A stretch of 64,000 bases of DNA, taken from contig NZ_CP019699.1 in NCBI RefSeq assembly GCF_002005165.1, positions 3,286,001 through 3,350,000 on the forward strand, given 5' to 3'. Made by a program: the position numbers and the translations under genes. How positions within the stretch are numbered: the first letter of the stretch is position 1; the number at the start of each line of letters is the position of its first letter. This document shows, piece after piece, positions 1-64,000 of this stretch. The stretch is from Novibacillus thermophilus. GTDB taxonomy: Bacteria; Bacillota; Bacilli; Thermoactinomycetales; Novibacillaceae. Below the pieces are notes generated by a model, which saw only the letters and a program-made list of their open reading frames with translations, ran no database searches and had not been told where the DNA came from.

Positions 1-1673
<1,673 letters not shown>

Positions 1674-1683
1674 CACGGTCCTC

Positions 1684-2439
1684 CTATCCCCGTCCTCCTT
1701 CTACGAGAGCCCTGAACGATGCCGGATCCAGGCTGGCACCGCCGACCAGCGCTCCGTCAATGTCGGGCTGAGCCATGAAGCGTTCGACGTTATCCGGTTT
1801 TACACTGCCGCCGTACTGAATGCGCACTTCGTTCGCCACTTGCTGGTCGTACAAATCAGCAATCACCTTGCGAATATAGGCAATGACGTCGTTGGCGTCT
1901 TCTGCCGTCGCAGTCTTCCCGGTGCCGATCGCCCAAACGGGTTCATACGCGACGACGAGACGCTTCACGTCGCGGGAACGCAAGCCGTCTAACGCCTGTG
2001 TCACCTGCCGTTTGACGACTTTTTTCGTTTCGTCGTTTTCCCGCTCTTCCAATTGTTCTCCGACACATACAATGGGGACGATATCTACATCGAAGAGGGC
2101 TTTCGCCTTTTTGTTGACTGCCTCGTCCGTTTCGGCGAAATAGGCCCGCCGTTCGGAGTGTCCAATGATGCAATAGCCGACTCCTAGCTGTTTGAGCATC
2201 ACGGGGCTGATTTCTCCCGTAAAAGCCCCTTCCCGTTCCCAGTGAACGTTTTGAGCGCCAACACCGATTTCACTGTTTCGTGCAGCATCTGCGAGTGCCG
2301 GCAGCGCGGTAAAAGGGGCACAAATGACAGCTTCCACCCCGCTGGGCTTCTGCCAGTTTTTGACCGTGTCCCAAAAATTTTTCGTTTCTTCCACAGTTTT
2401 GTGCATTTTCCAGTTTCCCGCTATGATCGGGATTCGCAT
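1684..2439 (-). CDS. tpiA: triosephosphate isomerase
   Basis: Interconverts dihydroxyacetone phosphate and glyceraldehyde 3-phosphate. The 251-residue TIM barrel starts [15 protein letters not shown]. It has the catalytic histidine in IIGHSERR, the catalytic glutamate in [13 protein letters not shown], and the phosphate-binding [11 protein letters not shown] and [10 protein letters not shown] loops. The ATG at 2439 is chosen because AGGAGG sits at 2448-2453; the open frame continues 18 codons further upstream without a ribosome site. It follows pgk after a 259-base non-coding gap and is followed closely by gpmI. Confidence 0.97.
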
Positions 2440-2698
2440 GAACCATGCCTCCTTAGCCGTAAGAAAGTAAGTGTCCACCAGTTGCGGGCACATGCAAAAG
2501 GGAGGGGCGTGTGGTCCAAACCTGGACCGAACGGTATGGCCACTTTACTTTTCCCAAGTTGACTGGACACGTCAGGGCCTTAGGCCTTAGCGCGTACCGT
2601 TCTCTTTTCCGTCCAAAATGGCCCCGTACTGCCTGAAGGTGTAGCAGTCTTACCGAGTAACAGGCTTACAGGTCCCCGTACTGCGCCGTTCCGACCGG
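2440..2698. other. non-coding pgk-tpiA spacer with inverted repeats
   Basis: No credible reading frame. It holds a small hairpin, GGTCCA (2513-2518) and TGGACC (2523-2528) with a four-base loop. A wider pair of arms, GTGTCCA (2471-2477) and TGGACAC (2564-2570), encloses it. GACCGGT/ACCGGTC (2693-2707) covers the pgk stop codon. None is followed by a clear T run, so these look like mRNA structure or processing sites and not a classic terminator. The tpiA ribosome site is at the left end. Confidence 0.4.
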
Positions 2699-3880
2699 TT
2701 ACCGGTCGTTGAGGGCCGCGACGCCGGGGAGTTCCTTCCCTTCCATGAATTCAAGCGACGCGCCACCCCCCGTCGAAATATGGGTGATCCTGTCGGAAAG
2801 CCCCGCTTTTTCCACAGCTGCTGCTGAATCGCCCCCTCCGATAATGGTGGTGGCATCCGCTTCTGCCATCGCCTGGGCAACCGCGTTCGTCCCGTGGGCA
2901 AACGCGTCGAATTCAAAAACGCCCATCGGACCGTTCCAGATAACGAGTTTGGAGCTTTTTATCACGTCGGCGTACACTTCCCTCGTTTTAGGGCCGATGT
3001 CAAGCGCCTCCGCATCTTTCGGAATGCGGTCAATCGGAACGACCTCAGATGGTGCATCCGGGGCAAACTGTGTGGCCACGACAGCGTCTTCCGGCATATA
3101 AAAGTTGACACCTAGGCGTTCGGCTTTCTCCATAAACTGTTTCGCCAGATCGACCTTGTCCCGCTCGAGAAGGGACTTTCCGATTTCAAAACCTTTTGCT
3201 TTGACGAAAGTGTAAGCCAATCCCCCTCCAATCATAAGATTGTCCGCTTTGTCGAGCAAGTTTTCGATCACACCGATCTTGTCCCGCACTTTCGCGCCCC
3301 CGACGATAGCCGTAAACGGCCGTTCCGGTGTTCGAAGGGCTCGACCGAGGGTTTCCAGTTCTTTTTCCATAAGCAGTCCGGCCACTGCCGGCAGGTACTC
3401 CGCAATCCCGGCCGTTGACGCGTGGGCCCTGTGGGCCGCACCGAAGGCGTCATTGACGTAGACATCGGCCAGCTTAGCGAAGGCGCGGGCCAGTTCGGGA
3501 TCGTTTTGCTCCTCTCCCGGATAGAACCGCACATTCTCCAACAGCACGATATCCCCTTCCCGCATTGCGGATATTTTCGCTTCAACCTCGTCTCCGACGG
3601 CTTCGTCCACTTTTTCCACCGTGCGGCCCAATATGTCCGCCAAGCGGACAGCGACGGGAGTCAGGCGGAGCTTTTCCACAACTTTTCCTTTCGGTCTTCC
3701 GAGGTGGCTTGAGAGGATCACTTTGGCACCTCGTTCCACGAGGTAGCGGACAGTCGGAATCGCCGCTTTAATTCTTGTATCGTCGACAATGCGACCGTCT
3801 TCTAACGGAACGTTGAAGTCGACGCGGCAAAACACTTTCTTTCCCTTGACGTCAATATCGCGGACAGACTGTTTGTTCAC
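2699..3880 (-). CDS. pgk: phosphoglycerate kinase
   Basis: Transfers phosphate from 1,3-bisphosphoglycerate to ADP; cytoplasmic. At 393 residues it matches the bacterial family. Visible are the substrate-binding [18 protein letters not shown] near the N terminus, [10 protein letters not shown], the hinge-region [16 protein letters not shown], and the nucleotide-binding [13 protein letters not shown] and [11 protein letters not shown] loops near the C terminus. The start is GTG at 3880, behind a GGGGAG site; the nearby ATG is in another frame. It sits between gap and tpiA in the glycolytic operon, and a hairpin lies between it and gap. Confidence 0.97.
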
Positions 3881-3960
3881 ATGCCATCACTCCCCGAGCT
3901 CGTATGTATGAAATTTGTCGAGTGCGCCTGTCCCCATAGTAGGCCGTAAGACCTGCATTG

Positions 3961-3992
3961 TCAAAAGAAAGAGGAGATACTCCATCTCCCCT
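3961..3992 (-). terminator. intercistronic terminator-like hairpin between gap and pgk
   Basis: On the minus strand GGGGAGA, a seven-base loop and TCTCCTC form a seven-pair stem (one G-T), followed directly by TTTCTTTT. The position, after gap and before pgk, suits partial termination or 3' end protection. That would let gap transcript exceed the downstream enzymes, as is known for the B. subtilis gapA operon. The attenuation role is inference. Confidence 0.6.
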
Positions 3993-4025
3993 TTACTTTC
4001 CTCCAGTCATATGACACTTTCGCGT

Positions 4026-6078
<2,053 letters not shown>

Positions 6079-6092
6079 ACAATCTCCTCTGG

Positions 6093-6128
6093 GTCATTTA
6101 ATGTCCCGCGTAAACATTTTATGTCCCG
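6093..6128 (-). promoter_or_regulatory. CggR operator (two direct repeats)
   Basis: On the minus strand, CGGGAC-N6-TGTT, four bases, then CGGGAC-N6-TGAC. This reproduces the known bipartite CggR operator (CGGGAC, six bases, TGTC, four bases, repeated) with exact spacing and one mismatch in each TGTC half. It lies 15-50 bases before the cggR start, immediately after the rpoN terminator. Confidence 0.85.
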
Positions 6129-6136
6129 CATCAGCT

Positions 6137-6161
6137 AAAAAAAAGGTGATCTCTTCACCTT
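6137..6161 (-). terminator. rho-independent terminator of rpoN
   Basis: Minus strand AAGGTGA, a five-base loop and TCACCTT, followed by a run of T. It sits 50 bases after the rpoN stop and insulates rpoN from the cggR-gap promoter. Confidence 0.8.
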
Positions 6162-6211
6162 CATTTTAACGAACGTTCCTCTATTATGCAATACCCGCCA
6201 TTTTGACAATT

Positions 6212-7534
6212 TCAGCCCAACCGCTTTCGCTTGGCTGAAGAAGGGATGGCCAGCTCTTCGCGGTACTTGGCTACCGTCCGCCTCGAAATTTTGATGCCCA
6301 TTTTGCTCAGCACGTTGGCCAACTGTTGATCGGACAACGGTTTCTTTTTGTTTTCATTGCGCACAATTTGCTTAATTTGTTCCTTTACCCCGACCCGCGA
6401 CGTCCCTTCTCCTCCGATCGTCGCCAACCCACCGGAGAACAGTGTTTTAAAGGACATGAGGCCGCGAGGCGTCTGCACATATTTATTGCGAATGGCGCGA
6501 CTCACTGTCGATTCGTGGAGGCCTAGCTCATGGGCGACGTCTGCTAAGGTCATCGGGCGTAAAAAAGCAATGCCTCGTTCCAAAAAGATCTCTTGTCGCC
6601 GCACGATCACCTTTGAAATGTTGTACAGCGTCTTTCGCCTGGAATCGAGACTGCGAAACAGCCAGTCTGCCGCTTGAAATCGTTCCGCTAAATACTGTCT
6701 GACCGGGTGATGCTGCTCTCTCACTTGTGATCGGAGGCGGACGTATTCCGGGCGTATGCGCAGCATCTCTTGAAACGGATCGTTCACGCTGATGGCGTAC
6801 TCGCCGTCGACACGTTCGACAATGACGTCAGGGACGATGTAATTTCCCGGGTCGTGGAGCAACTGCAAGCCGGGATTCGGATCTAACTTGCGAAGCATAT
6901 CCACCAGTTGTTGCAACGTGCGTTCGTCACAGTCCAATGCGAGTGCCACTTGCTTCCACTTGCCCTCTGCCAAATGTTCCAAGTGGTCCCGGACTAAGGG
7001 AGCTAGGAGAGGCGGGGCATCCTGCATGCGCGCAATTTGCAACAGCAGACACTCGCGCAAGTCGCGGGCGCAAATGCCCGCCGGCTCGAATTGCTGCAAG
7101 GTGTGTAAAACGCGTTCAACCGTTTCTTCATCTGTGTTAAAACGTTTACACACTTCGTGCACGGATAGCTGGACGTAACCCCTTTCGTCCAAGTGGCCCA
7201 ATATGAAGAGGGCCAATCGCCTTTCAAGCGGTTTCAAGTTTACGAGACGTAACTGCTCTTCCATCTGTTCCTGTAACGACTTCCCAACACTGACGTTCTC
7301 CCACCACTTGTCCGGTGTCTCATCAGTCTGGCGGTATTTTAAATTTTTCCACGATGTCACCGTCCCGGATGTCGGTTCCTCCCAGTCGAGTACCGGGTTT
7401 TCCATCACTTGTTCTGCCAGGTACGTGTTTAACTCTGTTATGGAATACTGCAATACAGACAAGGCCTGTCGCAACTCGGGAGTCATGACTAACTGCTGAC
7501 GTTGTTCTTGAACGAGATGCATTCCCGCTTGCAT
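6212..7534 (-). CDS. rpoN: RNA polymerase sigma-54 factor
   Basis: Directs polymerase to -12/-24 promoters and needs an AAA+ activator. The protein (440 residues from ATG 7534) has a glutamine/leucine-rich N-terminal activator-interaction region (LVMTPELRQALSVLQYSITELNTYL). A core-binding domain and a helix-turn-helix (VAHELGLHESTVSRAIRNKY) follow, with the RpoN box ISRRTVAKYREEL near the C terminus. An AGGTG site six bases before ATG 7534 favours it over the GTG three codons upstream. I saw no sigma-54 activator or convincing -12/-24 promoter in the window, so its targets are elsewhere. B. subtilis calls this gene sigL. Confidence 0.95.
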   Translation of the reverse strand: MQAGMHLVQEQRQQLVMTPELRQALSVLQYSITELNTYLAEQVMENPVLDWEEPTSGTVTSWKNLKYRQTDETPDKWWENVSVGKSLQEQMEEQLRLVNLKPLERRLALFILGHLDERGYVQLSVHEVCKRFNTDEETVERVLHTLQQFEPAGICARDLRECLLLQIARMQDAPPLLAPLVRDHLEHLAEGKWKQVALALDCDERTLQQLVDMLRKLDPNPGLQLLHDPGNYIVPDVIVERVDGEYAISVNDPFQEMLRIRPEYVRLRSQVREQHHPVRQYLAERFQAADWLFRSLDSRRKTLYNISKVIVRRQEIFLERGIAFLRPMTLADVAHELGLHESTVSRAIRNKYVQTPRGLMSFKTLFSGGLATIGGEGTSRVGVKEQIKQIVRNENKKKPLSDQQLANVLSKMGIKISRRTVAKYREELAIPSSAKRKRLG

Positions 7535-7624
7535 TGTGATCACCTGTCTCTATGATAACAAAAAATCGGCGTTCTGTATCTACTTTTGTCAACTTACATG
7601 TCAATTTTTTTGATGAATGCCGTC

Positions 7625-7653
7625 TTGATTGTGAACGGGAAATCACATATAAT
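7625..7653 (+). promoter_or_regulatory. sigma-A promoter of the tRNA-Arg gene
   Basis: TTGATT at 7625-7630, a 17-base spacer, then a perfect TATAAT at 7648-7653. The tRNA begins 20 bases after the -10. Confidence 0.75.
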
Positions 7654-7672
7654 AGTTAATGTTTCACTCTCT

Positions 7673-7747
7673 GCGCCTATAGCTCAGGGGATAGAGCGCT
7701 GGTCTCCGGAACCAGGTGCCCAGGTTCGAATCCTGGTAGGCGCACCA
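7673..7747 (+). tRNA. tRNA-Arg, anticodon CCG
   Basis: A 75-base cloverleaf. The acceptor GCGCCTA pairs with TAGGCGC, and the D stem is GCTC/GAGC. The anticodon stem CTGGT/ACCAG encloses loop CTCCGGA, giving anticodon CCG, which reads CGG arginine codons. The T arm is CCAGG, TTCGAAT, CCTGG. The 3' CCA is encoded. It is a single gene with its own promoter and terminator between divergent rpoN and clpP. Confidence 0.95.
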
Positions 7748-7774
7748 CTTATAAACGGAATATCCCAAGGGTTC

Positions 7775-7810
7775 AGCGCCTTGCCACAAGTCGGCAGGGC
7801 GCTTTTGATT
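7775..7810 (+). terminator. rho-independent terminator of tRNA-Arg
   Basis: AGCGCCTTGCC (7775-7785) pairs with GGCAGGGCGCT (7793-7803) with one wobble, then TTTT and a T-rich stretch. It lies about 27 bases after the tRNA. Confidence 0.8.
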
Positions 7811-7928
7811 TTCCTCCACCCCGTCGTCCGGGAAAAGGGGCGTGTTTTACCTTGAAGGTTATCAATCTGTCAAAAGTAGTATACAATAAGGAGTGTGACA
7901 ATTGCTGCAAAATACATACAGGGTTGAG

Positions 7929-7958
7929 TTTGACCTTTTTTGACCTTTACGTTATGAT
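7929..7958 (+). promoter_or_regulatory. clpP promoter overlapped by a CtsR box
   Basis: The direct heptads TTTGACC-TTT-TTTGACC (7929-7945) match the CtsR operator in inverse orientation. The first heptad contains the -35 hexamer TTGACC (7930-7935), which stands 17 bases from TATGAT (7953-7958). Bound CtsR would therefore block polymerase. This predicts heat- and protein-stress-inducible clpP, as in B. subtilis. Confidence 0.85.
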
Positions 7959-8003
7959 AAAAAGACGTAAACTGAATGACTTAACTATGAGGAGGTTACG
8001 ACA

Positions 8004-8597
8004 TTGACCACTTTAGTTCCGACAGTGGTAGAACAAACGAATCGCGGCGAGAGAGCTTACGACATCTATTCCCGCTTGTTAAAAGACCGGATCATTTTCT
8101 TAGGCAGCCCCATTAACGACCAGGTGGCGAATTTAGTCGTGGCACAGCTGTTGTTTTTACAGGCAGAGGACTCCAGCAAAGACATCTCCCTGTACATCAA
8201 CAGCCCCGGCGGTTCAATTACAGCTGGTATGGCCATATACGACACGATGCAGTACATCAAACCGGACGTGAGCACCATCTGTATCGGATTGGCGGCGTCC
8301 ATGGCAGCGTTTCTGCTCTCTTCCGGAACGAAGGGCAAGCGTTTCGTGCTGCCTAACAGCGAAGTCATGATTCACCAACCGCTCGGCGGCGCAGAGGGAC
8401 AAGCGGCAGACATCGAGATCAGAGCCAAACGCATCTTACGACTGCGCGACCGCTTAAACCAACTGCTTTCAGAACAGACGGGACAATCGCTGAAAAAAAT
8501 CGAAAAAGATACCGACCGCGATCATTTCATGAGCGCAGAAGAAGCCAAGGCGTACGGTCTGGTCGACGACATTATTCAACGCCCGCCCGTGAAGTAA
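8004..8597 (+). CDS. clpP: ATP-dependent Clp protease proteolytic subunit
   Basis: Forms the tetradecameric serine protease chamber that works with ClpX, ClpC or ClpE unfoldases. At 197 residues it equals the B. subtilis length. The catalytic triad is Ser99 (GLAASMAAF), His124 (MIHQPLGG) and Asp173, and the oxyanion-region SPGGSITAG is present. Translation begins at TTG 8004, eight bases after GAGGAGGT; no ATG is available. It is a single gene flanked by its own CtsR-controlled promoter and a terminator, convergent with the HPr gene. Confidence 0.97.
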
Positions 8598-8619
8598 AGT
8601 CTTATAGGTGTATAGAAGA

Positions 8620-8654
8620 CAACCGATCCTAAAAGTGGATCGGTTGCATTTTTT
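8620..8654 (+). terminator. rho-independent terminator of clpP
   Basis: AACCGATCC (8621-8629) and GGATCGGTT (8637-8645) form a perfect stem followed by a six-T run. It also separates clpP from the convergent HPr gene. In the minus direction only a weaker pyrimidine tract follows the stem. Confidence 0.85.
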
Positions 8655-8661
8655 ATGTCGG

Positions 8662-8928
8662 CTACTCTTCTTTACTGACCATTGCCACAAGGGCGTCAAC
8701 GGCTTCCTGGGCATCGGAGCCTTCGGCCGAAATGGTGATTTCCGTGTTCGTACTGATGGCGAGGCTCATAATGCCCATAATGCTTTTGGCATTCACTTTT
8801 TTCTCGCCTTTGTGCACGAAGATTTCGGAAGAGTATTTGTTGGCTTCCTGTACGAACAGCGCTGCCGGGCGCGCATGCAATCCCGTCTTCAATTTGACGA
8901 CGACATTCTGTTCAGCTGTTTCCGCCAT
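8662..8928 (-). CDS. HPr-family phosphocarrier protein at the crh locus, with catalytic histidine
   Basis: An 88-residue HPr-fold protein. It keeps both phosphorylation sites: the histidine in TGLHARPAA (residue 18, equivalent to HPr His15) and the serine in NAKSIMGIMSL (residue 49, equivalent to Ser46, the HprK target). In B. subtilis the gene after whiA-yvcK-rapZ is crh, which has lost the histidine and only signals. Here the histidine is present, so the protein could pass phosphate from enzyme I to PTS permeases as well as act with CcpA. ATG 8928 has an AGGAGG site. It is the last gene of the rapZ-yvcK-whiA operon, 53 bases after whiA. Confidence 0.92.
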   Translation of the reverse strand: MAETAEQNVVVKLKTGLHARPAALFVQEANKYSSEIFVHKGEKKVNAKSIMGIMSLAISTNTEITISAEGSDAQEAVDALVAMVSKEE

Positions 8929-8981
8929 TTTTCGAACCTCCTAAGGGAATATAGAACAATCGATGTTATTATAACACGTCT

Positions 8982-9926
8982 TTATGCCCTGTTACTCGCA
9001 TTCCTCAATTTATCCGCAATTTGGTTCAATTTTCGCAATCTGTGGTTAACGCCGGACTTGCTCACCTTTTGGCCGGACAGCCGTTCCCCGAGCTCTTTCA
9101 AGCTCATGTCCGGATGGCGAAGCCTTAATTCTGCCACTTGCCGCAATCGGGGTGACAACTGGTCCAGTCCAATTTCCCGCTCGATGAGACGGATATTTTC
9201 CACTTGTCGCATTGCGGCGCTGATCGTTTTATTTAAATTGGCCGTTTCACAGTTGACGATCCGGTTGACAGAATTGCGCATGTCTTTCACGATCCGCACG
9301 TCTTCAAAGTGCAAGAGGGCCTGGTGGGCACCGATGAGATTGAGAAACTGTGTAATTTTCTCTCCCTCTTTGACGTAGACGATGTACCCGTTTTTGCGCT
9401 CAATCCACTTCGCGTTCAAGTCAAACCGATTACACAGATGCCGTAGGGCTTCGCTGTGCTCCCTGTACAACGCCGCCAGTTCGAGGTGGTAAGAACCGCT
9501 CTCCGGGCTGTTCACCGACCCTCCAGCTAAAAATGCCCCGCGCAAGTATGCGCGTGCGCAGCAGGTCGAGTGAACGAGGGACGGGTCAATGCCCGGCTTG
9601 TACTGACCATCCTCGCCTGCGATGCGTAAGCTTTTTAAAATGTCGCGCCCTCGCCCGGGAACGCGCACTAAGTACACGTTGTTTTTTTTCAGCCGCATTT
9701 TGCGCCGAACGAGAAGTTCGCTGTTGATGCCAAATAGTCGTTTGATCAAAAGGTAGATGCGCCTGGCGATGGCTGCATTCTCTGTTTGTACTTCCAGCGA
9801 CACGCGGTGCCCCTGAATATTGAGGGTTCCGTTTATCCGGACGACAGCCGACAATTCTGCTCTGTTACAACAGTGCTTAGCCTCAATTTGCGTCAGCTCT
9901 TTTTTCGTCTTGGACGCAAACGACAC
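8982..9926 (-). CDS. whiA: WhiA DNA-binding protein
   Basis: A conserved Gram-positive protein that affects cell division and chromosome segregation. It has an N-terminal degenerate LAGLIDADG homing-endonuclease fold (about 1-220; [14 protein letters not shown] is recognisable) and a C-terminal helix-turn-helix (about 230-314; [32 protein letters not shown]). I start it at GTG 9926, giving [20 protein letters not shown] and 314 residues, because this matches the B. subtilis start. The open frame runs six codons further. It lies between yvcK and the HPr gene. Confidence 0.94.
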
Positions 9927-9969
9927 AATGATCACTTCCTTCACATGCCTTTAAAACAGCCCAAGAACG

Positions 9970-10958
9970 TTACACTTGACTGCGGTGCTTTCGACTGATC
10001 AACTCCACAATGCGACGGCTCAACCGCCCTGTGTCATGCCGTACGTAAGTTTCGTACTGGAGAAAGTTGTCGGCGATCACATCGTATCCGTACTGTTTGA
10101 TCCGATCTGAGTCCAGGCGCACGGCGACTGCCCCTTTTTTTTGATACTGCCTCGCCACTGGGTCGGGCGGCTCACAGTTGTTGGCTAGGACGCAGTGAAA
10201 CAACCCGTCACCGACGTGATCGTGAATGGCTTTCAGGTGGTCACTCGCCGTGAAACCGTCCGTCTCTCCCGGTTGCGTCATCACATTGCAGACGAACATC
10301 TTAAGGGCATTAGACTTGCGAATGGCGTCTGCCATCCCGCTGACGAGCAAATTAGGTAAAATGCTCGTGTACAAACTCCCAGGGCCTATCACGATCGCAT
10401 CCGCCTCTTCTATGGCACGGAGGGCTGCCTCAAGGGGTTTGGGACGCGGAGGGTCCAAAAATACGCGTTTAATCCGACTGCCCTGCAACGGAATAATCGA
10501 CTCGCCGACGACAACCGACCCGTCAGCCATTTCGGCCTTCAGCACGACATCTTCTTCCGATGCCGGCAGCACTTGTCCGCGGACTGCCAGGACACGGCTC
10601 ATTTCTTTGATCGCTGTGACAAAATCGCCTGTTATTTCCTTCATCGCAGCAAGAAATAGGTTCCCCAAATTGTGCCCGGCGAGCCCATCTCCGTTTTTGA
10701 ACCGGTACTGTAACATCCGCTCCAACAGCGGCTCCGTATCGGCCAAGGCAACGAGCACATTGCGAATGTCCCCGGGCGGCGGAATTTTCAGTTCTGAACG
10801 CAGCCGTCCTGAACTTCCTCCGTCGTCGGCAACTGTCACGATGGCGGTCAAATGTAGCGGGTACTCTTTCAGGCCGCGGAGCATGACGGACAACCCCGTT
10901 CCCCGCCGATCGCGACTACTTTTGCCTCTTTTGCCAAGCTGGGTTGTGCAGTTTCCAT
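9970..10958 (-). pseudogene. yvcK: yvcK (gluconeogenesis / cell-shape factor), apparent single-base frameshift
   Basis: YvcK is a UDP-sugar-binding protein needed for growth on gluconeogenic carbon and for normal cell-wall synthesis. From 10899 down to 9970 the frame is clean, with ITAIVTVADDGGSSGRLR-type motifs, DIRNVLVALAD, GHNLGNLFLAA and VIGPGSLYTSILPNL-like segments. The expected N terminus lies in another frame. ATG 10958, behind GAGGTG and 15 bases after rapZ, reads METAQPSLAKEAKVVAIGG and then leaves frame. Adding one G to the run at 10901-10904 restores IGGGTGLSVMLRGL. As given, the 5' frame stops after 29 residues. An upstream frame overlapping rapZ can be read without a break but replaces the nucleotide loop with unrelated residues. 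Confidence 0.85.
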
Positions 10959-10972
10959 GGAGCACCTCGTTA

Positions 10973-11881
10973 TTATCGGTCTTTCTCCCAATCACGGTGA
11001 TTTACTCTTGTGAACGCATGTTCTTCGAAGTGAGTCTTCAAGTATTCGGCGATGGCGACGGATCGGTGTTTGCCGCCGGTACAGCCGATTCCGACGACGA
11101 GTTGCGTTTTGCCCTCGCGATGATAGTGCGGTAAAAGAAAAGTGAGCAAATCGACCAATTTGTTCAAAAACTGTTTCGTTTCAGCCCACTTCAATACATA
11201 TTCATACACTTCCGGTTCTTTACCTGTGAAAGGTTTTAGCGATTCCACATAGTGCGGATTCGGCAAAAAGCGAACGTCAAACAAGAGATCGGCATCGATC
11301 GGAACACCGTACTTAAAGCCAAAGGACATGAACGTCACGGTCAAGCGATTTTGCTCTTCGTTGGAAAATCTCGACACAATTTTCTCTTTCAGCTGGGCAG
11401 GGGTGAGCTGGCTCGTGTCGATAATCTGGTGAGCCCGTCCCTTCACTTCCTCCAGCATCCTGCGCTCTTGTTGAATGCCGCTCAACAGCGATCCTCTCAT
11501 CGACAGCGGGTGTCGTCTCCGCGTTTCTTTGTATCGGCGCACCAGCGTTTGGTCACTGGCGTCCAAAAACAACACCTGGTAGTGTATGTGTGGGTGTTCA
11601 GCCAATCCGTCTAACGACTCGATCAGGGAATCAAAAAACTCCCGACCGCGCAAATCGACCACGACGGCAACTTTCCCCACCTTTCCTCCGGACTGTTCGA
11701 TCAGTTCGGCAAACTTTGGAATAAGCTGAGCGGGCAAGTTGTCGACGATAAAAAAGCCTAAATCTTCCAAACTTTGGATGGCGACGGTCTTACCTGCACC
11801 TGACATGCCGGTAATAATCAGAAAATTAATCTCCCTTTCCACTTTGACGAACCACCCACCGATCAGTGTCACTTTATTCAT
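10973..11881 (-). CDS. rapZ: RapZ/YvcJ family nucleotide-binding protein
   Basis: A P-loop ATP/GTP-binding protein. In E. coli RapZ it adapts RNase E to a small RNA controlling glmS; in B. subtilis YvcJ its role is less clear (linked to competence). Walker A is GMSGAGKT (about 25-32). The C-terminal domain carries the conserved [19 protein letters not shown] signature and the VRFLPNPHY motif. The start is uncertain. ATG 11881 has only a weak site. GTG 11842 would give [19 protein letters not shown], closer to homologues. It is the first gene of the rapZ-yvcK-whiA-HPr operon. Confidence 0.93.
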
Positions 11882-11930
11882 CTTACCCTATCTCTGCTTA
11901 GGATGAAAGAGGGGATTGTGACATTTTGCA

Positions 11931-11965
11931 CAAAAAAAGGAAGCACAAGGGGCGACCTGTGCTTC
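11931..11965 (-). terminator. rho-independent terminator downstream of the yvcD-like gene
   Basis: Minus strand GAAGCACA, a ten-base loop and TGTGCTTC, then CCTTTTTTT. It stands about 100 bases after the TPR gene stop and before the rapZ start, separating the two operons. Confidence 0.8.
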
Positions 11966-12064
11966 TGCATCCAATCTATATGAAAGGGGGTCTCTTACGT
12001 TCCCCACTATTATACATGAGCTTTATTGCGCCCATGTTACAGCAGAGTTAAAACTTCGTAACAT

Positions 12065-13789
12065 CTAGTCTTTTTCGTCCGTCCGAAAGAAGGGGAGCCA
12101 TACACCTTCATTCATGCGCCGAATGACACCACATACCGTTTCAATTTCCCGCACATGCCTTCCAATCGTCCCAGGGGAAACACTGTACTTCCGCGCTACC
12201 TCATGCTGGGTCACAGCCATGCCGTACATTTTTGCCACAAAGTACTCAAGGGCAGCAGCCCACCCTTCCGCTTTGCGAATGGACGGGACGTTCGGGTACG
12301 ATTTGCGCAAAAACTCGAACCACAGCGATTGCACATCGTACTGTTGAATGATGTCATAGTCGCCCTTCATCGAGGTCAGAACTTTATCGAGAACCAATTG
12401 CCACGGGCGGCGCCATACTGGGAGTTCTTCCCGAAGGTCGGCCGTGTTGACAGACAGTTTCCGGCGGTTCAGCCAGACAGTGAAGGGGCCCTTCGCTTTC
12501 ATTTGCCGCAAGACGAACAGCGCCACACGTTTTAAATCGTCGTCTTCGTCCTTTCGGAGCAGAAAATCGCGCAATGCACGCTCTGCATCTTCATCCCCTA
12601 TATAGCCGATAGCCTGAATGACCTGCAGCTTTGTCTCCCGATCGCCGTGAACGAGAGCCCAGAAAAAGGCGGCGCGAATCACCGGATCGTGGCGCAGCTG
12701 ATCGGGGATCAGTGACGGTTCTCTCTCCAGTTGGCGAAACTGTTCACCAAACGGGAGGCGATAGTGGTAGCCGATGACCGGGGGATTTTCACGCCATTCA
12801 GACAGTTGATTCAAGTAAAACGTCGGAACGCCCGACTCCCCGTCGATCCGTTCGGCCTGTTTCCAAAGGCGCTCGGCCTCATCCAGCCGCCCCGTGTTGA
12901 AGGCGGCGGTTGCCGCGTGGTGAAGCAGGGCGGCATCCGCGCCAGGTTCCCACCGCAACAAGCGCTGAAATGTGTTGTACGCCGCTTCGTGCTCCCCTAG
13001 CGTACCGAGAGTCGTGCCGAGTTTCAACACGTGCTCTCTTTGCAGCGGAAAACACTTCTTCAATCCCGCCAGTAAGTGACCCAGTTTTTCCGTTTCGCCC
13101 AAGCGGAAGAAAAACACGGCCAAATTGCACAGTGCGTGAAAATCGCCTGGATGTTCCTCCAACAGCTCGTATACTGTCTCCAAGGCTTGATCTATTTGAC
13201 CGCAGTAGTAGTAAGCCAAAGCCAAATGGTTGCGAGCCGGCAGACAGTCCGGATATTGATGGACTAGTTCGCTCAACAGGCGCCGGGCCGCCGAAAACTG
13301 TCCGTTCTCCAAGAGCATTTGAGCCCGGTCCAGTTCCTCTTGCCATTCTGCGTAAGGAACGTCTTCAACCGTCAGCGGGCGACGCCCCAATTCAACTGCC
13401 AACATGTGTAACATTTCATCCGCTTCCTCTGCGAACTCACCTTCGGGGTCTGCCTGCAGGTAACGCAAAATATATTGTTCCGCCTCTTCAAAGCGTTCCA
13501 TGTTCGCGGCGTTGTTCGCCATGTAAAAGTAACATTCGGCCAAATCAGGCGCAACCTTTTCGGTGACGTGACGCAACACTTCGTTTGACTCCTCGAATCG
13601 TCCCATCTCCGAAAGCACTCCGGCCAAGTTGCAGTAGTTCACCGGATTGTTCGGTTCTTTCTCCACTGCCAGCCGAAAGTATTTCAAAGCTTTTTCGTAG
13701 TGGTTTTTCTCCAGCGACTGAATGGCTCGCTCAAAAAAGAAGTTGGCATCCATGGATAGAGAGATGACATTGTTTACATGCTCCGGCAT
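12065..13789 (-). CDS. yvcD: TPR-repeat protein with C-terminal helix-turn-helix (YvcD-like)
   Basis: A soluble 574-residue protein with no signal peptide. Residues about 13-330 are tandem tetratricopeptide repeats, for example YEKALKYFRLAVEKEPNNPV and PARNHLALAYYYCGQIDQAL. About 370-425 look HEAT-like (RETKLQVIQAIGYIGDEDAE). The last 80 residues contain a helix-turn-helix (TQHEVARKYSVSPGTIGRHVREIE). B. subtilis has a TPR gene, yvcD, at the same place beside hisI, hence the name. Its function is unknown; the fold suggests a scaffold that also contacts DNA or another helix-turn-helix partner. ATG 13789 has GGAGG ten bases upstream. Confidence 0.8.
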   Translation of the reverse strand: MPEHVNNVISLSMDANFFFERAIQSLEKNHYEKALKYFRLAVEKEPNNPVNYCNLAGVLSEMGRFEESNEVLRHVTEKVAPDLAECYFYMANNAANMERFEEAEQYILRYLQADPEGEFAEEADEMLHMLAVELGRRPLTVEDVPYAEWQEELDRAQMLLENGQFSAARRLLSELVHQYPDCLPARNHLALAYYYCGQIDQALETVYELLEEHPGDFHALCNLAVFFFRLGETEKLGHLLAGLKKCFPLQREHVLKLGTTLGTLGEHEAAYNTFQRLLRWEPGADAALLHHAATAAFNTGRLDEAERLWKQAERIDGESGVPTFYLNQLSEWRENPPVIGYHYRLPFGEQFRQLEREPSLIPDQLRHDPVIRAAFFWALVHGDRETKLQVIQAIGYIGDEDAERALRDFLLRKDEDDDLKRVALFVLRQMKAKGPFTVWLNRRKLSVNTADLREELPVWRRPWQLVLDKVLTSMKGDYDIIQQYDVQSLWFEFLRKSYPNVPSIRKAEGWAAALEYFVAKMYGMAVTQHEVARKYSVSPGTIGRHVREIETVCGVIRRMNEGVWLPFFRTDEKD

Positions 13790-13880
13790 TGAGGGCTATC
13801 CTCCAGTGTCGACACACACATGTGCTGTCAGCGTATTAAATCCGTTCCTATGGCCAACAGTATATCACACCTTTTTCCGT

Positions 13881-14834
13881 CTAACTACCCGATCCTGTCC
13901 GAAAAAGCGTGCTGATGGAACCGCCAAACTGTACAATTTTGATCCCTTCGGCGATAAGGGGGGCGACTGACAAAACTTTAAACCGCGGCGAAAGGGTTTC
14001 AGGCACGGGCAATGTGTCCGTGATCACGAGCTGGCGAATCGCCGGGTGATCCAAGCGCTTCACGGCGTCCGCGGAAAAAACCGGGTGGGTCGCACAAACG
14101 TAGGCGTCACGAGCTCCTTTTTCCTTCAGTCCCTCCACCACGTTCACAATCGTCCCGCCTGTATCGATCATGTCCTCGATGATGATCGGCGTCCGACCTT
14201 CCACTTCCCCGATGATGTGTGTTACTTTCGCTTCGTTATGGGCTGGACGCCGTTTAATCATGATCGCAAAAGGAGCGTCGATCATCGTCGCCAGCTTTTC
14301 AGCCGTCTTGGCCCGTCCAGCATCCGGGGAGACGATGACAGGGTCGTCGATCCGCTGGGCCTCCAAGTACTCGGTAATGATGTCGAGGGCAGTCAAATGA
14401 TCCACGGGAATGTTGAAGAACCCTTGAATAGCTGGAGCGTGTAAATCGAGGGTCACGACGCGGTTGATGCCGACAGTCGTCAACACGTCCGCCACCATTT
14501 TGGCCGAAATCGGTTCGCGGGGGGCGTCTTTCTTCTCCTGACGGGCGTACCCGTAATACGGTATGATAGCGTTTACTGTACGAGCCGATGCCCGGCGCGC
14601 CGCATCTGCCATCACCAAAAGTTCGACGAAATGTTCATTTACGGGGGGTGAAAAAGACTGCAGCAAGTACACGTCTCGATTACGGACACTTTCTTCGTAG
14701 TGAACGTAAATTTCACCGCTCTTAAATCGGCTGAGTTGAACGTTGCCCGGTTTGATTCCCAATACGCGTGCCACTTGACGGGTCAGCTTAGGATTGGAAG
14801 AACCGGCAAACAGTTTCATGCTCTCGTTTTTCAC
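13881..14834 (-). CDS. prs: ribose-phosphate pyrophosphokinase (PRPP synthetase)
   Basis: Makes 5-phosphoribosyl-1-pyrophosphate from ribose 5-phosphate and ATP. The 317-residue protein contains the flexible-loop region YYGYARQEKKDAPREPISAK, the ATP-site LDLHAPAIQGFF, PDAGRAKTAEKLA, and the PRPP-binding IIIEDMIDTGGTI. The start is GTG 14834, nine bases after GGAGG. It lies between the histidine operon and yvcD; in B. subtilis no prs is here, the housekeeping copy being next to glmU. PRPP is the substrate of HisG, so the location makes metabolic sense. It may be a second, pathway-linked copy, which this window cannot settle. Confidence 0.92.
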   Translation of the reverse strand: MKNESMKLFAGSSNPKLTRQVARVLGIKPGNVQLSRFKSGEIYVHYEESVRNRDVYLLQSFSPPVNEHFVELLVMADAARRASARTVNAIIPYYGYARQEKKDAPREPISAKMVADVLTTVGINRVVTLDLHAPAIQGFFNIPVDHLTALDIITEYLEAQRIDDPVIVSPDAGRAKTAEKLATMIDAPFAIMIKRRPAHNEAKVTHIIGEVEGRTPIIIEDMIDTGGTIVNVVEGLKEKGARDAYVCATHPVFSADAVKRLDHPAIRQLVITDTLPVPETLSPRFKVLSVAPLIAEGIKIVQFGGSISTLFRTGSGS

Positions 14835-14901
14835 TATGTGTCGCCTCCGCTTTATCCTGTTCTTCCCCTTACTCGATTATAGCATGTCCGCCGCTCCTTC
14901 C

Positions 14902-15540
14902 TCACCGGTCCTTTTGACGATTCTGCAACTCCTTTAACACGTTGTCGAGCGGCAGTTTTTGTTCCTGCAACAACACGAGCAAGTGGAACAAGAGGTCAGC
15001 GACCTCGTGCTGCAATTCAGAAGCTGACCGGTTTTTCGCGGCGATGATCACTTCACTCGCCTCTTCCCCCACTTTCTTTAAAATTTTGTCCACGCCTTCT
15101 TCAAACAAATAGGTCGTGTAGGCCCCTTCCGGACGTTCCGCGTCCCTTTTGGCGATTAACGCTTCCAGGTCGCGTATGACCGCCAATCGATCCGATTGTG
15201 TTTGCGTTTTGTTCCCCTTTTCACTGAAGCAGGAAAAAGCTCCCGTGTGGCACGCGGGACCGTCTGGATTTACTTGGACGAGCAGCGCATCCCGGTCACA
15301 GTCGTAGGCGAGCGACACAACTTGCTGCGTATGTCCAGACGTGGCACCTTTGTGCCACAGTTCCTGACGCGAACGACTCCAGAACCACGTCTCCCCCGTC
15401 TCGACGGTGCGTTTCAGCGCTTCTTCGTTCATGTAAGCGAGGGTGAGGACGGTCTTGCTCTGGGCGTCTTGTACAATAACGGGGACGAGCCCGTTCTCAT
15501 TGAACTGAATCCCGGATGTGTCAAACTGGGAGATTACCAT
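14902..15540 (-). CDS. hisI: bifunctional phosphoribosyl-AMP cyclohydrolase / phosphoribosyl-ATP pyrophosphatase
   Basis: A HisI-HisE fusion performing steps 2 and 3 of histidine synthesis. Residues 1-110 are the cyclohydrolase, with zinc-binding cysteines in [12 protein letters not shown] and [12 protein letters not shown]. Residues about 120-212 are the pyrophosphatase, with the acidic helix motif [14 protein letters not shown] and [20 protein letters not shown] 15540 overlaps the hisF stop by seven bases, indicating translational coupling. It is the last gene of the his operon, 67 bases before prs. I see no strong terminator between them, so read-through into prs is possible. Confidence 0.96.
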
Positions 15541-16295
15541 CGCACCGGTACCCCTTCCTTCTGAAGATGTTCTTTCACTTCACGAATCGTCACTTCTTTG
15601 TAATGAAAAATGGATGCAGCCAGCGCGGCGTCCGCTTTCCCCACTGTGAAAACGTCGACGAAATGCTGGCTGTTGCCCGCCCCGCCGGAAGCGATGACCG
15701 GGATGTCTACAGCTGTCGCCAGTTCCTGCGTCAGTTCGAGGTCGTAACCGTTTTTGCGACCGTCTTGATCCATACTGGTCAACAATATTTCTCCCGCTCC
15801 GAGTTCCGCAACTTTTTTCGCCCACTCCCGAGCGAGGAGGCCCGTCGCTTTTCGCCCGCCGTGTGTGTAGACGTACCAGTCTTGTTGCGCCGGTTCGTAC
15901 CGGGCATCGATGGCGACGACGATACACTGGCTGCCGAATGCCCGCGCACCTTCCTCAACCAGTTCTGGATTTAGTACAGCTGCCGTGTTGACGGATATTT
16001 TGTCCGCTCCGGCACGGAGTAAACGCTGCATGTCATCCGTGGATGAAATGCCGCCGCCGACGGTAAACGGAATCCGAACGCTTGCGGCAGTCTCGCGGAC
16101 GACGTCGACCATCGTCTCCCGGCCTTCGTGGGAAGCGGAAATGTCCAAAAACACGAGTTCGTCCGCCCCCTCCCGGTCGTACACATCGGCCAGTTCCACC
16201 GGATCACCGGCGTCGCGCAAGTTGACAAACGACACCCCTTTGACGACACGGCCGTCTTTGACGTCCAGGCACGGAATTATGCGCTTTGTTAACAT
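15534..16295 (-). CDS. hisF: imidazole glycerol phosphate synthase, cyclase subunit
   Basis: Closes the imidazole ring using ammonia channelled from HisH. The 253-residue barrel starts [20 protein letters not shown]. The two catalytic aspartates are in [10 protein letters not shown] and [15 protein letters not shown], and the phosphate loops GGGISS and ASGGAGN are present. Start ATG 16295 is chosen because GGAGG lies nine bases upstream; an earlier in-frame ATG touches the ribosome site. It follows hisA after an unusual 170-base gap and overlaps hisIE. Confidence 0.97.
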
Positions 16296-16466
16296 ATCAG
16301 TCATCCTCCGAACGACCATTTAGCTGAGATAGCGTTACTGTCCTTTTCCAGTCCCCACAGGGAGAAACACGCCTTACGACGGAACACTGGAAACGGACGC
16401 TCCACGTGTCGCCGATGCGAGACAGACGCTTTAAGCAACCCGTTTCTCGCTGGCATCACGTGTGCA
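16296..16466. other. hisA-hisF spacer with long-range inverted repeat
   Basis: All other his genes overlap or touch, so this 170-base gap stands out. No coding potential is visible. It contains TTTCCAGT (16345-16352) and ACTGGAAA (16386-16393), perfect eight-base arms about 33 bases apart, without a T run. The structure could adjust stability or translation of the distal his genes. The hisF ribosome site is at the left end. Confidence 0.4.
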
Positions 16467-17222
16467 TCAACTATTTCGCGTATCATCCCGTACGTTCGAC
16501 GCAACTGCCCGGAGAGCGTCCTGCAACACGACGTCCCCCGTGTACAGGGCGCGGCCGACGACGGCGCCGGTAACGCCGTCGCCTTCGTGTTGAGCAAGCT
16601 GAACAATGTCCTCTAACCGGCTGACTCCCCCCGACGCAATCACATTAGCGCCGCTCGTCACAGCCAAGCGGCGAACGGCGTCGACGTTCGGACCGGACAG
16701 TGTTCCGTCCCGGGCAATGTCGGTAAAAATAAACGTTCTCGCTCCTACTTCCACAAGCTCTCTGGCCAGCACTTCGGCCTTCACCTCTGACGTCTCCAGC
16801 CAGCCGTGTGTGGCGACATATCCGTCTTTCGCATCGAGGCCAATGGCGATCCGCTCGCCGTAAGCGGCGAGGGCCTCTTTCACGAGCTCGACGTTTTCCA
16901 CGGCCGCCGACCCGAGGATTAACCGCTCCACCCCTAACTGCAGCAGCTCCTCGATCCGCTCATGGCTGCGGATGCCGCCACCTACCTGCACCGGAATATT
17001 CACGGCCTGAACGATGGCTTGAATCGAGGGCATGTTCACGGGTTCCCCGGTCCGCGCGGCGTCCAAATCGACGAGGTGCAGCCACTCTGCGCCGCTCTCC
17101 TCCCAGCGCTGCGCCACTTCCACAGGGTCTTTTCCGTAAACTGTCTCCTGGTTGTAATCGCCTTGCCGCAAGCGGACGCACTGTCCTCCGCGCAAGTCAA
17201 TGGCTGGGTACAACGTAAACAC
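16467..17222 (-). CDS. hisA: 1-(5-phosphoribosyl)-5-[(5-phosphoribosylamino)methylideneamino]imidazole-4-carboxamide isomerase
   Basis: Amadori isomerisation of ProFAR to PRFAR. The 251-residue barrel is a paralogue of HisF. The catalytic aspartates are in LYPAIDLRGGQCVRL (residue 9 area) and FIFTDIARDGTLSGPN. Phosphate loops are QVGGGIRS and ASGGVSR. The start GTG at 17222 shares its first base with the hisH stop (TAGTG), so the two are translationally coupled. It precedes hisF with a 170-base gap. Confidence 0.96.
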   Translation of the reverse strand: MFTLYPAIDLRGGQCVRLRQGDYNQETVYGKDPVEVAQRWEESGAEWLHLVDLDAARTGEPVNMPSIQAIVQAVNIPVQVGGGIRSHERIEELLQLGVERLILGSAAVENVELVKEALAAYGERIAIGLDAKDGYVATHGWLETSEVKAEVLARELVEVGARTFIFTDIARDGTLSGPNVDAVRRLAVTSGANVIASGGVSRLEDIVQLAQHEGDGVTGAVVGRALYTGDVVLQDALRAVASNVRDDTRNS

Positions 17223-17836
17223 TACACCGTCTCCTTTTCACACATGCGTGCGAAATTTTGCAGCAGTTGTAAGCCGAGGTCTCCGCTTTTTTCCGGGTGA
17301 AACTGCATGCCGAACACTGAGTGGCGGCCAACTAAGGCCGCGATGTTCCCGCCGTAATCGGTCGTCGCCAGCAAGTCTTCCTGATTCGCCACTTCCGCGT
17401 AGTAGGAGTGGACAAAGTACACGTGTCCCTCATTCAACCCGTAAAACAGCGGGTGCGGTTGGACAAAGCGCAGTTCATTCCACCCTACGTGCGGAATTTT
17501 CACACCTTGCGGCAAACGGCGCACTGTGCCCGGCAACAAGTTGAGACCGCGGTGTAACCCGTTTTCCTCACTCTCCGTAAACAACAACTGCATGCCGAGG
17601 CAAATGCCCAGGAGGGGGGTGCCGCGTTTAGACAGCTCCCAAAGCGTTTCATCTAGACCAGCTTTGCGCAACTGCAACATCGCGTCGCCGAACGCACCAA
17701 CTCCCGGCAGGATGACGCCGTCGCTGTCCAAAAGGTCCTGCGGGTCGGCACTGATCCGCGCGCTGAACTTCAGCCGCTCCAGCGCCTTCTGCACACTGTA
17801 CAAATTTCCCCTGCCGTAATCGACGATTGTAATCAC
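17222..17836 (-). CDS. hisH: imidazole glycerol phosphate synthase, glutamine amidotransferase subunit
   Basis: Hydrolyses glutamine and feeds ammonia to HisF. The 204-residue class I amidotransferase has the nucleophilic cysteine in LLGICLGMQLLF and the His-Glu pair in GMQFHPEKS. PGVGAFGDAM forms the oxyanion region. I start it at GTG 17836 (MITIVDYGRGN), one base after the hisB stop with AAGGGG upstream. The open frame continues 24 codons into hisB but those residues are unlike any HisH. Confidence 0.96.
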   Translation of the reverse strand: MITIVDYGRGNLYSVQKALERLKFSARISADPQDLLDSDGVILPGVGAFGDAMLQLRKAGLDETLWELSKRGTPLLGICLGMQLLFTESEENGLHRGLNLLPGTVRRLPQGVKIPHVGWNELRFVQPHPLFYGLNEGHVYFVHSYYAEVANQEDLLATTDYGGNIAALVGRHSVFGMQFHPEKSGDLGLQLLQNFARMCEKETV

Positions 17837-17837
17837 C

Positions 17838-18440
17838 CTAGAGCACCCCTTTTGACGACGGGACGCCTTTGACGCGGGGGTCGATCTCGACGGCTTCATC
17901 CAGCGCACGCCCTAACGCTTTAAACAACGCTTCGACCATGTGGTGTGTGTTCATGCCGTAATGCAACATGACGTGCAAATTGCACCGCGCCTCTAACGCC
18001 AGCTTCCAGAAAAATTCGTGCACGAGTTCCGTGTCGAATGTGCCTACGCGTTGGGCCGGCAGTTGGACGCGGTATTCCAAGTGAGGCCGGTTGCTCAAGT
18101 CGATAACGACTTGTCCGAGGGATTCGTCCATCGGGATCACCGCCTGGCCGTACCGGCGGATGCCCTTTTTGTCCCCCAGTGCTCGGTTGATCGCCTGTCC
18201 CAAGCAAATGGCGATATCTTCACTCGTGTGATGGTCGTCCACGTCCGTGTCACCGCGCGCCGCCACCGTCAGGTCGAAATGGCCGTGTTTGGCAAACAGG
18301 TCGAGCATGTGCGACAAGAACGGCACACCCGTATTCAACTCTGTTTTTCCGCGGCCGTCCAGTTTTAATGTCAGGTGAATATCTGTTTCACCGGTCTTGC
18401 GGCTAACGGTGGCCACCCGCTGTCTTTCACTGTCATTCAT
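17838..18440 (-). CDS. hisB: imidazoleglycerol-phosphate dehydratase
   Basis: Dehydrates imidazole glycerol phosphate to imidazole acetol phosphate. It is the monofunctional 200-residue form, without the N-terminal phosphatase found in enterobacteria. Two metal-binding motifs are clear: [13 protein letters not shown] and the later [20 protein letters not shown] 18440 overlaps the end of hisD by eight bases and has GAGGG at good distance; a GTG three codons earlier is less well placed. It sits between hisD and hisH. No histidinol-phosphatase gene is visible in this operon. Confidence 0.96.
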
Positions 18441-19728
18441 CGGATTCACCCTCTCTCCTGTCTAAGCGGATGCGAATCGCTTCCGCATGTCCCCCGAGTC
18501 CTTCACTTTCAGCCAGTGTGACGATGCGCTCGGCGTCGCGCTCCAACGCTTGGCGACTGTAGGCGATCAAGCTGGACCGCTTCACAAAGTCATCCACACT
18601 AAGGGGTGACGCAAAGCGGGCCGTTCCGTTCGTCGGCAAGATGTGATTCGGCCCCGCCCAGTAATCTCCTACCGGTTCCGGACTGTACGGCCCGATGAAA
18701 ACCGCACCCGCATGTGTAATGCGCCCCAACACACCCCACGGGTCTTCCACCATCAATTCTAAATGCTCCGGTGCCAGGCGATTGACGACGTCAATGCCTT
18801 CGCCCAAACAGTCTGTAACGCAAATCGCTCCGTAGTCCCTCAGCGACTGGGCGGCAATGTCGGCACGGGACAAGCGCTGACACTGCCGCTTGAGTTCTTC
18901 TTCTACGGCGTCGGCCAATGCCGTCGACGTCGTCACCAGTACAGCTGAGGCAAGAGGGTCGTGTTCGGCTTGGGACAGAAGGTCCGCCGCGACGAATGCC
19001 GGATCTGCCGTTTCGTCCGCTAACACGACAATTTCACTCGGACCGGCGATCATATCGATGTCCACCAGTCCAAAAACAGACTGCTTCGCCAAAGCGACAT
19101 AAATATTGCCGGGCCCGACAATTTTATCCACCCGCGGTATCGATTCCGTGCCGTAAGCGAGGGCCGCCACCGCTTGAGCCCCGCCCACCTTGTATATTTC
19201 TGTCACGCCGGCAATGTCGGCAGCCACCAAGATGGCAGGATGGACGGAACCGCCTTTTTCCGGCGGCGTCACCATGGTAATCCGTTCCACACCCGCCACC
19301 TTGGCCGGGATGGCGTTCATCAAGACAGAAGACGGGTAGGCCGCCCGTCCCCCAGGGACGTAAATGCCGACAGACGCGAGGGGAAGATAGCGCTGTCCGA
19401 GAATCGTTCCGTCGTCTTTGGCCTCCCACCAGGACGTTCGCCTTTGCCGTTCGTGAAACACCCGGATCCGCTCCGCTGCCCCGCGGAGAGCTGTCACGAA
19501 TTCCTCAGACGTCTCCGCGTAGGCCCGCTTCACTTCCTCCCCTTGGACGCGTAACCGATCGCGATCCAACGCCACACCGTCGAAGGTTTCCGTCCATCGG
19601 AACAGTGCAGCATCGCCTTCGTGCTTGACTGTGTGCAATATGTGGGTGACACGCTCCCGCTGTTCGGGTGTCCCAACTTCGGTTTGCCGCCGCGTGTCCA
19701 GCGTGTCACTTGTCAACCGCCGTATCAT
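18433..19728 (-). CDS. hisD: histidinol dehydrogenase
   Basis: Zinc enzyme performing the last two oxidations of L-histidinol to L-histidine with NAD. The 431-residue length is standard. Visible signatures are [69 protein letters not shown] (zinc and substrate ligands), and [20 protein letters not shown] near the C terminus. The ATG lies inside hisG and overlaps it by 23 bases; it overlaps hisB by eight. The tight packing indicates coupled translation. Confidence 0.97.
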
Positions 19729-20374
19729 ATTGCTCGCTCCCCTCTACGACCTCTCTCACTTGCCGGCACAACTGGTCGATCCTTTCGGCCTTCATCCGGT
19801 AACTGGCCCGGTTGGCGATGAGACGCGACGTGATGGTCGTGATCGTCTCCTCTTCGACTAAGCCGTTTTCCTTCAGCGTCCGTCCCGTAGAGACAATGTC
19901 CACAATTCTCTCCGCCAACCCGATGAGCGGGGCCAGCTCCACCGAACCGTTCAGCTTAATGACTTCCACCTGCTGGCCCTGCCCGCGGAAATAGCGGGAA
20001 GCTGTGCGGGGGTATTTCGTCGCCACGCGGGAAAACGGATCACCTAAAGTGTGCGGAGGGCCGGCGACACACATGCGACATTGTCCAATAGACAGATCCA
20101 ACAATTCGTACACGTTGCGCTCTTCTTCCATCAACACATCTTTGCCGACGATGCCGATGTCCGCGACACCGTATTCCACGTACGTCGGCACGTCCGTCGG
20201 TTTGGCCAAGAAAAAGGTGAAACCCGCCTCCTCAAGCGGGATAATCAGCTTCCGCGACGACTCAGAGAAGTCGGCGGGAAGCGGAATGCCGGCTGAGCGG
20301 AAAAGTTCGACCGTCTCACTGAAGATACGCCCTTTCGGCATCGCCACTGTCAACATTTGCTGCTTGTCACTCAT
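19706..20374 (-). CDS. hisG: ATP phosphoribosyltransferase, short-form catalytic subunit
   Basis: First step of histidine synthesis, joining ATP and PRPP. At 222 residues it is the short HisG form, which lacks the C-terminal regulatory domain and works with HisZ, encoded just upstream. Recognisable are [18 protein letters not shown], the [14 protein letters not shown] region and the PRPP-loop [17 protein letters not shown] 20374 overlaps the hisZ stop as ATGA, with GGGGGAG upstream. Histidine feedback presumably acts through HisZ, as known for this form. Confidence 0.96.
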
Positions 20375-21594
20375 CCGTCTCCCCCCGATCCGCCCTCCAC
20401 ACAAACCACCTCGTCGTACCGTTCACTCAGCTTTTCGACATCCGCCTTTTCCAGCTCTGACCCCACTTGCATGGTCACCCGACGGCCTTTCTGCCGCCAT
20501 TTCCTCGCTGAACGCAACGCCTCGAACCTCTCGGAAGGGTCGTACACGATGAGCACGTGCTCCTTCTGATCCTCGGTCAAAGGGCTTACGTCCAGCACGC
20601 GATCCACCTTCAACTGAAAGCCGACGGCTGCTGCGGACCGGCCGAACCGGGCGAGCAGCGCGTCGTACCGGCCACCACTTAACAAGGGAAAGCCGTGGTC
20701 CTCTGCGTACCCTTCAAAGTATATTCCCGTATAGTAGTTCATCTTGCCAATCATGCTCAGATCTAACGTGACAAACGGGGTCACACCGTAAACGTCCAGC
20801 GCCTCCCACACTTTGCGCAAATGATCGAGGGCCTCTCGTTCCTCGACCGATGCCGCTTCAGCCATCCTCTCCTGTAACAGCGCCTTTCCGCCCCGCCACG
20901 CGAGGAGCTCGTTGAGCCGCCGCTTGGCATCGCCGCCGAGAGACAACTGTGCCACCGCTTCGCGATAACCGACATAGTCGTAGTCGTTCAAATAGCTTTT
21001 GAGCTGTTCAATCGCCTTGTCGTCCCCAATACAATGTCGCAGAAAGGCGTTTAAAAAACCGACATGCCCGATGGCCAACTGAAACGGTTCGACTGAACAG
21101 ACCTTCAAACTCTCGATGGCCAGGGCCAGCATTTCCGCGTCGCCGTCGGGAGATGCGTCTCCGATCAACTCCACACCCATCTGTTTGAATTCCGCGCTCC
21201 GTCCCGCTTCGTTCTCCTGGGCTCGAAATATGTGGGCGCAGTAAGACAGGCGCAAGGGCAGCGGTTCGTGGCGCAACACCGAAGCGACGACACGCGCAAT
21301 CGGCGTGGTCATATCCGGGCGCAGGACGAGGGTGTTGCCGTGTTTGTCCAACAGTTTAAACTGTTTATGATTCAACGTGGAGCTCGCTCCACCGACCGTC
21401 TCGTCATACTCCAGTGTCGGAGTCATCACTTCATCGTAGCCCCATAGCCCAAACAAGCGGCCGACGCGCTCCTCAATCAAGCGCAGTTTGCGCACGGCTT
21501 CGGGCAAGTAATCGCGCATACCCACGGGCTTTTCAAAACCTCGTGGCTCATCCGCTGCATGGCCGGGATGCGATGTGTGGCTCAAACGCCTCAT
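20371..21594 (-). CDS. hisZ: ATP phosphoribosyltransferase regulatory subunit
   Basis: A histidyl-tRNA synthetase paralogue that forms an octamer with short HisG and confers histidine feedback. At 407 residues it is similar to other HisZ. Class II synthetase motifs remain: [30 protein letters not shown] (motif 2 area), and [12 protein letters not shown] near the end. ATG 21594 has GGAGG seven bases upstream. It is the first gene of the operon, directly after the his promoter and the inverted repeat. Confidence 0.93.
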
Positions 21595-21619
21595 CCAATT
21601 GCCTCCAAACTCACAAACA

Positions 21620-21643
21620 CTTTAGTGTGGTAGCAAACTAAAG
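21620..21643 (-). promoter_or_regulatory. inverted repeat in the his leader, probable repressor operator
   Basis: CTTTAGT (21620-21626) and ACTAAAG (21637-21643) are perfect seven-base arms separated by ten bases. They lie just downstream of the predicted transcription start and upstream of the hisZ ribosome site. There is no T run, so a protein-binding site is more likely than a terminator. No T-box elements are visible. The best guess is a histidine-responsive repressor of the TrpR/YerC type; that assignment is inference. Confidence 0.55.
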
Positions 21644-21662
21644 CGCCTTATCGTTGCCAGTT

Positions 21663-21691
21663 ATCTTACCACGCGTCCCTTTTTCCGTCAA
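21663..21691 (-). promoter_or_regulatory. sigma-A promoter of the his operon
   Basis: On the minus strand TTGACG (21691-21686), a 17-base spacer and TAAGAT (21668-21663). The expected start is near 21656, about 60 bases before hisZ. Confidence 0.7.
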
Positions 21692-22062
21692 TACAATGAA
21701 CCCAGCTAAGCGCAAGTTGCGATGCTCTTAAAAACCGATCATACCAGGCATTGAACATTGCAAAACAAGACTATCCCTTTTTAAGGTCAAGATACGTCTT
21801 CATCTTTTTTTCAAATGTAAAGGCGATTGACGGTAAGATCGGTTTATGGGATTCTAATTTTAAAGTTCTTCAATAAAGGGGCAAAGTCCTTTTTTTGAGC
21901 TTCAAATTCCTCACGCTTCAGAGGCGATTTTCATGCAAAATGCTCAAAAAAAAAAGAGGGGGGCGTGACACAACGCCTAACGGCTAATTTTCAACTCAAC
22001 TCTTAGCTCGCTGGTCACAATGGTGGTTCCCTTCTCGTGAGCGATATAAAGGAGGTCCTAGC
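21692..22062. other. AT-rich non-coding region with nested inverted repeats
   Basis: No intact gene in about 370 bases. AAACCGATC (21732-21740) pairs with GATCGGTTT (21837-21845). TTTTTTTGAGC (21890-21900) pairs with GCTCAAAAAAA (21942-21952). Inside the latter are CCTC/GAGG (21909-21924) and ATTTT/AAAAT (21927-21941). Minus-strand frames are broken by stops and I recognise no protein. Possibilities are terminators flanking a lost gene, an untranslated regulatory leader for the transporter downstream, or a decayed mobile element. Base composition is clearly more AT-rich than the neighbouring his genes. Confidence 0.45.
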
Positions 22063-23640
22063 TTGAGTTCGAAAAAGGTTGCGATCTTGGGAAGTAGCGG
22101 CGGGAATTTGTATACCCTCGGTGGAAAAGATCCAATGAAACTTCTGCAAGAAATACACGCCCAGTGTGTTGCGGCGAATGTTGGCATTGCTGCCGTGCAA
22201 TTCATTGGTGCGAAGGCCTCGATGGACACGGTCCAGGAGACGACACCGGCGGAGTTATACGTATGGGATTCGTCGACACAAACAGCCCGTGTGGCGTTTT
22301 CTGGAACACTTCGAGAAGTGAACGAACAGGCCGTGCACATCGACAACGAAGTCGCTCAACAAATTGACGCCGGCCACATTGACGGCATTATCTTAATGAG
22401 TGCCGATCCAAACGGTACGAATAAAGAAGCGATTGCCGCAGCGATTAGAAAGCGCATCCCGATTGTTGGGACAGGCGGTACCTCTATGGCGATAACCAGT
22501 TCTAAAGGCGGTCATGTCATCGCCGCGTCGGGGACGACGGGAACGACGAACCGGACGCGCGCTGTTTCGTTCCTCAGTTCACTGGCGAAATATTGGGGGA
22601 TGAGTTATCGGCCGGCGATTGGTCACTCGAAGGAGACCGTGGCAGACAACCCTCTAAAACGGATTCAATTTAGAGGGATCATGTTAGCTGCCTTACCGGG
22701 CTTTATTTCTCTCGCCATTATTCTCGCTCTTAGTAAAATCCCCATCCTGTCAAGCCTAAGTGACGTTTTTGATATCCTAATAAAAGCGTTGCCAGTTATA
22801 CTAGCTGCCATAGCCGCTAGACAAATATCCGGATTAGACGAAATTGCCATAGTTGCAGGCATTGTCTCGGGTGTGTTATCTGTTGATGGCGGGATCATTG
22901 GCGGGATGATCGCGGGAATCCTCGCGGGAATTCTTGTCAGTTTCCTTTTTCAAAAGTGTGTTAGCTGGAATTTCCCGACAACGACCGTTAACATTGTCGC
23001 CGGTGGACTATCCGGACTCATGGCCGGCTCGTTTGTTTACTTTCTCATCGCACCGTTGGCGTTGGAAGCCGGAAATTTAATTCGGCAAGCCATTGAATCG
23101 ACGATTGCTTTAAGTCCGATTTTGGCTGGTCTTGTAGCCGGACTCCTTATTTGGCCGGCCATTCTTGGCGGCGTTTATCATGCAGCTATTTTACCTATTG
23201 TGCTCTTGGAAATGGAAAAATCAGGAAATAGCTTTCTCGGCGCTGTAGATATGACGGGTCTCGTCATGGTATCGGCTGGAATAACTTTGGCCAACGTTAT
23301 CTTACCCCGCAAGAGGGGAGAAGCGACACTCGCAACACCCGGATTTTTAATCAATATGGGGTTTGGGACGTTTGTCGAGGCGGCCTATCCATTTATGTTC
23401 TCTAACAAAATGGTTTTTGCCGGAGCGATAGGATCGGCTGGATTGGCCGGTTTACTTGTCGGACTTTTTGAAGTAAGGGGAACGGCTTATGTGCCATCCC
23501 TCGTATCTCCCTTTTTGTCCAACAATGTGACCGGACTCACGATGGCCATGGCAGGCGGCTTTGTCAGTTCATTTGTGATTACACTCATTGCAAACAAATT
23601 GAGTAAGAAAAAAGACAGTACCACAATGAAGGGGGACTGA
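22063..23640 (+). CDS. EIIC-like (fructose-type PTS) multi-pass membrane protein with unrecognised N-terminal domain
   Basis: A 525-residue protein starting at TTG 22063, six bases after AAGGAGGT. Residues 1-195 are soluble and glycine-rich: GSSGGNLYTLGGKDP at the start, then GIILMSADPNGTNKEA and GTGGTSMAI, resembling a Rossmann-like ligand-binding fold that I cannot name. Residues about 203-515 have eight to ten hydrophobic segments. NMGFGTFVEAAYPFMF recalls the EGAIPF signature of fructose-family EIIC permeases. No EIIA or EIIB domain is attached. Codons are more AT-rich than the flanks, it is on the opposite strand to its neighbours, and B. subtilis has nothing here, all suggesting acquisition. 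A transport role is likely; the substrate is unknown. Confidence 0.6.
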   Translation: MSSKKVAILGSSGGNLYTLGGKDPMKLLQEIHAQCVAANVGIAAVQFIGAKASMDTVQETTPAELYVWDSSTQTARVAFSGTLREVNEQAVHIDNEVAQQIDAGHIDGIILMSADPNGTNKEAIAAAIRKRIPIVGTGGTSMAITSSKGGHVIAASGTTGTTNRTRAVSFLSSLAKYWGMSYRPAIGHSKETVADNPLKRIQFRGIMLAALPGFISLAIILALSKIPILSSLSDVFDILIKALPVILAAIAARQISGLDEIAIVAGIVSGVLSVDGGIIGGMIAGILAGILVSFLFQKCVSWNFPTTTVNIVAGGLSGLMAGSFVYFLIAPLALEAGNLIRQAIESTIALSPILAGLVAGLLIWPAILGGVYHAAILPIVLLEMEKSGNSFLGAVDMTGLVMVSAGITLANVILPRKRGEATLATPGFLINMGFGTFVEAAYPFMFSNKMVFAGAIGSAGLAGLLVGLFEVRGTAYVPSLVSPFLSNNVTGLTMAMAGGFVSSFVITLIANKLSKKKDSTTMKGD

Positions 23641-23643
23641 CGA

Positions 23644-24023
23644 ATGTTTAAAGGAGACATGGAGAGAAAACGTAAAATTGCCATCGAAATAAAGCGTGGT
23701 AAGCAATGGAAGAATATAATGGACAAACGATATGAAGTGCTGGCATAACCGGAGATGATGTAAAAATCGCAAAAGCGGTTGTCGACGCTGGTGTACAAAT
23801 GTCGGAGCCTCATCACCCGACAGTTGCCCTTTCCCGCTGACATCAGGAAGTGACAACGATACACGGTGGGAACACGTCAGGCATACGACTTGATTTAGTA
23901 GAGGACGTGTAGCAGCCTCCAATCCGCTATGGAAGCATCTCTCTCGACGCAGTAAACGCGTCGCCAGAAGAAACACGATTACTGCCAATGGAGCCGTTTT
24001 CGTCCATTCGCCGCGCGTCATGA
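23644..24023 (+). pseudogene. decayed gene following the EIIC-like protein
   Basis: Begins at ATG 23644, three bases after the EIIC-like stop and with GGGGGA upstream, so it was probably co-transcribed. The first frame gives MFKGDMERKRKIAIEIKRGK and stops at 23746. The frame then continues, offset, from 23706 to 24023 with coherent protein-like sequence (GDDVKIAKAVVDAGVQMSEP, EVTTIHGGNTSGIRLD, SLDAVNASPEETRLLPMEP). It is broken by in-frame stops, for example at 23733. I read it as the remains of a cytosolic partner, perhaps a TIM-barrel-like enzyme. The family is not identified with confidence. Confidence 0.6.
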
Positions 24024-24071
24024 AGAACCGTCGTTCAAACCGTTCGACACCATATTAAATCCTGCCATTTT

Positions 24072-24572
24072 TTAAGACCGTGGATGATCCTCCACATACC
24101 GGACAAACTTCGCCGGATTGCCGGCGACGAACGCGTTCGGTTCCACGTCTTTCGTCACAATGGAACCGGCGGCGACAACGGCGTTGTCGCCGATTCTCAC
24201 TCCTGGCAAAATCGTACAGTTGGCCCCGATCATGACGTTAGAACCGATCTCTACCGCCCCGAGTCGGTACTCGTGCAGTAAGTATTCGTGAGCTAAAATC
24301 GTCGTATTGTAGCCGATAATGGTGTTGTCGCCGATTTTAATTTTTTCCGGAAAAAAGATATCCATCATCACCATAAAAGCGACAGCCGTCTGCTGTCCCA
24401 CTTCCATTCCCAAAAACGAGCGGTACATGGCGTTCTTAAGCCTTAGACTCGGACAGTAGCGGGCCAACTGGATGACGATGACGTTTTTGAACACTTTCCA
24501 AAAAGGGACAGTGCGGTACATTTGCCACAATGAATTGCTGCCGCTTACAGGATACCGCGTTGTACGGCGCAT
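24072..24572 (-). CDS. yvoF: hexapeptide-repeat acyltransferase (YvoF-like)
   Basis: A 166-residue left-handed beta-helix acetyltransferase of the maltose/galactoside O-acetyltransferase type. Hexapeptide repeats run from about residue 70 to 155 (IKIGDNTIIGYNTTI, VEIGSNVMIGANCTILPGVRIGDNAVVAAGSIV). The catalytic histidine is probably in ILAHEYLLHEYRLG. The C-terminal AGNPAKFVRYVE is typical. The acceptor is unknown. B. subtilis yvoF occupies the same place downstream of yvoD and lgt. The ATG has GGGGGG five bases upstream; yvoD ends 105 bases before it. Confidence 0.85.
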   Translation of the reverse strand: MRRTTRYPVSGSNSLWQMYRTVPFWKVFKNVIVIQLARYCPSLRLKNAMYRSFLGMEVGQQTAVAFMVMMDIFFPEKIKIGDNTIIGYNTTILAHEYLLHEYRLGAVEIGSNVMIGANCTILPGVRIGDNAVVAAGSIVTKDVEPNAFVAGNPAKFVRYVEDHPRS

Positions 24573-24677
24573 CGGAGCCCCCCTATCTCAAATACGTCTG
24601 CCGTTCTAGGGTCATCCTGCACAATCATCCGTCTGCCCTCCGACCACCGGGCAAAAGATGATGGCGGCTGGGAAACG

Positions 24678-25625
24678 TCACAACGACTCCCCTTTCGCCA
24701 GCGGCGGCTGATAGCTGCGACGCCGCCAAATGCGCGCCACAACCACTGTGAGGACTATCGCCACGACGACTCGTAACAACAGCAGCGCCCAGATCGGGAT
24801 TCCCAGCGGGACGAACAGCAGTGTGTCCTCCACGACAGCGTGACAACCGCTTAAGAACAGCAGCATCACATACAAATCGCGTTTGGAAAAAGCCTGCTCC
24901 CGCGCCTGCTCGATGATCACCCCTGCTCCGAAAGCAAGGCCAAAGAGCAGCCCCGCCGCCATCGTAACGGCCCCGCGCTCCGGGATGCCGAGGACGTTCA
25001 TGGAAGCAGAAAGTTTGCGCGAGACGATGTCCAGTACCCCCCAGTCGTTCAACGCTTGAATCATGATCATCAACAAAAAGACGACGACGGAAAACTGCAG
25101 GGTACCTGTCACCGCCGTTTGCAAGGCATTCCAGACAATCGGGAGAAAACCGCTCACTTCCGCCTGATCGGGGGCGACCAACCCGTAGCGGGCCGGCTGG
25201 TCTCCACCCGACCAGACGAGATGAATGAGGGCCGCTGAACTGAAGGCCATAAACAGCCGCATCGCTGAGACAGCCAGGAGACTGACGCCAATTTTTTTGC
25301 ACAGAGCCCCTTCCACGAGCAAGTTGTGAGAAAAACTGAGCATGACGGCGAGGATAAACACTTCCTTCACCGTAAATTCCATCGTGAGCACAGCTCCGAT
25401 GGCAGCGTACAAATTGAGCAGATTCCCGAGCGCCAGCGGAATCGCCGCATCTCCCGGGAGACCGATCCAGCCCATGACCGGCTCGAACAAAAGGACGGCC
25501 CAGTCGATGATGGGCGTATGTTGCAAGACGGCTACGATAAACGTGACGGGGAACAGCACTTTTCCTAACGCCCACGCTGTCCTGATCCCAGTCTCGCATC
25601 CTTTGCGCCACTGGATTGACTTCAT
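24678..25625 (-). CDS. yvoD: nucleoside-recognition (Gate) domain membrane protein (YvoD-like)
   Basis: A 315-residue integral membrane protein with about eight hydrophobic segments. Two Gate-type repeats are suggested by [18 protein letters not shown] in the first half and [20 protein letters not shown] in the second, followed by [19 protein letters not shown]. Relatives are annotated as nucleoside recognition or spore-maturation-like proteins; the substrate is not established. The start ATG overlaps the lgt stop as ATGA, so it is translated with lgt. B. subtilis has the same lgt-yvoD-yvoF order, with ppaX (yvoE) nearby, which is absent here. Confidence 0.83.
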
Positions 25626-26539
25626 GTCGCCTCTGGCACCTCACCTGCATCCAAGTATTTCACCTTCGCCCGACCTGTTGACCGACGCACAATGATGACA
25701 GCGACGGCCGCGATCACGGTGAGGACACTCACTAATTGCGCCGTGCGAATGTTGCCGTAAGCCATCGCTCCCGGCTCAAACAATACGTACATAGGAGACC
25801 ACAACACCTCGAGGACCCCTTCCAGCCACACCGGTCCGTCAAAAGCCAAACTGTCCGTGCGCAGTCCTTCGATAAAAAAACGCCCTAGTGAATACCATAT
25901 GAGATACCCGAAGAAAATTTCACCGCGGCGCGGGTTAAATTTTCGCAAGACGACCAATATGGCGACACCGACCACGTTCCACACCGATTCGTACAAAAAC
26001 GTCGGGTGGTAGTACGCGCCGTCAATGTACATCTGATTGACAATCCAATCTGGCAGGTGAAGGTCTTCCAAAAACGAGCGCGACACTTCGCCGCCGTGCG
26101 CTTCCTGGTTCATAAAATTGCCCCAGCGCCCGATCGCCTGCCCGAGCAAAAGGCTCGGCGCCACAATGTCTGCCATCTGCAAAAACGGAATCCCTTTTTT
26201 CCGCGTATAAAAATAGCCGGCTGTGATGGCACCGATCAACGCGCCGTGAATGGCGATTCCGCCTTTCCACACGGCGATAATGTCCATTGGGTTCTGCGCG
26301 TAGTAATCCCACTGAAAAATGACGTAATACAGCCTCGCGCCGACAATCGCCGCTGGCAACACCCACACGAGCATGTCAAAAAAAACGTCACTGACCCACC
26401 CGTGCCTTCTGCCTTCGCGAACGGCCACCCACAGTCCGACTAACGTCGCTGTTCCGAGAATGATGCCGTACCAATGCACTGAAAGGGGGCCAAGTTTAAA
26501 CGCAATCGGATCCAACGCTTGCACCGCTGCCATCATCAT
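25622..26539 (-). CDS. lgt: phosphatidylglycerol:prolipoprotein diacylglyceryl transferase
   Basis: Adds diacylglycerol to the lipobox cysteine of prolipoproteins in the membrane. The 305-residue protein has about seven membrane segments. It carries the family signature [14 protein letters not shown] (about 140-153), the essential HWYGIILG histidine region near residue 22, and the late [19 protein letters not shown] 26539 is selected because AGGAG is nine bases upstream; the open frame extends 17 codons earlier without a ribosome site. Lipoprotein substrates in this window include the cytochrome c551. It overlaps yvoD. Confidence 0.95.
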
Positions 26540-26680
26540 CTCGTGGTACTCCTTCCTCAATCGTCCACATCTCACCTTATTGTAGCGCAAAATTCGGTGA
26601 AGTGCGAACCTGTCAGACGCCGGAAAAGGCGGACAGACCGAACGACCGGCATCATCTGTTCTGTTGCTTTCTTCCTATTT

Positions 26681-26710
26681 TTGTTGAAAATTATCTCAAT
26701 AAAGTACAAT
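26681..26710 (+). promoter_or_regulatory. possible promoter of the M14 peptidase
   Basis: TTGTTG (26681-26686), an 18-base spacer and TACAAT (26705-26710), in a strikingly AT-rich stretch. The start codon is 60 bases further on. Other -10-like hexamers occur nearby, so the exact start is uncertain. Confidence 0.4.
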
Positions 26711-26770
26711 TTTATGCAAAGTAATGTTATATTTCTACTATACAAATAAATATATCAAGGAGGATGCAAG

Positions 26771-29434
26771 ATGGGAGTTAAACGGTTGTGGACATCTGCC
26801 TTGACTGTGTTCAGCATCATGGCGTTGCTCGCACCGTCCCTTTGGACAAGCCCGTCAGCCGCAGCTTCACTTCGCGATGTCGACCTCGAGCGCGAAACAT
26901 CCCTCGTCCGCATTACGGTTCCGGATCGGTCGACATTGGACGAGCTGGTGGCAAGTGACCTCGATTTGACCGAGTACGTGCGCGAGCGAGACGGTGCTAT
27001 CGAAGTGGACGCCGTTGTCACCGAAAGTGAACGAAAGGCCTTAAAGGCGCAAGGCTACACCGTCGAAACGGTGACGACTTACAGTGAAGTCGAGCGCACT
27101 TTAAAGCAGCGAGAACAAAAAGTCCGCCAACTCCAACAAGCGACAGCACGCGTGGACAAAATCAACATCTTGCGGGCCCAACACTTTGCGAACCAGGGCG
27201 GAACGTTCCTGTACGTTGAAGCGAAAACGAGCGCAGGGGATGCCGGAAGTGTTTCCCTCACCGCCACGTGGACGGAAGACGGTGAAAAGAAAACAGCCAC
27301 GCTGCAGCGCAAAGTGGACCAGAACGAATATTTGTACCACCACATGTTAGTCGAGATCGGTGCAGTGCCCGATCGCGTCGTCATCACCAGCAACCAAGGC
27401 GGACGCGCTGAAGTGCCGGTCACGGAGTGGGTTGGCGGAGAACCACCCGATGAAGGAGAACACTACGTCAGTGACTTTATCGACCACTATATGACTCCGA
27501 CAGAGGTGACGGCACGCATCGAGCAACTGGCCGCAGAATTTCCAGAGCTGGCCGAGATCGTCACTCTCCCTTACGAAACGAATGGCTACCGCCGAAAAGC
27601 GCAAGCCTTGATCGGCAATCCCGAAATCCACCCCGATGCCACGGTGGTGCTCACATCCAAAGCCTGGGGACACGAAGGCGGAAACGACATCACCGTAGAC
27701 GTTGAGGCATCAGATGAAGCAAACGCCGACTTAACCGTCGAAGTCAACGGAAACCACATGACTGTCAACCTCGCGACGAACGCGTCGGCTGAACCTTCTA
27801 GCACAGCTGCCGACGTCGTGGACGCCGTGAATGCATCCGCCGGACATCTAGTCACGGCGACCCTGTTTCGCAACAGTTCAGGCGACGACACGGTCCGCCC
27901 GCAGGAGAGAACGGCGCTGAACAACGGATTGGACGCACCCCCGGAAGTGTCGCGGGAACCGTTCGAAGTCAAAGCGATTCGCATCGGAAAACACCGTGAC
28001 GGATCCAAGGTGGGCGTCATGGCCTACGCCCAGGAACACGCTCGCGAATGGGTGACGCCCCTCGTCGCTGTGGAGACTGCTGAACGCCTCTTGCGCAACT
28101 ACGCCACCGACGCCGACACGAAAAAACTCGTCGACAACTTGGACATCTTCATCGTTCCGACGGTAAACCCAGACGGCGGACACTACTCGTTTTACGACTA
28201 CAACTGGCAGCGTAAGAACATGACGAACCACTGTGGACCCGAAAATTCCGACCCTTACCGACAGGATACGTGGGGTGTAGACTTAAACCGCAACCACACC
28301 GTCGGGTCTGTCTACGACGGCTACATCGGCGCTTCGACCAACTGTACGTCGGGCACGTACGCCGGACCGGAGGAACTGTCGGAACCAGAGAGCCGAAATT
28401 TGATCTGGCTCGCTGAAGAAAACCCAAACATTCAGTTCGCCATGAACATTCACAGCTACGGCGGCTATTTCATGTGGCCCCCAGGTGCGTACGACGCTGA
28501 ACGCAACACGTTGCCACGTCCGACCGCAGGAGAGGAAGCTTATTTCTGGCAGGCGTCGCAAACGATTTTGGAAGCGATCAAAGCGTACAGAGGGACTGTG
28601 ATTTTGCCTGGACGAACCGGTCCGATTCCGGACGTTCTTTACTCCGCAGCTGGAAACTCAGCCGACGCTCTCTGGTATGAACACGGGATTTACGCGTGGG
28701 ACTTTGAAGTCGGTGCAGACTTGTGGAACCCGGACACGAAAGAGTGGGAACCTGTCGGATTCCAGCCCCCGTTTGAAGAAGGGCACGCCGAAGCGATGGA
28801 GTTCGCAAACGGCATGATCGGGCTGTTTGAAGTCGCCTACCAGTACGCGACAGACGACAGACCGCCCCATTCGACGCTGAGCCCGGGAGAAGGTGCGTAT
28901 GACGGACCGGTGAAAGTTCGCTTCGATACGAGCGAGCCCGCTACCGTCTACTACACACTGGACGGGTCGCGCCCGACGTTCGATTCCGACAAAATCCAAA
29001 TTGCCGGTACCCGGGAAGGCGCCGAAACGTTAACGATCAGCAAAACGACGACGATCCATTGGTTTTCAGTGGACCCTGCCGGCAACGTTGAGGGAAATTA
29101 CGATCCAGAAGGCGATGGAGACAACTACAACAAAGCGACGATTGAAATAAATTACGGTTTACCTGACGGCATCAACGCCGCCGGCCTGAAGACGCTCATC
29201 GATCGATTGGAGCGAGAAGGAGAAATTACGCACGACGACTCTGCTCGCCATTTACGCACCCATCTGACAGCCGTCGACCGCTACGAAAGACAAGAAGCAG
29301 CAGAAAAGGTCGTCAAACACGTACAAACCTTTAAACAAGTGTTGAACCACCAGCAAGAACACGAGTGGATCTCCGAAAAAGCTTTTGACATTTTGAAAAC
29401 GTACGCCGACTTTTTGCTGGAGAAGTGGCAATAG
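26771..29434 (+). CDS. secreted M14 zinc carboxypeptidase with CHB-like and FIMAH-like C-terminal domains
   Basis: An 887-residue exported peptidase. It has a signal peptide at 1-32 (hydrophobic core, then SPSAAAS), a prodomain-like region of about 33-230, and an M14 catalytic domain of about 240-690. Zinc ligands are His423 and Glu426 (QEHAREW) and His561 (MNIHSYGG). Arg507 lies in LNRNH and the catalytic Glu646 in WDFEVG. Residues about 303-390 are an insertion between the first two strands of the catalytic fold (VNLATNASAEPSSTAADVV). Residues 700-775 resemble a chitobiase/hexosaminidase C-terminal beta domain (VYYTLDGSRPTFDSD, WFSVDPAGN). The last 90 residues form a helical FIMAH-type domain. 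AAGGAGG precedes ATG 26771. It is a lone plus-strand gene between lgt and hprK, and B. subtilis lacks it. Confidence 0.88.
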   Translation: MGVKRLWTSALTVFSIMALLAPSLWTSPSAAASLRDVDLERETSLVRITVPDRSTLDELVASDLDLTEYVRERDGAIEVDAVVTESERKALKAQGYTVETVTTYSEVERTLKQREQKVRQLQQATARVDKINILRAQHFANQGGTFLYVEAKTSAGDAGSVSLTATWTEDGEKKTATLQRKVDQNEYLYHHMLVEIGAVPDRVVITSNQGGRAEVPVTEWVGGEPPDEGEHYVSDFIDHYMTPTEVTARIEQLAAEFPELAEIVTLPYETNGYRRKAQALIGNPEIHPDATVVLTSKAWGHEGGNDITVDVEASDEANADLTVEVNGNHMTVNLATNASAEPSSTAADVVDAVNASAGHLVTATLFRNSSGDDTVRPQERTALNNGLDAPPEVSREPFEVKAIRIGKHRDGSKVGVMAYAQEHAREWVTPLVAVETAERLLRNYATDADTKKLVDNLDIFIVPTVNPDGGHYSFYDYNWQRKNMTNHCGPENSDPYRQDTWGVDLNRNHTVGSVYDGYIGASTNCTSGTYAGPEELSEPESRNLIWLAEENPNIQFAMNIHSYGGYFMWPPGAYDAERNTLPRPTAGEEAYFWQASQTILEAIKAYRGTVILPGRTGPIPDVLYSAAGNSADALWYEHGIYAWDFEVGADLWNPDTKEWEPVGFQPPFEEGHAEAMEFANGMIGLFEVAYQYATDDRPPHSTLSPGEGAYDGPVKVRFDTSEPATVYYTLDGSRPTFDSDKIQIAGTREGAETLTISKTTTIHWFSVDPAGNVEGNYDPEGDGDNYNKATIEINYGLPDGINAAGLKTLIDRLEREGEITHDDSARHLRTHLTAVDRYERQEAAEKVVKHVQTFKQVLNHQQEHEWISEKAFDILKTYADFLLEKWQ

Positions 29435-29443
29435 ACGAGACGG

Positions 29444-29487
29444 CAAAAAGCCCTTGCGGAAAGGCACCGGTCCCGCAAGGGTTTTTA
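29444..29487. terminator. bidirectional terminator between the M14 peptidase and hprK
   Basis: CCCTTGCGG (29451-29459) and CCGCAAGGG (29473-29481) form a perfect nine-pair stem. TTTTT follows on the plus strand, and CTTTTTG follows on the minus strand. It ends both convergent genes and overlaps the hprK stop codon. Confidence 0.85.
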
Positions 29488-30420
29488 ATCAAACTCGTCC
29501 GCATCTTCAATCACGTTCGTCAGCTGTTCAGCAAATTGGACGGCAGCGTTGTACCCCATGCGCTTCAAACGGTAATTCATCGCGGCCACTTCGATGATGA
29601 CCGCCAAGTTTCGGCCCGGCCGCACCGGGACCGTGAGCATGGGGAGCTCTGTGTCGATTATTTTCATTTTTTCTTCGTCCAGTCCTAACCGCTCATACTG
29701 TCGGTTTTCCTTCCACACTTCCAGCTGAATGACGAGAGAAATCGCCTTAAAGTCCCGGACGGCGCCGGCCCCGAACAACGTCATCACATTAATGATGCCG
29801 AGGCCGCGAATCTCCAACAGGTGACGAATCAAATGCGGGGCGTTTCCGACGAGTCGGTTTTCCGCCGTTTGCCTGATTTCCACCGCGTCATCGGCTACGA
29901 GGCGGTGTCCCCGCTTCACAAGTTCTAGTGCCGTCTCACTTTTACCGATCCCGCTCGCCCCGACGAGCAAAATTCCGACTCCGTACACGTCCACGAGGAC
30001 GCCGTGCATCGTCGCCCGCGGAGCGAGGACGTCTTCCAAATAGTTCGTCACCCGGCTGGCAAATTTCGTCGTCGGCAGTTCCGTTCTCAACACGGGCAAC
30101 CCCATCTCCGATGCCGGACGCACTAATTCGGGAGGAGCTTCAAAATTGCGCGTAATACAAATGCACGGCGTTTCCTTCCGACACAACTTCCGCATTCTGT
30201 CCTGCCGTTCTTCCTCATTTAGTTTATGAAAAAACGATAACTCCGTCTTACCCAACAGCTGTATGCGTTCCGCCGGGTAGTACGTGAAGTAACCGGCCAT
30301 CTCCAATCCAGGGCGAGACAGGTCACTGACCTTTATTTTGTGATCGAGACCTTCGCTGCCACACACGACTTCCAGATCAAATTTGCGCACTAAATCCTCT
30401 ACGGTTACATCGTTCGCCAT
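29485..30420 (-). CDS. hprK: HPr kinase/phosphorylase
   Basis: Phosphorylates Ser46 of HPr (or Crh) when glycolytic intermediates are high, and reverses the reaction when they fall. It is central to carbon catabolite control. The protein is 311 residues. The N-terminal regulatory domain runs to about 130. The C-terminal kinase has Walker [10 protein letters not shown], the [10 protein letters not shown] metal site and the family signature [19 protein letters not shown] 30420 has AGGCGG six bases upstream. Here it is separated from lgt by the plus-strand peptidase, unlike the adjacent hprK-lgt of B. subtilis. Its likely substrate lies at 8662-8928. Confidence 0.95.
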
Positions 30421-30551
30421 CCACAACCGCCTGCCTCATTCTGTCTTCACATGCCTTTCAATCCATTCCATTGCGGATGCTGCAACGGAGATGGCGGTCG
30501 GCATGTGTTACTGTCTTTTTCGATGTTAGCAAATCTCGTCCTTCGTTTCCA

Positions 30552-30579
30552 CAAAAATAGGCCGGGAAAACACCCGACC
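30552..30579 (-). terminator. rho-independent terminator of the msmX-like gene
   Basis: Minus strand GGTCGGG, a six-base loop and CCCGGCC (one wobble), followed by TATTTTT. It lies just after the ATPase stop and before hprK. Confidence 0.75.
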
Positions 30580-30594
30580 ACTGGAGAAAAACGA

Positions 30595-31704
30595 TTAAAA
30601 AACTGTTTCTTCTGTCTCCTTGTCGAAAATGTGGCACTTGTTCATATCGAAAGCTAACTTCACTTCGTCTCCCATCTCGACGCCGGAACGGGCATCGACG
30701 CGGGCAACGACCGTCTCGTCTCCGATCCCGCTCAAGTACAAATACATCTCGGACCCCATGTTTTCCGACACTTCTACTTTTGATTTCAACACGCTGTGGG
30801 GAGACGCCTCCAGAAACACCGGCTCGTCGTGAATGTCTTCCGGCCGAATGCCGAAAACTACCTCTTTACCGGCATACCCTTTGTCTTTCAACAGTTTGGC
30901 TTTGCCTTCTGGAATTTCAACATCTAAATTGTTCGTCTTGAAGTGCAGCTTGCCACTCTCCTCTAGCACGGTACCAGAGATGAAGTTCATCGCCGGCGAT
31001 CCGATAAATCCTGCGACAAACATGTTCGCCGGATGATTGTATATCGTGTCAGGGGAATCGGCTTGCTGGATGACGCCGTCCTTCATGACGACGATGCGAT
31101 CTCCCATCGTCATCGCTTCCGTCTGGTCGTGGGTCACGTAGATGACAGTCGTCTCCAGCCGCTTGGCCAACTTGCTGATTTCCGTGCGCATTTGCACGCG
31201 CAACTTCGCATCGAGGTTCGACAGCGGTTCGTCCATGAGAAACACTTGCGGTTCGCGTACAATCGCCCGTCCGAGGGCTACGCGCTGCCGCTGACCGCCT
31301 GAGAGCGCCTTCGGTTTGCGGTCCAGCAGGTGTTCGATGTCGAGGATGCGCGCCGCTTCCTTCACCCGCTTGTCGATCTCGTCTTTCTTAAACTTGCGCA
31401 ACTTCAGTCCAAACGCCATGTTTTGGTACACATTCATGTGCGGGTACAAGGCGTAACTTTGAAACACCATGGCGATGTCCCGGTCTTTCGGCGCCACATC
31501 GTTGACCAGTCGGTCTCCGATGTACAGTTCTCCTTCCGAAATTTCTTCCAGACCGGCAATCATGCGCAACGTGGTCGACTTCCCACAACCCGACGGACCG
31601 ACGAGCACCAAAAACTCCTTATCGTTGATCTCTAAGTTGAAATCTTTGACGGCAGTCACATCGCCGTACCGCTTGTAGACGTGGTTTAATGTTAAACCTG
31701 CCAC
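30595..31704 (-). CDS. carbohydrate ABC transporter ATP-binding protein (MsmX/UgpC family)
   Basis: Energises sugar ABC importers; in B. subtilis the single MsmX serves several. The 369-residue protein has an ATPase domain of about 1-235: Walker A GPSGCGKST, Q loop FQSYALYPHM, signature LSGGQRQRVALGRAIV, Walker B VFLMDEPLSNLDA, and switch histidine VTHDQTEAM. A C-terminal TOBE/MalK regulatory domain follows (about 240-369, GIRPEDIHDEP). No permease or binding protein is nearby, which fits a shared ATPase. The start is GTG 31704 behind GAGGAG. A weak cre-like sequence precedes it. Confidence 0.93.
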   Translation of the reverse strand: MAGLTLNHVYKRYGDVTAVKDFNLEINDKEFLVLVGPSGCGKSTTLRMIAGLEEISEGELYIGDRLVNDVAPKDRDIAMVFQSYALYPHMNVYQNMAFGLKLRKFKKDEIDKRVKEAARILDIEHLLDRKPKALSGGQRQRVALGRAIVREPQVFLMDEPLSNLDAKLRVQMRTEISKLAKRLETTVIYVTHDQTEAMTMGDRIVVMKDGVIQQADSPDTIYNHPANMFVAGFIGSPAMNFISGTVLEESGKLHFKTNNLDVEIPEGKAKLLKDKGYAGKEVVFGIRPEDIHDEPVFLEASPHSVLKSKVEVSENMGSEMYLYLSGIGDETVVARVDARSGVEMGDEVKLAFDMNKCHIFDKETEETVF

Positions 31705-31734
31705 AACATCACTCCTCTCACCATTTCCTGTTCA

Positions 31735-31748
31735 TTGTAGCGTTTTCA
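31735..31748 (-). promoter_or_regulatory. possible CcpA (cre) site upstream of the msmX-like gene
   Basis: The minus-strand sequence TGAAAACGCTACAA matches the cre consensus TGWAANCGNTNWCA at 12 of 14 positions. It is 31 bases before the GTG start. It is supported only by position and partial match. Confidence 0.3.
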
Positions 31749-31818
31749 CCCATTCGCAAGCTAGGGGCATCCTGTCCAAAATTAATTGAACAGTTTTACC
31801 AAAAAATGTGGACGTCGA

Positions 31819-32835
31819 TTACGGTTTCGTCATCAACAGGGCGAGACGGATTAATATAGCGTCCTCAAACCGGCGCACGTCCCGTCCGGTTTCTTGCTTC
31901 AGTTTGTCCAACCGGTAAAGGAGGGTGTTGCGGTGCACGTACAACTGCCGCGCCGTTTCGCTCACATTTAAATTTAAGCGGAAAAATGTTTCAAGGGTCT
32001 CCCGCATTTCTTGATCTTTCCACCACGTATGGCTGGCCGAGGCCACGTCTTCCAGGAAAGCGCGCCTTTCCTCACGGGGCAGCGCCTGCAGCAGTCGTTC
32101 CAGGGCCATGTCCCACGTGGCAAAAACACGGCGTCCAGGGTGAAGGGCCATCCCGAGGGAAAACGTCTGTTTGATCTCCAGCCACGCTTTGCCGAGCTCC
32201 TCGATCGTCTCAACTGGCGGGTGAACCACTGCCCGAACGTCTTCACTGAGTTCCGACGTAAACATTTCCACTAATCCGTCAGCCCAGTGCCACAGCATCT
32301 CCTGCCATTCTTCCGCTTCGTCACCTTCGTAAACAATCCCAGCCAGCGGAAGCAAGAGGTAGTCTCTCGTCGACATGGCAAGCACCCAGACCTGCTCGTC
32401 AAAAAACGACTGGATCACGCGGATCACTTCTTTTTCACCGGTCAAGACGTGCTCTCCGCACCGAGCCACATAGAACGGAATGCGTTCTGACAGCGTGAAC
32501 CTGCCACCGAGCGAAGGGAGCGCAGAAAAAGCGTCTCGCGACTGTTCCACTTCACGCAACCACGCGATTAACTGATTTTTCGGTGACCTCCCTCTGCCTG
32601 TTGACATCTCCTCCTTCTCCCTCTCAACCAGTAAGGAAATGAGCTGTTTTTCACGGTCGCTGACAGAACCTGCCACCCACAACCCCCGCGTCCGGTCTGT
32701 CGGAAAAACCAGCACGTCACTGTCACCACTGTGCTGCATGCCCTCTGGTCTCGAGTCGAGCCGACCCCATTCTACGTCTGTCAGCAAAATATCTTTTAGT
32801 TTTTGGGCAACCTTTTGCCAACGATGTTCGCTCAA
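31819..32835 (-). CDS. PucR/CdaR-type transcriptional regulator
   Basis: A 338-residue probable DNA-binding protein. The C terminus (about 275-338) is the PucR-family helix-turn-helix: FRLNLNVSETARQLYVHRNTLLYRLDKLKQETGRDVRRFEDAILIRLA, read here in shorter pieces as LNVSETARQLYVHRNT and LLYRLDKLKQETG. The first 270 residues are a poorly conserved sensor-like region with no membrane segment. Translation begins at TTG 32835 behind GGGAGG. It lies 115 bases upstream of the sugar ATPase and in the same direction, so it may regulate that gene; the ligand is unknown. Confidence 0.82.
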   Translation of the reverse strand: MSEHRWQKVAQKLKDILLTDVEWGRLDSRPEGMQHSGDSDVLVFPTDRTRGLWVAGSVSDREKQLISLLVEREKEEMSTGRGRSPKNQLIAWLREVEQSRDAFSALPSLGGRFTLSERIPFYVARCGEHVLTGEKEVIRVIQSFFDEQVWVLAMSTRDYLLLPLAGIVYEGDEAEEWQEMLWHWADGLVEMFTSELSEDVRAVVHPPVETIEELGKAWLEIKQTFSLGMALHPGRRVFATWDMALERLLQALPREERRAFLEDVASASHTWWKDQEMRETLETFFRLNLNVSETARQLYVHRNTLLYRLDKLKQETGRDVRRFEDAILIRLALLMTKP

Positions 32836-32923
32836 CCCGCGTTCCTCCCGTCATCAGCTTCTTGAGATGCGTGGTTCAGAAGGGTGTTGGGGCATGTGTC
32901 AAAGTCACGGGCTCTTGGTGGAA

Positions 32924-32950
32924 GTGGCCCTTTCGACGAAAGTGGGCCAC
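32924..32950. repeat. strong palindromic hairpin in intergenic DNA
   Basis: GTGGCCCTTTCG (32924-32935) pairs with CGAAA and GGGCCAC (32937-32950), with a two-base bulge and a one-base loop. No T run follows in either direction. It lies in the 175-base gap between the PucR-type gene and the YvlD-like gene. It may be a protein-binding palindrome, a processing stem, or a member of a dispersed repeat family. Confidence 0.5.
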
Positions 32951-33010
32951 CTACTCTATAACCATCCCCTCCTGGGGGACGTCCCTGAGACCCTGAGACA
33001 CGGATGCCAC

Positions 33011-33349
33011 CTAGTCGCGGATCATGCCGTTTAAGGCCCAACTGACCACGCTGACGATGAGCGCTCCCCAGAAAGCGCCCCAAAAACTCGTCACTTCCAG
33101 CCCCGGTACGAGCATGCCAGTCACATAAAACGTCACGGCGTTAATGACGAGCAAAAACAGCCCAAGACTCAAAACGGTGATCGGAAGCGTCAAGAATACG
33201 AGAACGGGTCGGATAAACGTGTTGATCACAGCGAGAATGACAGCAGCGATCAGGGCCGATCCGAACCCGTCAACTTCAATGCTATCCAACAGAAAAGCTG
33301 CGGCTAACACGGCCACTCCGTTAATCAGCAGACCAACGAGCCAGCGCAT
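33011..33349 (-). CDS. phage-holin-4-like membrane protein (YvlD-like)
   Basis: A 112-residue membrane protein with four hydrophobic segments. Conserved features include WLVGLLINGVAVLAAAFLL at the start, AVINTFIRPVLVFLTLPIT in the middle, and SFWGAFWGALIVSVVSWAL near the end. The family is named after phage holins but is widespread on chromosomes, for example YvlD of the B. subtilis envelope-stress yvlABCD operon. Its function is unknown. I start at ATG 33349 (MRWLVGLLIN), eleven bases after AAGGAG; TTG 33355 is an alternative. Confidence 0.8.
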   Translation of the reverse strand: MRWLVGLLINGVAVLAAAFLLDSIEVDGFGSALIAAVILAVINTFIRPVLVFLTLPITVLSLGLFLLVINAVTFYVTGMLVPGLEVTSFWGAFWGALIVSVVSWALNGMIRD

Positions 33350-33397
33350 TTTCAAAAGCACTCCTTTCCGTTCGCCTTCTCCCTCTATTTTATTCCA

Positions 33398-34009
33398 CTA
33401 TACACCGATCTTGACATACGTGTACACATTTGCTCCTGAGACTTTTGCTGGAGCAGGAACAATCTCTTCCAGTTCACAGCGGACGAGGATGCGCTCCAGA
33501 TGAGTCTGTGCGCTTTTTGAATAAGCGCCGACACAGGAAAATAAATGGAGAGACGGGAAGGGGGACTGTGCGACAAACACTTCGCGCGCTTGCCATTTGT
33601 CGAGGGGTTTTATCTCTTTACTGACGACCCGGTACTGCCACCTCGTCCCATGCCGATCTTCAATCACGACGACATCTCCTGCCTGCAGCCGTTTAAGGTG
33701 ATAAAAGACGGCAGGACCCGTGTAGTGGTCCACGTGGCCGGACATGACGGCGGTGCCCCATTCCCCCATGTGGGCACTGCCACGGTACCACCCTACCTCT
33801 TGCCAATCTTGTGGCATCTCCATGGCACCCGTTTGATCTATCCCGACTTCGCGCACGTCGGCATCGAGCTTCAAGGCGGGAATGACGAGTTTCACCGGTT
33901 TTTCCGTGCGGCCTGGCGGAATGCCGTCCCACGCATGTGAGCCGGTGTCAGCAGAGACTGTGTGGGGCTTGCCCAACAACAGCAGAGCGAACAGAATAGA
34001 GACGACCAC
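33398..34009 (-). CDS. class F-like sortase
   Basis: A membrane-anchored cysteine transpeptidase that would attach surface proteins. From GTG 34009 (203 residues, AAGGTG six bases upstream) there is an N-terminal membrane segment (VVSILFALLLLG) and then the sortase barrel. The catalytic residues are His92 in SGHVDHYTG, Cys159 in LHLFSCVGAY and Arg173 in THLERILVRC. The usual TLxTC motif reads LFSC. The frame stays open to 34108, but that extension crosses the terminator at 34062-34098, so I reject it. The preceding gene is a secreted DUF4397 protein ending near an LPKSG motif, a possible substrate. Confidence 0.85.
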   Translation of the reverse strand: MVVSILFALLLLGKPHTVSADTGSHAWDGIPPGRTEKPVKLVIPALKLDADVREVGIDQTGAMEMPQDWQEVGWYRGSAHMGEWGTAVMSGHVDHYTGPAVFYHLKRLQAGDVVVIEDRHGTRWQYRVVSKEIKPLDKWQAREVFVAQSPFPSLHLFSCVGAYSKSAQTHLERILVRCELEEIVPAPAKVSGANVYTYVKIGV

Positions 34010-34061
34010 AACGGACACCTTCCGTCGAATCGGAAACGCTGTCGGAGAATCGACGTCCCCG

Positions 34062-34098
34062 TTCAAACTAAAACAACGGGGGTGTTCCCCCGTTGTTT
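34062..34098 (-). terminator. rho-independent terminator of the DUF4397 gene
   Basis: AAACAACGGGGG (34071-34082) and CCCCCGTTGTTT (34087-34098) form a perfect twelve-pair stem with a four-base loop. On the minus strand it is followed by TTTTAGTTTG. It lies 20 bases after the DUF4397 stop and before the sortase start, so the sortase probably has reduced or separate transcription. Confidence 0.85.
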
Positions 34099-34117
34099 CC
34101 ACCGCCATCGATTGGAG

Positions 34118-34849
34118 TTACTCCACAATGGGGCTGGCTCCCCCCATTCCAGACTTCGGCAAGCCCGGCACCACCCCGTCTTCCAACAGCAAGACTTCGA
34201 GGCCGGGCGCCTGGCCGGCCACTCCCATCAATACGGTGCTGTACGCTTTTCCTGGCTCCAAATCGAGAGCCACTTCAGATACCGTAGGCGCTTCGGGATT
34301 GCCGCTCGGGTTGATGGACAGGTTGACCTCGCCAGCTGGTAAATCACTGTACTGCGACGCCGTCAACACCCCGATGCCTGTAAACAGCGCTCGATCGTCT
34401 GCTGACACGTCCACTTCAGGAGCGTTCGGCGACAAGTGAATTAAGCGCAACGAAGCCTGGTCTCCCCTTCCACCAGAACGGTCGGGAAACAGCGCCACAT
34501 CCAGATCTTCTTCTTGACCGGCTATGGCCGCCGTAACGGCCACCCCCGGCTCTAGTTCAAAGCTGTCGCGCACAATCGGCGTTTCGGTCTCACCGGAAGC
34601 AAACAATTCGACCTTATGCTTTCCCCCTCTAAGCGAAGCGTAGTCGGACACGGACTGGAATTCAAATCCTTCCAGGACTCTGTGCCCGTCCACGTATACA
34701 TCTACGTTGAGGAGATCCGGCGAAGCGTGCAAAAAACGGACGTAGGCGTCATCCGAGGCAGCTTGACTTCCCGCTGCCGGCAAACTGACAGCGAACGATA
34801 ACACCAATGAACAAAGCAAGACACTCAACGTACGCATCAATGTGCTCAT
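34118..34849 (-). CDS. secreted DUF4397 protein, two repeats, LPKSG near the C terminus
   Basis: A 243-residue exported protein. The signal peptide is about residues 1-31 (hydrophobic core, then PAAGSQA). Two DUF4397 beta-rich repeats begin at AYVRFLHASPDLLNVDVYVDG and ASLRLIHLSPNAPEVDVSADD. The C terminus, GLPKSGMGGASPIVE, contains an LPxSG-like sorting motif but lacks the hydrophobic stretch and positive tail of classic sorting signals. The adjacent sortase suggests they work together. Three in-frame starts (ATG 34849, TTG 34840, ATG 34837) are possible. A perfect TTGACA at 34885-34890 may be part of its promoter. Confidence 0.82.
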   Translation of the reverse strand: MSTLMRTLSVLLCSLVLSFAVSLPAAGSQAASDDAYVRFLHASPDLLNVDVYVDGHRVLEGFEFQSVSDYASLRGGKHKVELFASGETETPIVRDSFELEPGVAVTAAIAGQEEDLDVALFPDRSGGRGDQASLRLIHLSPNAPEVDVSADDRALFTGIGVLTASQYSDLPAGEVNLSINPSGNPEAPTVSEVALDLEPGKAYSTVLMGVAGQAPGLEVLLLEDGVVPGLPKSGMGGASPIVE

Positions 34850-34917
34850 CCCCTTACTGGCATGTTGGATACAGTGTTAGTATTTGTCAACGCCCTGCCA
34901 GTATAGGTGGAAATAAT

Positions 34918-37782
34918 TTACGCGTTTGACGCCTTTTCATACAAGGTTTCCGTCCGCTTTTTATCCCTCTCCAAGATCGGGGCGAGGTACTGTCCGGTAT
35001 ACGACCGCTTCACCTGTACGATCTCCTCTGGAGTCCCAGTGGCCACGACTTTTCCGCCTCCGTCACCGCCTTCGGGTCCGAGATCGATCACGTAGTCAGC
35101 CGTCTTGATGACGTCTAAATTGTGCTCGATCACAATGACGGTCTCGCCGTTTTCTACGAGACGGTGCAACACTTTCAACAACCGGGCAATGTCGTCGGTG
35201 TGAAGCCCCGTCGTCGGCTCGTCGAGGATGTACAGCGACCTTCCGGTATTGCGGCGATAAAGTTCAGATGCCAGCTTCACCCGTTGAGCTTCTCCACCGG
35301 ACAGGGTCGTCGCCGGTTGACCCAATTTCATATAGCCGAGACCGACATCGTACAGCGTCTGGATTTTCCGCTTGATGCGCGGAATATTCTGGAAGAACGT
35401 GAGGGCATCTTCCACCGTCATGTCCAAGACTTCCGCCACGTTTTTCCCTTTATAGCGAACGTCTAACGTTTCCCGATTGTATCGTTTTCCTTTGCACACT
35501 TCACACGGCACGTACACGTCGGGCAAGAAGTGCATCTCGATTTTGATCACCCCATCACCGCGGCACGCTTCACACCGCCCCCCTTTTACATTGAAACTGA
35601 AGCGCCCTTTTTTGTACCCGCGCACTTTCGCTTCCTGCGTCGTGGCAAACACTTCACGGATGTCGTCAAATACTCCTGTGTACGTGGCTGGATTGGAGCG
35701 GGGTGTGCGGCCAATGGGCGACTGGTCGATGTCGATCACTTTGTCGAGGTGTTCAATTCCGAGAAGGGCTTTGTGAGCCCCCGGTTTTTGTTTGGCGCGG
35801 TGCAATTCACGGGACAGCGCTTTGTGCAAAATTTCATTCACGAGGGTACTTTTTCCCGAGCCGGACACACCCGTCACAACCGTAAACGTGCCGAGGGGGA
35901 ACTTGACGTTAATATTTTTTAAGTTGTTTTCTTTGGCGCCCCGCACTTCAATCCATTTTCCGTTCGGTTGGCGCCGTTCCACCGGCAGCGGAATGAACTT
36001 CTCCCCGCTTAAGTACTGTCCGGTGAGAGACTGTTTATCCCGCATCACTTCATCCGGTGAACCGGCGGCTACCACTCTCCCGCCGTGAACGCCTGCCCCG
36101 GGACCGATGTCGATAATGTAGTCTGCCGCGCGCATCGTGTCTTCATCGTGCTCGACCACAATGAGGGTATTGCCCAAGTCACGCATCCGCTTCAGTGAGT
36201 CGATCAGGCGGTTGTTGTCCCGTTGGTGCAAACCGATGCTCGGCTCGTCCAAAATGTACAGCACCCCTACGAGACTGGAACCGATTTGCGTCGCCAAGCG
36301 GATGCGCTGCGCTTCTCCGCCGGACAGTGTACCTGCTGCCCTGCTCAGCGTCAAGTAATCGAGGCCGACGTCCGCTAAAAAAGAGAGGCGCGATTCAATT
36401 TCCCGCAAAATGAGGCGCGCAATGGCGACTTCTCGCTCGCTCAGTTCCAAATTTCGAAAGAAGTCAAGCGCTTCCTGGACGGAGCGCTCGGTCACCTCGT
36501 GGATCGTCTCGCCCCCGACGAGGACCGCGAGGGATTCTGGACGCAATCTCGCACCCTTACACGCCGGACACTTCGTCTCCGACATGTACGTTTCTGCCAG
36601 TTCGCGGACGTAATCCGAACTCGTCTCACGGTAGCGGCGCTCCAGATTCGGAATGACTCCTTCGTAGCGCACCAACGTCTCCCTCACCCGTCCGAAGTCG
36701 TTCGTGTAGCGAAACGGAATGCGCTCATGGCCACCGTACAGCAACAAGTGCTGCTCTTCGTCGCTCAACTCCTCAAACGGAACCTTCGGGTCAATGCCGT
36801 AATAAGCGCAGACGGCGTCCAACAACTGTTCGTAATAGTTGGATGACGAATTGGCCCACGGATCGATCACGCCCTCTTTGAGGGACTTTGACTTGTCGGG
36901 AATGACCATGTCTTCGTCCACTTTTTTTTGCATGCCGAGGCCGTCACACGTCGGACACGCGCCGAACGGACTGTTAAATGAAAACATGCGCGGTGTCAGT
37001 TCGTCTATACTGAAGCCGCACTCCGGGCAAGCCAGATTTTCACTGAACAAAAACTCCTCACCGTCTACAACGTCCACCACAACAGTGCCGCCAGTCAGTT
37101 TGAGGGCCGTTTCCAGCGAATCGGAAAGGCGTGACTCAATTCCGGCCTTTATGACAATGCGGTCAACCACGACTTCAATCGTGTGCTTCCTGTTCTTCTC
37201 CAATTTGATCTCGTCTGTCGCTTCCCGCAATTCGCCGTCTACGCGCACACGGACGTACCCTTGTTGACGGATGCTTTCCAACACTTTCACGTGTTCGCCT
37301 TTACGCCCCCGGACGAGAGGAGCTAATATTTGAATTCTCGTGCGATCAGGCAATTGGGTGATACGGTCCACCATCTGTTCGACCGTTTGCGATTGAATTT
37401 CGATTCCGTGTTTCGGGCAGTGGGGACGGCCGATGCGGGCGAACAAGAGGCGCAAGTAGTCGTAAATCTCCGTTACAGTACCGACCGTCGAACGTGGGTT
37501 GCGGCTCGTCGTTTTTTGGTCGATGGATATGGCCGGCGACAACCCGTCGATGGAGTCGACATCCGGTTTGTCCATCTGCCCGAGAAACTGGCGCGCATAA
37601 GCCGAGAGAGATTCCACGTAACGGCGCTGTCCTTCGGCGTAAATCGTGTCAAAGGCGAGGGACGACTTTCCAGAGCCGGAAAGCCCCGTCAACACGACAA
37701 ACTGATCCCTGGGAATGGTGACGTCAATATTTTTTAAGTTGTGGGCCCGTGCCCCTTTAACTACAATGCGATCGTGTGCCAT
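34918..37782 (-). CDS. uvrA: excinuclease ABC subunit A
   Basis: DNA damage sensor of nucleotide excision repair, which loads UvrB. The 954-residue protein has two ABC ATPase modules. Walker A is GLSGSGKSS near residue 33 and GVSGSGKST near residue 640. Signature loops are [18 protein letters not shown] and [18 protein letters not shown]. Zinc fingers are [11 protein letters not shown]...CPTCDG and [11 protein letters not shown]...[12 protein letters not shown] 37782 follows uvrB by seven bases, with the ribosome site inside the uvrB end. Both are under the LexA-box promoter upstream of uvrB. Confidence 0.97.
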
Positions 37783-37789
37783 GAACCCG

Positions 37790-39769
37790 TTAGGCTCCTT
37801 CCGCTTTCAACTCGATAATTAAGTCTCTCAACTCCGCAGCCCGTTCAAACTGCAACGCTTTGGCCGCTTCTTTCATCTCGGCTTCCATCCGCTCGATGAC
37901 GGCTTTGCGGTCCCGCTTCGGCAGTTTGGTTAAGTCTTTGTCCAAGTAATCGGCTTTTTCCTCGGCGACGCGCGTCGCCTCGATGACATCCCGTACGGCT
38001 TTTTGAATTGTTCGCGGCGTGATGCCGTGCTTCTTGTTGTACTCGAGCTGAATTTGACGGCGCCGCTCTGTTTCGTCGATCGCTTTCTGCATCGACTCCG
38101 TGATCGTGTCCGCGTACATGATCACCATGCCGTCCGCGTTCCGCGCTGCGCGTCCGATCGTCTGAATGAGGGCTCGTTCTCCGCGCAAGAAGCCTTCTTT
38201 GTCCGCGTCCAAAATGGCGACGAGGGACACTTCCGGCAAGTCGAGACCTTCCCTGAGCAAGTTAATGCCAACGACGACGTCGTGCACGCCGAGGCGTAAA
38301 TCGCGCAGTATTTGCATTCGCTCTATCGTCTTAATGTCGGAATGCAGGTAGCGCACTTTAATCCCTACGTCGTTCAAATAGTCCGTGAGGTCTTCCGCCA
38401 TTTTTTTCGTCAACGTCGTCACGAGGACGCGCTCGTCCCGCTCCCGCCTCTTGTTGATCTCCTCGATCAGATCGTCAATCTGCCCTTTGATGGGCCGGAC
38501 GACGACTTTCGGATCGACAAGCCCCGTCGGACGGATGATCTGCTCGACGACTTCCGGGCACTTCTCCAACTCGTACGGCCCGGGCGTCGCCGACACGTAC
38601 ACGATCTGGTGGATGTGTTTCTCCCATTCTTCAAACCGGAGCGGACGGTTGTCGGCGGCAGAGGGAAGGCGGAACCCGTGCTCGATCAAGGTCATCTTGC
38701 GCGCCCGGTCTCCTTTGTACATCCCGTTGATCTGCGGCAACGTCACGTGCGATTCGTCGACGATCATCAAGTAGTCGTCGGGAAAGTGGTCCAGCAGCGT
38801 GTACGGCGCTTCTCCCGGGGCGCGGCCGGTCAAATGGCGGGAGTAGTTCTCGATCCCCGAACAAAAGCCGACTTCCTGCATCATCTCAATGTCGTAGCGC
38901 GTGCGCTGCTCCAAGCGTTGCGCCTCCAGCAATTTGTTCTCGGCTTTCAGCTCGGCGAGCCTTTCTTCCAGTTCAGCCTCAATGCGCTGAATGGCCACGC
39001 GCATTTTGTCTTCCCGGGTGACGAAGTGGGAAGCGGGGAAAATGGCCACGTGTTCGCGTTCGCCGATCACTTCGCCGGTGACGACGTCAATCTCGCGGAT
39101 GCGTTCGATTTCGTCCCCAAAAAATTCGACCCGCACCGCCTGTTCCGAGCGAGATGCCGGAAAAATTTCCAACACGTCCCCGCGCACGCGAAACGTACCC
39201 CGCGTAAAGTTGACGTCGTTGCGGGTGTACTGAATATCCACCAGGCGGTGCAGCACTTCATTGCGGTCTTTCTCCATTCCGACGCGCAGTGACAGGAGCA
39301 GATCTCGGTACTCTTCCGGAGATCCTAACCCGTAAATGCAGGACACACTGGCGACAATGATCACGTCGTTGCGCTCGTACAGCGCACTCGTCGCCGAGTG
39401 CCGCAGTTTGTCAATCTCATCGTTGATCGAGGCGTCCTTCTCGATGTACGTGTCGGTCTGGGGGACGTACGCTTCCGGCTGGTAATAATCGTAGTAGCTG
39501 ACGAAGTACTCTACGGCGTTGTGTGGGAAAAATTCTTTCAACTCACTGCACAACTGTGCTGCCAACGTTTTGTTGTGGGCGATGACGAGGGTCGGCTTGT
39601 TCACTTTGGCGATGACGTTGGCCATCGTAAACGTCTTTCCGGTGCCGGTCGCCCCTAACAGTGTCTGGTGTTTCTTGCCTTGCTTTATACCTTCAACAAG
39701 CTTCTCAATCGCTTGGGGTTGGTCACCTTGAGGTTCGTAATCGGAAACGAGCTGAAATGTGCCCTTCAC
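37790..39769 (-). CDS. uvrB: excinuclease ABC subunit B
   Basis: Damage-verifying helicase of excision repair, handed to DNA by UvrA and partner of UvrC. The 659-residue protein has Walker [13 protein letters not shown] and the beta-hairpin [20 protein letters not shown] (written here in two overlapping parts, [12 protein letters not shown] and TDTYIEKD). It also has helicase motifs [25 protein letters not shown] and QTIGRAARN, and the C-terminal UVR motif ([13 protein letters not shown]). The start is GTG 39769 with GAGGTG upstream. It leads the uvrBA operon. Confidence 0.97.
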
Positions 39770-39808
39770 TACCCTCTCACCTCTTCACGGGTTAATGACT
39801 TCTGTTCC

Positions 39809-39847
39809 ATTATAGCACAACGGCACAACGAAGGGGAACGCTTGTTC
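39809..39847 (-). promoter_or_regulatory. uvrBA promoter with LexA (SOS) box
   Basis: TATAAT on the minus strand (39814-39809) has weak -35 sequence around 39833-39838. GAAC-GCTT-GTTC (39836-39847) matches the Gram-positive LexA/DinR core GAAC-N4-GTTC, flanked by GG and CC. The box covers the -35 region, as expected for repression released by DNA damage. Confidence 0.7.
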
Positions 39848-40073
39848 CGATGGCACATCAAAAGAAAAGATGACCCTAAACGGCGAGTCAAAACAGGTAC
39901 AACTATTGTTCCCGATGAGGAGTGGGGGTAAACGGATACGGGTTTCACCTCTCAAAAACCAGTTGCCTCACATCTAGCTCTTTAGCGGGATGAAATGATG
40001 TACAGAAACTGTGACCGCTCCGCACGTCATTCTCTTTTCTAAACGATGACCATCCCGTTGTCAGGGTCATTCG
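39848..40073. other. non-coding spacer upstream of uvrBA
   Basis: Together with the uvrB leader this is a 304-base stretch without a gene. Apart from the LexA box and promoter at its left side, I see only ATGACC (40046-40051) pairing with GGTCAT (40065-40070). That pair is a weak terminator candidate after minJ, with a poor T tract. No conserved small protein is apparent. Confidence 0.4.
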
Positions 40074-41258
40074 CTACCCTTCCAGTCCTTTCTTCACCTC
40101 GCTGCCCCGGTAGCTGGTACGGTCCGTGAACAGTGTCCACCATCCGTAGCGGTGCAAGGACGGCGCCACTGCCCGGGGTGACTCTTCTACTGGGACGAGG
40201 CCCAATTGATGAGGTTCGTCTGCATACAGCGAACGCTGCACAATGCGTCGTTCGTTATCTCCGTCCACCACTTCCAGCTTGCAAAAAGCGGGGGACAGTT
40301 GCAACGCCGCGTACAGGTCCGTCGTGTTGTACACGGCTTGTCCGTTCGCACGGGTTATGACTTCTCCGGGGCGAATGCCCATATCTTCAGCTGGGCTCCC
40401 CGTTTTTACCGCCAGAACCCGTATCCCGTCTTCACACATTTTAAACACTGGTGTTCCGCTCACCTCTTGCCGACGAGACAACCGGGTGACCCCTTCCTGG
40501 CCGAGCAGTGCCCAAAGGGCACCGATCCAAAGCCAGATGTCCGCGTTAAACGTAATGGGCATCATGCTGACCAGAGCCAGTGTAGCGCCGAAAACGGCCG
40601 TCATAGATCCGGTGAAACGGGCCCGCTGTTCTTGGGTCCGGGCGACGGCGAAATCCGAGTAGACCAAGGGAACCGGTAAGACAAACCAACTGCTCCCAGT
40701 CTGAACCACGACGGGAACGACCCACAGCGACTGCAACATTACTGCCCCCACGTGCTTCCCCCGGTGGGGCATTAAAACAGGACAATAAGATCGACCGGCC
40801 TCCCACACGGTGAGCAAACCGCCTAACACAGTGAGCACAGCGGTGAACATGAGCAGATTTTGAACATCTAGCGTCTGCAGTGAAAGCAATGCCGACTGGA
40901 TGGCAGAAGGAACGGCAGTCAGCTCGATCCGCTGACAGATGAGGGCCAGCACACTCGTCGCTCCCGCCACATAACTGAAACCCATCCACCTTACGCGAAA
41001 GAGACCGAGTACGACAGCAGCCGTCCCCAGCCACCACCCGTGGACGGCCTTTATGCCGGCATCCCAGTCAAACGACAGCATGACGGCCGAAACGGCTGCA
41101 CCGACGGCGAGTGCTGACACCATGCGCCTTGTCACCAGACTCCCGGGTGACAAGAGACTGATCCCAAAGAAGCGGCGGTGCCACGCCCGCAGGCGAAAGC
41201 CATGCCAGATGACGAACATTAGTGCGACGTAAAGGTAAGGGTTCAGAAAAGTGTCCAT
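40074..41258 (-). CDS. minJ: MinJ-like division topology protein (multi-pass, C-terminal PDZ)
   Basis: In B. subtilis MinJ bridges DivIVA and MinD to place the Min system at poles and septa. This 394-residue protein is close to the B. subtilis length of 397. It has about seven hydrophobic segments in residues 5-245 and a cytoplasmic PDZ-like domain at about 280-345 (VLAVKTGSPAEDMGIRPGEVI, TTDLYAALQL). The assignment rests on architecture plus location beside ctpB and ftsEX, as in B. subtilis; primary sequence in this family is weakly conserved. AGGAGG precedes ATG 41258. A strong hairpin lies between it and ctpB. Confidence 0.75.
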   Translation of the reverse strand: MDTFLNPYLYVALMFVIWHGFRLRAWHRRFFGISLLSPGSLVTRRMVSALAVGAAVSAVMLSFDWDAGIKAVHGWWLGTAAVVLGLFRVRWMGFSYVAGATSVLALICQRIELTAVPSAIQSALLSLQTLDVQNLLMFTAVLTVLGGLLTVWEAGRSYCPVLMPHRGKHVGAVMLQSLWVVPVVVQTGSSWFVLPVPLVYSDFAVARTQEQRARFTGSMTAVFGATLALVSMMPITFNADIWLWIGALWALLGQEGVTRLSRRQEVSGTPVFKMCEDGIRVLAVKTGSPAEDMGIRPGEVITRANGQAVYNTTDLYAALQLSPAFCKLEVVDGDNERRIVQRSLYADEPHQLGLVPVEESPRAVAPSLHRYGWWTLFTDRTSYRGSEVKKGLEG

Positions 41259-41269
41259 GGCGGCCTCCT

Positions 41270-41315
41270 AAAAACGAAGATACTTACACTTTTCATGACA
41301 GCGTAAGTATCTTCG
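41270..41315 (-). terminator. hairpin terminator/attenuator between ctpB and minJ
   Basis: CGAAGATACTTAC (41275-41287) and GTAAGTATCTTCG (41303-41315) are perfect thirteen-base arms. On the minus strand they are followed by TTTTT and then at once by the minJ AGGAGG site. It should end ctpB transcripts or leave partial read-through into minJ. Confidence 0.75.
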
Positions 41316-41341
41316 ACACACGTTAGATCGTTTCCTGCAGG

Positions 41342-42793
41342 TTACAATCTTTTTTTCAATTCGTCAACAGCGCGCTGTAACATCACGTCGTTTTCCGGAT
41401 TGCGAATCAATTCCACCAGTTGTTCCTGCAGTTTCAGTGCAGTTGGCTTGTCAATGGCACCTGTCTGCTTAAGGTTGTGATCGCGTTGAAAAGTTTCGAC
41501 TGCACTCTCTGTCTCAGCGTCAAAGTACCCGTCCGTACGTCCCGTGTCGTATCCAAGCCCTTCGAGGATCAGTTGAGCGCCGCGCACCTGTTCCGAATTG
41601 TCATCCCGTTTCCACTCCTCCTCTGCAGAAGGGGGAGTCGCCTCGTAATAGGGAGGGTACGTGACTTTAATGTCCGGCTGCACCCCTTTTTCGTGTACCC
41701 AGTTTTGATCAGGGGTCAGCCATTTGGCAATGGTGTACTTCAGATTGCTGTTGTCTTTGAAGTCCCGTGTCGTCTGTACGGTCCCCTTGCCGAAAGACGG
41801 TTCTCCGATCAGCGTATATCCGCCAGCTTCTTTTAAAGCAGCCGCCAAAATTTCGGAGGCACTCGCGCTTCCCCGATCGATCAACACGACGATCGGGTAC
41901 GGTTTTTTTCCGTCCAGCGACGACTTCGTCGCTTTTTTGTTTCCGTCCCGGTCCTCGATCCACAAGATGGGCCTTCCTTCTGGAACGAGCAGGTTGCTGA
42001 TCTCTTCAACGGCAGCCAAATACCCTCCAGGGTTTCCGCGCAAATCGATAATCAAGCCTTGCATGTTTTGTCCTTCCAGCTGTTTTAAACTGGCAGCAAA
42101 GTCTTCTGCCGTTTTCTCAGCAAAATTGGACAGACGTATCTTTCCGATGTTGTGGTCCAACATGTCAGAGGATACCGTTTCTAGAGGAATTTCGTCGCGG
42201 GTGACAGTAATTTTCAGCGGAGTGGAACTTCCAGAGCGCAGAATCTCCAACTCCACCTCTGTCCCTTTCGGTCCGCGAATTTTTGCAACGGACTCGTTTA
42301 GCGTCAGCCCTTCCAAACTTTCCCCATCTACACGCAACACTTGATCATTTGGGCGCAGACCTGCTTTTTCCGCCGGCGACCCGTCGATAGGAGCGACAAT
42401 GGTAACTCTGCCATCTTGCATCGTCACTTCAGCGCCGATGCCTTCAAAAGACGATTCCAGTGACGAGTGAAAGTGGTCGGCTGCTTCGGGATCCATGTAC
42501 TCGGAATAAGGGTCCCCGAGGGATTCCACCATTCCCTGAATGGCACCGTCAATCAGCTTCGCCGAATCCACTTCGTGCAAGTAATTCTTTTGCAGCAGCT
42601 CATACGTTTCTTCCAGTTTGTCAAATTCTTCCTCCAAATCGCGATCCACCGGGCTGCCCGATTCGGACAGACTGGAGAAAACGCTCGCTTCCCGAAGCCA
42701 CGATCCGTCTGACAAGACAGCCATTGTGACCAATGCCGTCAGGACTATCGAAAGAATGACGAACAAAAAAGCCGTTCGCCCCCGTACATACAT
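41342..42793 (-). CDS. ctpB: S41 carboxy-terminal processing peptidase
   Basis: A secreted or membrane-anchored serine protease. B. subtilis CtpB cleaves SpoIVFA in the sigma-K checkpoint, and the gene lies next to minJ there too. The 483-residue protein has an N-terminal signal anchor (FLFVILSIVLTALVTMAVL), a PDZ domain at about 95-190 (IDGSPAEKAGLRPNDQVLRV), and a peptidase domain with catalytic serine in GSASASEILAAAL and lysine in EPSFGKGTVQ. A C-terminal peptidoglycan-binding repeat is at about 405-465 (AQLILEGLGYDTGRTDGYFD). ATG 42793 has AAAGGTGG upstream. It follows the M23 gene. Confidence 0.92.
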   Translation of the reverse strand: MYVRGRTAFLFVILSIVLTALVTMAVLSDGSWLREASVFSSLSESGSPVDRDLEEEFDKLEETYELLQKNYLHEVDSAKLIDGAIQGMVESLGDPYSEYMDPEAADHFHSSLESSFEGIGAEVTMQDGRVTIVAPIDGSPAEKAGLRPNDQVLRVDGESLEGLTLNESVAKIRGPKGTEVELEILRSGSSTPLKITVTRDEIPLETVSSDMLDHNIGKIRLSNFAEKTAEDFAASLKQLEGQNMQGLIIDLRGNPGGYLAAVEEISNLLVPEGRPILWIEDRDGNKKATKSSLDGKKPYPIVVLIDRGSASASEILAAALKEAGGYTLIGEPSFGKGTVQTTRDFKDNSNLKYTIAKWLTPDQNWVHEKGVQPDIKVTYPPYYEATPPSAEEEWKRDDNSEQVRGAQLILEGLGYDTGRTDGYFDAETESAVETFQRDHNLKQTGAIDKPTALKLQEQLVELIRNPENDVMLQRAVDELKKRL

Positions 42794-42909
42794 CCGCCTT
42801 GCACCACCTTTAACAGTCTGCTCCCAGTATATGTAGAGCTCGACTATATTATAAAAACACTTTAACAGTGACGCGACGATTTCTCAAGGGCGAACCTTTA
42901 CCAGGAGAT

Positions 42910-44091
42910 CTACTTTAAATAGTTCATTGGATTAACGGCTGTACTGCCTTTTAGCACTTCAAAGTGCAAGTGCGGGCCCGTTGAGCGGCCAGCGTTACCG
43001 ACTTTCGCAATTTGTTGGCCCCGTTTGACGCTTTGACCCGGGGACACGAGAATCCCGTCGGCGTACATGTGGGCGTACAGCGTCGACAATCCGTTCCCGT
43101 GGGCAATCATGATGCGGTTACCGTAACCGCTGGACGGGCCTGCTGCCGTCACCACGCCGTCCGCAGCGGCGTAAATTGGTGTGCCGACTGGAGCGGCGAT
43201 GTCAATCCCTTTGTGCATGCGGCCGTTCCGGGGACCGTAAGGAGAGGAGAGCCTTCCGTTCACAGGCCACGCCAGCGTCCCGCCAGAATCGCGAAAGGCC
43301 GCCCCGCTGCCTCCTCCGACACCGGACGAAGGCGATTGCTGCCGCTGCTGCGCTTCAACTTTTGCTGCCAACTGGGCCGCAAGCTCCCGTTCGCGTTGCG
43401 CCTCTTTCTCACTGATCTCTTCCAGTTCCGCGTGCTCCCTTTTAAGACTGGCAAGGGCCGTTTCCTTTTCCTTTTGCTTTTGAGCCAACAGTTCCCGCTG
43501 TTCTTCAGCCTCGGCCCGCAGCGTGTTCAACTTGGCGAGCGACGATTCAATCGTCTGTTTCGCTTTTGCGATGAGGTCACGATCGCGTTTTTGCTCTTCT
43601 AGCAAGTCTTTATCCTGCTTCATGATCGTCTGGATCGATTCGAAGCGCGCCAGGAAGTCACTGAAGTTTTCCGCACCGAGCAGAACTTCTAAGTACGACA
43701 CTTGCCCGTTTTCGTACATGAGGCGGACGCGCTCTTTAAACAGCTTGTCCCGTTTCTGGACACGCGCTTCCGCTTCTTTTAACTTTTGTCTTGCTTCTTC
43801 AAGCTCTGCCTCTGTCTTCGCGATGTCGTCGTTCAGTTGACGGATCTTCTCCCTTGTCTCTTCCAGGCTCTCTTCCAATTGATCCAGTTCGCTCTGAATC
43901 GACTCCTGCTTTCGTTCGTTCTGTTTGAGCTGCTGTTTCAGCTCTTTCTGCCTCTCCTGTTTTTCCTTCACGTTTTGGCGCAACTCTTTAATGTCGTCAT
44001 TCACACTGCCGGCTGCTGTCCAACTGGGAGCGGTTAGTGACACCATTAACGTTGTCGCTGCAGCCAGCGGCAAAAGCTTTTTCTTCAACAC
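42910..44091 (-). CDS. EnvC/PcsB-like murein hydrolase (coiled coil plus M23 peptidase)
   Basis: A 393-residue exported cell-wall hydrolase. It has a signal peptide at about 1-28 (LPLAAATTLMVSLTAPSWTAA), a long coiled coil at about 30-250 and a low-complexity linker with SPSSGVGGGSG. The LytM/M23 domain at about 270-393 has intact zinc ligands in MHKGIDIAAP and GPHLHFEVLKG, plus LSTLYAHM. It directly follows ftsX, so it is very probably the extracellular hydrolase activated by FtsEX, as shown for EnvC, PcsB and CwlO in other bacteria. The start is GTG 44091 or TTG 44088 after GGAGG. Confidence 0.9.
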   Translation of the reverse strand: MLKKKLLPLAAATTLMVSLTAPSWTAAGSVNDDIKELRQNVKEKQERQKELKQQLKQNERKQESIQSELDQLEESLEETREKIRQLNDDIAKTEAELEEARQKLKEAEARVQKRDKLFKERVRLMYENGQVSYLEVLLGAENFSDFLARFESIQTIMKQDKDLLEEQKRDRDLIAKAKQTIESSLAKLNTLRAEAEEQRELLAQKQKEKETALASLKREHAELEEISEKEAQRERELAAQLAAKVEAQQRQQSPSSGVGGGSGAAFRDSGGTLAWPVNGRLSSPYGPRNGRMHKGIDIAAPVGTPIYAAADGVVTAAGPSSGYGNRIMIAHGNGLSTLYAHMYADGILVSPGQSVKRGQQIAKVGNAGRSTGPHLHFEVLKGSTAVNPMNYLK

Positions 44092-44113
44092 AATTCCTCC
44101 CCCAATGGTATTG

Positions 44114-45001
44114 CTACACTTTCAAAAAGCGGTGAATCGAGATAAAGCTCCCCATCGCCCCAATGATCGTTCCAATCCCCAAAAGCAGCGCAGTCACTTG
44201 GAAAGCGAGGGGGTACATGGGCAACAAGTCCAAAAACCACAGTTCAAATTGAGTGACGAGCTTCGTCGTGATACTGTAGTAGCCGAACAGCAGAACGGCA
44301 GAAGGCAAAATCGCTCCGAGGAGCCCGATGAGCAGCCCTTCTATGAAAAACGGCCAGCGAATGAACCAGTTCGTGGCACCGACTAACTTCATAATTTCAA
44401 TTTCGCGGCGCCGGGCCAGAATGGTGAGACGGATCGTGTTCGATATGAGAAACATGGCCGTCAATCCGAGGAGGACGATGAGAACGACCCCCACGTTGCG
44501 TACTGTTTTCGTCACGTTGAACAGCCTGTCCGTGAACTCTTCGCCGTAGCGTGCGTTGTCTACACCGTCAAACTGTTCGATATTCGCTGCGACGGCCTTT
44601 GTCTGCTGAGGTTCAAACGTCTCGACCCGAAAAACGTCCGGGAGGGGATTTTCTTCAATGCCTTCCAGCAAACTGGCGTCTCCCAAATCTTCTTCCAGCT
44701 GTTTCAACCCTTCTTCTTTTGAAATGAACTCCACCTGGCTCACTTCGGGCATAGCCGTAATTCGGTGTTCAACGCGGCGGATCACACTCTCATCCGCTTC
44801 AAGCTCGAGTGATACGCGAATTTCCACCTGATCTTCGATCACTTCGGCCACGTGGTTCACATTCATCGCCAACAGAAGGAAGATGCCGAGTATAAACAAG
44901 GTCACGGTCACGGCGCTGACGGCCGCAAAGCTCATCCAACCGTTCCGGCCGAGACTCTTCCAGCCTTCGCGCACGTGACGAACGAATGTTCTAGCTTTCA
45001 T
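44114..45001 (-). CDS. ftsX: cell division protein FtsX
   Basis: Membrane partner of FtsE that transmits ATPase cycles to an extracellular hydrolase. The 295-residue protein has a first membrane segment at about 22-45 (VSAVTVTLFILGIFLLLAM), an extracellular loop of about 120 residues, and three C-terminal membrane segments (VVLIVLLGLTAMFLISNTI, FIEGLLIGLLGAILPSAVL, and one near the end). RREIEIMKLVGATNWFIRWP is the conserved coupling region. ATG 45001 lies inside ftsE with an 11-base overlap; longer frames upstream are spurious. Confidence 0.95.
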   Translation of the reverse strand: MKARTFVRHVREGWKSLGRNGWMSFAAVSAVTVTLFILGIFLLLAMNVNHVAEVIEDQVEIRVSLELEADESVIRRVEHRITAMPEVSQVEFISKEEGLKQLEEDLGDASLLEGIEENPLPDVFRVETFEPQQTKAVAANIEQFDGVDNARYGEEFTDRLFNVTKTVRNVGVVLIVLLGLTAMFLISNTIRLTILARRREIEIMKLVGATNWFIRWPFFIEGLLIGLLGAILPSAVLLFGYYSITTKLVTQFELWFLDLLPMYPLAFQVTALLLGIGTIIGAMGSFISIHRFLKV

Positions 45002-45677
45002 ACCCGTACTCTCCCCGCAACTCGTCGCGCACAATTTGACCGTCCTCAATGGCGACAACCCGTTTTTTCATCTGGTTGACGATGTCCCGGTTGTGTGTCG
45101 CCATCACTACTGTCGTGCCTAAGTCGTTAATTTCCTCGAACAGTTCCATGATGCCCCACGACGTTTCCGGATCCAAGTTCCCGGTAGGTTCATCCGCGAT
45201 GATGACCGACGGCTTGTTCGCCATGGCCCGGGCGATGGCAACGCGCTGCATCTCTCCGCCGGACAGCTCGTCTGGATAAGCGTCCATCCGGTCTTCCAAA
45301 CCGACAAGTTCAAACAGCTCGCGTACCCGTTGCTCAATGCGCTTTCGCGGCGTTTCGACAACTTCCATGGCAAACGCGACATTTTCAAATGACGTCATCC
45401 GCGGCAGAAGCCGGAAATCTTGAAAGACGACCCCGATGTTTCGACGAATTTGCGGAATTTTGCGTTCTTTCACTTTGTCCACGTTAATGCCGTTTATGTA
45501 TATCTGGCCTTTTGTCGGGCGTTCTTCGCGGTACATTAACTTGATGAACGTCGACTTCCCGGCCCCGCTCGGCCCGACTACGTACACAAATTCACCGCGG
45601 CCAATCTTGATGTCGATGTTTTGTAACGCGTCGTTTCCGTTCTCGTAGACCTTCCACACGCCGTACATCTCAATCAC
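44991..45677 (-). CDS. ftsE: cell division ATP-binding protein FtsE
   Basis: ABC-type ATPase of the FtsEX complex at the inner face of the membrane. The 228-residue protein has Walker A VGPSGAGKSTFIK, Q loop FQDFRLLP, signature LSGGEMQRVAIARAM, Walker B VIIADEPTGNLD and switch histidine MATHNRDIV. The start is GTG 45677 (MIEMYGVWKVYENG), matching the B. subtilis N terminus. A TATAAT on the minus strand near 45733 may be its -10. It overlaps ftsX, and the M23 hydrolase follows. Confidence 0.96.
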   Translation of the reverse strand: MIEMYGVWKVYENGNDALQNIDIKIGRGEFVYVVGPSGAGKSTFIKLMYREERPTKGQIYINGINVDKVKERKIPQIRRNIGVVFQDFRLLPRMTSFENVAFAMEVVETPRKRIEQRVRELFELVGLEDRMDAYPDELSGGEMQRVAIARAMANKPSVIIADEPTGNLDPETSWGIMELFEEINDLGTTVVMATHNRDIVNQMKKRVVAIEDGQIVRDELRGEYGYES

Positions 45678-45782
45678 GACACATCATCCTACTCTGTCAA
45701 AATCCCTCTCGATGCTACAAATTTAACTCTATTATAGCTTGTCTATTGACAAAAATAAAAGAAAAATTGTGGAAATGTGTAG

Positions 45783-45822
45783 AAAAGAAAACTCTCATAC
45801 CTTATGTATCGGCAATGAGAGT
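45783..45822 (-). terminator. rho-independent terminator of argGH
   Basis: Minus strand ACTCTCAT, a 16-base loop and ATGAGAGT, followed by TTTTCTTTTC. It begins 20 bases after the argH stop and separates the arginine genes from ftsE. Confidence 0.8.
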
Positions 45823-45841
45823 CTCTCGATGAAATGACATT

Positions 45842-47245
45842 CTATTGAACGTGTTTTATCCAAGAGAAAGTTTCGTTCAAGCGGGATTTTCTTTCAGAAA
45901 GGACTCGTTCCACCTGTCGGCGGGACGGGCCCCCGTACACATCGCGAGCGTCGACGACACGCTCGACATTTAGGGCATCGTAGACAGTTTCATCGATTTC
46001 CGGACAAAACTGTCGATACTCGTCCAGTGAAAGATCAAGGAGATATTTTTTCTGTTCAATACAGTATAAGACAATTTTCCCGACAATTTCGTGGGCCTGT
46101 CGAAAGGGGATGTTTTTTCCGACTAAAAAGTCAGCCAAGTCGGTGGCGTTGGAAAAGTCGCGCTCAACGGCAGCGCGCATGTTGTCTTTCTTCACCTTCA
46201 GCGTGGCAATCATCGGCGCCATCAGTTTCAAGGCCCCCGACACTGTGTCCACCGTGTCGAACAACCCTTCTTTATCTTCTTGCATGTCTTTGTTGTAAGC
46301 GAGGGGGAGCCCTTTGAGCACTGTTAAAAGGGCGATGAGATGACCGTACACGCGGCCCGTTTTGCCCCGCACCAGTTCCGCCACGTCGGGGTTCTTTTTT
46401 TGCGGCATGATACTCGATCCGGTGCAAAACGCATCGTCCAGCTCGATAAAGTCGTACTCCTGACTCGACCACAAAACGAGCTCCTCCCCCATGCGAGACA
46501 AGTGGGCCATGATCAAAGAGGCGGCACTCAGAAACTCGACGATAAAATCGCGGTCGCTGACAGCATCCAAGCTGTTGTCGTACATGGTGGAAAACCCGAG
46601 TTCTTCGGCGACGACTTTCCGGTCAAGGGGAAATGTGGTCCCGGCGAGAGCACCCGCTCCGAGGGGACTGCAGTCAGCGCGCTTGTAACTGTCTTGCAGC
46701 CGTTCGATGTCCCGGCCGAACATGGCCACATAGGCGAGCATGTGGTGGGCGAGGCGAATTGGCTGCGCCCGCTGCAGGTGGGTGTACCCGGGGAGAATTG
46801 TATCCACATGCTCCTCTGCTTTTTGCAACAGGGCTTCTTGAAGCCGAGCCAACTGCTCGACAGTCTGCACTGTGACCCGCTTGACGTACAAATGCAGGTC
46901 TAGAGCCACCTGGTCATTGCGACTGCGTCCCGTGTGCAGTTTACCTCCGAGAGGTCCGATTTCGTCCGTCAGCATTTTTTCGATGTTCATGTGAATGTCT
47001 TCATACGCAACGGAATAGCTCACCTCACCGCTGTCGATCCGCTGCTTCACTTTTCGCAATCCTTGGACAATCGCATCCGCCTCGTCCGGAGTCAACACAC
47101 CGACACGTCCGAGCATGCGGACGTGTGCCATACTTCCCTCGATGTCTACTTCTGCCAAACGCTGATCAAATCCGATGGAGGCCGTATAGGCCTCCACTAG
47201 TTTGTTCGTCGGTTGTGTGAAGCGGCCGCCCCACATTTTTTTCAT
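45842..47245 (-). CDS. argH: argininosuccinate lyase
   Basis: Splits argininosuccinate into arginine and fumarate, the last step of arginine synthesis. The 467-residue length is standard. Signatures are [35 protein letters not shown], and the catalytic-serine loop [20 protein letters not shown]. The ATG overlaps the argG stop as ATGA (47242-47245), so it is translationally coupled, with AGGAGG upstream. It ends at a clear terminator. Confidence 0.97.
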
Positions 47246-48516
47246 CGTCCGTCCTCCTGTCCCGCTCCTGTTGTGACGATTTTCTGTTCAGACTGGGGAA
47301 CGTCGACCTTACCGCTGTCTGCTTCACGGTTCACCTGGGCGTAAACTTTCGTCGGCAGCCCCCACAAGTGGATGAATCCGACAGCGGCATCGTGGTCGAA
47401 CGTGTCCTCCACAGTGTAAGTGGCCAATTTTTCGTTGTACAGCGACTTAGGCGACTTACGGCCGTTCACTGTGCAATGGCCCTTGAACAGCGAGAGGCGG
47501 ACGACGCCCGTGACGTTTTTCTGCGTTTCGTCAATGAAGGCATTGAGGGCCTCAGTCAACGGAGAAAAGTACAACCCTTCATAAATGAGCTGCGCCCACT
47601 TTTGTTCGATAATCGGTTTGAACTGGCTGATTTCACGCGTCTGGGTCAAAAATTCCAGTTCTTTGTGGGCTGTGAGCAGCGTAATTGCTGCAGGGCACTC
47701 GTACACTTCCCGGGATTTAATGCCGACGAGCCGGTTCTCGACGTGATCGATCCGTCCGATTCCGTGCGCCCCCGCCAAACGGTTCAACTCTGAAATCATG
47801 TGGGCAAACGACATGTTTTCACCGTTTAGCGCAACGGGAACCCCTTGCTCAAACGCGATTTCCACTTCTTCTGGTTCATCCGGCGTATCGGCTAATGCCC
47901 GCGTCCACTCGTATGCGTCTTCCGGCGGCGCTGTCCAAGGATTTTCGAGGACGCCGCACTCGCAGCTCCGCCCCCACAAATTTTGGTCAATGCTGTACGG
48001 TTTTTCCACTTTCACCGGCACGGGGATGCCGTGGTTTTGGGCGTACGCAATCTCTTCTTCCCGCGACATCGCCCACTCCCGCACCGGTGCCAGCACCTTC
48101 AAATCAGGGTTTAAGGCCGCGACTGCTACGTCGAAACGCACTTGGTCGTTGCCTTTACCCGTACAGCCGTGGGCGACGGCTTCAGCTCCTTCCTGTTCCG
48201 CAATCTGCACGAGCACTTTGGAAATTAAGGGTCGGGACAGCGCCGATACGAGCGGGTACTTCCCCTCGTACAGGGCGTTCGCCTTCAGGGCCGGCTTGAT
48301 AAATTCTTCCGCGAGCATGTCTTTCGCATCGACGACGAACGACTGGATCGCACCGATTTTGAGCGCTTTTTCCCGAACGAAATCCAAATCTTTTCCTTCT
48401 CCCACATCGAGGGACACAGCAATCACGTCGTAGCCGTACTTCTCTTGCAGCCACTTTATCGCCACTGACGTGTCCAACCCCCCGGAATACGCCAACACCA
48501 CTTTCGGATTCGCCAT
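47242..48516 (-). CDS. argG: argininosuccinate synthase
   Basis: Condenses citrulline and aspartate with ATP. The 424-residue protein has the N-type ATP pyrophosphatase P-loop [18 protein letters not shown] at its start, then [12 protein letters not shown], and [16 protein letters not shown]. It is slightly longer at the C terminus than the usual 400-410 residues (tail [19 protein letters not shown]). Start ATG 48516 has GAGAGGA upstream; ten further upstream codons are open but lie in the operator region. ARG-box-like palindromes precede it. Confidence 0.97.
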
Positions 48517-48530
48517 TTTAATCGATCCTC

Positions 48531-48566
48531 TCAAATAAAAATTCACTTATAGGTATAATTATACAC
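48531..48566 (-). promoter_or_regulatory. argGH promoter region with two ARG-box-like operators
   Basis: The palindrome GTATAATTATAC (48553-48564) and the imperfect TGAATTTTTATTTGA (48545-48531, minus) resemble tandem AhrC/ArgR boxes (TGAATWWWWATTCA). The first contains TATAAT, a good -10, though no strong -35 is visible. Repression by arginine is the expected effect. Confidence 0.6.
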
Positions 48567-48569
48567 AAA

Positions 48570-48614
48570 TGGCGCGAAAAAGCTAGAGGGGTATTCAACT
48601 TTTTCCCTCGTTAG
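48570..48614 (-). terminator. weak terminator candidate after argF
   Basis: On the minus strand GAGGG just after the argF stop can pair with CCCTC about 14 bases later, followed by TAGCTTTTT. The stem is short with a long loop, so confidence is low. It would separate argCJBD-carAB-argF from argGH. Confidence 0.4.
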
Positions 48615-49567
48615 AGCAAACTGGCAAGAATCGCCTTCTGCACGTGCAAGCGGTTCTCAGCCTGGTTCACGACAACGGACTGGGGACCATCTATCACGTC
48701 GGCGGTCACTTCTTCTCCCCGGTGCGCCGGCAAACAGTGCAAGAAAATGGCGCCGTCCTTCGCTTCGGCCATCAACTCCCCATTCACTTGATACCCTTGA
48801 AACGCCTTCCGCCTTTCCGACGCTTCTGCTTCCTGCCCCATACTCGCCCACACGTCGGTGTAGACGGCATCCGCTCCTTTCACCGCTTCATGCGGGTCAT
48901 GGGTCACGGTCACACGGGAGCCGTTTTCTCGGGCCGCCTGTTCACTGTCGCGGACGATGTCTCCGTCCGGCTCGTAACCCGAGGGCGTGGCCACGGCAAC
49001 GTGAATGCCCATTTTGGCCGCACCGAGGAGAAGCGAATGGGCCATGTTGTTTCCGTCCCCGACATAGGCGAGCTTGAGCCCTTTTAGTTGACCGAAGTGC
49101 TCCTTGAGCGTCAACAAGTCGGCCAGCACTTGACACGGATGGAACGCGTCCGTTAAGCCGTTAATCACCGGCACACTCGCATAGCGCGCCAGTTCGACGA
49201 CGTCAGTGTGGGCGTACGTGCGAATCATGATCCCGTCTACGTAGCGGGAAAGGACCCGTGCCGTGTCTGGAATCGTCTCTCCCCGTCCGAGCTGAATGTC
49301 GTTCTTCCCGAGAAAAAGGGCGTGCCCTCCTAGCTGAAACATGCCGACTTCAAACGAAACCCGCGTCCGCGTGGACGATTTGGCAAAGATCATGCCTAAC
49401 GTCTTGCCGACGAGGGGGCGGTACGGTTTCCCTTGCTTCTGCCACTGTTTTAAATCTTTCGCGAAGGCGAGCAGTGACGTCAGTTCGTCCTGACTAAAAT
49501 CGGCTAACGTGAGAAAGTGGCGCCCTTGCAACTCTTCCGCATTGTACGCTGCCTCTGTAGAACTCAT
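48611..49567 (-). CDS. argF: ornithine carbamoyltransferase
   Basis: Makes citrulline from ornithine and carbamoyl phosphate. The 318-residue protein has the carbamoyl-phosphate motif KSSTRTRVSFEVGMFQLGG, HPCQVLADLLT, the ornithine-loop region and HCLPAHRGEEVT with the reactive cysteine. ATG 49567 has AAGGAGAG eight bases upstream. It follows carB after 97 bases and is the last gene of the argC-to-argF run. The presence of biosynthetic partners argues for the anabolic enzyme, not the arginine-deiminase version. Confidence 0.97.
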   Translation of the reverse strand: MSSTEAAYNAEELQGRHFLTLADFSQDELTSLLAFAKDLKQWQKQGKPYRPLVGKTLGMIFAKSSTRTRVSFEVGMFQLGGHALFLGKNDIQLGRGETIPDTARVLSRYVDGIMIRTYAHTDVVELARYASVPVINGLTDAFHPCQVLADLLTLKEHFGQLKGLKLAYVGDGNNMAHSLLLGAAKMGIHVAVATPSGYEPDGDIVRDSEQAARENGSRVTVTHDPHEAVKGADAVYTDVWASMGQEAEASERRKAFQGYQVNGELMAEAKDGAIFLHCLPAHRGEEVTADVIDGPQSVVVNQAENRLHVQKAILASLL

Positions 49568-49664
49568 CTAGCCGTCTCTCCTTTCTTTCCGGTAACAATT
49601 TTACGCTTGCGGCATTGGAAACATGTAAATGTATTGGCGGCGGAAGAAGGGATGCCTTACGTGT

Positions 49665-52600
49665 TTATACCGGTGATGCCGTCGATTGTGACAGCCCGTA
49701 AAACTCTTTCAAAGAATAGACAGTGTCCGGCGGCCGATTTGCGGCTACTTTGAGTGACCACTCCACTGCCTCCAACGTGAGAAAGAGGGGAACGTTGTAC
49801 TGTAAAGCTGTTTCCCTCAACTTAAACCCGTCGCGGGTCTGCTCCCCGCTTCGAGTTGGAATGTTCACGACGGCTTTGACGCGTTCAGCTTTGACCGCTT
49901 CTCGCGCTTCCGCCCACGTGCAGGTGTGAACGTGTAGACCGTTTTGTCGCAACGTTTCGGCTGTTCCGGGAGTGGCGAGAAGGTCCAGTCCTTTTTTCGC
50001 AAGGCGCTTCAACAGAGGGAGCGCTGCTTCTTTTTTGCTGTCGCCAATGCTGATGAGCACGCGTTTCCCACAGGCATCGTCCCACACTCCGTCCGTGTAG
50101 CCCGGTACAGACCACGGAAGGACTTTCGCCATCGCCTCCACTGCCGTCGAACCGAGGCCGATCACTTCACCGGTCGACTGCATGTTCGGGCCGACTGCGG
50201 CGTCTACCCCCGGCAACTTCGCCGTTGAAAACACTGGGGCTTTCACTGCGCATCCGGCAGGCCTCGGCAACAAGCCCAGTGGCGCCACGTCAGACAGCCG
50301 TTTACCGAGCTGCACCTCGGTCGCCCACAGCAGGACAGGATGTCCGGTCACTTTGCTCACAACGGGAGCGGTGCGCGAGGCGCGGGGGTTTACTTCCAAG
50401 ACGTACACCCGCCCGCGCCAAACGACGAACTGTATGTTGAGCATTCCTTTGTGGGGCAGCGCGCGTGCGATGCGCTCCGTGTAATCGACGATTTGCTGCT
50501 GCACAACTTTTGAAACGTCAACCGCCGGGAAAAATGCCATGCTGTCACCAGAGTGGACACCTGCCCTCTCCACGTGCTCAATCAACAGCGGGATTGTCAC
50601 GTCGCGTCCGTCCGTCACCGCGTCTACTTCGATTTCCGTTCCTTCCAGGTAGCGGTCGAGAAGGAGCGGATACGCCTGCGGAGCAAACGCCTCCCGCTTC
50701 AGCAGTGCCGTCAACTGTTCGGAAGCGTGCACGATGTGCATGCCTTGACCGCCAATGACGTACGACGGACGCAACAAGAGGGGGTAGCCGAGCTGTTCAG
50801 CCGCTTCAAGCAACACGTGATCGTTCTGCACTGCCACACCGGGGATGTGCGGGATGCCCAGCTGCTGAAGCAATGTATAAAACCGGTCGCGGTCTTCCAC
50901 AAGGTCGATGGCTTCGCGGCACGTCCCCAGAACGGGGAGCCCGGCTGCTTCCAGCTCCGCCACTAGCTTCACTGCCGTTTGACCCCCGTACTGCAACAGG
51001 ACGCCCCTCACCTGCTCTTTCCGGGCAACAGCGACGACGTCGTCTGCCGTCAACGGCTCAAAGTACAGTCGGTCTGCCGTCGCGTAATCAGTACTCACCG
51101 TTTCCGGGTTGTTGTTGACGACGACCGACGGTATGCCCATCTGCTTTAACGCTTTGACGCCGTGCACGGAGCAGTAGTCGAATTCGATGCCCTGCCCGAT
51201 GCGAATCGGTCCCGATCCGGCAACGAGCACTTTCTCCCCTTGGGCGTCGACCGGCACTTCGTCAGTTCCCGACCACGTGGAGTAAAAGTACGGCGTTTCC
51301 GCTACGAACTCGGCCGCACACGTGTCGACGCACTTGTAACCCGGTTTGAAGCCGGCCTGTTCGCACCGCTTGCGCACCGCCTGTGCGGGCACACCGAACA
51401 GCCCGGCCAAGTGCGTAGCCGTGAAGCCGAGCCGTTTGGCCTTGCGCAACTCCTCCCCGGTCACGTCCTGCCACGCCGTCTGTTTCAACTGCTGTTCCGT
51501 TTGAACGAGCGTACGGAGCTTAAACAGAAAAAACGGGTCGATATCCGTCAAACGGTGCACGTCTTCCAGCGACCAGCCCCGCCGGAACGCTTCCCCCAGC
51601 AAAAACAGCCGCTCGTCATCGGCACACTCAAGCCTGTGTTGCAACACATCGTCCGGCAATGCCTCGTGTTCCGGCTGCAGCAGGCCGTACTGGCCAACGT
51701 CGAGGGAGCGCACGGCTTTCATCAGAGCGGCTTCAAACGTCCGCTCCAGTGCCATTACTTCACCCGTCGCCTTCATTTGCGTCCCCAACACGCGGTCCCC
51801 TTGCGGAAATTTGTCAAAGGGCCAGCGGGGCAGCTTGACGGCGATGTAGTCGACGGCCGGCTCAAAACTGGCATACGTGTGGCCGGTCACTGGGTTCACA
51901 CATTCGTCCAAGTGCAAACCGACAGAAAGTTTGGCAGCGATGCGGGCGATCGGATAACCCGTCACTTTCGACGCCAGCGCACTGGAACGGCTGACCCGCG
52001 GATTCACTTCGATAATGGCATACTCTCCCGTCTCAGGGTGGAGGGCGAACTGAATGTTACAGCCGCCGACGACGCCGAGGGAGCGGATGACCTTGAGGGC
52101 CGAGCTGCGCAGCATCTGATGTTGCTGGTCGGTCAGCGTCTGCGACGGCGCCACAACGACGCTGTCGCCGGTATGGATGCCCACGGGATCGACGTTTTCC
52201 ATGTTGCACACGGTGATGCACGTGTCGTTCACATCCCGCATCACCTCGTATTCGATCTCTTTCCACCCTTTTATGCTCTGCTCGACGAGCACTTGGTGAA
52301 TCGGGCTCGCCTTCAGTCCCCGGCGCACAATTTGCCTCAGCTGCTCTTCGTCACGGGCAATGCCGCCTCCCGAACCCCCCAGCGTATACGCCGGACGCAC
52401 AATCAGCGGGTAGCCCGTCTCGCCGGCAAACGAAAGGGCTGTCTCCATATCGCGGGCGATGATGCTGGCAGGGACCGGCTCCCCGATCTGTTCCATCATG
52501 TTTTTAAACATTTCCCGATCTTCGCTGTTTTCAATTGTACGAATCGGGGTCCCCAACAATTGGACGCCGTATCGTTGCAACACCCCCGCTTTGTTTAAGG

Positions 52601-52901
52601 CGATGGCCAAGTTTAAACCAGTCTGACCGCCGGTGGTGGCGAGCAACCCGTCAGGACGCTCCCTGGCAATGATCTTCGTCACCGATTCAACCGTCAACGG
52701 TTCCAAGTAGAGGGTGTCGGCTACTTCTTCGTCGGTCATAATCGTCGCCGGGTTGTTGTTCACCAGTACGACGTGAATCTGTTCCTCTTTTAAGGCGAGA
52801 CACGCCTGCGTCCCGGCGTAGTCGAATTCCGCCGCCTGCCCAATCGTGATCGGACCGGAGCCGATGACGAGCACTTTCTGTATGTGGGGCTGTTTAGGCA
52901 T
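49665..52901 (-). CDS. carB: carbamoyl-phosphate synthase large subunit (arginine cluster)
   Basis: Uses ammonia from CarA, bicarbonate and two ATP. The 1078-residue protein has two homologous ATP-grasp halves: KVLVIGSGPITIGQAAEFDYAG at the start (quoted in full as VIGSGPITIGQAAEFDYAG) and KVLVAGSGPIRIGQGIEFDY near 555. IEVNPRVSRSSALASK and LEVNPRASRTAPVVSK are metal-binding loops. An MGS-like allosteric domain lies at about 935-1078. ATG 52901 overlaps the carA stop by eight bases. Linkage to arg genes indicates an arginine-regulated enzyme; a pyrimidine copy may exist elsewhere. Confidence 0.97.
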   Translation of the reverse strand: MPKQPHIQKVLVIGSGPITIGQAAEFDYAGTQACLALKEEQIHVVLVNNNPATIMTDEEVADTLYLEPLTVESVTKIIARERPDGLLATTGGQTGLNLAIALNKAGVLQRYGVQLLGTPIRTIENSEDREMFKNMMEQIGEPVPASIIARDMETALSFAGETGYPLIVRPAYTLGGSGGGIARDEEQLRQIVRRGLKASPIHQVLVEQSIKGWKEIEYEVMRDVNDTCITVCNMENVDPVGIHTGDSVVVAPSQTLTDQQHQMLRSSALKVIRSLGVVGGCNIQFALHPETGEYAIIEVNPRVSRSSALASKVTGYPIARIAAKLSVGLHLDECVNPVTGHTYASFEPAVDYIAVKLPRWPFDKFPQGDRVLGTQMKATGEVMALERTFEAALMKAVRSLDVGQYGLLQPEHEALPDDVLQHRLECADDERLFLLGEAFRRGWSLEDVHRLTDIDPFFLFKLRTLVQTEQQLKQTAWQDVTGEELRKAKRLGFTATHLAGLFGVPAQAVRKRCEQAGFKPGYKCVDTCAAEFVAETPYFYSTWSGTDEVPVDAQGEKVLVAGSGPIRIGQGIEFDYCSVHGVKALKQMGIPSVVVNNNPETVSTDYATADRLYFEPLTADDVVAVARKEQVRGVLLQYGGQTAVKLVAELEAAGLPVLGTCREAIDLVEDRDRFYTLLQQLGIPHIPGVAVQNDHVLLEAAEQLGYPLLLRPSYVIGGQGMHIVHASEQLTALLKREAFAPQAYPLLLDRYLEGTEIEVDAVTDGRDVTIPLLIEHVERAGVHSGDSMAFFPAVDVSKVVQQQIVDYTERIARALPHKGMLNIQFVVWRGRVYVLEVNPRASRTAPVVSKVTGHPVLLWATEVQLGKRLSDVAPLGLLPRPAGCAVKAPVFSTAKLPGVDAAVGPNMQSTGEVIGLGSTAVEAMAKVLPWSVPGYTDGVWDDACGKRVLISIGDSKKEAALPLLKRLAKKGLDLLATPGTAETLRQNGLHVHTCTWAEAREAVKAERVKAVVNIPTRSGEQTRDGFKLRETALQYNVPLFLTLEAVEWSLKVAANRPPDTVYSLKEFYGLSQSTASPV

Positions 52902-53985
52902 AAGTGGTCTCCTTTCGCTGACGGTTCACTTTGCGGACAAACTGCTGGAAGATCACTTCTGCTTCGGCAGGTCCCGGTCGGGCTTCAGGGTGAAACTGTA
53001 CGCACTGAATCGGGTAGCGCTTGTGCCTGAACCCTTCTACCGAGTCGTCGTTCACGTTCACATACGTCAGCTCCCACTCGTCAGGGTCGAGAGACTCCTT
53101 CACGACGACGTAGCCGTGATTTTGCGAGGTGATCCACACTTTGTCTGTAGACACACTTTTGACGGGATGATTGCTGCCCCGGTGTCCGTATGGCATTCTT
53201 TCTGTCGAAGCGCCAAAGGCGAGGGCGACGACTTGCTGTCCGAGGCAAATGCCGAGGGTAGGAAGTTGCTCTAACAACGGCCGTAGCCTCTGGGCGTAGG
53301 GCGAGAGTGCCTGCGGATCTCCAGGGCCGTTGGAGAGGAGCAAACCGTCGGGGCGAAGGGCTAAAATTTGTTCGTTCGACCAATTGAACGGAACGGCCGT
53401 GACCCGGCACCCGTGGGCCAAAAGCGCCTCGACGATGGACTGTTTACGCCCGTAGTCGATCAGCACAATGTGTGGTCTGCCGTCGTTTTTCCCGTACGTT
53501 TCCGGCTGTGTGACAGAGGCCTTTTGCACCCATTCAAGGGAGAGCGAATCCGGCCACTCCACGTGACGCGGCCACCGGCTTTCACAGCTCAACCTTCCCC
53601 GCACCAACCCTTTTTCCCGCACGATGGTCGTCACGGCCCGGGTGTCGATCCCGCTGATCCCTGGAATGCCGTGACGGTCCAGCTTCTCCGCCAGAGTCTC
53701 CGCCTTTCCGTAAGGGGACGGATGCGGACAGTATTCGCCAACGACAATCCCAGCAGCCTGTGGCCTCGGACTCTCGTCTTCCCCCGCGTGAACGCCGTAG
53801 TTGCCAATCATCGGATACGTAAACGTCACGATCTGCCCCCCGTACGACGGGTCAGTCAACACCTCCTGGTAACCGGTCATCCCGGTGTAAAACACGATTT
53901 CCCCCACAGCCTCTCGCGGCTGACCGATCCACTCACCGGGGAAGACGTCCCCAGTGTCGAGCAGCAAAAAAGCTTTCATCGTCAT
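52894..53985 (-). CDS. carA: carbamoyl-phosphate synthase small subunit
   Basis: Glutaminase subunit passing ammonia to CarB. The 363-residue protein has an N-terminal CarA-specific domain (GEIVFYTGMTGYQEVLTDPS, FTYPMIGNYGV). A class I amidotransferase domain follows, with the nucleophile in LGICLGQQVVALAFG and the His-Glu pair in CVQFHPEARPGP. ATG 53985 overlaps the argD stop as ATGA and has AGGAG upstream; ATG 53979 is a close alternative. It is coupled to carB. Confidence 0.96.
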   Translation of the reverse strand: MTMKAFLLLDTGDVFPGEWIGQPREAVGEIVFYTGMTGYQEVLTDPSYGGQIVTFTYPMIGNYGVHAGEDESPRPQAAGIVVGEYCPHPSPYGKAETLAEKLDRHGIPGISGIDTRAVTTIVREKGLVRGRLSCESRWPRHVEWPDSLSLEWVQKASVTQPETYGKNDGRPHIVLIDYGRKQSIVEALLAHGCRVTAVPFNWSNEQILALRPDGLLLSNGPGDPQALSPYAQRLRPLLEQLPTLGICLGQQVVALAFGASTERMPYGHRGSNHPVKSVSTDKVWITSQNHGYVVVKESLDPDEWELTYVNVNDDSVEGFRHKRYPIQCVQFHPEARPGPAEAEVIFQQFVRKVNRQRKETTYA

Positions 53986-55141
53986 TCCCCCACTCCTACT
54001 GCCGTGAACGCGCGTGTCAATAAGTCAACAGCTTGGTCGAGCTCCGCCTCACTCACAGTTAACGGCGGCAGCAGTCGCAACACGTCTGGACCTGCTGCCA
54101 GCACGAGCAACCCTTCTTTTTGGGCGGACGCGATCAGCTCTTGCGTTCGCGGTTCGTTGAGCGCGATCCCGACCATCAACCCGCGCCCCCGAATTTCAGA
54201 CACGAGGGGATGGGACTGCAAACGATGCTGAAGCCGGGATTTGAGCGTCTGCCCTTTCGCTTTTACATCGTCCAAGAACCCAGGCTGCTGCAAGACGTCC
54301 AAAACGGCAAGCCCCGCTTCCATCGCCAACGGATTGCCGCCGAACGTGGACCCGTGACTACCCGGCCCAAAGTGAGCCGCCACCTCGGACGCGGCCAGGA
54401 GACACCCGACTGGAAATCCGTTGCCCAACCCTTTGGCCAACGTGACCACGTCCGGCTGAATGTCGTACGATTCGTAGGCAAAAAGCGTCCCCGTCCGCCC
54501 CATGCCGGTTTGCACTTCGTCCACGACGAGAAGCGAGCCGCGCTCGCGGCACAACTGCTCCACCCTTTTCAACCAGACAGCGTCAGCCGGACGCACGCCG
54601 CCTTCACCTTGAACCACTTCCAGCATCACCGCCGCCGTGTGAGGTGACATCGCGCTGTCTAACGCCTTGACATCTCCCCACGGCACGGTGACAAAGCCGG
54701 GCACTAACGGCTGAAAGCCGTCTTTCACCTTATCCTGTCCCGTGGCGGTTAACGTGGCGAGAGTCCGGCCGTGAAACGACTGGGTAAAGGTGACGATCTC
54801 CGGCCGGGGCTGTTGGCTGCCTTCCGCGCCAGTTTAATCGCGGCTTCATTCGCTTCGGCTCCGCTGTTACAGAAGAAAGCGGCACCTAAACCGCTCGCCT
54901 CGGTCAGGCGTCGCGCCAGCGCCTCCTGCGCTGAAATGGGAAACAAGTTGGAGACGTGCCACAGCGCGTGCAGTTGCCGCTCCACACGCTGTACGACATG
55001 CGGGTGGCAATGGCCGATGTTGACCACCCCGATGCCCGACGTAAAATCTAAGTACTCGCGCCCGGACTGATCCCAAATGCGCGTCCCTTTCCCCTCAGTC
55101 GGCACGATGGGCCAACGCGTGTACGTCTCCATTAAGGCCAT
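53982..55141 (-). pseudogene. argD: acetylornithine aminotransferase, apparent single-base frameshift
   Basis: A PLP enzyme converting N-acetylglutamate semialdehyde to acetylornithine. The N-terminal part from ATG 55141 reads MALMETYTRWPIVPTEGKG, VNIGHCHPHVVQ and FFCNSGAEANEAAIKLARKA. After AANSPG, near 54800-54805, the frame is lost and the 5' frame stops at 54749. In the next frame the family sequence resumes directly as EIVTFTQSFHGRTLATLTAT, VDEVQTGMGRTG and TLAKGLGNGFPVG, with the PLP lysine, to the stop at 53982. One base missing in the CCGGCC run explains it; the rest is intact (about 386 residues). It may be an assembly error. The start overlaps argB by 47 bases. Confidence 0.9.
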
Positions 55142-55943
55142 CCATCTCACACCCTTCCGCGACCACTTTCGTCCCCGGAAACGAATCGTCGTGTTGGGAC
55201 AGCGTCCCTGCAAGGAAACCTGCTGCACGACCGTCTGCTATGCAAACCGTCTGCACGCCGTTCGCCACACATTCAGCCGCCGCCTTCACTTTGGGAATCA
55301 TACCGTCCCGAATGACGCCTTCGTCTATGAGGCGGGCAACGTCTCCCGGCGTAATGCGATCAATCGGATTCAAGCCGTCCCCGGCCAAAATTCCCGGGAC
55401 ATCCGTCGCCAGGACGAGACAGTCGGCCTTTAGCGCCTTCGCAACGGCCCCGGCCGCCGTATCGGCGTTAATGTTGTAGTGCTGTCCATCGCCATCGACA
55501 CCTAGGGAAGCGACGACGGGAATCCAACCGAGGGAGCGCAGCTCATGCAGTACGCTGACGTTCACCTGCTCAACCTCACCGACGAAACCGAGGCGGGGGT
55601 CTTGCTGCCGCACCCGTATCAAATTTCTGTCCACACCGGAAATACCGACGGCGGAACAACCCGCTTGTTCCAGACGGGAGACGAGTTGTTTGTTGATTGA
55701 GCCGCCTAACACCATTTCTACTAATTCTAGTACGGCCTCGTCCGTCACCCGAAGCCCGTTCACGAATTTCGCTTCCAGCGACAGCTGTTTCGCAAAGTCG
55801 TTTATACGCAGTCCGCCGCCGTGGACGATGACGACATGCACGCCTGCCTTCTGGAGTGACGCGCACTCTTGAAAAAAGGAAGCGGGCAACGTATTCAAAA
55901 GACTTCCGCCCAGCTTGACGACGATCGTCTGTTTTTCGGCCAT
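55095..55943 (-). CDS. argB: acetylglutamate kinase
   Basis: Phosphorylates N-acetylglutamate, typically the arginine-controlled step. The 282-residue amino-acid kinase has IVVKLGGSLLN at its start, VIVHGGGLRINDFAKQL, NINADTAAGAVAKALKAD (ATP site) and LATDVPGILAGDG. Start ATG 55943 has AAGGGAG upstream; the open frame extends 55 codons further without similarity to the family. It lies 67 bases after argJ and overlaps argD. Confidence 0.95.
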   Translation of the reverse strand: MAEKQTIVVKLGGSLLNTLPASFFQECASLQKAGVHVVIVHGGGLRINDFAKQLSLEAKFVNGLRVTDEAVLELVEMVLGGSINKQLVSRLEQAGCSAVGISGVDRNLIRVRQQDPRLGFVGEVEQVNVSVLHELRSLGWIPVVASLGVDGDGQHYNINADTAAGAVAKALKADCLVLATDVPGILAGDGLNPIDRITPGDVARLIDEGVIRDGMIPKVKAAAECVANGVQTVCIADGRAAGFLAGTLSQHDDSFPGTKVVAEGCEMDGLNGDVHALAHRAD

Positions 55944-56010
55944 TTTAGAAACTCTCCCTTTTCTAGCCTTTCCTCTACAGGTCACTACACAGCGGTTACC
56001 GCCCTTGTCG

Positions 56011-57273
56011 TCACGTCCGGTAACTGGAATTGATGCGCACGTAGTCATACGTGAGATCACAGCCCCAGGCCGTCGCCTCTTCTTTCCCCTGGTGCAAGTC
56101 AACGTCAATGACGACCGGGTCGTGTTTCATCGCTTCCGCCACTTTCGCCTCATCGTAATCGACGGGGAAGCTGCGGCGGACGACGGGAATTCCACCGATG
56201 GCAATGTCCACGTTGTCCGGTTGGACGGGAACGTCACTGTATCCGACAGCGCAGATGATGCGTCCCCAGTTGGGATCAGCGCCGAACACGGCCGTTTTGA
56301 CCAAGTTGGAACCGATCACCGCTTTCGCCGTCTGCCGCGCCATTTCACAACTTGCCGCGCCCGTTACACGCACTTCGATCAGCTTCGTCGCCCCTTCTCC
56401 GTCGCGGGCAATCGCCTTCGCCAGCTGTTCGTTGACATAGTGAAAGGCAGTGGCAAACGCCGCCCAATCTGGGTGCCCTTCATGGAGCGCCTGGTGCCCT
56501 GCCAGGCCACTCGCCATGGCGATGACCATGTCGTTCGTGCTCGTGTCCCCGTCGACGGCGATCATGTTGTACGTCGCATCCGTTGTCGACCGGAGCAGGT
56601 GTTCTAAAGCAGAAGGTTCAATGACAGCGTCTGTCGTGATAAACCCGAGCATCGTCGCCATGTTCGGTTGAATCATCCCCGAACCTTTTGCCGCCCCGGC
56701 CACTTGTACGTCTACCCCGTCAACTTTGACCGTCACGTGAACTTTTTTTACACACGTGTCCGTCGTTAATATGGACTGGCAAAAGTCATCGGAGGCGGAG
56801 ATGTCTTTTTGCGGCTTAAGTTCTTGAATCCCCTTGGAAATTTTGTCCATCGGCAACCGTTCACCGATCACCCCTGTCGACGCCACTCCGACGTAGTGGG
56901 GCGGTATGCCGATGACCCGGGCGGCCTCCGCCTGCATGCGGTAAGCGTCCTGCTCACCTTCAACGCCCGTGCACGCGTTAGCGTTGCCGCTGTTGACGAC
57001 GATGGCTTGCATTTTGCCGTCAACTTGCAAGCTGGATTGCGTCACCTTCAGCGGCGCTGCTTGAAACGTGTTCGTCGTGTACACGGCCGCCGTCACTGCA
57101 GGGACATCACACACGATCAGACCTAAGTCCAAGCGCTTGCGCCTGACGCCGCAGTGAACTCCGGCCGCTCTAAAACCGCGGGGAGCGGTCACATCAGGCT
57201 CTTCTACTACGCTGAACTCAGCCGATGTTTCGTTTGCGTTCCCGTCTTCCGTTGTGAGCACGCTGTTTTTCAT
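56011..57273 (-). CDS. argJ: glutamate N-acetyltransferase / amino-acid acetyltransferase
   Basis: Transfers acetyl from acetylornithine to glutamate and may also use acetyl-CoA, making the acetyl cycle. The 420-residue precursor is self-cleaved before the threonine of IQPNMATMLGFITTD, which becomes the nucleophile. NSGNANACTG and AVFGADPNWGRIICAVGYS are family motifs. ATG 57273 has AAGGAG nine bases upstream and lies 14 bases after the argC stop. Confidence 0.96.
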   Translation of the reverse strand: MKNSVLTTEDGNANETSAEFSVVEEPDVTAPRGFRAAGVHCGVRRKRLDLGLIVCDVPAVTAAVYTTNTFQAAPLKVTQSSLQVDGKMQAIVVNSGNANACTGVEGEQDAYRMQAEAARVIGIPPHYVGVASTGVIGERLPMDKISKGIQELKPQKDISASDDFCQSILTTDTCVKKVHVTVKVDGVDVQVAGAAKGSGMIQPNMATMLGFITTDAVIEPSALEHLLRSTTDATYNMIAVDGDTSTNDMVIAMASGLAGHQALHEGHPDWAAFATAFHYVNEQLAKAIARDGEGATKLIEVRVTGAASCEMARQTAKAVIGSNLVKTAVFGADPNWGRIICAVGYSDVPVQPDNVDIAIGGIPVVRRSFPVDYDEAKVAEAMKHDPVVIDVDLHQGKEEATAWGCDLTYDYVRINSSYRT

Positions 57274-57287
57274 CTGTTTCCACTCCT

Positions 57288-58322
57288 TCAAGGATATACA
57301 GGAGACCCTGTCAATCCGGCTGTCTCCGGCCAACCCATGCGAATGTTCAAATTTTGCAACGCCTGCCCAGAAGCCCCCTTCATTAAATTGTCGATGACAG
57401 ACAGCACGACAACCCGCCCGGTGCGTTCATCGACATGAAACCCGATGTCGCAAAAATTGCTTCCGGTCACGTCCTTTGTCTGCGGCCACTGCCCCGGCCC
57501 GCGCAAGCGAACAAACGGTGCCTCGTCGTAATGTTCGCGGTAGAGAGCCTGAATGTCGTCGGTTGTCACCCCGCCAGTCAGGGCTGCGTACACCGTACAA
57601 CAAATCCCACGGCTCATCGGGATCAAGTGGGGGGTAAACGATACACGGAGATCGACTCCCGCAAAGCGGCGGCAGCCGAGTTCAATTTCCGGAATGTGTT
57701 GATGGCCGTCCACTTTGTACGGCCGTACATTCTCATTCACTTCGGCGAACAGCAGCGGCACTTTCGCACTCCGGCCGGCACCGGAAACACCGGACTTGGC
57801 ATCGATGACGACAGTGCCCGGATCGATGACGTTCTCCGCCAACAGCGGCAACAACCCCGTTAGAGCTGCCGTCGGATAGCACCCGGGATTGGCGACGACT
57901 GACGCTTCCCGAATCGCCTCCCGGTTCCACTCGCTCAAACCGTAAACCGCTTGCTCTAAGTAACGCGGCTCAGCCGGTTCACGCCCATACCACGATCGGT
58001 ACTCCCCGGGATCAGTCAAGCGAAAGTCCCCGGACAAGTCGATGCAGATTAAACCGCGCTCTGCGAGCCGGGGGACCCACTGACTGCTCACGCCAGCCGG
58101 TGTAGCAAAAAAGACAACCTCTCCCGAAGACGCTATAAGATCCAGTGACCATTCAGATAACGAGTCGTGCACATGGCTCAAATGGGGGTACACCTCTCCC
58201 AACGTTTCGCCTCCAGCCGATGTGGAAATGAGGGCTCCTATCTCAATGTGGGGGTGCTGCTCACACAACCGCACCAGTTCAATGCCGCTGTAACCTGTCG
58301 ATCCTACAATAACGACTTTCAC
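57288..58322 (-). CDS. argC: N-acetyl-gamma-glutamyl-phosphate reductase
   Basis: NADPH-dependent reduction of acetylglutamyl phosphate. The 344-residue protein begins with the dinucleotide-binding VVIVGSTGYSGIELVRL. The catalytic cysteine is in VVANPGCYPTAALTGLLPL, with a GHQHIPEIE motif later and VIDNLMKGASGQALQNLN at the end. The start is GTG 58322 with a modest AAAGG site. It is the first gene of argCJBD-carAB-argF, behind the ARG-box promoter. Confidence 0.96.
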   Translation of the reverse strand: MKVVIVGSTGYSGIELVRLCEQHPHIEIGALISTSAGGETLGEVYPHLSHVHDSLSEWSLDLIASSGEVVFFATPAGVSSQWVPRLAERGLICIDLSGDFRLTDPGEYRSWYGREPAEPRYLEQAVYGLSEWNREAIREASVVANPGCYPTAALTGLLPLLAENVIDPGTVVIDAKSGVSGAGRSAKVPLLFAEVNENVRPYKVDGHQHIPEIELGCRRFAGVDLRVSFTPHLIPMSRGICCTVYAALTGGVTTDDIQALYREHYDEAPFVRLRGPGQWPQTKDVTGSNFCDIGFHVDERTGRVVVLSVIDNLMKGASGQALQNLNIRMGWPETAGLTGSPVYP

Positions 58323-58349
58323 TTTCCAAACACGCCTTTACCAACGTTT

Positions 58350-58384
58350 TGTATTATTATACATTTACACTTATATTAATACAA
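58350..58384 (-). promoter_or_regulatory. argC operon promoter with ARG-box-like palindromes
   Basis: Minus strand TTGTAT (58384-58379), a 17-base spacer and TATAAT (58361-58356). The -10 sits inside the palindrome TGTATAATAATACA (58350-58363). A second, imperfect copy, TGTATTAATATAAGTG (58383-58368), covers the spacer and -35. Tandem sites suit hexameric AhrC/ArgR. Confidence 0.7.
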
Positions 58385-58413
58385 TCCCTTTTTGGCCCTA
58401 AATCAAAAAAAGC

Positions 58414-58453
58414 ACAAAAAAAACTTGCTTCACCTGAGCAAAGCAAGTTTTTG
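58414..58453 (-). terminator. rho-independent terminator of cccB
   Basis: Minus strand AAAAACTTGCTT, a ten-base loop and AAGCAAGTTTTT, extended by further T. It lies ten bases after the cytochrome stop and just upstream of the argC promoter. Confidence 0.85.
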
Positions 58454-58462
58454 CGTGACGTG

Positions 58463-58852
58463 TTATTTTTGATCGGCCAGCCAGGCGGCCAGGTCTTCCT
58501 TAGCCTCTTCGTCCACGGCGTCGCCCTGCGGGGGCATTGATCCGATACCGTTATTGATGATGTCTAAAATTTCTTCCTCACTATACTTCGTACCGACTTG
58601 TTCCAACGACGGACCGGCACTCCCTTCCAAGTTCCCGCCGTGGCATGCAGCACACGACCCGGCGTACGCCTCCTGCGCAGCGGCTTCGTCATATGCGGCT
58701 GCACCGCCTTCTTCTGGCGCCTCCTCTTCTACGGCAGTGTCGCCGTCTTCCGTCCCTTGCTGCCCTTCTTCGTCCGTACTGGCGCCGCAACCGCTCATGA
58801 GCGCGAGCGACAGGACGACACCGAGTAGCACGTTAAGCCATTTCACTTGCAT
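58463..58852 (-). CDS. cccB: cytochrome c551-type lipoprotein
   Basis: A small electron carrier on the outer face of the membrane, like B. subtilis CccB. The 129-residue precursor from ATG 58852 has a lipoprotein signal ending LALMSGC, so the cysteine near residue 22 is lipidated via Lgt. An acidic, alanine-rich linker follows, then one haem c domain with CAACHGG and the axial methionine in GSMPPQG. GGGAGG lies eight bases before the ATG; the frame extends 16 codons further without support. TTGACA at 58944-58949 may be its -35. It sits between tkt and the arg operon. Confidence 0.92.
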   Translation of the reverse strand: MQVKWLNVLLGVVLSLALMSGCGASTDEEGQQGTEDGDTAVEEEAPEEGGAAAYDEAAAQEAYAGSCAACHGGNLEGSAGPSLEQVGTKYSEEEILDIINNGIGSMPPQGDAVDEEAKEDLAAWLADQK

Positions 58853-58983
58853 TGTCACAACCTCCCAAGTTGTTCTCACTATCGGTAGGGTGTCCGTCAC
58901 ACGTCCGGCTTATGCATGTTTCGTAGTAGTCCGTACAGACGTTTGTCAAGGCTACGTGTCCGGAACGTCGGCCGATCCCATGT

Positions 58984-59019
58984 AAAAAACTCCGATCGAC
59001 CATTTCCTGCCGATCGGAG
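58984..59019 (-). terminator. rho-independent terminator of tkt
   Basis: Minus strand CTCCGATCG, a 12-base loop and CGATCGGAG, followed by TTTTTT. It lies about 20 bases after the tkt stop. Confidence 0.88.
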
Positions 59020-59037
59020 CTTGGCCTGATTGATCCG

Positions 59038-61035
59038 TTACAATAATTCTCGCAAACGGGCGACGACATTCTCCACGGTAAAACCGAAAGCTTCCATCAC
59101 CTTGTTGCCCGGTGCTGATTCGCCAAAGCGGTCGATGCCGAGGACGTCACCCTCTGCTCCGACGTATCGCTCCCATCCCATAGAGGAGCCTGCTTCTACC
59201 GCCAGGCGCTTTGTCACTGCCGGCGGCAACACGTCATTTCGATACGCCTCGTCCTGCTGTTCAAACAGTTCCCAGCTGGGCATGCTCACGACGCGCACGT
59301 GGATGCCGTCTTCTGCCAACCGCTGCTGGGCTTGCACAGCGAGGTGCAGTTCCGAGCCGGTGGCGATGACGATGGCGGCCGGGTCGCCATTGGCCGCTTC
59401 CTCCACGATGTAGGCACCTCGCCGCACACCATCCCGGGCATGTTTCACCGTCCCTTCCAACACCGGCAGTCCTTGTCGGCTAAGGGCGAGGACGGCGGGG
59501 CCGTGCGTCTGACTCAGCACGTAGCGCCACGCTTCCGCTGTCTCGACGGCATCGCCGGGACGAAGGACGGTGAGGTTCGGAATGGCCCGGAGGGCAGCTA
59601 GATGTTCCACGGGCTGATGGGTCGGGCCGTCTTCGCCGACCCCGATGCTGTCGTGGGTGAAGACGTACACGACCGGCTGGTCCATGAGGGCGGCGAGGCG
59701 GATGGACGGTCGCAAGTAGTCGGAAAAGACGAGGAACGTGCCGCCGTAAGGGCGTACGCCTCCGTGCAGGGCGAGACCGTTCATGATGCCGCCCATGGCG
59801 TGTTCTCTTACGCCGTACCATACGTTGCGGCCGCTGTAGTCTTCAGCTGAATAAATGTCGAATTGTTTCAGCGTCGTCTTGTTGGAGCCACTCAAATCAG
59901 CTGATCCGCCGAGCAAGGTCGGATAGTGAGGAGCAACAGCGTTAAGCACATCACCAGAGGCGTTGCGCGTCGCCAGCTTGTCACCTGCTCGGTAGCGGGG
60001 AAGCTCGTCTTCCCACCCTTTCGGCAAGTTGCCATGTAAAGCTGCACGCAGTTTTTGCCCTTCTTCGGGATAGGCGGCTTCGTAAGCTTTCAGCCGGGCC
60101 TCCCACTCTCGTTCAGCTTCTTCTCCAGCGGTGCGCACCGCGCGAAACGCTTCCTTCGCTTCGTCCGGCACGTGAAACGGGGGATGCTCCCACTGGTAGG
60201 TCTGTTTCGTCAGTTTCACCTCTTCCTCCCCGAGGGGAGCGCCGTGGGCCGCAGCTGTGTCCTGTTTGTTCGGACTGCCGTAGCCGATGTGGGTTTTCAC
60301 TTCGATCAAGGTCGGCTGCCCTCGATGGTTTTTCGCCTCTTCCAGGGCTCGGTGGATGGCGCCGAGGTCGTTTCCGTCTTCGACGCGGAGGACGTGCCAG
60401 CCGTACGCCCGAAAGCGCGCTGCCACATCTTCGGTGAACGCTTTGTTCGTCTCCCCGTCCAGGGAAATGTCGTTAGAATCGTACAGCACGATGAGGCGGT
60501 CCAGTTTCAAGTGCCCGGCGAGGGAGGCAGCTTCGGCCGTCACACCTTCCATCAAATCGCCGTCGCCGACGATCGTGTACGTGTAGTGATCGATCACGGT
60601 GTGTTCCGGCTTGTTGAAGGTGTGGGCGAGGAAACGCTCGGCCATGGCAAAGCCGACGGCGTTGGTAAACCCTTGTCCGAGGGGACCGGTCGTCGTTTCC
60701 ACACCGGGCGTCATGCCGTATTCCGGATGCCCCGGGGCTTTGCTCCCCCACTGGCGGAAGTTTTTCAACTCGTCCAAGGACAAGTCGTAGCCGCTTAAGT
60801 GCAGCAAACTGTACAGCAGCATCGACCCGTGGCCGGCCGACAATACAAAGCGATCCCGGTTCGGCCAGGCAGGGTTAGCCGGGTTGTGGCGCATGAACCG
60901 CGTCCACAACACGTACGCCATCGGCGCAGCTCCCATCGGCATTCCCGGGTGGCCGGAGTTCGCCTTTTCTACAGCGTCGATGGACAACGTGCGAATGGCG
61001 TGAACCGCTAACTGGTCTTTTTCCGTGTACTTCAT
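59038..61035 (-). CDS. tkt: transketolase
   Basis: Thiamine-diphosphate enzyme of the pentose phosphate pathway, moving two-carbon units. The 665-residue length equals the family. It has the catalytic-histidine [11 protein letters not shown] region, the TPP motif [20 protein letters not shown] (shortened: [13 protein letters not shown]), [19 protein letters not shown], and the pyrimidine-domain [21 protein letters not shown] 61035 has GGGGAG eleven bases upstream; 32 further open codons lack a ribosome site. It supplies ribose 5-phosphate toward the PRPP needed elsewhere in the window. Confidence 0.97.
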
Positions 61036-61147
61036 AACAATCCAAACTCCCCAATATTGTGTGATATGTATTCGGTTGCCCCTATTATACACAATCTGGC
61101 AACCGTTTTTCACAAAGTTTTCCAAAAACATACATCCTACAGCAGAG

Positions 61148-62255
61148 TCATTGGTCCATATTGCTCCGCAAATAAGCGTCGATGAAAAGGTCGATCTCCC
61201 CGTCCATCACGGCATTGACGTTTCCAATCTCCACGTTGGTGCGGTGGTCTTTCACCATGCTGTACGGGTGGAAGACGTAGGAACGTATCTGATTCCCCCA
61301 AGCGATCTCACGCTGCTCGCCTTGGATTTCGGCCAGTTTCTTCTCCCTCTCGGCACGCTTCAACTCGTACAGGCGGGCTTTTAATATTTTCATCGCCCGT
61401 TCGCGGTTTTTAATTTGAGACCGCTCCGACTGGCACGTGACGACAGTGCCGGTGGGAATGTGGGTAATGCGAACGGCTGAGTCCGTCGTGTTCACATGCT
61501 GTCCGCCGGCCCCGCTGGAACGGTACGTATCGATTTTCAGCTCGTCTGTGTTCAACTCAATCTCGGTGTCGTCGTCTGCAATCTCCGGCATGACGTTGCA
61601 GGAGACGAACGACGTGTGACGGCGGCCGCTCGAGTCAAACGGAGAAATGCGCACGAGGCGGTGGACACCCTTTTCCGCCTTTAGATACCCGTACGCGTTG
61701 TGCCCTTTAATCAGGAGCGTGACACTCTTGACACCCGCTTCGTCCCCCGGGAGGTAATCGAGCGTCTCCACGTGAAACTGGTGATGTTGAGCCCAACGCG
61801 TATACATGCGCAAGAGCATTTCCGCCCAATCCTGGGACTCCGTTCCACCAGCACCGGGGTGCAGTTCGAGGATCGCGTTGTTGCGGTCGTAAGGATCACT
61901 CAAGAGCAGTTCCAGTTCGAACTGAGACAAGGCTTTTTTCAACTCACGCATGTTCTGAGATGCCTCGTCGTAGAGGGATGCGTCACCCTCTTCTTCCGCC
62001 AGTTCCATGAGCACTTGAATGTCCTCGTACAGACTGTACAATGTTTCCATCTGTTCCACTTGGTGTTTCAAGTGGTTACTCTCGTCAATGACTTGTCGAG
62101 CTTGATCCCGGTCGTCCCAAAAATCGGGGCGGGACATTTTCTGTTCCAGTCGTTCAATTTGTTTCTTTTTCTCCCCGAGGTCAAAGAGACCCCCTGATTT
62201 CCGCCAGTCGGCTGGCTGTCTTTTCGAGCTCTTGCTTCAGTTCCGTTTCGTTCAT
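61148..62255 (-). CDS. prfB: peptide chain release factor 2, with programmed +1 frameshift
   Basis: Releases peptides at UGA and UAA codons. Translation starts at ATG 62255 and reads 24 codons ([20 protein letters not shown], then RGSL) to an in-frame TGA at 62183-62181. The context CTT TGA C, preceded by an internal AGGGGG, is the classic RF2 autoregulatory site. A +1 slip continues as [15 protein letters not shown] to the stop at 61148, for about 368 residues. The stop-recognition SPF is in [12 protein letters not shown], and the GGQ loop is in [14 protein letters not shown]. It is followed by tkt and preceded by secA, the order seen in Bacillales. Confidence 0.97.
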
Positions 62256-62397
62256 CTCACATCATACCTTTCCGTGTAAAAATTGAGGGATTGAATGCTA
62301 AAAACGTCATCGGCATGAGAAAGAAAACCGTCTGCCTATCGGATTGGCGTCACGCGGTAGGCGTACGCCATGGTGTTGGTTCCCCGAGGCCGGGGCG

Positions 62398-64000
62398 CTA
62401 TTCCGTCCCCGTCTTCCCAACAGCGCCGTGACACTGTTTGTACTTTTTGCCGCTTCCGCACGGGCACGGGTCGTTGCGGCCCACTTTCGCTCCTACGCGG
62501 ACAGGCTGTCTTTTTTTCGGTTCCTGTTTCGGAGCGGGTTGATTGTAATTTCTCGTCGTCGCCGTTTGTCCGACGGCCACTTCTTCCCGTTCCAGATTGT
62601 CGCTCACTTCCGCCTTCATGACGAGCTTCGCCACTTCCTCGGATATTTCGAATACCATCTCGTTGAACATGTTAAACCCTTCAAACTGGTATTCGCGGAG
62701 CGGATTGCTCTGCCCGTACGCCCTGAGGTGGATGCCCTGACGCAGTTGTTCCATAGCGTCGATGTGGTCCATCCACTTGCGGTCAACAGTCCTCAGCACG
62801 ACCACTTTTTCAAACTCGTTCATCCGTTCACGGGTGATTTGCTGTTCCCGTTCATCGTACTGCGTGAGCACTTTGTCTTCAACAATTTGAATGACCTCAT
62901 CCCGCTCTTTCAACTTGATCTCATCGGCTGTCAGACGTTCCGGTTCTTTGAGCAAGTTAGCGTTGACGTAATCGACGATCGCGTCAATGTCCCACTCTTC
63001 CGGGATGTCCTTCTCCGGTGTGCTCAGCTCGACAATGTGCTCGATGACGGTTTTGATCATACCACGGACAATGTCGCGCATGTTGTCCGTTTCCAGCACT
63101 TCGCGCCGCTGTTTGTAGATGATGGAGCGCTGCTCGTTCAACACGTTGTCGTACTGCAACACAATCCGCCGGGTATCAAAGTTCGCGCCTTCAATACGCT
63201 TCTGCGACGTTTCGATCGCCTTCGTAAACATCCGCCCTTCGATCTCTTGCTCGTCGTCCATCCCCATTTTCTCCAAGACCCCTTTTATCCGGTCGGACCC
63301 GAAGCGGCGGATCAAATCGTCTTCAAAGGAAAGGAAAAACTGGGACGAACCCGGGTCTCCCTGTCGGCCGGAACGTCCTCGCAACTGGTTGTCGATGCGC
63401 CGGCTCTCATGCCGCTCCGTCCCGATGATGTGCAGGCCCCCCAGCTCGGCAACCCCTTCGCCGAGGACGATGTCTGTTCCGCGCCCGGCCATGTTCGTCG
63501 CAATGGTGACGGCCCCCTTCTGTCCTGCCTGACTGATAATTTCCGCTTCTTCCCGGTGGTGTTTGGCATTCAACACTTTGTGGGGAATGCCCTTTTTCTT
63601 CAGCATTTTCGACAGGCGTTCCGAGTTGGCGATGGACACAGTGCCGACGAGGACCGGCTGCCCTTTCTCGTGGCGCCTCACGATTTCCTCCACCACTTTG
63701 CGGTACTTCACTTCTTCCGTCTTGTACAGGACGTCGGACAGGTCCTTTCGGATCATCGGTTTGTTCGTCGGGATGACGACGACGTCCATGCCGTAAATTT
63801 TGCGGAACTCTTCTTCCTCTGTTTTCGCTGTACCGGTCATCCCCGCCAGTTTCTCATACATGCGGAAGTAGTTTTGGAACGTTATCGTGGCCAGCGTCAT
63901 GCTCTCCTTCTGCACCTGCAGCCCTTCTTTTGCTTCGATAGCCTGGTGCAGCCCGTCACTGTAACGGCGCCCGTGCATGAGGCGGCCAGTAAACTCGTCG
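62398..64000 (-). CDS. secA: preprotein translocase ATPase SecA, C-terminal part (5' end outside window)
   Basis: Motor of Sec-dependent export. The 533 residues present start within the helicase core ([20 protein letters not shown]). They include the second nucleotide-binding fold ([35 protein letters not shown]), the helical scaffold and wing domains, and the C-terminal zinc-binding tail with three cysteines and a histidine in [18 protein letters not shown]. The frame is open through 64000, so the true start lies to the right. It is 142 bases upstream of prfB. Confidence 0.97.

Follow-up and report, generated by a model that had tools for sequence, protein, structure and literature searches.

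A conserved fusion of an EIIC-like permease with a soluble domain of no assigned family, and the apparent decay of its operon in Novibacillus thermophilus

The standard teaching is that EIIC carriers do not work apart from the PTS phosphorelay, and sugar operons can be under repressors of the GntR/HutC (UTRA) type, such as NagR and TreR. In EIIC of the glucose family, the Glu of the GITEP motif is essential, and phosphotransfer has been linked to a His in HP1b (PMC12900739). The gene studied here lies in a stretch of 64,000 nucleotides from Novibacillus thermophilus (hereafter, the window; contig NZ_CP019699.1, positions 3,286,001 to 3,350,000). Its product has a membrane domain that can be aligned with the beta-glucoside, sucrose and glucose EIIC (TIGR01995, TIGR01996, TIGR00852, PF02378), with an invariant His and an invariant Glu at the candidate positions, whereas it reads GTFVEA instead of GITEP, carries an unrelated N-terminal domain of ~190 residues, is accompanied by no EIIB or EIIA that could be found, and occurs in two genomes without a match to Enzyme I (EI). 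The regulator encoded with it in some relatives resembles the GntR/HutC repressors in its GntR and UTRA domains and in a short palindromic promoter box, with the difference that the operator, TGTACGTACA, is a predicted box here. We regard this as a new EIIC-like carrier architecture, with a fused soluble domain matching no known family, and a recurrent system. Among the literature matches listed, no title or abstract start concerned the fusion or the operon, most subscription papers lying outside the scope of the search.

The fused gene (22063..23640, + strand; ORF reading, alignment and selection analysis) encodes 525 residues of N-terminal alpha/beta domain and EIIC-like permease from a TTG start, and a ribosome-binding site, AGGAGG, can be read directly upstream (22050..22055, +). 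The open reading frame is as claimed in a preliminary description of the window, and the artefact of this one genome that the description had named as a way for the fusion to fail is ruled out, both halves being found together in 26 further copies. In total, the fusion comprises 27 full-length copies in Bacillota including that of the window, the 26 others being 42-83% identical to it. The alignment used throughout holds 26 proteins including the window copy, with 42-79% identity to the latter; the 27th copy (L052) comes from the same taxonomic family and is 83% identical. Since both halves are present in every full-length relative, the fusion is considered conserved and real. Besides the window, the copies derive from 13 confirmed loci, 12 more loci from profile searches of the class and phylum, and L052. 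All 13 confirmed relatives match over nearly the whole length with 63-67% identity in a scan of one-genome-per-species contigs, which reaches close relatives only. The N-terminal profile matches 15 of 299 class genomes and 3 of 398 phylum genomes (11 and 3 over the full length, the own genome being counted in both), and all 13 distinct full-length domain matches of these searches sit in frames of 514-560 aa. Four weak partial matches of the class search, which had E values of about 1e-4 in frames of 312-323 aa and were presumed from their length to be sugar-binding proteins, and a weak partial match in genome G240 from the search of the nearest relatives were excluded from the count. Plasmids and viral contigs searched with the fusion gave zero matches. 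Two of the copies, L041 and L042, have diverged strongly, with identities of 55% and 42% and branches that are very long, and may form a separate subfamily.

The membrane domain (aa 196-525; 22648..23637, +) was assigned by NCBIfam and Pfam scans to the beta-glucoside/glucose type. The window copy matches TIGR01995, the beta-glucoside EIIABC model, with E 3.9e-10 and 38.8 bits over profile positions 219-455, about 230 residues, far below the cut-off of 614.7 bits that applies to a whole IIABC. Across the 26 aligned copies, the NCBIfam matches go to TIGR01995 (18 copies), the sucrose model TIGR01996 (17), the glucose/maltose model TIGR00852 (6) and PRK09765, the 2-O-mannosylglycerate IIABC (2), so that the 'fructose-type' label initially given to this half is not supported. 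PF02378 matches 10 of the 26 copies (best E 8.9e-5), the window copy has zero Pfam matches, and a profile search with this half in the PDB returned 0 hits. The window copy scores below the curated cut-off of the glucose-superfamily EIIC (PF02378/TIGR01995), and because the NCBIfam scores are far under such cut-offs, we call this half EIIC-like and not a member. Within the stretch matched by TIGR01995, two residues invariant in the 26 copies were placed by eye on the alignment as candidate equivalents of those described in PMC12900739, namely His373 (23179..23181, +) for the HP1b His of glucose-family EIIC and Glu439 in GTFVE (23377..23379, +) for the GITEP Glu.

The N-terminal soluble domain (aa 1-186; 22063..22620, +) is Rossmann/flavodoxin-like according to family scans, a structural model and fold searches. 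An AlphaFold2 model of the first 195 residues, built from 14 sequences, is alpha/beta with a mean pLDDT of 87.3 and a pTM of 0.86, the modelled strands covering residues 4-10, 40-50, a hairpin (62-69/74-82), 108-112, 133-137 and 151-156; the full-length model is poor (pLDDT 59), too poor for a structure search. The Rossmann-like character and glycine-rich loops proposed from the sequence are thus borne out by a confident alpha/beta model and by loops that are near-fully invariant in the 26 copies: GSSGGN (aa 10-15, of which 11-15 are invariant; 22090..22107, +), GTGGTS (aa 136-141, all invariant; 22468..22485, +) and SGTTGTTNRTR (aa 156-166, with S156-T161 and R164-R166 invariant; 22528..22560, +). 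Strands 133-137 and 151-156 lead into invariant Gly/Ser/Thr loops, GTGGTSMA and SGTTGT, the second with R164 and R166. The placement of this half outside known families also stands, no Pfam or NCBIfam family scoring above cut-off and the fold searches giving no clear leader. Foldseek returned 0 matches at E <= 0.001, its best being a type II dehydroquinase (E 1.5e-3). VIA-align 2 gave similar Z scores to unrelated folds (uroporphyrinogen III synthase 10.6, a sugar-binding protein 9.9, dehydroquinase 9.8, DJ-1 8.6), and no family was accepted from either search. The PDB sequence search found weak matches to a CinA-type protein (E 0.26) and to sugar-binding and TRAP proteins (E >= 0.035 with the full length, >= 0.2 with the domain).

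Some copies resemble the MGS-like domain (PF02142) locally, and this similarity is weak throughout. In the Pfam scan it concerns 8 of the 26 copies, the window copy not among them (best E 0.0011); PF13407 (Peripla_BP_4) is matched by 6 of 26 (best E 1.8e-4) and a phosphofructokinase model by one (E 0.0029). With hhalign, the probability is 19% over 42 columns for MGS-like and 9% for PF13407, the comparison sets being restricted to frames of 490-585 aa for PurH and of <380 aa for periplasmic binding proteins (PBP). In the ranking by an MgsA profile, which was built without L130 (an MGS-type match taken by eye as a CarB-like fragment), five copies stand at the head, above 1040 shuffles and 288 decoys, a small excess; a PBP profile search gave no excess of fusion copies over shuffles and decoys. 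The reverse search singles out no one family (PurH 10.1, PBP 8.4 and MGS 7.6 bits vs 5.6 for decoys). At most, then, these scores amount to a faint signal of a possible MGS relationship.

A phosphoacceptor of the PTS type had been offered as one role for this half, the other being ligand binding. The N-terminal domain has no invariant or near-invariant Cys or His across the 26 copies, and therefore neither the Cys-type EIIB nor the His-type EIIA identity fits, and a PTS-type phosphoacceptor role appears unlikely. The reading we prefer, taken from the loops alone, is that the domain binds a ligand.

According to the preliminary description, a recurrent partner set in a neighbourhood comparison would define the system, and such a set was found for some copies only: a TIM-barrel enzyme and a GntR-UTRA regulator accompany the permease in five of the 27 loci (L033, L034, L043, L044 and L052), but 21 copies stand alone, without enzyme or regulator. 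As L043 and L044 belong to one genus, the five intact loci represent four lineages. The regulator precedes the permease in L034 and follows the TIM barrel in the other four. PF00392 and PF07702 are over cut-off in the regulators of L033, L034 and L044, those of L043 and L052 being assigned by similarity. Six clusters among the 326 proteins of the 27 loci extend over at least three taxa. Three of them are the fusion itself, the TIM-barrel enzyme and the GntR regulator; the others were identified by eye as an ABC ATPase, an MFS carrier and a membrane sensor/chemoreceptor. The TIM-barrel copies of L033, L034, L043 and L044 are 63-89% identical to the L052 representative. The best solved relative of the enzyme is PDB 4ml9 ("uncharacterized"), a name that states no function; the L033 protein matches it at full length (residues 2-279, E 7e-123), while the window retains just a gene fragment. 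The operon links this solved and unnamed TIM barrel to a carrier, to a regulator and to a predicted operator, and so brings its substrate within reach of testing.

Searches for the TIM barrel in 299 and in 398 genomes each found it in three, the own fragment being counted in both, and all of these carry the fusion; at E 1e-8, among 26 fusion genomes, it is intact in four, a fragment in our own and not found in 21, with L052 as a fifth intact case beyond that count. Given that 21 of the 27 copies lack it, the TIM barrel would be dispensable for whatever the lone copies do. A plasmid search found a TIM-barrel gene, left without annotation in the collection, on one plasmid, pn1 of Nostoc sp. UHCC 0926 (L131:11980-12924, +; 61% identical), where a permease relative is absent within the 25 kb read.

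The predicted operator follows the same division. With up to 1 mismatch and within 300 bp upstream of the permease, TGTACGTACA occurs in 5/5 intact loci, in 0/21 lone copies and 0 times in the window, a pattern to be read as a description and not as an independent test, the motif having been derived from the same five promoters. The intact loci carry one or two boxes each, 28 to 62 bases upstream of the permease start, with no further such site in 13-15 kb. The window has two TGTACGTACA-like sites elsewhere (8849 and 31934), about the chance expectation for the 12-base form. The same string also occurs in a paper on AraR, another GntR-type regulator (PMC4218819).

Directly downstream of the permease of the window, at 23644-24008, we found two remnant genes that the preliminary description had missed. 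The first (23644..23864, +) is a pseudogene fragment of the TIM-barrel partner, corresponding to aa 3-75 of 280 (E 4.4e-23), with a frame break, three stops and the rest missing; an independent search recovered it with 64% identity over aa 15-78, the stops being two TGA and one TAA. The second (23892..24008, +) is a pseudogene fragment of the GntR-UTRA regulator, with aa 171-209 of 247 (54% identity, E 1.5e-6), one stop and the rest missing. The sequence that lies between both matched parts in intact genes is missing from the window. Partner-gene fragments were seen in the window only and not at the 21 lone copies. In the window, then, a three-gene operon has decayed and left the permease intact, and since both nearest relatives carry the intact operon, the simplest reading is that the loss took place in the lineage of the window. 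This is a clear case of operon decay leaving an orphan permease, a decay that gene-by-gene annotation would miss.

The permease itself could also be on its way out, as a dying relic with no present function in this genome, which we regard as a possibility, if a somewhat unlikely one. Apart from the decayed neighbours, the upstream intergenic region (21595..22062, +), examined by box search, promoter scan and a search against the own genome, has no TGTACGTACA box, and a simple consensus scan found no promoter-like site on its + strand; Rfam at gathering scores gave nothing for 21300-24200. An excess of amino-acid changes over L052 appears when L033 serves as outgroup (38 in the window copy vs 23, chi-square 3.7), but it vanishes with L034 (22 vs 24). 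The ORF, however, is open over 525 codons, with 105/106 of the columns that are invariant across the other 25 alignment rows retained, and lone permeases exist in 21 other genomes. The dN/dS of the window copy vs L052 is 0.078. The permease of the window thus remains under purifying selection, its ORF still constrained; its expression and use in this genome are uncertain.

Our main reading, to which we give about an even chance, is that the window gene is what survives of an operon of three genes, encoding a carrier of EIIC fold whose cytosolic domain binds a ligand, a sugar-phosphate-type enzyme and a GntR repressor. The membrane domain would transport a small solute resembling a sugar, as an elevator-type carrier of the glucose-EIIC kind. 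In the cytosol, the N-terminal domain would bind the imported solute or its phosphorylated product via the Gly/Ser/Thr-rich loops and invariant arginines, and may gate or hold the substrate. Conversion of the latter would fall to the TIM barrel, which has a weak relationship to phosphate-binding barrels, and the GntR-UTRA protein would repress the operon at TGTACGTACA until the effector arrives.

EI (PF05524) was matched in 25 of the 27 fusion genomes, so that most hosts could link the carrier to a PTS. No match was found in two genomes that carry the intact operon, G418 and G669; they belong to one genus, and their draft assemblies are 97% and 98% complete in 160 and 100 contigs, respectively. 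This suggests that the carrier can work without the phosphorelay, a conclusion that does not carry over to hosts with a PTS. Given the two intact-operon genomes without EI and a soluble domain without phosphoacceptor Cys or His, PEP-PTS phosphorylation is probably not what drives transport, at least in the lineage of G418 and G669. At the same time, if phosphotransfer is what the invariant His and Glu serve, they are a hint that the protein phosphorylates its substrate or descends from one that did. An unrelated domain in the place of EIIB, together with hosts without detectable EI, would show how a group-translocating carrier can be severed from its energy source.

These same residues, invariant at the candidate phosphotransfer positions, and the 25 genomes with EI would fit a true PTS EIIC that borrows its EIIA and EIIB, the N-terminal domain being a docking or regulatory piece at the place that EIIB takes in beta-glucoside permeases; the domain order is indeed like that of EIIBCA. 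A study in B. subtilis describes EIIA-less transporters that draw phosphate from the EIIA of other systems, and its list includes an EIIC-only protein, YwbA (PMC6148471). It also cites work in which EIIC and EIIB were split in the linker with full activity kept; in its own tests, separated PtsG domains worked poorly. However, the cross-talk shown there is that of transporters that lack EIIA but keep a fused EIIB, and EI was not matched in G418 and G669, where the operon is intact; we consider this arrangement unlikely. A different use of the EIIB position, in which the N-terminal domain of a PTS-derived permease drives or completes transport otherwise, e.g., as catalyst or recipient of a phosphoryl group that comes from some donor besides PEP-EI-HPr, would make the protein a group-translocating permease freed from the PTS. 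It would fit a carrier that retains His and Glu like a phosphorylating EIIC in hosts that can be without EI, and we see it as a long shot.

The 21 copies without enzyme or regulator and the fused soluble domain with conserved loops would also suit a membrane sensor, in which the EIIC-like part binds the solute and the soluble domain signals. A sensor role is suggested by the annotation of PfoR-type proteins, the type of PF13303 (PTS_EIIC_2), the second Pfam EIIC model. Yet this model matches just 1 of the 26 copies (E 0.0015) and has no match up to E 1 in this genome, a weak test given that 14 control genomes likewise have none over cut-off, and neither an output domain nor a conserved target gene was found. 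A sensor in place of the carrier that we favor is thus decidedly unlikely.

The gene is AT-richer than its surroundings, as had been noted (GC 0.493 vs 0.549 for the window and 0.582 for the his flank), and horizontal gain had been suggested partly on this ground. In addition to the low GC, the distribution is patchy, with full-length matches in 11 of 299 class genomes and in 2 of the 21 nearest relatives, the own genome included in each, plus one weak partial match among the latter, and L052 and L033 have different neighbors. But the GC of the gene is 0.488-0.493 in the window, L052 and L033 alike, and it is GC-richer than its flanks in 22 of the 27 loci, so low GC is weak evidence of transfer. 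Moreover, the window copy clusters with L052 and L033 with 100/100 support, consistent with their shared family and order, in a tree that leaves many of the deeper forks unresolved and places L041 and L042 on very long branches. The upstream stretch matches itself alone in this genome and is not a repeat. Recent horizontal gain is therefore not supported by these comparisons and appears improbable.

The remark that no EIIA or EIIB gene is close agrees with a Pfam scan at E 1e-5 of seven neighbouring genes, none of which carries an EIIA or EIIB domain (hisZ, hisD, hprK, lgt and the genes of a hexapeptide transferase, a Gate protein and an M14 peptidase); the other his genes were recognised by eye. 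The fused gene of the window adjoins the his operon, and at L043 (2584-3324, -) and L044 (9628-10365, +) the GntR gene of the intact operon is followed by one that is HisB-like, possibly by coincidence; the L044 gene matches IGPD with E 2.4e-32, under the NCBIfam HisB cut-offs, and the L043 copy is 94% identical to it. In L052 and L033, the intact operon lies in different neighborhoods, neither beside his, and the locus seems mobile within the order. Finally, a large M14 zinc carboxypeptidase gene with FIMAH and CHB_HEX_C_1 domains is found further along the window (26771-29434, +), flanked by genes on the opposite strand.
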